From Thiobacillaceae bacterium (GTDB lineage Bacteria > Pseudomonadota > Gammaproteobacteria > Burkholderiales > Thiobacillaceae), in contig JALOTG010000007.1 in NCBI GenBank assembly GCA_025458005.1, positions 1-35,451 of the forward strand: a DNA stretch of 35,451 nt, given 5' to 3'. The translations under genes were made by a program, and so were the position numbers. Shown here piece after piece: positions 1 through 35,451 of the stretch (position 1 is the stretch's first letter; each line of letters begins with the position of its first letter). A model generated the notes under the pieces. That model was not told the origin of the DNA and ran no database searches. It was given only the letters and a program-made list of their open reading frames with translations.

Positions 1-260
1 GCGACAACGTGGTGTTCGTGGTGCGCCAGGTCAACGCCGACTACCTGCGCCCGGCCCGTTTCGACGACCTGCTGGCGGTGCATTGCCGGGTCGAGGAGCT
101 GGGTCGGGCCAGCCTGGTCATGGCCCAGGAGGTGCGGCGTGGCGAGCAATGCCTGCTCGCCGCCCGGGTCCGCGTCGCCTGCGTGGATCGGAATGCCTTC
201 CGGCCGGCTAAAATCCCCCCTCACGTCATGCACCGCCTCGCGCCCGGAACTCGCCAATGA
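1..260 (+). CDS. ybgC: YbgC-family acyl-CoA thioesterase, C-terminal part
   Basis: Only the last 86 or so codons are in the window; the reading frame is already open at base 3, so the N-terminal hotdog-fold half with the catalytic Asp is missing. The visible part has the family pattern of a beta-strand/loop segment (VNADYLRPARFDDLL) followed by VEELGRASLVMAQEV. The family hydrolyses short-chain acyl thioesters and is almost always the first gene of the tol-pal cluster, though its role in Tol function is unclear. The stop TGA overlaps the ATG of tolQ (ATGA), showing translational coupling. The identification rests on sequence resemblance plus the conserved position in front of tolQ. Confidence 0.85.
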   Translation, partial: DNVVFVVRQVNADYLRPARFDDLLAVHCRVEELGRASLVMAQEVRRGEQCLLAARVRVACVDRNAFRPAKIPPHVMHRLAPGTRQ

Positions 261-943
261 ACCTGTCCCTCGATCAAGACCTGTCCCTGCTCACCCTGGT
301 GATGTCCGCGAGCTGGGTGGTAAAGGTGGTGCTGATCCTGCTGATCCTGGCCTCCGTCGCCTCCTGGTGGATGATCTTCGTCAAGTTCTACGTCCTGCGC
401 CGGGAGCATCGCCGCACCGAGTCCTTCGAGCAGGAGTTCTGGGATACCAACGACACCCACTCCCTGTTCAAGAAGATCAGCGAACAGAAGGACAAATCGG
501 GCATCGAGGAGATCTTCCGCCTCGGCTACATGGCCTACGCCAACCTTATCAGCCAGCCGGGCGCCAACCCCAACAACGTCATGGACAGCACGCGGCGCAC
601 CATGCGCGCGGCCTACCAGAGGGAGCTGGACGCCCTGGAGACCTCGCTGCCCTTCCTCGCCACGGTGGGCTCGGTGTCGCCCTACATCGGCCTGTTCGGC
701 ACGGTGTGGGGGATCATGAACGCCTTCCGCGGCCTGTCCAACGTCGCCCAGGCCACCCTGGCGCACGTCGCGCCGGGCATCGCCGAGGCGCTGATCGCCA
801 CGGCCATCGGCCTGTTCGCGGCTATCCCGGCGGTGATCGCCTACAACCGCTTCTCGCACGACATCGACCGCCTGGCCAACCGCCTGGACGTGTTCATGGA
901 GGAGTACTCCATCTTCCTGCAGCGCCAGGCCATGCGCAGCTGA
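257..943 (+). CDS. tolQ: Tol-Pal system proton channel TolQ
   Basis: The 228-residue product matches the TolQ/ExbB/MotA family. It has a membrane segment at about residues 14-38, a long charged cytoplasmic loop (about 45-130) and two further membrane segments at about 132-157 and 170-196. The second contains the conserved GSVSPYIGLFGTVWGI region and the third the AEALIATAIGLFAAIPAV region. TolQ with TolR forms an inner-membrane channel that uses the proton gradient to drive TolA, which reaches Pal and TolB at the outer membrane during cell constriction. The start ATG overlaps the ybgC stop, and tolR follows after a 13-base gap. Length is normal for the family. Confidence 0.97.
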   Translation: MNLSLDQDLSLLTLVMSASWVVKVVLILLILASVASWWMIFVKFYVLRREHRRTESFEQEFWDTNDTHSLFKKISEQKDKSGIEEIFRLGYMAYANLISQPGANPNNVMDSTRRTMRAAYQRELDALETSLPFLATVGSVSPYIGLFGTVWGIMNAFRGLSNVAQATLAHVAPGIAEALIATAIGLFAAIPAVIAYNRFSHDIDRLANRLDVFMEEYSIFLQRQAMRS

Positions 944-956
944 GGCCCGCAAGCCG

Positions 957-1372
<416 letters not shown>

Positions 1373-1376
<4 letters not shown>

Positions 1377-2275
1377 TCCACCCCTCCGGCCAACAGCGGC
1401 TCGGCGCGGGCGCGCTGGCCATCCTGATGCACGGGCTGTTCTTCCTCGCCCTGGTGTTCAGCGTGTCCTGGCAGAGCCTGCCGCAATCGCCGGTCTACGC
1501 GGATCTGTGGACGGAACTGCCCGCCCTGCCGCTGCCGCCGCCCTTGCTGGAACCCGAGCCCGTCGAGGCGCCGGAGGCGCCGCCGGAGCCGGTCCCGCCT
1601 CCGCCGCCCCCCGCGCCGGTCGCCGAGCCCCGGCCCGCGCCTCCGCCGGACATCGCCCTGAAGGCCAGGGAGGAGGCCGAGCGCCGTCGGGAGGAGGCGC
1701 GCGAGCAGGCGAGGCAGGAGGCGGAGGCGCGCAAGGCCGCCGAGGAGGCGCAGCGGCAGGAGGCGCAGCGGCAGGAGGCGGAGCGGCAGGCGCTCGCCCG
1801 GCAGCGGGAGGAGGAACAGCGCCGCGCCGAGGAGGCGCGCCGCGTTGCCCGCGAGCAGGCGCGTCGCGAACTGGAGGAGGACATGGCGCGGCAGATGCGC
1901 GAGGAGCTTGCCGCCGAGAGCGGCAGAATGCGCGCGCAGCGGGCGGCCGACGCCCGCGCCGTCGCGCGGGCGCGGCAGATCAGCGAATACCAGGACCGCA
2001 TCCGCGGCAAGATCCGCGGCCACCTCAGGCTGCCGGTCAAGCTGACCGGGAACCCGGAGGCGGTCTTCCAGGTCCAGTTGCTGCCGGACGGCGAGGTGCT
2101 GCGCGTCACCCTGCTGCAATCCAGCGGCCAGCCCGCCTACGATCTGGAGGTGGAGCGAGCCATCCTGAAGGCCTCGCCCCTGCCCCTGCCACCCGATCGA
2201 GAGGCGGCGGCCGCGTTTCGCGACGCCCTGGTCCTCAAGTTCCGGCCGCGCGAGGAAGGCGCGGCGGGGCCCTGA
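1373..2275 (+). CDS. tolA: Cell envelope integrity protein TolA
   Basis: The 300-residue product has the TolA layout: short N-terminus, membrane anchor (about residues 15-33), a Pro/Glu/Ala-rich segment (about 48-95), a very charged Ala/Glu/Arg/Gln helix or coiled coil (about 97-205) and a C-terminal TonB/TolA-like domain (about 210-297). It spans the periplasm to link the TolQR motor to Pal and TolB. The start is GTG at 1373, overlapping the tolR stop; an in-frame ATG at about 1427 lies inside the membrane segment and is unlikely. The helical region contains three copies of a 15-base repeat (1745-1789) encoding EAQRQ, EAQRQ, EAERQ. Confidence 0.94.
1745..1789 (+). repeat. Three-copy 15-bp tandem repeat in tolA
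   Basis: Three adjacent 15-base units, the first two identical and the third differing at one base, start at 1745, 1760 and 1775. They are in frame and encode a five-residue EAQRQ/EAERQ unit in the TolA helical domain. Such repeats can change copy number by slippage and so alter arm length without shifting frame. Confidence 0.85.
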
Positions 2276-2317
2276 GGCGCCGCCGTGCCCGCCGCGATGA
2301 TTGATAGAATAACCCGC

Positions 2318-3613
2318 ATGCACAAGATGACCTCCGCCATGAACGCGCTGCTCCGCCTTGGCCTGCTGCTGGCCGCCCTGCCGGTCCTGCTCGCCGGCCA
2401 TCCCGCCCGGGCGGCGATGACCATCGAGATCGTCGGCGGGGTGGCCAACCGCGTGCCCATCGCCATCGTCCCCTTTGCCCGGCCCGCTGGCACGGCGGTC
2501 GATCCGGGCCGGGTGGTGCTGGACGATCTGGCTCGCAGCGGCTACTTCCGCATCGTCGACACCGATAACCTGCTGCCCCTCCCGACCGGCCCGGCGGAGG
2601 TGCGCTTTCCGCCCTGGCGGAGCCGCGGCGCCGATGCCCTGCTGATCGGGCAGGTGGGGGCCGAGGTCGAGGGCCGGGTGGACGTGCGCTTCTGGCTGTT
2701 CGACGTGGTGCGTCAGGGCCAGCTGCTCGGGATGAGCCTGACGGTGCCCGCCTCGGCGCTGCGCTCCGCGGGGCACCGCATCGCCGATCTGGTCCATGAG
2801 AAGCTGTTGGGCGAACCCGGCAACTACAGCGGACGCATGGCCTACATCCACAAGCGGGACGGCTGGTACGAACTGCAGGTGGCCGACGCCGACAGCCAGA
2901 ACGCATTCACCGTGGTCCGCTCCCCCGAGCCGATCATCTCCCCGGCGTGGTCGCCGGACGGCACCCGGCTGGCCTATGTATCCTTCGAGCGCAAGAAGCC
3001 CATCGTCTACGTGCAACGCCTGTCGGACGGCTCGCGACAGGTGTTCGCCAATTTCCGCGGCTCCAATTCGGCGCCGGCCTGGTCGCCGGACGGCGCCCGG
3101 CTGGCCGTTACCCTGTCCAAGGACGCGATTTCCCAGATCTACCTGATGGGCGCCGATGGCGGCGAGCCCCAGCGCATCGCCCGCAGCGATGGTCTGGACA
3201 CGGAGCCGGTGTTCAGTCCCGACGGCCGGTGGCTGTATTTCACCTCCGACCGGGGGGGGTCGCCGCAGATCTATCGCATGCCGGCTGGTGGCGGGGAGGC
3301 GCAACGGATCACCTATGAAGGGGGTTACAATGTGTCCCCGGCGATCTCTCCGGACGGCAAGTCGATGGCCTATATCCACCGGCGCGACGGGCGCTTCCAG
3401 GTGGCGGTGATGGATCTGGCGACGCGGCAGACCCAGGTGCTGACCGACACCGCCTTTGATGAATCGCCCAGTTTCGCGCCCAATGGCAAGAGCATCCTGT
3501 ACGCCACCCTGGTCAACGGTCGCGGCGTGCTGGCAACCGTGAGCGTGGACGGCAGGGTGCGACAGCGCCTGTCCCAGCATGGCGACTTGCGGGAACCCGT
3601 CTGGGCGCCCTGA
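2318..3613 (+). CDS. tolB: Tol-Pal system beta-propeller protein TolB
   Basis: The product is a periplasmic TolB: signal peptide, an N-terminal alpha/beta domain (VGGVANRVPIAIVPF, then the VLDDLARSGYFRIVD region), and a C-terminal six-bladed propeller shown by repeated SPxWSPDGxxLAY-type motifs from about residue 200 to the end. It binds Pal and relays TolA contact. The open frame extends up to GTG 2285, with ATG codons at 2297, 2318, 2327 and 2339. I chose 2318 because it gives a basic n-region (HK) before the hydrophobic core and an ARA-A cleavage site; 2339 is an equally reasonable signal-peptide start. No clear ribosome-binding site decides the matter. The 3' end is certain. Confidence 0.93.
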   Translation: MHKMTSAMNALLRLGLLLAALPVLLAGHPARAAMTIEIVGGVANRVPIAIVPFARPAGTAVDPGRVVLDDLARSGYFRIVDTDNLLPLPTGPAEVRFPPWRSRGADALLIGQVGAEVEGRVDVRFWLFDVVRQGQLLGMSLTVPASALRSAGHRIADLVHEKLLGEPGNYSGRMAYIHKRDGWYELQVADADSQNAFTVVRSPEPIISPAWSPDGTRLAYVSFERKKPIVYVQRLSDGSRQVFANFRGSNSAPAWSPDGARLAVTLSKDAISQIYLMGADGGEPQRIARSDGLDTEPVFSPDGRWLYFTSDRGGSPQIYRMPAGGGEAQRITYEGGYNVSPAISPDGKSMAYIHRRDGRFQVAVMDLATRQTQVLTDTAFDESPSFAPNGKSILYATLVNGRGVLATVSVDGRVRQRLSQHGDLREPVWAP

Positions 3614-3661
3614 TCCGCGCGGATTTGCATGATCACAACCGAAGAGTCCAGGAGTGAGTTG

Positions 3662-4351
3662 ATGATAAGACGAAAGTTGAGTATCGCGTTGCTGGCCGGT
3701 CTGGCGCTGGCCGCATGTTCGGAGCTGCCCAAGGACGTCCCGATCGAGGATCGGGAAGGGCAGGCGCGTATCGGCACCGCTACCACCGTGGTCGACGCCG
3801 GCCAGGCCCCGGCGACGACGGGAATCCAGCCCGGCGCCGCGGCGGGCGCCGCCGGCGCGACCGGGGCCAGTGGCACGCCGGCATCGGTGGTGGAAACGCG
3901 GGCGTTGCCGGCGGCGGGAGCCGAGGCCAGCAACATCGCGGTGGGCGCCGCCGGACCGGGCCAGGGTGGGGCCGCCGTGCTGACGCCAGGCGCGCACAAG
4001 GACCCCGCCGGCCCCCTGGCCAAGCGGGTCATCCATTTCGAGTTCGACAGCGCGGTGATCGCCGGCGAATACCAGCCGCTCATCGAAACGCACGCCGGCT
4101 ACCTGAAGGCCAACAAGGAATTCAAGGTGATCCTGCAGGGGCATGCCGACGAGCGGGGCAGCCGGGAGTACAACCTGGCCCTGGGACAACGTCGTTCCGA
4201 GAGCGTCAGGCAGGCGATGACCCTGCTGGGGGTGCCGGACGAGCAGATCGAGGCGGTCAGCCTGGGCGAGGAGAAACCGGCCGTCGAGGGACATGACGAG
4301 TCCGCCTGGAAGATGAATCGTCGCGCCGAAATCCATTACCAAGGCGAATGA
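3662..4351 (+). CDS. pal: Peptidoglycan-associated lipoprotein Pal
   Basis: The 229-residue product begins with a lipoprotein signal (basic MIRRK, hydrophobic stretch, lipobox LAAC with Cys19). The C-terminal OmpA-like domain (about residues 118-227) contains FEFDSAVI and GHADERGSREYNLALGQRRSES, the peptidoglycan-binding region. Pal anchors the outer membrane to the wall and binds TolA and TolB. The start at 3662 is set by AGGAG at 3650-3654, seven bases upstream; an upstream in-frame ATG at 3629 would bury the signal peptide. The linker between lipid anchor and OmpA domain is unusually long (about 90 residues) and rich in Gly, Ala and Thr, so the protein is clearly longer than the roughly 170-residue E. 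coli Pal. Confidence 0.95.
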   Translation: MIRRKLSIALLAGLALAACSELPKDVPIEDREGQARIGTATTVVDAGQAPATTGIQPGAAAGAAGATGASGTPASVVETRALPAAGAEASNIAVGAAGPGQGGAAVLTPGAHKDPAGPLAKRVIHFEFDSAVIAGEYQPLIETHAGYLKANKEFKVILQGHADERGSREYNLALGQRRSESVRQAMTLLGVPDEQIEAVSLGEEKPAVEGHDESAWKMNRRAEIHYQGE

Positions 4352-5130
4352 AGCGCGCGCTCGCCTGGGGGTGGGCCCCCCTGATGCTCATGGCCGGTGC
4401 GGCGCCGATTCAGGCCGCGTCCCTGGACGAGGTTGCCCTGCGCCAGAACGAGATCCGGCAGGACCTCCGCGCCGTTGAGGACAGGTTGACGCGTCTGGAA
4501 GGCATGCTGAACAACCAGGGGCTGCTCAACCTGCTCAACGAGATCAACCAGCTCAAGGCCGAGGTGGCGCGGTTGCGCGGCACCCAGGATGAGCAGGCGC
4601 ATGGCCTTGCCCAGAGCGACCGGCGCCAGAAGGAACTGTACGCGGACCTGGATGCGCGCCTGAAGGAGGCTGCCGCCCGGAGCGTGGCGCCGCCGCCCAA
4701 GGATGCCGTCCGTCTGCAGCCCGCCACGACCCTGCAGGCCAGCCCCGCGGATCCTCAGGCGGAGAATCGCGCCTACGAGGCCGCGCTCGGGCATTTTCGG
4801 GCCGGTGACTACAGGACGGCCGTGGGCGCCTTCCAGGACTTCCTCAGGAATCATCCGGACGCCGGTCTGGCGAGCAATGCCTACTACTGGTTGGGCCTCG
4901 CTCATGCCACGCTGGGGGACTATGCCGCCGCGGTGCAGGCCTACCAGAAGCTGCTGGCCGACTACCCCGCCAGCGGCAAGGTGCCGGACACCATGGTCAG
5001 CCTGGCGCGCGCCCAAGTCCAACTGGGCGATCTGGCGTCGGCCCAGGATCTGCTCGAACAGGTCATCGCCAAGCATCCTGCCTCGCGAGCGGCGGAAAAC
5101 GCCCGCAAGCTGCTGGCAACGCTCAAGTGA
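4348..5130 (+). CDS. cpoB: Cell division coordinator CpoB (YbgF)
   Basis: The 260-residue product has a signal peptide (MKRALAWGW..., cleavage near IQA-A, residue 23-24), an N-terminal coiled coil with heptad-like Leu/Ile spacing (about 26-90), a linker and a C-terminal TPR domain (about 140-258) with repeats such as YYWLGLAHATLGDYAAAVQAY. CpoB is a periplasmic TolA partner that links Tol action with peptidoglycan synthesis at the septum. The ATG overlaps the pal stop (ATGA), and its own stop overlaps the GTG of queE. Length agrees with the family. Confidence 0.94.
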   Translation: MKRALAWGWAPLMLMAGAAPIQAASLDEVALRQNEIRQDLRAVEDRLTRLEGMLNNQGLLNLLNEINQLKAEVARLRGTQDEQAHGLAQSDRRQKELYADLDARLKEAAARSVAPPPKDAVRLQPATTLQASPADPQAENRAYEAALGHFRAGDYRTAVGAFQDFLRNHPDAGLASNAYYWLGLAHATLGDYAAAVQAYQKLLADYPASGKVPDTMVSLARAQVQLGDLASAQDLLEQVIAKHPASRAAENARKLLATLK

Positions 5131-5686
5131 CGGTGGCGCCGACGCGCCTGCGCGTCACGGAGATCTTCCATTCCCTGCAGGGCGAGGCGAGCCGGGTGGG
5201 CCTACCCACCGTCTTCGTCCGCCTGACCGGATGCCCGCTGCGCTGCGCCTACTGCGACACGGCCTATGCCTTCCAGGGCGGTACATGGATCGACCTGGAG
5301 GAGATCCTGGCGCGTGTCGCGGGCTTTCCCACCCGCCATGTCACGGTCACCGGCGGCGAGCCGCTGGCGCAGAAGGACTGCCCGGACCTGCTGGCGCGTC
5401 TCTGCGACCTCGGTCACAGGCCGAGCGCAACCTCTGGTCGAATCTGGACTGCCTGACGCCGCGCGACGAGGTCAAGTTCGTGCTGGCCGACGAGGCCGAT
5501 TACCGCTGGGCGCGGGACGTGCTGGACCGGTATCGCCTGGCGGAGCGGGCACCAGTGCTGTTCTCCCCCGTTCATGATGGCCTGCCCGCCAACCTGCTCG
5601 CCGACTGGATCCTGCGCGACGGCCTGCCGGTGCGCCTGCAGGTGCAGCTGCACAAGCTGCTGTGGGGCGAGGCGCGTGGCCGATGA
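5127..5686 (+). pseudogene. queE: 7-carboxy-7-deazaguanine synthase QueE, internal deletion with frame change
   Basis: The first part (codons at 5127-5420) reads as a radical-SAM QueE with CX3CX2C at Cys36/40/43 and VTGGEPLAQK. It then runs out of homology at about GHR and stops at 5456. From about 5420 a different frame continues the same protein: AERNLWSNLDCLTPRDEVKF to [15 protein letters not shown], ending at 5686. About 30 residues expected between the halves (the SLETSG and DLKTPxSG region that helps bind SAM) are absent. The frame offset implies a deletion of length 1 modulo 3, probably about 91-97 bases. The enzyme converts carboxy-tetrahydropterin to CDG in preQ0/queuosine synthesis. 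As read, it would be inactive; an assembly error is an alternative. GTG start overlaps the cpoB stop. Confidence 0.85.
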
Positions 5687-6372
5687 GCCGGGCCGTGGTG
5701 CTGCTGTCGGGCGGGCTGGATTCCGCCACCGCGCTGGCCGTGGCCCGCGAACGCGGCCATGCCTGCCATGCCCTCAGCCTGGATTACGGGCAGCGGCACG
5801 TTGCGGAACTGGACGCGGCCAGAGCCGTGGCGACGCATCTGGGGGCGGCGGAGCACCGCGTGGTGCATATCGACATGAACCAGTTCGGCGGCTCGGCCCT
5901 GACTGATCGCCGCATACCGGTCCCGGAGACCCTCGGCGAGGGGGTGCCGGTCACCTACGTGCCGGCGCGCAACACCGTCATGCTGGCCCTGGCCCTGGGC
6001 TGGGCCGAGGTCCTGGAGGCCGAATGCGTCTATATCGGCGTCAACGTCGTGGACTACTCCGGCTATCCCGATTGCCGGCCGGAGTTCATCCGCGCCTTCC
6101 AGGGGGTGGCCGACCTGGCCACCCGGGCCGCCCTGGAGGGCCGGCCGACGCGGATCGAGGCGCCGCTGATCGAACTGGGCAAGGCCGACATCATTCGCCT
6201 GGGCACGCGCCTGGGGGTGGACTATGCGTTGACCGTGTCCTGCTACCAGGCGGATGCCGCTGGACGCGCCTGCGGGCGCTGCGATTCCTGCCGCTTCCGA
6301 CGACAGGGCTTCCAGGACGCCGGCATCCCCGATGTCACCCGTTATCGAGCCGATGCGGCGCGGAGCGGGTGA
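5683..6372 (+). CDS. queC: 7-cyano-7-deazaguanine (preQ0) synthase QueC
   Basis: The 229-residue product has the ATP-pyrophosphatase loop SGGLDSAT at residues 9-16, a central region with [10 protein letters not shown] and [12 protein letters not shown], and a zinc site formed by Cys187, Cys197, Cys200 and Cys203. It converts 7-carboxy-7-deazaguanine, ammonia and ATP to preQ0. The ATG at 5683 overlaps the queE stop (ATGA); an in-frame upstream ATG at 5662 adds seven residues with no support. The gene looks intact although the enzyme that makes its substrate, QueE, is disrupted just upstream. Confidence 0.95.
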
Positions 6373-6373
6373 A

Positions 6374-6401
6374 TTGCCTTCAGGACACGAGGATCTATAA
6401 T
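6374..6401 (+). promoter_or_regulatory. Sigma-70-type promoter before the YeeE-type gene
   Basis: A TTGCCT -35 at 6374-6379 and a perfect TATAAT -10 at 6396-6401 are separated by 16 bases, directly after the queC stop. The expected start of transcription is near 6408, giving a leader of about 39 bases. It would separate the sulfur-transport genes from the Tol/queuosine transcript. Confidence 0.65.
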
Positions 6402-6446
6402 GCCCAGCCAATCCCGCATCTTGTCCGGACATAAGAGGAGCCCCTG

Positions 6447-7547
6447 ATGGACGCAGCAGCAGGCCAAGACGTCGCGCAAATGGTGGCATGGGGCGGGTTC
6501 ATCCTCGCGTTCATCTTCGGCTACGTGGCCAACAAGACCAGCTTCTGCACCATGGGCGCGGTTTCCGACATCGTCAACATGGGGGAGTGGGGTCGCATGC
6601 GGGCCTGGCTGCTGGCCATCGCCATCGCCACCCTGGGCACCAGCATCCTGGTCTACACCGGCGACCTGGACATCACGAAGACCTATTACACCCGGGAGAC
6701 CTTCTACTGGCTGGCGGCGCTGGTCGGCGGGGTGACCTTCGGCATCGGCATGACGCTGGCCTCCGGCTGCGGTCAGCGCACCCTGGTCCGGCTGGGCAGC
6801 GGCAACCTCAAGTCGGTGGTGGTGTTCCTGTTCCTGGGCTATTCTGCCCTGCTGACCATGAACGGCATCTTCCGCGTCTTCCTGGACGAGGTGCTGCGCG
6901 GCGAGATGTTCACCATCCGCCTGGAGCACATGCAGACGCTGCCCGGACTGTTGCACATGGAGGGGCCCGAGTCCCACCTGATGGTGGGGGGCATCGTCTC
7001 GCTTGGCCTGCTGGTGTTCGTGTTCGCCAACCGCGAGTTCCGGCACAACCTGGACAACATCCTGGCCGGCCTGGTCATCGGTCTGGTGGTGGTCGGCGGC
7101 TGGTATGTCACCGGCAAGATCGGCCTGGCGGAAAACGAGTTCATGGAGATGTCCTACGTGGGGACCGATTCCAAGCTGGCCGAGTCCATGACCTTCGTCG
7201 GCCCCCTGGCCTACACGATGGACCTGTGGGCCTATTGGCGGGACAAGAGCGTGACCTTCGGCATCGCTTCCGTGTTCGGCGTGGTGCTCGGCTCGTTCGT
7301 CTATGCCGTGTTCAATCGCAGTTTCCGCTGGGAATATTTCACCTCGCCCCAGGACATGTTCCGGCACCTGATCGGCGCGGCACTCATGGGCTTCGGCGGC
7401 GTCACCGCCATGGGCTGCACCATCGGCCAGGGGGTGACCGGCATGTCCACGCTGGCGGTCAGCTCCGCCATCGTCCTGGCCGGGATCATCGGCGGCGCCG
7501 CGGTCACCATGCGCATCCAGTATTACCTCATGATGCGCGAGGCCTGA
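6447..7547 (+). CDS. YeeE/YedE-family sulfur (thiosulfate) transporter
   Basis: The 366-residue, very hydrophobic product has two sulfur-transport repeats. Family-type cysteines sit in TSFCTMG (Cys34), ASGCGQRTLV (Cys108) and AMGCTIGQGVTGMS (Cys324), placed like those along the thiosulfate path in characterised YeeE/TsuA proteins. It is therefore probably an inner-membrane importer of thiosulfate or a related sulfur compound, but the substrate is inferred. A strong AAGAGGAG ribosome-binding site (6433-6440) fixes the ATG at 6447. It has its own promoter and is followed 89 bases later by a TlpA-like thioredoxin, suggesting a sulfur or thiol-redox function for the pair. Confidence 0.88.
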   Translation: MDAAAGQDVAQMVAWGGFILAFIFGYVANKTSFCTMGAVSDIVNMGEWGRMRAWLLAIAIATLGTSILVYTGDLDITKTYYTRETFYWLAALVGGVTFGIGMTLASGCGQRTLVRLGSGNLKSVVVFLFLGYSALLTMNGIFRVFLDEVLRGEMFTIRLEHMQTLPGLLHMEGPESHLMVGGIVSLGLLVFVFANREFRHNLDNILAGLVIGLVVVGGWYVTGKIGLAENEFMEMSYVGTDSKLAESMTFVGPLAYTMDLWAYWRDKSVTFGIASVFGVVLGSFVYAVFNRSFRWEYFTSPQDMFRHLIGAALMGFGGVTAMGCTIGQGVTGMSTLAVSSAIVLAGIIGGAAVTMRIQYYLMMREA

Positions 7548-7569
7548 GGGCGACCCCTGGTTCGGCCAT

Positions 7570-7583
7570 ACCATGTATATGGT
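7570..7583. repeat. AT-rich inverted repeat between YeeE-type and TlpA-type genes
   Basis: ACCAT (7570-7574) and ATGGT (7579-7583) flank GTAT, with further partial symmetry outward (AT/AT with one unmatched base). It is a notably AT-rich patch in GC-rich DNA, about 55 bases before the tlpA-like ATG, and could be an operator or part of a promoter. No function can be assigned. Confidence 0.4.
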
Positions 7584-7636
7584 TATCGGCGCGGGGGAGA
7601 ATCGGAATTGCCGGGGTTTGTTGGAAAGGACAATCG

Positions 7637-8236
7637 ATGCGTACGATACTGGCGGCTTGTTTGCTGGGCCTCGGCCTGATCCTCTCGGCCGGTGCCCATG
7701 CCAATACGGAGCCGACCAAGGCCATCAACTTCCAGTTCACCGACATCAACGGCAAGTCGTTCAAGCTCTCGGATTTTCAGGGCAAGTGGGTTCTGGTCAG
7801 CTTCTGGGCGCCTTGGTGCCCGCTGTGCTGGGCTGAGGTGCCCGCCCTGAACGACTTGAACAAGCGCAAGGATTTCGTGGTCATCGGCATCGGCCTGGAC
7901 TACGGCCCGGACGAGAACGTCGTGCGCGAGACGGCCGCGCGGCACAACCTGGATTTCTTCGCCGTGGTCGCCGGAGGCGCGCGGCGCAATCCCGACAGCC
8001 CGTTCCGCCAGGTGGGGCCGGTGGATTTCTACCCGACGTCCTATCTCTACGACCCCAATGGCGAGATCGTCATGTTCATCCCGGGTCAGCTGCGCATGAA
8101 GAACATGCTCGCCTTCATGGATTCCTGGAACGCCAAGAACGCGAAGGCCCCCGCCGCGTCGGCAGCCGAGGGGGATGCCGGCAAGGCGCAATCCGGCGCG
8201 AGCCGAGCCAGGAAACCCGCCCGCACTACCTACTGA
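7637..8236 (+). CDS. Exported TlpA/ResA-like thioredoxin-fold protein
   Basis: The 199-residue product has a signal peptide (MRTILAACLLGLGLILSAGAHA, cleavage near residue 22), then a TlpA/AhpC-type thioredoxin fold. VLVSFWAPWCPLC carries the active CXXC at Cys61-Cys64, and VDFYPTSYLYDPNG contains the cis-Pro-type loop. The C-terminus (about 168-199) is a low-complexity Ala/Lys/Arg tail. It is probably a periplasmic thiol-disulfide oxidoreductase; its partner may be the upstream transporter pathway or cytochrome maturation, but the sequence does not decide. GGAAAGGA (7623-7630) supports the ATG at 7637. Confidence 0.88.
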   Translation: MRTILAACLLGLGLILSAGAHANTEPTKAINFQFTDINGKSFKLSDFQGKWVLVSFWAPWCPLCWAEVPALNDLNKRKDFVVIGIGLDYGPDENVVRETAARHNLDFFAVVAGGARRNPDSPFRQVGPVDFYPTSYLYDPNGEIVMFIPGQLRMKNMLAFMDSWNAKNAKAPAASAAEGDAGKAQSGASRARKPARTTY

Positions 8237-8257
8237 CCTTCTTCCCCAGGGCGCTTC

Positions 8258-8286
8258 TTGACTGGAAGCAGCCCATTCATCATAAT
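8258..8286 (+). promoter_or_regulatory. Promoter of tRNA-Lys
   Basis: TTGACT at 8258-8263 and CATAAT at 8281-8286 are spaced by 17 bases and end 13 bases before the mature tRNA 5' end. This is a near-consensus sigma-70 promoter, as expected for a stable RNA gene. Confidence 0.75.
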
Positions 8287-8299
8287 TTCTGACTGCTCC

Positions 8300-8375
8300 G
8301 GGTCGTTAGCTCAGCTGGTAGAGCAGCGGACTTTTAATCCGTTGGTCGCAGGTTCGAATCCTGCACGACCCACCA
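8300..8375 (+). tRNA. tRNA-Lys (anticodon UUU)
   Basis: A complete cloverleaf is present: acceptor GGGTCGT (8300-8306) pairs with ACGACCC (8365-8371), D arm GCTC...GAGC, anticodon arm GCGGA-CTTTTAA-TCCGT with anticodon TTT, and T arm GCAGG-TTCGAAT-CCTGC. The discriminator is A8372 and the CCA end is encoded (8373-8375). No rho-independent terminator is evident directly downstream. Confidence 0.98.
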
Positions 8376-8473
8376 GATTCCCCTCATGTCTTTCCCCGTC
8401 GAGCCGGACAGGCCGGCGTTCCGGGTATCGCCGTCAGGCGCGTCGATGCGGCTTGATCGCGAGAACGGCTGGC

Positions 8474-8502
8474 TTGACCGGAAAGGCCGCAGCCATTAGT
8501 GT
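8474..8502 (+). promoter_or_regulatory. Possible promoter of the ilvB operon
   Basis: TTGACC at 8474-8479 is a good -35. At 17 bases spacing the -10 would be TAGTGT (8497-8502), which is poor. The 162-base region 8376-8537 between the tRNA and ilvB otherwise holds no convincing gene or attenuator. Confidence 0.3.
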
Positions 8503-8537
8503 TGCTTCCTTTATCAAGACCAACAACAGCAGGCTCC

Positions 8538-10247
8538 ATGGCTGAAACTGAACTGAGCGGCGCCGAGATCCTCGTGCGCTGTCTGCAGGCCGAAGGCGTG
8601 AAGTATGTCTTCGGTTATCCGGGCGGCGCGGTCCTCAACATCTACGACGAGATCCACAAGCAGGACGCCTTCAAGCACATCCTGGTTCGGCACGAGCAAG
8701 CCGCCGTGCACGCCGCGGATGCCTACTCCAGGGCGACCGGACGGGTGGGCGTCGCTCTGGTCACATCCGGGCCCGGGGCGACCAATGCCGTGACCGGCAT
8801 CGCCACCGCCTACATGGATTCCATCCCCATGGTGGTGATCAGTGGCCAGGTGCCCACCCCGGCGATCGGCATGGATGCCTTCCAGGAGGTCGACACGGTG
8901 GGCATCACCCGTCCGTGCGTGAAGCACAACTTCCTGGTCAAGGACGTGCATGAGCTCGCCGCCACGATCAAGAAGGCTTTCTATATTGCCGCCACCGGCC
9001 GGCCGGGTCCCGTGCTGGTGGACATCCCCAAGGACGTCACCCAGCATCTGTGCGCCTTCGACTATCCGGCGGATATCCGCATGCGTTCCTACAATCCGAC
9101 CTACAAGGGACATTCGGGTCAGATCAAGCGCGCCGTGCAGATGCTCCTGGAGGCGAAGCGGCCGATGATCTACACCGGCGGCGGGGTCATCCTGGGCAAC
9201 GCGGACCGGCAGGTCACCGAACTGACCCGTCTGCTCGGCTATCCGGTGACCAGCACGCTGATGGGGCTGGGCGGCTATCCCGCGCCGGACCCCCTGTTCC
9301 TCGGCATGCTGGGGATGCACGGCACCATCGAGGCGAACATGGCCATGCAGCACTGCGACGTCCTGCTGGCGGTGGGCGCGCGCTTCGACGACCGGGTGAT
9401 CGGCAATCCCAAGCACTTCGCAAAGGAGGCCCGCCGCATCATCCATATCGATGTCGACCCCTCGTCCATCTCCAAGCGCGTCAAGGTGGACGTGCCCATC
9501 GTCGGCGACGTCGCCCAGGTGCTGGAGGAGATCGCCCGGCAGATCGGCACCGGCACGGATCGGCCCGACCAGTCCGCCCTCAAGGCATGGTGGGCGCAGA
9601 TCGAGCTGTGGCGCTCGCAGGACTGCCTGAAGTATGACCGCGCCTCCGAGATGATCAAGCCGCAGTTCGTCATCGAGAAGCTCTACGAGGTGACCGGCGG
9701 GGACGCCTACGTGACCTCCGACGTCGGCCAGCACCAGATGTGGGCGGCGCAGTATTACAAGTTCGACAAGCCGCGCCGCTGGATCAACTCCGGCGGCCTG
9801 GGCACCATGGGCTTCGGTCTGCCGGCGGCGATGGGCGTCCAGCTCGCCTTTCCGGACGCGATGGTGGCCTGCGTGACCGGCGAGGGCAGCATCCAGATGA
9901 ACATCCAGGAGCTGTCCACCTGCCTGCAGGAAAAGCTGCCCATCAAGGTGATCCTCCTCAACAACCGCTACCTGGGCATGGTGCGGCAGTGGCAGGAGTT
10001 CTTCTACGAGGAGCGCTACGCCGAGTCCTACATCGACGCCCTGCCGGACTTCGTCAAGCTGGCCGAGGCCTACGGCCACGTCGGCATGACCGTCGAGAAG
10101 CCCCAGGACGTGGAGCCCGCCCTGCGCGACGCGTTCGGCAAGCACAAGGACCGCCTGGTGTTCCTCAACTTCGTCACCGACCCGCGTGAGAACGTCTATC
10201 CCATGATCCCGGCCGGCAAGGGCCTCAGCGAGATGATCCTGCTGTGA
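8538..10247 (+). CDS. ilvB: Acetolactate synthase large (catalytic) subunit
   Basis: The 569-residue product is a thiamine-diphosphate enzyme of the IlvB/IlvI/IlvG family. The N-terminal PYR domain contains YVFGYPGGAVLNIYDEI and RHEQAAVHAADAYSRATG with the catalytic Glu. A central domain follows, then the C-terminal PP domain with the cofactor motif GEGSIQMNIQEL...LLNN (Glu where many relatives have GDG). It makes acetolactate or acetohydroxybutyrate, the first shared step of valine/leucine/isoleucine synthesis, together with IlvH. The ATG at 8538 was chosen over an upstream in-frame start at 8499, because homologous sequence begins near AETELSGAEILV. First gene of the ilvBHC-psd-pssA-leuA group. 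Confidence 0.96.
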   Translation: MAETELSGAEILVRCLQAEGVKYVFGYPGGAVLNIYDEIHKQDAFKHILVRHEQAAVHAADAYSRATGRVGVALVTSGPGATNAVTGIATAYMDSIPMVVISGQVPTPAIGMDAFQEVDTVGITRPCVKHNFLVKDVHELAATIKKAFYIAATGRPGPVLVDIPKDVTQHLCAFDYPADIRMRSYNPTYKGHSGQIKRAVQMLLEAKRPMIYTGGGVILGNADRQVTELTRLLGYPVTSTLMGLGGYPAPDPLFLGMLGMHGTIEANMAMQHCDVLLAVGARFDDRVIGNPKHFAKEARRIIHIDVDPSSISKRVKVDVPIVGDVAQVLEEIARQIGTGTDRPDQSALKAWWAQIELWRSQDCLKYDRASEMIKPQFVIEKLYEVTGGDAYVTSDVGQHQMWAAQYYKFDKPRRWINSGGLGTMGFGLPAAMGVQLAFPDAMVACVTGEGSIQMNIQELSTCLQEKLPIKVILLNNRYLGMVRQWQEFFYEERYAESYIDALPDFVKLAEAYGHVGMTVEKPQDVEPALRDAFGKHKDRLVFLNFVTDPRENVYPMIPAGKGLSEMILL

Positions 10248-10281
10248 TTGCCATGACCTGCAACCTGCTACCTGACTCCTG

Positions 10282-10773
10282 ATGCGGCATATCATCTCCC
10301 TACTCATGGAAAACGAGGCCGGCGCCCTGTCGCGCGTGGCCGGCCTGTTCTCGGCGCGCGGCTACAACATCGAGTCCCTCACCGTCGCCCCCACCGAGGA
10401 CGTGACCCTGTCGCGCATGACCATCGTCACGCGCGGCTCCAACGACGTGGTCGAGCAGATCACCAAGCAGCTGAACAAGCTGGTGGACGTGGTGAAGGTC
10501 CAGGACCTGACCGACGGTGGCCATATCGAGCGCGAGCTGATGCTGGTCAAGGTGCGCGCGTTCGGCGAATACCGCGAGGAGATGAAGCGCATGACGGACA
10601 TCTTCCGCGGGCGGGTCATCGATGTCACCGACAAGACCTACACCATCGAGCTCACCGGCGACGGGCAGAAGCTCAATGCCTTCCTCGCCGCCCTGGAGCC
10701 CGATGCCATCCTGGAGACCGTGCGCACCGGCGCGTCGGGCATCGGGCGCGGCGAACGGGTGATGAAGATTTAG
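10282..10773 (+). CDS. ilvH: Acetolactate synthase small (regulatory) subunit
   Basis: The 163-residue product has the N-terminal ACT domain (HIISLLMENEAGALSRVAGL, ARGYNIESLTVAPTED) that binds valine and confers feedback inhibition, followed by the C-terminal ALS small-subunit domain (about 85-160). The length equals that of typical IlvH. It associates with the large subunit encoded 34 bases upstream. Confidence 0.97.
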   Translation: MRHIISLLMENEAGALSRVAGLFSARGYNIESLTVAPTEDVTLSRMTIVTRGSNDVVEQITKQLNKLVDVVKVQDLTDGGHIERELMLVKVRAFGEYREEMKRMTDIFRGRVIDVTDKTYTIELTGDGQKLNAFLAALEPDAILETVRTGASGIGRGERVMKI

Positions 10774-10853
10774 GGCGACGCCGGCCTTGGGTGGGCTGCG
10801 GTCCGGATACGATCGCGGTCGCCGGGGGTGGATCGCCGAACGCTGATCACTGA

Positions 10854-11885
<1,032 letters not shown>

Positions 11886-11948
11886 CCAGCGACGCCGGGG
11901 GATCCGTCGGGCCATCTGCCGGCGGGTCTCCGGCCAGGAATTCCCCCC

Positions 11949-12617
11949 ATGTCCCCCAACACCCCTCCCGCCGGCGCGCTGCCCGGCCACCCCCTGATCG
12001 CCCGCGAGGGCTGGCCCTTCCTGGCGGCCAGCTTCGTCGTCGCGGTGGCGGTAGGCTACTGGGGCTCCGGCTGGTGGTCGTTGCCCTTCTGGGCCGTCTT
12101 CGTCTTCGTCCTGCAGTTCTTCCGCGACCCGGCGCGCACGCCGGTGCAGGGCGAGGGCCTGGTTCTGTCGCCGGCCGACGGCCGTGTCGTCGCCATCGAA
12201 CGGGCAAATGATCCCTGGCTGGAGCGCCAGACCCTGAAGATCAGCGTGTTCATGAACGTGTTCAACGTCCACTCCAACCGCAGCCCGGTGTATGGCGAGG
12301 TCAAGGGGGTGTGGTACCACCGGGGCGAGTTCGTCAACGCCGCCCTGGACAAGGCCTCGGTGCAGAACGAGCGCAACGCCCTGTGGTTCCGTACCGACCG
12401 GGGCCAGGATGTCACCTGCGTGCAGGTCGCCGGCCTGGTGGCGCGGCGCATCCTCTGCTATGTGGGTACGGGCGACCGGCTGCGACGCGGCGAGCGCTAC
12501 GGCTTCATCCGCTTCGGTTCCCGGCTGGATGTCTACCTGCCCCTGGACGCCGAGCCCCGCGTGGCCCTGGGCGACAAGGTGCGCGCCGCCGTGGATGTCC
12601 TCGCGGTCCTGAAGTGA
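11949..12617 (+). CDS. psd: Phosphatidylserine decarboxylase proenzyme, short type
   Basis: The 222-residue product is the compact Psd form. It has one or two N-terminal membrane segments (about 24-56, interrupted by GSGWWS), then FFRDPARTP and [25 protein letters not shown] and the C-terminal [12 protein letters not shown]. Self-cleavage is expected at Gly190-Ser191, creating the pyruvoyl group. The enzyme makes phosphatidylethanolamine from phosphatidylserine at the inner membrane, acting right after PssA, whose gene follows 2 bases after the stop. AGGAA upstream supports the ATG. Confidence 0.95.
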
Positions 12618-12619
12618 CC

Positions 12620-13387
12620 ATGCCCGAGCCGGATCGCGTCCGCTTCCAGGGCCGATTTGTCCGCCACGGCATCTACCTGCTGCCCAACCTGTTCACCAGC
12701 GGCGCCCTGTTCGCCGGCTTCTACGCCATCGTCCAGGCCATGAACGGCGTCTACGAGCACGCGGCGGTGGCCATCTTCGTCGCCATGGTCCTGGACGGTC
12801 TGGACGGCCGCGTCGCCCGTCTCACCCGCACCCAGAGCGCCTTCGGCGCTGAATACGACTCGCTGTCCGACATGGTCTCATTCGGCGTGGCGCCGGCCCT
12901 GGTGATGTACAGCTTCGCCCTGAAGGACATGGGCAAGCTGGGCTGGATCGCCGCCTTCGTCTACTGCGTGGGGGCCGCCCTGCGTCTGGCCCGCTTCAAT
13001 ACCATGCTGGAGGTGCAGGACAAGCGCTGGTTCCAGGGGCTGCCCAGTCCGTCCGCCGCCGCGTTGGTCGCCGCCCTGGTCTGGGTGGCCCACGACAACG
13101 GCCTCACTGGCGAGGACCTGCGCTGGTTCGCCTGGGCGCTGACCCTGTTCGCCGGCATCACCATGGTGACCAATTTCCGCTTCTACAGCGGCAAGGACAT
13201 CAACCTGCGCAAGAGCGTGCCGTTCCTGGTGGTGGTCCTCATCGCCCTGTCCTTCGTGCTGATCGCCCTGGATCCGCCCATCGTGCTGTTCGGCCTGTTC
13301 CTCGCCTACGGCCTGTCCGGCTATGTCCTGTCCCTCCATCACTGGCACAAATCCCGCTCGACAAAAGGGTTGTCCGAAGCGGAATAG
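12620..13387 (+). CDS. pssA: CDP-diacylglycerol--serine O-phosphatidyltransferase
   Basis: The 255-residue multi-pass membrane protein carries the CDP-alcohol phosphotransferase signature in full: Asp62-Gly63, Ala66-Arg67, Gly76, Asp80 and Asp84. Several hydrophobic helices follow (about 97-115, 130-150, 160-175, 190-235). It makes phosphatidylserine from CDP-diacylglycerol and serine, supplying Psd. The ATG at 12620 follows the psd stop by 2 bases. The open frame extends upstream through psd, but that part is not homologous. Being placed between ilvC and leuA is a known arrangement in betaproteobacteria. Confidence 0.95.
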   Translation: MPEPDRVRFQGRFVRHGIYLLPNLFTSGALFAGFYAIVQAMNGVYEHAAVAIFVAMVLDGLDGRVARLTRTQSAFGAEYDSLSDMVSFGVAPALVMYSFALKDMGKLGWIAAFVYCVGAALRLARFNTMLEVQDKRWFQGLPSPSAAALVAALVWVAHDNGLTGEDLRWFAWALTLFAGITMVTNFRFYSGKDINLRKSVPFLVVVLIALSFVLIALDPPIVLFGLFLAYGLSGYVLSLHHWHKSRSTKGLSEAE

Positions 13388-13398
13388 GTCGTTATATT
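13370..13398 (+). promoter_or_regulatory. Candidate promoter of leuA and its leader peptide
   Basis: TTGTCC at 13370-13375 and TATATT at 13393-13398 are spaced by 17 bases. The element overlaps the last codons of pssA. The expected transcription start is within a base or two of the ATG at 13405, so the leader ORF would be translated from a leaderless or near-leaderless end. Confidence 0.5.
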
Positions 13399-13404
13399 CG
13401 GGCC

Positions 13405-13485
13405 ATGGACAGCCAATCCAGCACCCGTCACTTCTCCTCCCTCCGGCAAGCCACCCGCCTGCTGCTGCCCCGTCGCGGGCACTGA
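13405..13485 (+). CDS. Candidate leuA leader peptide, 26 residues
   Basis: A short ORF lies between pssA and leuA and encodes 26 residues; a run of three Leu codons (CTG CTG CTG, 13459-13467) near the end is followed by PRRGH. A Leu run followed by basic residues and a terminal His resembles the logic of the E. coli leu leader, so ribosome stalling at low leucyl-tRNA could control leuA. There is no Shine-Dalgarno; the predicted transcript starts at or next to the ATG. Complementary segments lie downstream: CGCGGG at 13474-13479 can pair with CCCG at 13470-13473 or, alternatively, with CCCGCG at 13536-13541. Function is inferred; no homology was tested. Confidence 0.5.
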   Translation: MDSQSSTRHFSSLRQATRLLLPRRGH

Positions 13486-13530
13486 CATCTCTCCCTCCCC
13501 GTTTTTCGCTAGCATTCCCGGTTGACGTCT

Positions 13531-13547
13531 CGCGCCCCGCGGGCGCG
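13531..13547 (+). promoter_or_regulatory. Hairpin in the leuA leader
   Basis: A perfect 7-bp GC stem (13531-13537 with 13541-13547) with a 3-base loop ends about 10 bases before the leuA GGAG. It has no following T-run, so it is not a standard terminator. A separate T5 run is at 13502-13506 after only a weak CGGG/CCCG stem. It could hinder leuA translation or serve as one state of an attenuator. Confidence 0.4.
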
Positions 13548-13567
13548 GCAAGCACTTGGAGCAGGCC

Positions 13568-15106
<1,539 letters not shown>

Positions 15107-15120
15107 CGGACGCCGGAAAG

Positions 15121-15153
15121 AAAACGGGCGACCCCGCGGGGTCGCCCGTTTTT
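15121..15153. terminator. Bidirectional rho-independent terminator
   Basis: A 15-bp perfect inverted repeat (15121-15135 with 15138-15152) has AAAA on its left edge and TTTTT on its right. It therefore works in both directions: for leuA on the plus strand and for the convergent cytochrome gene on the minus strand. Confidence 0.95.
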
Positions 15154-15167
15154 CATGCCGACCCGGC

Positions 15168-15944
15168 TCAGGCCTGATTCAGGCTGGGCAGCTGTCCGCC
15201 CCGGTCGCAGAGCTCGGCGGGGGCCTTGTAGAACCACATCTGCCAGACGGAAATGACCCACATGGCGGCGAAGGACGTGCCCATGATGGCGCCGCTGATG
15301 ATCACGATCCAGGCAAAACCGGACCAGACCTTGGTCAGGTACCAGGACGCCACGTCGGTGAGCAGCACCGCGAAGGGCGCGGCGATGAGCACGCACTTGA
15401 GCCAGGTGGGGCGCACGTAGGCATGGGTGAAGATGTAGCCGACGATGAAGAAGATGAAGGTGATGGAGAACAGGTGAATGTGGGATACCCGCACCAGGGT
15501 GTGGAGGTTCATGCCCTCGTCCTTGGCCGTGACCTTCGACACCCCATCATAGTTGGAGAAGTTGGGCAGGTGCGGGTTGGCGTCCGGGTTGTGGCACATG
15601 ACGCAGTGTTCCTGCAGGATCGGGTTGATCTTGCCCTCGAACTCCTCCTGGGCGGCGCCGGCATGCAGCCAGTCGAAGATCACCTGGCGCTTTTCCGCCG
15701 GCAGCATGTCCGCCATGGAGGCGCGCAGGGCGGCTTCCAGCTTGGTCCCTTCGGGGTTGCCGCTGTAGGAGATCATCAGGTCCTTGGCGGAGAGCATGGG
15801 GTTGCCGTCCTTGCCGGCGTGGTTTTCCCAGACCTGGATCATGGCCATGAGATAGCCCGTGCCGAAGACGATCAGCACCATGGTGAACAGCACCCGCATC
15901 GACATGGGCAGGAAGGAGAAGTGTATGGATCGATAGGCGCTCAT
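15168..15944 (-). CDS. Membrane-anchored c-type cytochrome, unassigned family
   Basis: The 258-residue product has membrane segments at about residues 17-36, 156-176, 182-202 and 209-235. The loop between the first two (about 37-150), presumably periplasmic, holds one haem c site CVMCH (Cys114, Cys117, His118). His148, His155 and His157 lie at the start of the second helix and His174 at its end, so a haem b in the membrane is possible. It is therefore probably an electron carrier or quinol-linked cytochrome subunit; the partner is unknown. The ATG at 15944 has AAGGA upstream; a TTG at 15959 is an alternative. An FNR-type box lies about 90 bases upstream, suggesting anaerobic expression. I do not recognise a characterised family. 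Confidence 0.8.
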   Translation of the reverse strand: MSAYRSIHFSFLPMSMRVLFTMVLIVFGTGYLMAMIQVWENHAGKDGNPMLSAKDLMISYSGNPEGTKLEAALRASMADMLPAEKRQVIFDWLHAGAAQEEFEGKINPILQEHCVMCHNPDANPHLPNFSNYDGVSKVTAKDEGMNLHTLVRVSHIHLFSITFIFFIVGYIFTHAYVRPTWLKCVLIAAPFAVLLTDVASWYLTKVWSGFAWIVIISGAIMGTSFAAMWVISVWQMWFYKAPAELCDRGGQLPSLNQA

Positions 15945-16000
15945 GGGGGGATCCTTCAAAAACAGCTTGCGAGTTTATAAGCGGATGCTTATATCGTCAA

Positions 16001-16006
16001 ATTACA
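16001..16006 (-). promoter_or_regulatory. Candidate -10 element of the cytochrome gene
   Basis: On the minus strand TGTAAT (5 of 6 matches) lies at 16006-16001, about 57 bases before the cytochrome ATG. The predicted start near 15994-15997 would place the FNR-type box at about -42 to -44, close to the class II activator position. Confidence 0.45.
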
Positions 16007-16031
16007 ATATTCCCACCGACGCGCGCAGGCC

Positions 16032-16045
16032 TTGATCTCAATCAA
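16032..16045. promoter_or_regulatory. FNR/Anr-type binding site
   Basis: TTGAT-N4-ATCAA matches the FNR/CRP-family anaerobic consensus in all ten conserved bases on both strands. It overlaps the 3' end of the DUF2069 gene and stands upstream of the minus-strand cytochrome gene. Its position relative to a -10 at 16006-16001 suits activation by an oxygen-sensing FNR or a Dnr-like nitric oxide regulator. Which regulator is used cannot be seen. Confidence 0.75.
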
Positions 16046-16397
16046 CTCCGGCGCCTGAACGGGGCAGGCTGTGACGTATGTGCAACACCACGCTGGCGAA
16101 GAACAACAGGGCGAGGCACACCTCCGCCACGGCGAGCCAGCGGCCGGGCGCGGGGTCGGACCAGGCGCGCACCAGGCCCTCCATGACGTAGAGCCAGATC
16201 AGCAGGCTCGCCCAGCGGTAGGTGTAGATCTTCCCGCGCAGGATGCCGAACAGGGGGGCAAGCAGGGGCAGGGCCTTGAGCATCAGCCAGGAGCCGCCCG
16301 GCCGCAGCGGCGCCAGCCAGATCTCCCAGGCCAGGCTGAGGAAGATCAGGGCGATCAGACTGACGCTGGCGGCCGTCTGGAACCGGGTCGGCGTCAT
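16038..16397 (-). CDS. DUF2069 family inner-membrane protein
   Basis: The 119-residue product has about four hydrophobic segments (about 10-30, 38-52, 60-76, 87-106) and matches the pattern of the small DUF2069 proteins often found beside wrbA in betaproteobacteria (recalled, not tested). Its function is unknown. Its ATG overlaps the stop of the upstream PNPOx-like gene (ATGA), so it is part of the wrbA transcript. Confidence 0.75.
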   Translation of the reverse strand: MTPTRFQTAASVSLIALIFLSLAWEIWLAPLRPGGSWLMLKALPLLAPLFGILRGKIYTYRWASLLIWLYVMEGLVRAWSDPAPGRWLAVAEVCLALLFFASVVLHIRHSLPRSGAGVD

Positions 16398-17092
16398 GGT
16401 CGGCCGCGCCGCGCCAGGTCCGTCAGCGCGGCGCGCACGCCGCGGGCGTCGCTCACCGACGCGGGGAAGTCGAAGCGCAACAGGCGCCCGGCCGCGCGGA
16501 CGTCGCAGCCGTCCGGGTCGACGCCGATCAGCTCGGCCGCATCCGTCTCGATGCCGCGCACCTGGCGGCAGCAGGCGACAAGATCATGCCGATGCGCGGC
16601 GTTCAACTCGGCCAGGAGGTCCTCCTCTTCCACCGCCAGGCGGGCCGCGTTCGCCAGGTAGGCGCTGGGTTCGATCCAGTGGATCTTGCCGAAGCCGCCG
16701 ATGAAGCGGACGCGCGCCGGTTCGACGCGGTAGAAGGCGAAGTCGGCCATGTCCAGGTAGACCTCCGCCTGAGGCTGATGGCGCAGGTAGCGCGGCGCGA
16801 AGCCTTCCTTGTCGGGCAGGCGCTCGGCCTCGCCCAGGAGGGTCACCCGGCCGGCCTGCTGCATGTCCTCGGCGCAGGGTTGCACGATCAGCGAAACGCG
16901 CGGATCGGCAAGCATGTTGCGGGTGTGTTCGGCGAGGCCGGAGACGAGGATCACCGGCCGGCCGGGGTGATCGAGGACGAAGGGCGCCACGGAGCCGAAC
17001 GGATAGCCGGCCAGCCGCTGCGACAGGGTGGACAGGACGCCGTTGCGCTGGCCGCGCACAAGGCGCCGCGCCTCTTCGCCCAGCTCACTCAT
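16394..17092 (-). CDS. HugZ-like pyridoxamine-phosphate-oxidase-fold protein with DUF2470 domain
   Basis: The 232-residue product has an N-terminal split beta-barrel flavin/haem-binding fold (about 8-150; GVLSTLSQRLAGYPFGSVAPFVLD is typical, as is the TLLGEAERL strand) and a C-terminal DUF2470-type domain (about 160-228; HDLVACCRQ..., DPDGCDVRA). Proteins of this layout include haem-utilisation proteins HugZ and HutZ as well as poorly studied flavin proteins, so haem degradation is possible but unproven. It starts 24 bases after wrbA and overlaps the DUF2069 gene. Confidence 0.8.
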   Translation of the reverse strand: MSELGEEARRLVRGQRNGVLSTLSQRLAGYPFGSVAPFVLDHPGRPVILVSGLAEHTRNMLADPRVSLIVQPCAEDMQQAGRVTLLGEAERLPDKEGFAPRYLRHQPQAEVYLDMADFAFYRVEPARVRFIGGFGKIHWIEPSAYLANAARLAVEEEDLLAELNAAHRHDLVACCRQVRGIETDAAELIGVDPDGCDVRAAGRLLRFDFPASVSDARGVRAALTDLARRGRP

Positions 17093-17116
17093 GGCTCCCT
17101 CCGGGTCGCATCGTCC

Positions 17117-18977
<1,861 letters not shown>

Positions 18978-18981
<4 letters not shown>

Positions 18982-19874
18982 GCATCCTGGTCAACAAGGA
19001 CACCCGCGTCATCTGCCAGGGCTTCACCGGCAAGCAGGGCACGTTCCATTCCGAGCAGGCCATGGCCTACGGCACGAAGATGGTCGGCGGCGTGACGCCC
19101 GGCAAGGGCGGCCAGACCCACCTCGGGCTGCCGGTGTTCAACACGGTGCGCGACGCGGTGAGGGAGACCGGGGCGGGCGCGAGCATGCTCTACGTGCCGG
19201 CGGCCTACGCCGCGGACGGCATCCTGGAGGCGGCGGCGGCGGGCATCCGGGTGATCGCCTGCATCACCGAGGGCATCCCGGTGCGCGACATGATCAACGT
19301 GAAGGCGGCGCTCAGGGACACCGGGGCGCGGCTGATCGGCCCCAATTGCCCGGGCCTCATCACCCCCGGCGAGTGCAAGATCGGCATCATGCCGGGCTTC
19401 ATCCACCAGCCGGGCAAGGTCGGCATCGTCTCCCGCTCCGGCACGCTCACCTACGAGGCGGTCTGGCAGACCACCCAACTGGGCCTGGGCCAGTCCACCT
19501 GCGTGGGCATCGGCGGCGACCCGATCAAGGGCCTCGACTTCATCGACTGCCTGGAGCTGTTCCAGGCCGACCCGCGCACCGAGGCCATCGTCCTGGTCGG
19601 CGAGATCGGCGGCGCGGCCGAGGAGGCGGCGGCCGAGTACATCCGGGCGCATGTGACCAAGCCGGTGGCCGGCTACATCGCCGGGCTCACCGCGCCCAAG
19701 GGCAAGCGCATGGGCCATGCCGGCGCGATCATCGCCGGCGGCCAGGGCAGCGCGGCGGAGAAGATCGCCGCCCTCACGGCGGCCGGGGTGGTGGTGGCCG
19801 ACAGCCCGGCGGGCATCGGCGCCGCGGTGGCGGAGGCCTTGCGGCGGGGACGTTCCCGAGACCGCGCTGCCTGA
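18978..19874 (+). CDS. sucD: Succinate--CoA ligase, alpha subunit
   Basis: The 298-residue product has the N-terminal CoA-binding Rossmann domain ([23 protein letters not shown]) and the C-terminal ligase domain. GHAGAI carries the phosphorylated His247. It forms the enzyme with SucC. A short extra C-terminal tail ([10 protein letters not shown]) makes it slightly longer than E. coli SucD. Confidence 0.97.
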
Positions 19875-19884
19875 CCGGACAAGG

Positions 19885-20304
19885 ATGACCCGCGTCGTTT
19901 TCTATTTCAACGCCGCCGACAAGGCCGAGGCCGCCCGGCGGCTGGCGGCCAAGGCCTACCGGGCCGGTCAGTGCGCCCTGCTCTACACGCCCGACGAGGC
20001 CCTCGCCGCCGACCTCGACGCCGCCCTGTGGACGTCCCAGCAGCTGTCCTTCCTCCCGCACGTGCGCTGCGGCCACCCCCTCGCCCGGCAGACTCCGGTC
20101 CTGATCGGCGACAATCCCGAAGAGCTGCGCTCCGCCGACGTGCTGGTCAACCTCGCCGAGGAGCAGCCGGCCTTCTTCGGCCGCTTCGAGCGGCTGATGG
20201 AGATCGTCGGCCTGGATCCGATCGACCGCCAGGCGGCCCGCGAGCGCTACCGCTACTACCAGGCGCGCGGTTATGGCGTGGAAACCCACGACCTGACGAA
20301 ATAG
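19885..20304 (+). CDS. holC: DNA polymerase III chi subunit HolC
   Basis: The 139-residue product matches HolC: start [19 protein letters not shown], central [13 protein letters not shown], the ILIG-like VLIGDN, then [19 protein letters not shown] and a C-terminal [17 protein letters not shown]. HolC binds single-strand binding protein and the psi subunit within the clamp-loader assembly. It lies 10 bases after sucD and is two genes before valS, the usual holC-valS association. The frame is open further upstream, through sucD, but the family begins at the ATG at 19885. Confidence 0.93.
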
Positions 20305-20306
20305 CC

Positions 20307-20720
20307 ATGGCCGAGGACAACCAGGACATCTTCGGCAAGATCGACGCCCTGCTCGAGAAGCGGGCCGGCTTCGGCGCCGGGGAGGGGCGCCCGGCGTCCG
20401 AGGAGGATTTTCCCTTGCTCACCGACGTGGTGGAGACTCGGGAGTTCGGCACGGCCGCGGACGAGCGGCGGCGGGCCGATCGCCGTCAGGCGGACCGCCG
20501 CCTGGGTACGGATCGGCGCCTGGCGGAGCGCCGCGGGGACGAGCCGGGTCGGCCGGCCGGGTCGCGGCCGACGCTCAGCGACGAGCAGTTCAACCGCTTC
20601 ATCGCCGTGTTCGAGCAGAAGCTGGAGGACCTCTTCATCCGTCAGCAGCTGCGCACCGAGGAGTCCATCCGCCGCGCCCTGCGCGAGGAGATGGAGAAGC
20701 TGTCGGGCGAGCGCGACTGA
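20307..20720 (+). CDS. Small charged protein between holC and valS
   Basis: The 137-residue product has an acidic N-terminus (MAEDNQDIFGKIDALLEKR), an unusual central Arg/Asp block (about 50-75) with repeated DRR units ending in LAERRG, and a helical C-terminus (about 92-137) rich in Glu, Leu and Arg that could form a coiled coil. No signal or membrane segment is present. I recognise no domain. Its start is 2 bases after the holC stop, so it is probably co-translated with holC. Similar small proteins sit in front of valS in some betaproteobacteria (recollection, untested). Confidence 0.75.
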   Translation: MAEDNQDIFGKIDALLEKRAGFGAGEGRPASEEDFPLLTDVVETREFGTAADERRRADRRQADRRLGTDRRLAERRGDEPGRPAGSRPTLSDEQFNRFIAVFEQKLEDLFIRQQLRTEESIRRALREEMEKLSGERD

Positions 20721-20725
20721 GCCGC

Positions 20726-20731
20726 TATAAT
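20726..20731 (+). promoter_or_regulatory. Candidate -10 element before valS
   Basis: A perfect TATAAT lies 42 bases before the valS ATG, right after the stop of the small charged protein. No good -35 is found 16-18 bases upstream, so the call is tentative. Confidence 0.35.
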
Positions 20732-20772
20732 CGCCGCACCTTCAGACCACCCGCGTCGCGCGGGGACACGCA

Positions 20773-23511
20773 ATGGAACTCGCGAAAAGCTTCGAACCCC
20801 ACGAGATCGAGAAACGCTGGTACGAACGCTGGGAGGGCGCCGGCTGGTTCGGGATGGGCAATGCGCCGGGCGAGCCCTTCTACTGCATCATGCTGCCGCC
20901 GCCCAACGTCACCGGCACGCTGCACATGGGCCATGCCTTCCAGCACACGCTGATGGACGCGCTGATCCGCCGGCACCGCATGGGCGGCGACAACACCCTC
21001 TGGCAGCCAGGCACCGACCACGCCGGCATTGCCACCCAGATCGTCGTGGAGCGCCAGCTCGACGCCCAGGGCGTGTCCCGCCACGACCTGGGCCGCGACA
21101 AGTTCCTGGAGAAGGTCTGGGAGTGGAAGGCGCATTCCGGCTCCCACATCACCCGCCAGATGCGGCGGCTGGGCACCTCGCCGGACTGGAGCCGGGAACG
21201 CTTCACCATGGACGAGGGCCTGTCGCGCGCGGTCACCGAGGTGTTCGTGCGGCTCCACGAGGAGGGCCTCATCTATCGCGGCAAGCGGCTGGTGAACTGG
21301 GACCCGGTGCTGCAGACCGCGGTCTCGGACCTGGAGGTGGTCAACCAGGAGGAGGACGGCTTCATCTGGGAGATCGCCTATCCCCTGGAGGGCGGCGAGG
21401 ATCATCTGGTGGTGGCCACCACCCGTCCCGAGACCCTGCTCGGCGACACGGCGGTGGCCGTGCATCCCGAGGACGAGCGCTACCGGCATCTGGTCGGCAG
21501 GCAGGTGCGCCTGCCGGTGGCCGAGCGCTCCATCCCCGTCATCGCCGACGACTACGTCGACCGTGCGTTCGGCACCGGGGTGGTGAAGATCACCCCCGCC
21601 CATGACTTCAACGACTGGCAGGTGGGACAGCGCCACCACCTGCCGGCCATCGGCGTGCTGACCCTGGACGCCCGGATCAACGAGTTCGGGCCCGCAGAGT
21701 ACCAGGGGCTGGACCGCTACGCGGCGCGCGAGAAGATCCTCCAGGACCTGCAGGCGCGCGGCCTGCTGGTGTCGGCCAAGCCGCACAAGCTGATGATCCC
21801 GCGCGGCGACCGCAGCCACGCGGTGATCGAGCCGATGCTCACCGACCAGTGGTACATGGCCATGGAGGGGCTGGCGAAGCGGGCCCTGGGGGTGGTGGAG
21901 ACGGGCGAACTCCGTTTCGTGCCTGAGAACTGGACCGCCACCTACCGGCAGTGGCTGGAGAACATCCAGGACTGGTGCATCTCCCGGCAGCTCTGGTGGG
22001 GCCACCGCATACCCGCCTGGTACGACGAGGACGGCAACGTCTACGTCGCGCGCGGCGAGGCGGAGGCCCGCGCCCAGGCGGGCGGCCGGCCGTTGACCCG
22101 CGACGAGGACGTGCTCGACACCTGGTTCTCCTCCGCCCTGTGGCCCTTCTCCACCCTCGGCTGGCCGGAGGACACCTGGGAGCTGAAGCACTACCTGCCC
22201 ACCAGCGTGCTGGTCACCGGCTTCGACATCATCTTCTTCTGGGTCGCCCGCATGGTAATGATGTCGTTGCACTTCACCGGCCAGGTCCCCTTCCGCGAGG
22301 TCTACGTGCACGGCCTGGTGCGCGACGCGCACGGCAACAAGATGAGCAAGTCGAAGGGCAACGTGCTGGACCCCATCGACCTCATCGACGGCATCGACCT
22401 GGACAGCCTCATCGGCAAGCGCACCACCGGCCTGATGAACCCGAAGCAGGCCGAGGTCATCGAGCGCGCCACGCGCAAGGAGTTCGCCACCGGCATCCCC
22501 AGCTTCGGCACCGATGCCCTGCGCTTCACCTTCGCCTCCCTGGCCACGCCGGGACGCGACATCAAGTTCGACCTCAACCGCTGCGAGGGCTACCGCAACT
22601 TCTGCAACAAGCTGTGGAACGCCACCCGCTTCGTGCTGATGAACTGCGAAGGCCAGGACGTGGGCTTGGACGAGGCCCTGCCGCTGGAGTACTCCTTCGT
22701 CGACCGCTGGATCCTGGGGCGCCTGGAGGAGGCCAAGGCGGCGGTGACGGAGGCGTTCGCGCAGTACCGCTTCGACCAGGTGGCGCGCGCCATCTACGAG
22801 TTCGTCTGGGACGAGTACTGCGACTGGTACCTGGAGCTGGCCAAGGTGCAGGTCGGAGCCGGCTCCGAGGCCGCCCGGCGCGCCACCCGACGCACCCTGG
22901 TGCGGGTGCTGGAGGAGACCCTGCGGCTCGCCCACCCGATCATTCCCTTCATCACCGAGGAACTCTGGCAGAAGGTGGCCCCGCTGGCCGGCCAGTCCGG
23001 CGTGAGCGTCATGCTCGCCGCCTATCCGCGCGTCGAGCGGGGCCGGGTGGACGCGGCGGCGGGCGCCGAGATGGCCAACCTGAAGGCGCTGACCAATGCC
23101 TGCCGCAACCTGCGCGGCGAGATGGGCCTGTCGCCGGCGCAGAAGGTGCCGCTGGTGGTCGAGGGCGACGCCGAGCGGGCAGCCGCCTACGCGCCCTACA
23201 TGCAGCTGCTGGCCCGACTCGCCGAGGTGCAGTGCGTCGCCGCGCTGCCGGAGTCCGACGCGCCGGTCGCGGTGGAGGGCGGCTGGCGTCTGATGCTCAG
23301 GATCGAGGTGGACCGCGCGGCCGAGATCACCCGCCTGGACAAGGAGATCGCCCGGCTCGACGGCGAGATCGCCAAGGCCCGGGCCAAGCTGGCCAACGCC
23401 GGTTTCGTCGACCGGGCGCCGCCGGCGGTGGTGGACCAGGAGCGGCAACGGCTGGTGGATTTCAGCGCCGTGCTGGAGAAGGTGCGAGCGCAACGCGCGC
23501 GGCTGGAATAG
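20773..23511 (+). CDS. valS: Valyl-tRNA synthetase
   Basis: The 912-residue product is a complete class I synthetase. It has [13 protein letters not shown] with the HIGH-type HMGH at residues 51-54, the editing domain (about 190-330; [19 protein letters not shown]), the KMSKS loop at 523-527, the anticodon-binding domain (about 640-790) and a C-terminal coiled-coil arm (about 845-912; [19 protein letters not shown]). It charges tRNA-Val and edits mischarged Thr. Length and motifs are normal. Confidence 0.98.
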
Positions 23512-23515
23512 CGGC

Positions 23516-23908
23516 ATGCCGAGCCCCTTCATCCACGCCTGGAGATACCGCCTGAGGGTGTTCCGGGAGAACATCGTGACGGCCAACTTCTGGCTGCGGG
23601 TGGCCGGGATCATGGGCGCCCTGCTGCTCTGGCTGTTCCTCTTCTACCTGGCGTTGATCTTCCTCGATTCAAATTTCAACATGCACCGCGTGTTCTGCTG
23701 GACCGAGGAGGAACGCAACATCCGCGTGCTGGCCATCGTCCTGCTCACGCCCTTCTTCTTCATCGGATTGGTGGGGGTGATCGCCGAGTGGCTGGCGCTG
23801 CTGGATCACCGCCGCCGCAAGCGCAAATACAGCTATAAGCCGCTGATCTGGTTCTCCGTCCTGCTGCAGGTCACCGCCCTGTTCGTGCTGATCGCCTTCC
23901 GCTGCTGA
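23516..23908 (+). CDS. Small three-helix membrane protein
   Basis: The 130-residue product has predicted membrane helices at about 29-50, 70-92 and 109-127, a basic cytoplasmic-type stretch between the last two (HRRRKRKYSYK) and a basic N-terminus. No known domain is recognised. The ATG is 4 bases after the valS stop, so it is likely expressed from the valS transcript. Codon usage resembles its neighbours. Confidence 0.75.
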   Translation: MPSPFIHAWRYRLRVFRENIVTANFWLRVAGIMGALLLWLFLFYLALIFLDSNFNMHRVFCWTEEERNIRVLAIVLLTPFFFIGLVGVIAEWLALLDHRRRKRKYSYKPLIWFSVLLQVTALFVLIAFRC

Positions 23909-23914
23909 GTCGGC

Positions 23915-24418
23915 TCAGGGCGCGGGGCAGGCCCCAGTCAGGCTGGCGCGCGTGCTCTCGTGAAAAGTCAGCGCCGCGCCCGGAGGCGTGCGGATCTCCA
24001 TGACGAAGGATTGCGCGTCGCCGAAGACCAGCTCCACCTCGACCGGCACGGCCAGGCGCTTCATCCACTTGAACCGGCATTTGCCGCTGAGCTGGTAGCG
24101 GTCCGGCCGCAGGCTCTCCCGGTCGACGCGGCAGCCCTTGTCGCGCACCCAGTTCAGGATGTGCTGTCTCGGGTCGCCATCGATGCAGGTCTCGCTGCTG
24201 CCCGACGCCGCGTGCTTGTAAAGCAGCGGCTTGAATTCCCCGCTGCGCTGGTAGTCGAGGCGCCAGTGCCCTCGGGCGATACGCTCGGCGAGGGCCCCCA
24301 CCTCCGCCGACTGGCCGGCCGGGCAGTTGAACAGGAGGGCTGCGGCCAGGACGGTGGCGAGGCAGGCACGGGTCCGCGTCCTGTCGTCTGGCGTGGGGCT
24401 GACTCGCGCCTGCTGCAT
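23915..24418 (-). CDS. Secreted Cys-rich protein, DUF3617-like
   Basis: The 167-residue product has a signal peptide (hydrophobic core about 18-31, cleavage near QSA, residue 38). The mature part has four cysteines (78, 96, 114, 164) and a layout like DUF3617 proteins: an N-terminal GHWRLDYQ, a CIDGDPRQ segment, then GCRVDR and LSGKC. Two disulfides are likely, giving a small periplasmic beta protein of unknown function. It follows proB by 12 bases on the same strand, so it may end that operon. The family call is tentative. Confidence 0.65.
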   Translation of the reverse strand: MQQARVSPTPDDRTRTRACLATVLAAALLFNCPAGQSAEVGALAERIARGHWRLDYQRSGEFKPLLYKHAASGSSETCIDGDPRQHILNWVRDKGCRVDRESLRPDRYQLSGKCRFKWMKRLAVPVEVELVFGDAQSFVMEIRTPPGAALTFHESTRASLTGACPAP

Positions 24419-24430
24419 AGCCCGATCTGG

Positions 24431-26923
<2,493 letters not shown>

Positions 26924-26939
26924 TGTGTGTTCTCCTTGA

Positions 26940-27254
26940 TCAGGCCAGGGAAATGCCGTCGATGCGGATTTCCGTGAAATTCTGGCGATGGCCCTGGCTC
27001 TTGCGGTAATGCTTGCGGCGACGCATTTTGAAGATCATCACCTTCTCGCCACGGCCGTGGGCCAGGACGGTGGCCTTGACGCTCGCGCCGCTCACGGTGG
27101 GGCTGCCGATGCGGACGTCCTCGCCATCGGCGACCATCAGGACGTCCTTGATCTCGACCTCGCCGCCGACCTCGACGGGCAGGCTTTCCACCTTGAGCTT
27201 GCCGCCCGCGGCGACCTTGTATTGTTTGCCCCCGGTTTTGATGACCGCGTACAT
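26940..27254 (-). CDS. rplU: 50S ribosomal protein L21
   Basis: The 104-residue product [14 protein letters not shown]...[19 protein letters not shown] is ribosomal protein L21, which binds 23S rRNA in the large subunit. It is the first gene of a minus-strand operon with a strong promoter 38 or more bases upstream. Length is normal. Confidence 0.98.
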
Positions 27255-27292
27255 GTTAGGCTCCAGGTAACTCGTTAATTCGGAAACGCAAA

Positions 27293-27321
27293 ATTATATG
27301 CATTGTCTTCAGGTAATGCAA
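27293..27321 (-). promoter_or_regulatory. Promoter of rplU-rpmA
   Basis: On the minus strand TTGCAT (27321-27316) and a perfect TATAAT (27298-27293) are spaced by 17 bases. The predicted start near 27286 gives a leader of about 32 bases. It is one of the best sigma-70 promoters in the window, in keeping with ribosomal protein expression. Confidence 0.8.
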
Positions 27322-27354
27322 ACCCGCGCAACGCCGCGTCCGATGTCGATTTGT

Positions 27355-27360
27355 TATAGT
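27355..27360 (+). promoter_or_regulatory. Candidate -10 element before the sigma factor gene
   Basis: TATAGT at 27355-27360 matches 5 of 6 consensus bases. The predicted start, about 27367, is almost on the ATG at 27369. No clear -35 is seen, so either an activator or an unusual sigma would be needed. Confidence 0.3.
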
Positions 27361-27390
27361 AGCCCGCCATGACAGTCATCTCCGCCGATC

Positions 27391-27957
27391 TTGGCTACTG
27401 ACGAAGAACTGGATGCCTTCCTGTCCCAGGCGGAGAGGAGGGCGTACAAGACGGCGCTGTACACGGTCCAGGATCATCACGCCGCGCTGGACATCGTGCA
27501 GAACGCCATGCTCAAGCTGTGCGAGCGCTACCACGACCGTCCGGCGGCGGAATTGCCGCTGCTGTTCCAGCGCATCCTGCAGAACGCCATCACCGACCAC
27601 CACCGCCGCGCTCGAGTGCGCAATTTTTGGGTTCGGGTGATGGCGCCCTTCCGCGACAAGGACGACCAGGAGGCCGGCGAGAGCCTGGAGGACCTAGCGG
27701 TGGCGGACGAGTCGACGACGGGGGTGGATCCGGTGAAGGCCGCGGGGGGCAGCGAGATCCTGGCCGCCATCGAGGTGGCGATCGCCCAGTTGCCCCTGCG
27801 TCAACGCCAGGCCTTCCTGTTACGTTACTGGGAAGAGATGGATGTCGCGGAGGTCGCGCGGGCGATGGGATGTTCCGAGGGCAGCGTCAAGACCCACAGT
27901 CACCGCGCGTTGAACGCCTTGGCCAAGCGGCTGAAGGCAAGGGGAATCGAACCATGA
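27391..27957 (+). CDS. ECF-like RNA polymerase sigma factor
   Basis: The 188-residue product has a sigma region 2 (ALDIVQNAMLKLCERY, then LLFQRILQNAITDHHRR), an acidic linker and a region 4 with LPLRQRQAFLLRYWEEMDVAEVA followed by the helix-turn-helix GCSEGSVKTHSHRALNAL. It differs from RpoE and belongs to the group that precedes DUF3619 and DUF3106 genes in betaproteobacteria. The only in-frame start is TTG at 27391, giving MATDEELDAFL, without a ribosome-binding site. A second frame, ATG at 27369, would read MTVISADL and join this one if a single base near 27391 were removed. The stop overlaps the next ATG. Confidence 0.88.
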   Translation: MATDEELDAFLSQAERRAYKTALYTVQDHHAALDIVQNAMLKLCERYHDRPAAELPLLFQRILQNAITDHHRRARVRNFWVRVMAPFRDKDDQEAGESLEDLAVADESTTGVDPVKAAGGSEILAAIEVAIAQLPLRQRQAFLLRYWEEMDVAEVARAMGCSEGSVKTHSHRALNALAKRLKARGIEP

Positions 27958-28331
27958 ACGAAAGACAATTCACCCGCTGGCTGACCCAATCGCTCGACCA
28001 GGGCGCGCAGTCGCTGGATGACGGCCTGTTGCGCGCACTGGGCGAGGGGCGCCGGCGCGCGTTGCGCCGCGAACGCCCGGCCGGTGGCGAGGTGGCCGCG
28101 GGCCGGGCGTGGTGGGGCCGGCCGACCCTGCTCGGTGCCGGTATCCTGGCGGCGGGGGTGGCGATGCTGGCCGTCCTGCCGAGCCTCGACCCGCCGGGGG
28201 CGGAACGGGATGCCACCGCCTACGGGGGGGACCTGGACATCCTGCTGCTCACCGACGACCTGCCTCCCAACGCCTACCTGGACAAGGACTTTCCGGCGTG
28301 GCCGCGCGTACCCGGGCTCTGCCGCTCCTGA
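27954..28331 (+). CDS. DUF3619 family protein
   Basis: The 125-residue product begins MNERQFTRWLTQSLDQGAQS, has one membrane segment at about residues 53-73 (LLGAGILAAGVAMLAVLPSL) and ends with a DDLPPNAYLDKDFPAWP stretch typical of DUF3619. Because it follows a sigma factor gene with start/stop overlap (ATGA) and has a cytoplasmic N-terminus plus one helix, an anti-sigma-like role is possible, but that is inference. The 3' end overlaps the next gene by about 34 bases. Confidence 0.78.
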   Translation: MNERQFTRWLTQSLDQGAQSLDDGLLRALGEGRRRALRRERPAGGEVAAGRAWWGRPTLLGAGILAAGVAMLAVLPSLDPPGAERDATAYGGDLDILLLTDDLPPNAYLDKDFPAWPRVPGLCRS

Positions 28332-28672
28332 TCCTCTGCCTGGGCCTCGCATTGCCGGCGGGCGCGGCGGGCGCGCCGCGCTGGCAGGACCTGAGCGCCA
28401 CCCAGCAGGAGGCATTGCGTCCCCTCGCCAGGCAGTGGGACGGCCTTCCCCCCCGGCAGCAGGACAAGCTCCTGGAGATGGCCGAGATCTATCCCCGCCT
28501 GGACTCCCATCAGAAGCAGTTGCTGCGGGAGCGGCTGCTGCAATGGACGCAACTGACCCCGGCGCAACGCAATCAGGCCCGCGAGAACTACCGGAAACTG
28601 TCGGAAATGCCCACCCAGCAGCAGGAGCAGATCCGCAAGCGCTGGCGGGAATTCTGTGTCGAGTCGGAATAG
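28298..28672 (+). CDS. DUF3106 family exported protein
   Basis: The 124-residue product starts at GTG 28298 with a signal peptide (RTRALPLLILCLGLALPAGAAG) and is otherwise helical with a repeating pattern: WQDLSATQQEALRPLARQWD, LDSHQKQLLRERLLQW, LTPAQRNQARENYRKL. This resembles DUF3106 and loosely the CpxP/Spy-like metal- or stress-binding proteins with LTPAQ motifs. It may be a periplasmic chaperone or sensor linked to the upstream sigma factor (inference). It overlaps the DUF3619 gene by 34 bases. Confidence 0.75.
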   Translation: MAARTRALPLLILCLGLALPAGAAGAPRWQDLSATQQEALRPLARQWDGLPPRQQDKLLEMAEIYPRLDSHQKQLLRERLLQWTQLTPAQRNQARENYRKLSEMPTQQQEQIRKRWREFCVESE

Positions 28673-28709
28673 GCCCCGAGGCCCGCCACCCTCCCTGCCA
28701 ACCCGCGCC

Positions 28710-29213
28710 GTGTCCCATCTTCCGCCCGTCCCGGGACTGCCGCGCCGGCTGGCCAGCCTGATCTACGAGACGCTGCTGGCCTTCGCGCTGCTGCTGGTGG
28801 CCAGCTTCCCGGTCGTGAGCCTGCTGCCCCATCTGCCTCCCCCCTGGTCCCGGCTGGCCTATCAGGCCTATCTGCTGCTCGTCCTGGGGGCCTATTTCGT
28901 CTGGTGCTGGCGGCGTGGCCAGACCCTGGCCATGAAGACCTGGCGCATCCGCCTGGTCTCGGTCGCGGGCACCGCGCCGACGCGGGCCCAGGCCTGGCTG
29001 CGCTACGCCTTGGCGGTCCTCGGCCTGCTGGCGGGTGGCATTGGCCTGCTCTGGGCGCTGTGGGACCGTGACGGCCAGTTCCTGCACGATCGCCTGGCCG
29101 GCACCCGGCTGGTCGGCGATGACCCTCCCTCCCGCGCGACAGCCGCCTCAGCTGCGCTCGACGCGCCAGAGGGCGACCAGCGCCCCGAGACCGAACAGGG
29201 CCAGGGCCGATAG
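28710..29213 (+). CDS. RDD-family membrane protein
   Basis: The 167-residue product has the RDD pattern: PGLPRRLASLIYE at the N-terminus, hydrophobic helices (about 20-40, 49-68, 99-119), QTLAMKTWRIRLV and the closing WDRDGQFLHDRLAGTRLV. Function is unproven; some RDD proteins are linked to ion transport. I chose GTG 28710; an in-frame GTG at 28656 would overlap the previous gene. After the RDD end the frame continues about 32 residues into a low-complexity tail that overlaps the 3' end of lptG on the opposite strand by 66 bases. Confidence 0.82.
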   Translation: MSHLPPVPGLPRRLASLIYETLLAFALLLVASFPVVSLLPHLPPPWSRLAYQAYLLLVLGAYFVWCWRRGQTLAMKTWRIRLVSVAGTAPTRAQAWLRYALAVLGLLAGGIGLLWALWDRDGQFLHDRLAGTRLVGDDPPSRATAASAALDAPEGDQRPETEQGQGR

Positions 29214-30218
29214 CGCGCTGAGGGCGGGTGGCCATTCGTTCAGCAGCCCGAGATGCCCGGCCAGACGATTGAGCAGGTGGAAGGCCAGGCCCAGCAGCAG
29301 GCCGACCAGCACCCGCCCGCTCACGCTGGCATTGCGCGGATGGTAGTAGGCGAACGGCAGGGCCAGCAGCAGCATCACCGGGGCGGCGAGCGGGAAGGAC
29401 AGCTTGTTCCACAGGGCGATTTCGTAGCGGGCCGTGCGTTGCCTGTTTTCGCGCAGGTGCTCGATGTAGGTCCAGAGGGCCTGGGCGGACATGCGATCGG
29501 GCGGGATCATGAGCACCGCCAGCAGGTCCGGGTTCAGGTCGGAGCGCCACTGCTCGCGCTGCAGGCGCTCGATGCGCGTCCCCTCCGGAGCGATGCGTGT
29601 CTGCACGACGTCGTGCAGGGTCCAGGTGCCATCCGGGTTCCAGCGCGCCTGCCCGGCCAGGCGGATGGAGACCAGGTGGAACGAGTCGTCGAAGGTATAC
29701 ACCCGCATGTTGTTCAGGGTGGCGTCTGGCAGCATCTCCTGGATGTTGATGAAGTTGCCGCCGTCCTTGGCCCACAGGCCGCTGCGGAACTGCTGGGCGA
29801 CCACGCCCGTGGTGGCCCGCACCTTGATCTGATGGGCGATCCTTTCCGTGTGGGGGATGACATATTCGCCCAGTGTGAAGGACACCAGGGCGATGGCCAG
29901 CCCGAGCGCGCCCAGATAGGCCGCGAGCCGTCCCGGGGACAGCCCGGAGGCGCGCATGACGGTGAATTCCGACTGGGTGGCCAGCCGGGTCAAGGCGAAC
30001 AGGGCGCCGATGATGGTGGCGACCGGCAGCAATTCCTGGACGTGGGTGGGGATGCCGAGCAGGATCTGCAGCAACGCCCCCAGCAGGGTGTAGCTGGAGC
30101 TGAGATCGTCGATTTCGCGGATGAAGTCGAGAAAGGAGTAGAGCAGCAGCAGGGCGGTCAGCGCCATGGCGATGGCGCCGAGGATCTCGCGCCCCAGATA
30201 GCGCGCCAGGATGCTCAT
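29148..30218 (-). CDS. lptG: LPS export ABC transporter permease LptG
   Basis: The 356-residue product has N-terminal membrane helices (about 13-32, 58-80, 100-120), a periplasmic beta-jellyroll region (about 125-265) and three C-terminal helices (about 275-352), as in LptF/LptG permeases. YLGREILGAIAMALTALLLLY and MRASGLSPGRLAAYLG are typical. It forms the LptB2FG complex that extracts LPS from the inner membrane. Its ATG overlaps the lptF stop (ATGA). Confidence 0.95.
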   Translation of the reverse strand: MSILARYLGREILGAIAMALTALLLLYSFLDFIREIDDLSSSYTLLGALLQILLGIPTHVQELLPVATIIGALFALTRLATQSEFTVMRASGLSPGRLAAYLGALGLAIALVSFTLGEYVIPHTERIAHQIKVRATTGVVAQQFRSGLWAKDGGNFINIQEMLPDATLNNMRVYTFDDSFHLVSIRLAGQARWNPDGTWTLHDVVQTRIAPEGTRIERLQREQWRSDLNPDLLAVLMIPPDRMSAQALWTYIEHLRENRQRTARYEIALWNKLSFPLAAPVMLLLALPFAYYHPRNASVSGRVLVGLLLGLAFHLLNRLAGHLGLLNEWPPALSALSALALFGLGALVALWRVERS

Positions 30219-31291
30219 CGCGCCCGCCTAGGGAAGTCCCGTGTCTGGCGCCAGAACAGCCAGACCAGCAGGCCGGCCATGGAACCGTGCACCAGCAGCA
30301 TGCTGGCCGAGGCGGACAGTGTCTGTCGCGACACCCAGGCCTCGGACAGGCCGATCAGGTTGTAGTAGGCGGTATACACCAGCATGGCGAAGATCACGTT
30401 CAGTGATCGCCCGGCGCGTGGGTTGAGATGGCTCGCGGGGATGGCGAAGATCGCCAGGAGCAGGGCGCTGATCGGGTAGCCGAGGCGCCATACCCACTCC
30501 GCCAGGTAGGCCGGGCCGGGATTTCCCAACAGGTCGGTGGTGGCGGTGGCGCGGGGCGAGTCGGCATAGGCCTGCATCACCGAGGGCTCCAGCCGCACGG
30601 CATAACGCTCGAATTCCATCATGCGGTAGTCGGCGCTGCCCGGCGCCCCCTCATAGCGCCGCCCCGAGGTGAGCGTCAGGAAGCGGTCGCCATTCTCCGC
30701 GTTGGCGACATGGCCGCCGCGGGCGACGATGACGCCGTGACGCCCGTTCTGCACGGACTGGATGAAGATGTTCTCCACCACGCCATCCTGTTTGTCGATG
30801 CCTTCCACGAAGAAGACCCGATGACCGTCGCCGGACTCGATGAACACGCCCGGGATCAGGCTTTGGGCATCGTCCCGGGCCGACAGCAGCTGCTTGTACT
30901 CGGCGCGCTTTTGCGCCACCCAGGGGCTCACCACCAGGCTCAGCGCGGCGATGAGGAAGGCGACCGGAACGGCGAAGCGCAGCACGGGCGCCAGCCAGGA
31001 CAGGGGGCCCAGCCCGGCCCCCTGCCAGATGACCATCTCGCTGTCCTGCCAGATCCTGGACAGGGTCAGGAAGACGCCGAGAAACAGCGCCAGGGACAGC
31101 AGCACCGGCAGGTAATTGAGCAGTCCGAAGGCGATGAACGGCAGAACCGCCTCGTTGTCCACGTCTCCCAGGGCCGCCCGGCCAAGGATGCGCACCAGCT
31201 GGGTGACCAGGATGATGCCGATGAGCGCCAGCAGCGCGGCCCCGCCGATGCCGCTCATCTCTTGCCTCAAGGCGGTATTGAAGATGCGCAC
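30215..31291 (-). CDS. lptF: LPS export ABC transporter permease LptF
   Basis: The 358-residue product has the same helix-jellyroll-helix layout as LptG. The N-terminus (MRIFNTALRQEMSG) is followed by VTQLVRILGRAALGDVD and the LptF signature region LALFLGVFLTLSRIWQDSE. It starts with GTG at 31291. It is divergent from pepA, a pairing common in beta- and gammaproteobacteria. The 106 bases 31292-31397 between them contain a TTGACT at 31293-31298 but no matching -10, so the promoters are not resolved. Confidence 0.95.
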   Translation of the reverse strand: MRIFNTALRQEMSGIGGAALLALIGIILVTQLVRILGRAALGDVDNEAVLPFIAFGLLNYLPVLLSLALFLGVFLTLSRIWQDSEMVIWQGAGLGPLSWLAPVLRFAVPVAFLIAALSLVVSPWVAQKRAEYKQLLSARDDAQSLIPGVFIESGDGHRVFFVEGIDKQDGVVENIFIQSVQNGRHGVIVARGGHVANAENGDRFLTLTSGRRYEGAPGSADYRMMEFERYAVRLEPSVMQAYADSPRATATTDLLGNPGPAYLAEWVWRLGYPISALLLAIFAIPASHLNPRAGRSLNVIFAMLVYTAYYNLIGLSEAWVSRQTLSASASMLLVHGSMAGLLVWLFWRQTRDFPRRAR

Positions 31292-31397
31292 TTTGACTTA
31301 GACTAGTCCGCGTGGGATTTGAAGTTCTGTCCGAAGCTGTGGTCTGAACGTGCGATGCGCGGGATGGGCTGACGCCCGCGCGGGAAAGGAGTTGGCG

Positions 31398-32888
31398 ATG
31401 GAATTTAGCACAAAAAGCGGCAGTCCCGAGAAACAGCGGGTCGCTTGCGTGGTGGCGGGCGTGTATGAGCCGCGCCGCCTGTCCGCGGCGGCCGCCGCCC
31501 TGGATGATGCGGCCGGCGGTCACCTGGCCGAGATCCTGCGTCGTGGCGACATGGACGGCAAGGCAGGCTCGACCCTCCTGCTCCACCACGTGCCCAATCT
31601 CCCCTGCGAGCGGGTGCTGCTGGTCGGCCTGGGCAAGGAAAGGGCGTTCCATGCCAGGCAGTACCGCGAGGCGATGCGCGCGGCGGTGAAGGCCCTGGGC
31701 GAGACCGGGGCCCGCGAGGCCATGCTCTGCCTGACCGATCTGGCGGTGAAGGGTCACGATCTGGGCTGGCGGGTGGAGCAGGCCGTCGTGGTGGCCCTCG
31801 ACACCGTCTATCGCTTCGACCAGATGAAGAGCAAGCAGGAGGAACAGGACCGCCCCCTGCGCAAGCTGATCCTGGCCGTGCCCGGTCGCGGCGACCTGCC
31901 GGCGGGCGAGGCGGCGGTGGCGCGGGGCCAGGCGATCGCCGAGGGCATGCGCCTGGCCAAGGACCTCGGCAACCTGCCCGGCAACGTCTGCACGCCCGCC
32001 TATCTGGCCGAGCAGGCCCGCGAACTGGCCAGGCTGCACGGGCTGGACGTGCAGGTGCTGGAGCGGCGCGACATGGAAAAGCTGGGCATGGGCTCGCTGC
32101 TGTCCGTGGCCAAGGGCAGCGAGGAGCCGCCCAAGTTCATCGTCCTGCAGCATCGCGGCGCCGGCAAGAAGGACCGGCCGGTGGTCCTGGTCGGCAAGGG
32201 CATCACCTTCGATTCGGGCGGCATCTCCATCAAGCCGGCCGCCGAGATGGACGAGATGAAGTACGACATGTGCGGCGCCGCCTCGGTGCTCGGCACCCTC
32301 AAGGCAGCGGCCATGCTGGCGCTGCCCCTCAACGTGGTGGGTCTCGTCCCCACCTGCGAGAACCTGCCCAGCGGCCGCGCCAACAAGCCCGGCGATGTGG
32401 TCACCTCCATGTCCGGCCAGACCATCGAGGTGCTCAACACCGACGCCGAGGGACGGCTGATCCTGTGCGATGCCCTGACCTACGCCGAGCGCTTCGAACC
32501 GGCCGCCGTGGTGGATATCGCCACCCTCACCGGGGCCTGCGTCATCGCCCTGGGCCATGTGGCCACCGGCCTGCTGGCCAATGACGAGGGTCTCGCCCGC
32601 GAGCTGCTGCGCGCCGGCGAGGCGGCCCACGACCGCTGCTGGCAGCTGCCCCTGTGGGATGAATACGAGGAGCAGCTGAAGAGCAATTTCGCCGACATGG
32701 CCAACATCGGTGGCCGGCCGGCCGGCACCATCACCGCCGCCGCCTTCCTGGCGAAGTTCGCCAAGAAATACGACTGGGCCCACCTGGACATCGCCGGCAC
32801 CGCCTGGCGCTCCGGCAAGGAGAAGGGCGGCACCGGCCGGCCGGTGCCGCTGCTGGTGCATTTCCTGGCCAGGCGGGCGGGACTGTAG
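31398..32888 (+). CDS. pepA: Leucyl (cytosol) aminopeptidase, M17 family
   Basis: The 496-residue product has an N-terminal macro-like domain (about 1-165) and a C-terminal catalytic domain. The metal-binding segments [17 protein letters not shown] and [11 protein letters not shown] are present, and the M17 signature NTDAEGRL is at residues 347-354. It is a hexameric Mn/Zn aminopeptidase; relatives such as E. coli PepA also bind DNA, which cannot be judged here. AAGGAG (31385-31390) fixes the ATG at 31398 over an upstream ATG at 31350. Confidence 0.97.
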
Positions 32889-32919
32889 GAGGCGCCCCGG
32901 CGGGCCGGATGTCGGTCTG

Positions 32920-32945
32920 CGCCGCGGCCGGTTGCAGCCGCGGCG
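32920..32945. terminator. Possible hairpin terminator between pepA and nadB
   Basis: A 9-bp GC-rich inverted repeat (32920-32928 with 32937-32945) with an 8-base loop lies between the converging pepA and nadB genes. It lacks a proper T-run on either side, so intrinsic termination is uncertain. Confidence 0.4.
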
Positions 32946-32948
32946 TCG

Positions 32949-34511
32949 TTACGGCGTCAGCACCGTGTTGCATGCCTCCGGCAGCAGGTCCGGATAGTCG
33001 CGCGAGAAGTGCAGTCCGCGGCTCTCCTTGCGCCGCAGCGCGCAGCGCACGATCAGGTCGGCGGTCAGGACCAGGTTGCGCAGCTCGATCAGGTCGTTGG
33101 TCACCCGGAAGTTGCTGTAGTACTCGAAGATCTCCTCGGTGAGCAGCCGGATGCGGTGCGCCGCGCGCTCCAGGCGCTTGCTGGTGCGCACGATGCCCAC
33201 GTAGTCCCACATGAAGCGGCGCAACTCGTGCCAGTTGTGGGCGATGACGATCTCCTCGTCGGCGTCGGTGACCCGGCTTTCGTCCCACTTCGGCAGTTCG
33301 GTGCGCGGCGTCGCCTCCGCGCCGGCGAGATGGGTGGCCGCGGCCCTTCCGTAGACCAGGCATTCCAGCAGCGAGTTGCTGGCCAGGCGGTTGGCGCCGT
33401 GCAGTCCCGTGCAGCTGACCTCGCCGATGGCATAGAGGTTGTCCAGGTCGGCGCGGCCATGCCGGTCCACCAGCACGCCGCCGCAGGTGTAGTGGGCGGC
33501 TGGGGCCACCGGGATCCATTCCGTGGTGATGTCGATGCCCAGCTCCTTGCAGCGCCGGTAGATGGTGGGGAAGTGACTGATGATCAGCTTGGCGGGCTGG
33601 TGGGTGATGTCCAGGTAGACGCAGTCCAGGCCGCGCTTCTTCATCTCGAAGTCGATCGCCCGCGCGACGATGTCGCGCGGCGCCAGCTCCGCCCGCTCGT
33701 CGTGCTCGGGCATGAAGCGGGTGCCGTCCGGCAGGCGCAGCAGCGCCCCCTCGCCGCGCATCGCCTCGGTGATCAGGAAGGACTTGGCGTGCGGGTGGTA
33801 GAGGCAGGTGGGATGGAACTGCACGAATTCCAGGTTCGCCACCCGGCAGCCGGCGCGCCAGGCCATCGCCACGCCGTCGCCGGTGGCGATGTCCGGATTG
33901 GTCGTGTACAGGAAGGCCTTGCCGGCGCCGCCGGTGGCCAGCACGGTGAAGCCGGCCGAGAGGGTCTGCACCGCGCCGCGCCCGGTATCCAGCACGTAGG
34001 CGCCGTACACCCGCCGGTCGGACTTGCCGAGTTTTTCGCCGGTGATCAGGTCGATGGCGATGTGCCGGGTCAGCATTTCGATATTGGGCGCGGCGGCGAG
34101 CCGCTGGAGCAGGGTGGCCTGCACGGCGGCGCCGGTGGCGTCGGCGACGTGGAAGATGCGCCGGTGCGCGTGACCGCCCTCGCGGCCGAGGTGGTAGTCG
34201 TCGCCTTCCCGGTCGAACGGCACGCCCTGCCGGATCAGCCAATCGACGGCCCGGGGCGCCTCGTCGACCACCTGACGCACCGCGGTCTCGTCGCACAGGC
34301 CGGCCCCGGCCACCAGGGTGTCCCGGACATGGGATTCCAGGCTGTCTTGCCGCGAATGGACCGCGGCGATCCCGCCCTGGGCCCAGCTGCTGGAACTCTC
34401 GTCCGGTTCCTTCTTGGTGACGATGACGACCTGCAGATGTTCCGGCAGGGAAAGCGCCAGGGTGGCGGCGGCCAGGCCGGAGCCGATGATGAGTACGTCG
34501 CAGCGCAGCAT
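32949..34511 (-). CDS. nadB: L-aspartate oxidase
   Basis: The 520-residue product is a flavoprotein of the fumarate-reductase/succinate-dehydrogenase type. It has the FAD dinucleotide fold [17 protein letters not shown] at the N-terminus, [12 protein letters not shown], the catalytic-region [13 protein letters not shown], and [18 protein letters not shown], with a helical C-terminal domain. It oxidises aspartate to iminoaspartate for quinolinate and NAD synthesis. The start MLRCDVLI at 34511 is supported by GAAAGG just upstream; an ATG at 34532 is also in frame. It is divergent from rpoE. Confidence 0.97.
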
Positions 34512-34550
34512 GCAGGACCTTTCCCCAGGCATGGGAACCGAGACTCGCGC

Positions 34551-34569
34551 CTGGCGGTCATTCCGCCAG
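34551..34569. repeat. Inverted repeat in the nadB-rpoE intergenic region
   Basis: CTGGCGG (34551-34557) and CCGCCAG (34563-34569) flank TCATT, a perfect 7-bp dyad about 40-58 bases before the nadB start and 20-38 bases before the rpoE -10 candidate. It has the spacing of a dimeric repressor operator, but could also be a chance hairpin. No regulator can be named. Confidence 0.45.
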
Positions 34570-34588
34570 CCATATGGGTCAGGCCGGT

Positions 34589-34594
34589 TATACT
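34589..34594 (+). promoter_or_regulatory. Candidate -10 element of rpoE
   Basis: TATACT (5 of 6) is followed by a predicted start near 34601, giving a leader of about 57 bases. No good -35 or extended -10 is present, so expression may need an activator or another sigma factor. Confidence 0.35.
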
Positions 34595-34657
34595 AGCCCC
34601 GCAAACTGTTGGGAAGCCCCGGTGAGGGGCCGTGGAGAATTACGAGGACTCTCGGGG

Positions 34658-35257
34658 ATGAGCGAGCGGGAAGCCGACCTATTGCTGGTGGAACGGGTCA
34701 GAAGTGGGGACAAGCGGGCCTTCGAGCTGCTGGTGGAGAAATACCGGCGCAAGATCGGCCGCCTGCTGTCGCGCATGGTCAGGGATCAGGACGAGGTCGA
34801 CGACATCGCCCAGGAGACCTTCATCAAGGCCTACCGGGCCTTGCCGCAGTTCCGCGGCGACGCCGCCTTCTACACCTGGCTCTACCGCATCGCCGTGAAC
34901 ACGGCCAAGAACTACCTGGCCACGCGCAACCGGGGCATGCTCACGGTGAGCGACGTGGTCGGCGAGGACGAGGACGGGGGCGATGAGCGGATCGTCCCCG
35001 CTGACATCAACACGCCCGATGCGGAACTCCTGTCGAAACAGATTGCCTATGCAGTCAACGAGGCCGTCGAGGCGCTGCCGGAAGAACTGCGCACCGCCAT
35101 CACCCTGCGTGAGATCGAGGGCATGAGTTACGAGGACATTGCCAATTTCATGGGGTGCCCCATCGGCACCGTGCGGTCCCGGATCTTCCGGGCGCGCGAG
35201 GCCATCGCCGTGAAGCTGCGGCCGATCCTGGGCACCTCGGAAGACCAGAGGTGGTAA
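34658..35257 (+). CDS. rpoE: Extracytoplasmic stress sigma factor RpoE
   Basis: The 199-residue product matches RpoE throughout. Region 2 reads DEVDDIAQETFIKAYRALPQF and GDAAFYTWLYRIAVNTAKNYL; region 4 reads ALPEELRTAITLREIEGMSYEDIA, then GCPIGTVRSRIFRAREAI. It directs the response to misfolded outer-membrane proteins and LPS stress, including many envelope genes of the kinds seen elsewhere in this window. The ATG at 34658 was chosen with the GAGGACT region upstream; the open frame extends further but without homology. rseA follows after 2 bases. Confidence 0.97.
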   Translation: MSEREADLLLVERVRSGDKRAFELLVEKYRRKIGRLLSRMVRDQDEVDDIAQETFIKAYRALPQFRGDAAFYTWLYRIAVNTAKNYLATRNRGMLTVSDVVGEDEDGGDERIVPADINTPDAELLSKQIAYAVNEAVEALPEELRTAITLREIEGMSYEDIANFMGCPIGTVRSRIFRAREAIAVKLRPILGTSEDQRW

Positions 35258-35259
35258 TC

Positions 35260-35451
35260 ATGTTGCAGAACAAGCAGACGAACGCACCGGCCGCGGAAGA
35301 GGAATGGCTGTCCGCCTTGCTGGATGGCGAACTGGACGAGGATGAGGCGCAGCGGTCCGTCAGGCGGCTCGGCCAGGATGACGCGGCCACCCGCCGCTGG
35401 TCGGAATATTGCCTGATCGGCGATGCCCTGCGCGGCCAGTTGCACGACCAG
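35260..35451 (+). CDS. rseA: Sigma-E factor negative regulator RseA, N-terminal part
   Basis: The first 64 codons lie in the window and remain open at its end. The sequence EEEWLSALLDGELDEDEAQ followed by RRWSEYCLIGDALRG is the RseA cytoplasmic sigma-binding domain. RseA holds RpoE at the inner membrane until it is cut by regulated proteolysis. AGAGGTGG just upstream serves as ribosome-binding site, and the gap to rpoE is 2 bases. Confidence 0.93.
   Translation, partial: MLQNKQTNAPAAEEEWLSALLDGELDEDEAQRSVRRLGQDDAATRRWSEYCLIGDALRGQLHDQ

Follow-up and report, generated by a model that had tools for sequence, protein, structure and literature searches.

Gene and protein organization at the locus

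The window, by which we mean the whole stretch of 35,451 nucleotides that was analysed, contains a minus-strand open reading frame at 15168-15944 (ATG at 15944, stop codon at 15168-15170) encoding a protein of 258 amino acids. The gene runs convergently to a leuA-like gene (identified by eye) and follows a DUF2069 gene on the same strand; the surroundings correspond to ordinary chromosome. It is present as a single copy in its own genome, which is about 90% complete. Elsewhere in the window, a YeeE/YedE-like transporter gene (6447-7547) is followed by a thioredoxin-like gene (7637-8236), both named by eye.

Together, the open reading frame and an AlphaFold2 model built on alignment A1 (mean pLDDT of 91.2, pTM of 0.80) describe a protein in which helix 1 is followed by a loop bearing the motif CVMCH and then by three further helices. 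A sequence-only reading of this DNA had placed a CXXCH loop of about 110 residues between helices 1 and 2; this loop is real and measures 104 residues between the AlphaFold2 helix limits. The CXXCH motif is predicted from the sequence to attach haem c covalently. Given a periplasmic haem loop, His155, His157 and Asp197 would lie toward the periplasmic ends of helices 2 and 3, and His174 toward the cytoplasm. The features of the locus are the following.

15168..15944, minus strand: 258-aa open reading frame for a membrane c-type cytochrome whose family is uncharacterised (open reading frame and relatives)
15819..15905, minus strand: transmembrane helix 1, residues 14-42 (AlphaFold2 helix limits)
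15654..15797, minus strand: residues 50-97, the haem domain's first half, similar to the C-terminal half of PSCyt1 and containing the invariant Met77 (profile comparison)
15714..15716, minus strand: Met77, proposed distal haem ligand (132/132 haem-bearing homologues; ligand role inferred)
15495..15653, minus strand: residues 98-150, the haem domain's second half, similar to the N-terminal half of PSCyt1 (profile comparison)
15591..15605, minus strand: CVMCH haem c attachment motif, residues 114-118 (sequence; C, C and H in 132/132)
15429..15506, minus strand: helix 2, residues 147-172 (AlphaFold2)
15474..15482, minus strand: His155-x-His157 core motif, retained in haem-less relatives too (conservation count)
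15336..15407, minus strand: helix 3, residues 180-203 (AlphaFold2)
15354..15356, minus strand: Asp197, in helix 3 (132/132 haem-bearing, 12/12 haem-less)
15234..15317, minus strand: helix 4, residues 210-237 (AlphaFold2)
16032..16045, minus strand: FNR/ANR-type box TTGATTGAGATCAA, which overlaps the stop codon of the DUF2069 gene upstream (pattern count in relatives)
16004..16009, minus strand: TATTGT, a hexamer that could be the -10 element, with class-II spacing to the box (by eye; inference)

The box lies 88 to 101 nt upstream of the ATG. The pattern TTGAY-N4-RTCAA was found within 200 nt upstream of 24 of 39 relatives from the window's clade, which comprises the family members not assigned to g10 or g12; shuffled sequence gives an expectation of 0.02. 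Among the 57 other rows, 2 have the pattern. When TTGAT-N4-ATCAA was sought within 300 nt upstream, with at most one mismatch, 24/96 rows matched, compared to 1/96 inside genes and 1/96 after one shuffle of each; the 96 rows include the neighbouring cytochrome at locus L065, which is not a whole-protein homologue, and the haem-less proteins of L065, L129 and L130. The four middle bases of the box vary, which suggests selection on the half sites. Conservation of the box was not found outside the window's clade. The anaerobic-type promoter proposed earlier is thus borne out as an FNR/ANR-type box conserved in the clade, in which the pattern makes expression at low oxygen via an FNR/ANR-type regulator probable; such a regulator would bind at the candidate box.

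Family searches and distribution

No Pfam model reached its cut-off with the native protein: PccH (PF22297) at an E value of 0.088 and Haem_bd at 0.2 both fell below it, and neither PF01292 (cytochrome b561/Ni_hydr_CYTB) nor PSCyt1 (PF07635) was among the Pfam matches. Searches of NCBIfam and, using phmmer, of the PDB with the native single sequence gave nothing relevant, and no solved structure was matched. The sequence-only reading had been unable to place the protein in a known complex, and the Pfam and NCBIfam searches, none of whose models reached its cut-off, agree with it. With profile A1, made from 40 aligned members, the PDB returned 9l08_A at 4.5e-6 plus weak cytochrome matches. The protein family is absent from the family libraries searched, and the surprise lies in its haem domain.

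Within the taxonomic family, 70 of 117 genomes contain relatives. In the class, 61 of 369 genomes do so at E up to 0.001, a count that includes the window's own genome, and 56 of these matches are at E<1e-30. With profile A1, relatives were found in 64 of 299 phylum genomes; 61 of the 64 belong to two families outside the class, f200 and f220. To judge in part by hydrogenase operons similar to those reported for Ghiorsea, these two families may be Zetaproteobacteria. A collection of named genomes gave 34 loci, nearly all of them from metagenome-assembled genomes (MAGs) of Thiobacillus, Hydrogenophilales or other betaproteobacteria, the exceptions being an alphaproteobacterium (L065) and a planctomycete (L066). 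The match in the latter, a Rubripirellula MAG, is a 25% identical stretch across residues 97-171, which may hint that the domain is far more widespread. A strongly diverged haem-bearing member (L199:2716-3423; 26% identity over the matched part) reads "LHVHAF" where others read "SHIHLF". The plasmid collection gave one partial match, a decayed copy on a Sulfurovum mangrovi plasmid (NZ_CP087125.1; L116:7900-8250) that adjoins [NiFe]-hydrogenase genes. Its haem domain and helix 2 are absent, and the remaining part contains a stop.

A probable circular permutation of the haem domain

The haem domain is very probably a PSCyt1-like (class I) cytochrome c that has been circularly permuted in nature. 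Its halves do not follow the class I order: in profile comparison, the segment with the Met and the C-helix comes first and the segment with the N-helix and CXXCH second, such that residues 50-97, including "SGNPEGTKLEAALRASMADMLPAEKRQVIFDWLHAGA", resemble the final part of a PSCyt1 cytochrome, and residues 98-150 its initial part. A haem-domain profile of 40 rows was compared by hhalign with the 13 cytochromes of cluster 14, 12 of which are direct upstream neighbours of this gene. Two of the 13 were scanned in Pfam; the one from L067 exceeded the PSCyt1 cut-off, and the one from L065 fell below it. In native order, the alignment scored 64.2 over 43 columns; once the halves were swapped, it scored 83.3 and extended over 83 columns. 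None of 200 column shuffles of the first half reached the swapped score (maximum, 72.2). Moreover, the first half alone scored 31.0 against cluster 14 (null mean of 10.6, sd of 2.3, maximum of 21.7), mostly from a 19-residue stretch, the "LPAEKRQVIFDWLHAGA" helix. Fourteen cut points were tried, and a gain was seen only at columns 56 and 64, at or beside the boundary between the halves. Order aside, both halves are related to PSCyt1-type cytochromes, as judged against 13 sequences of one cluster only. The raw alignment puts Met77 two residues off the Met of the partner cytochrome; we infer that Met77 is the distal haem ligand.

Searches of the PDB with the native-order profile gave 9l08_A with a whole-chain E value of 1.7e-8. 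This value adds up three copies that contribute about 11.5 bits apiece, and no copy is significant by itself; in the alignment, the C-helix lies ahead of CXXCH. The same search gave 5z25_A at an E value of 0.16, with the same C-helix-first order as judged by matched ranges. Neither chain was found with the swapped profile at E up to 1.

Further comparisons differed by reference set. Against a more distant set of monohaem cytochromes, the swapped and native orders both scored 26.9, a result without gain, and the first half alone scored 14.7, below the null maximum of 21.6. The multihaem set gave 38.7 swapped and 36.1 native, no gain beyond the null (maximum, 42.0); against 64 multihaem domains, the first half alone scored 16.2, above all 200 shuffles (maximum, 14.4). 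As a sanity check, an ordinary monohaem set scored best in native order and fell at all six rotations. Swapping the halves gave only a slight improvement in Pfam scans of members, and the families that 16 members matched at E up to 0.1 did not include PSCyt1 in either order. In structure searches, Foldseek returned no match with an E value up to 0.001 for the whole model (best E of 1.0) or the haem domain alone, and VIA-align returned none for the haem domain alone; aligners that follow sequence order, as both of these do, are expected to miss a permuted domain. The whole-model matches from VIA-align, of which a soluble helical protein was best (Z of 8.1) and which included the haem-copper oxidase 7deg (Z of 6.8, rmsd of 7.0), were set aside as common helical packing.

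Conserved residues of the membrane core

We then counted residues in 144 nonredundant homologues, i.e., 132 with CXXCH and 12 haem-less, which were left from 191 after removal of exact duplicates (E up to 1e-8 to profile A1, under 420 aa). Ten residues (Y60, M77, W92, C114, C117, H118, H157, D197, W201 and G218) are present in each of the 132 haem-bearing homologues, and two more, H155 (Met in one) and D142, in 131/132. The sequence-only reading had stressed His148, His155, His157 and His174 around helix 2, and had held that loss of CXXCH and His residues among orthologues would count against it. The positions were correct, and C114, C117 and H118 are kept in 132/132, the 12 further homologues having no haem domain. 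The four-His picture did not hold: only His155 and His157 are family-wide, His148 occurring in 15/132 and His174 in 79/132 haem-bearing homologues.

The haem-less homologues are of several kinds. Nine of them (L129, L130 and L191 to L197; for example, L129:5609-6298 and L130:1871-2503) carry a Met/His-rich stretch, perhaps metal binding, in place of the haem domain. The core protein of L065 has no insert, and genes for a PSCyt1-like and a c553-like protein lie just upstream of it. A third haem-less type, with an extra N-terminal hydrophobic region, was seen at L184:6199-6867 and L198:2588-3439; that of L184 comes after three CXXCH-bearing genes. Pfam matches in neighbours of haem-less relatives were DUF4198 in L196 and DUF3347 in L193.

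His155, His157 and Asp197 are each present in 12/12 haem-less homologues. The HxH motif and the Asp are thus invariant even where the haem domain is lacking, which argues for a redox or ligand role of the membrane bundle itself. This bears on a simpler explanation, in which the helices merely tether a permuted cytochrome c that acts as an electron shuttle, the His and Asp residues being structural or serving to bind a partner subunit. Such an anchor would fit the presence of one haem only, the lack of a family-wide His pair across two helices and the nature of the neighbouring genes, which encode other electron carriers; we consider it rather unlikely, since HxH and Asp197 persist in all haem-less homologues, including the split version near separate cytochromes at L065.

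The idea of the sequence-only reading, that the bundle also holds a haem b and that electrons pass from it to haem c within one chain, was weighed against the same counts. The ligands could be His42, at the end of helix 1, together with His155 or His157, or else His155 and His157 across a dimer. His42 is present in 117/132 haem-bearing homologues and His155 and His157 nearly always, and all three would point toward the periplasmic side according to the helix limits. However, His42 is missing in 15/132 haem-bearing and 12/12 haem-less homologues and His174 in 53/132. No second family-wide transmembrane His was found on another helix for a classical bis-His haem b, and a dihaem b/c protein appears improbable.

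Gene neighbourhood and candidate partners

At loci of at least 5 kb, a codirectional CXXCH gene was found within 400 bp of 29 of 85 haem-bearing homologues, compared to 39 of 1149 control genes from the same loci; the control is slightly lenient, as controls touching the target never scored positive, and related loci are not independent. In 12 of the 29 positives (nine g10 loci, both g12 loci and L118), a cluster-14 cytochrome lies just upstream; among the ten g10 loci fetched, L075 is the one without it. A c4-like gene lies downstream at six others, with four haem motifs at L033, L034 and L073 and six at L120 to L122. The remaining positives are 10 f200 loci with a monohaem cytochrome c gene downstream and 1 other. 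For many close relatives of the window gene, no cytochrome gene is adjacent. In the window's own genome, a relative of the four-haem protein (59% identical) is encoded on another contig (L210:3108-4256), which has no box of the same pattern.

Among 19 fetched f200 and f220 loci, a monohaem cytochrome c gene comes next downstream in 11 and is followed by a trihaem one in eight; at several of these loci, the cytochromes are followed by a gene resembling hemN (by eye) and by one for a truncated globin (Pfam in L173). Paralogues also occur among hydrogenase genes. At L126, one directly follows the gene for cytochrome b in a [NiFe]-hydrogenase operon, and this cytochrome b matches PF01292; at L170, one lies among hydrogenase maturation genes. 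"Elongation factor-1 alpha" is, we assume, a product name used in databases for proteins like the window cytochrome. In a study of Hydrogenovibrio SP-41, an "elongation factor-1-alpha" is among the 27 genes surrounding a group 1d hydrogenase (cluster II) (PMC6501319). This gene product is possibly a misnamed member of the window protein's family.

These neighbourhoods raise the question of an accessory factor that would deliver electrons for the maturation or reactivation of metalloenzymes (hydrogenase, haem enzymes) at low oxygen, in their biogenesis or protection and not in respiration. The hemN-like and truncated globin genes near f200 members are compatible with such a factor, as are the HupE, HybE and Hyp-like genes adjoining members in hydrogenase operons and the haem-less relatives with Met/His-rich loops, the L196 one being beside a DUF4198 gene. 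No such neighbours were found at the window-clade loci examined, however, and the multihaem cytochrome neighbours suggest bulk electron flow, so that we give this explanation little credence.

Association with denitrification, sulfur oxidation and oxidases

The sequence-only reading had tied the gene to respiration of nitrogen or sulfur compounds. Gene presence and absence were compared across genomes; these profiles ignore the tree, and several genomes are incomplete. Genes of the cytochrome d1 family (PF02239, NirS and relatives; E<1e-50) are present in 63 of 117 genomes of the family, namely in 41/70 with the cytochrome gene and 22/47 without it (Fisher P = 0.26). The trend was negative in genus g10 (5/19 versus 18/37; P = 0.15) and positive outside g10 (36/51 versus 4/10; P = 0.08), neither being significant. 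SoxB-like genes were found in 21/40 gene-positive and 17/40 gene-negative genomes chosen from the class (P = 0.50). In the absence of a significant link to PF02239 or SoxB, the claimed specificity for nitrogen or sulfur is not supported. A component specific to denitrification or sulfur oxidation would suit the FNR/ANR/DNR-type box, the presence of PF02239 in more than half of the family genomes and the trend outside g10, but the overall P values and the opposite trend in g10 make it very improbable.

Oxidase genes were also compared. In the class, ccoN-like genes are present in 36/40 gene-positive and 25/40 gene-negative genomes (P = 0.008); because the ccoN-like query matches 108/117 genomes of the window's family, a link to the cbb3 oxidase cannot discriminate there. 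A distinct ccoN-like subunit, roughly 468 aa long and distinguished by its score (ten of the 16 were read), occurs in 16/40 gene-positive and 0/40 gene-negative class genomes (P = 5e-6). It was rejected as a general partner, the best match in the window's family being 31% identical. This ccoN-like gene belongs to a conserved operon that also contains several genes for c-type cytochromes (L200 to L209; for example, L201:4378-5784). In 14 of 23 f200 and f220 genomes examined, the protein is 76 to 79% identical to that of a class member, suggesting horizontal transfer.

A possible membrane-to-periplasm electron conduit

Our best reading, to which we assign a probability of roughly 0.45, is that of a membrane-anchored electron-transfer cytochrome in which a permuted haem c head and an HxH/Asp core form a membrane-to-periplasm conduit at low oxygen. 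In this tentative scheme, a permuted class I cytochrome c domain would be inserted between helices 1 and 2 on the periplasmic side, and helices 1 to 4 would form a bundle with the His-x-His of helix 2 and the Asp of helix 3 toward the periplasmic face. The bundle would take electrons from the membrane, either from quinol near His157 and Asp197 or from a partner cytochrome b, and pass them singly to the haem c just above. From there, they could reach soluble or lipoprotein c-type cytochromes (PSCyt1, c4/c553-like multihaem) and, through these, terminal acceptors. In hydrogenase operons, the cytochrome b could instead be the electron source for the same module. The invariance of His157 and Asp197 points to these residues for the putative quinol site, and the direction of electron flow and the identity of the partners are likewise proposals. 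A path from a quinol site via haem c to periplasmic cytochromes explains most of what was found, i.e., the membrane core, the position of the haem, the partners and the low-oxygen-type promoter. Quinol is a two-electron donor, and the single haem counts against this reading.

In a broader and more speculative version, somewhat unlikely in our estimate, the protein would represent a new redox adaptor, a four-helix HxH/Asp quinol core with interchangeable periplasmic heads. The head would be a permuted cytochrome c in the window protein and a Met/His-rich loop in L129, L130 and L191 to L197, and at L065 there would be none, with separate cytochromes instead. Such a one-haem quinol:cytochrome c conduit would work beside bc1 at low oxygen and serve several respiratory modules, including group 1 [NiFe]-hydrogenases.

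Significance and comparison with known systems

If the permutation is real, it would be a circular permutant of cytochrome c that occurs in nature and is widely conserved, and it would show how the loop of a membrane protein can acquire a spliced-in haem domain. If the HxH/Asp core oxidises quinol, bacteria would possess an undescribed route by which electrons leave the membrane for periplasmic cytochromes at low oxygen. Copies occur in lineages of the Thiobacillus type, in families that do not belong to the class and within hydrogenase operons. Met77, His155, His157 and Asp197 are named residues that are open to direct tests. The open-licence literature searched contained no description of the window protein's family or of a natural permuted cytochrome c, and to our knowledge, circularly permuted cytochromes c are known only as laboratory constructs.

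The closest likeness is to monohaem cytochromes c of the PSCyt1 (PF07635) and PccH (PF22297) types, PccH being the best weak Pfam match of the native protein, below cut-off. Cluster 14 is matched both by the half with CXXCH and by the half with the "L..e...I..W...GA" helix; in the window protein, in contrast, the halves appear swapped, and two membrane helices flank the inserted domain. The structures 9l08 and 5z25, which we take to be engineered permutants of c555 and c552 and soluble laboratory constructs, resemble the window protein in that the C-helix precedes the N-helix and CXXCH (in 5z25, by matched ranges). They differ from it in that its order is natural, present in 132 haem-bearing homologues and embedded in the membrane. 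The cytochrome b subunit of [NiFe]-hydrogenases (PF01292) is similar as a membrane electron-transfer partner, directly followed by a paralogue at L126, whereas the window protein has no PF01292 match. Finally, the proposed role of the window protein, from membrane quinol to periplasmic c-type cytochromes, recalls that of the NapC/NrfH-type membrane quinol dehydrogenases. The latter are multihaem proteins with one helix; the window protein, in contrast, combines one haem motif with four helices and the HxH and Asp residues.
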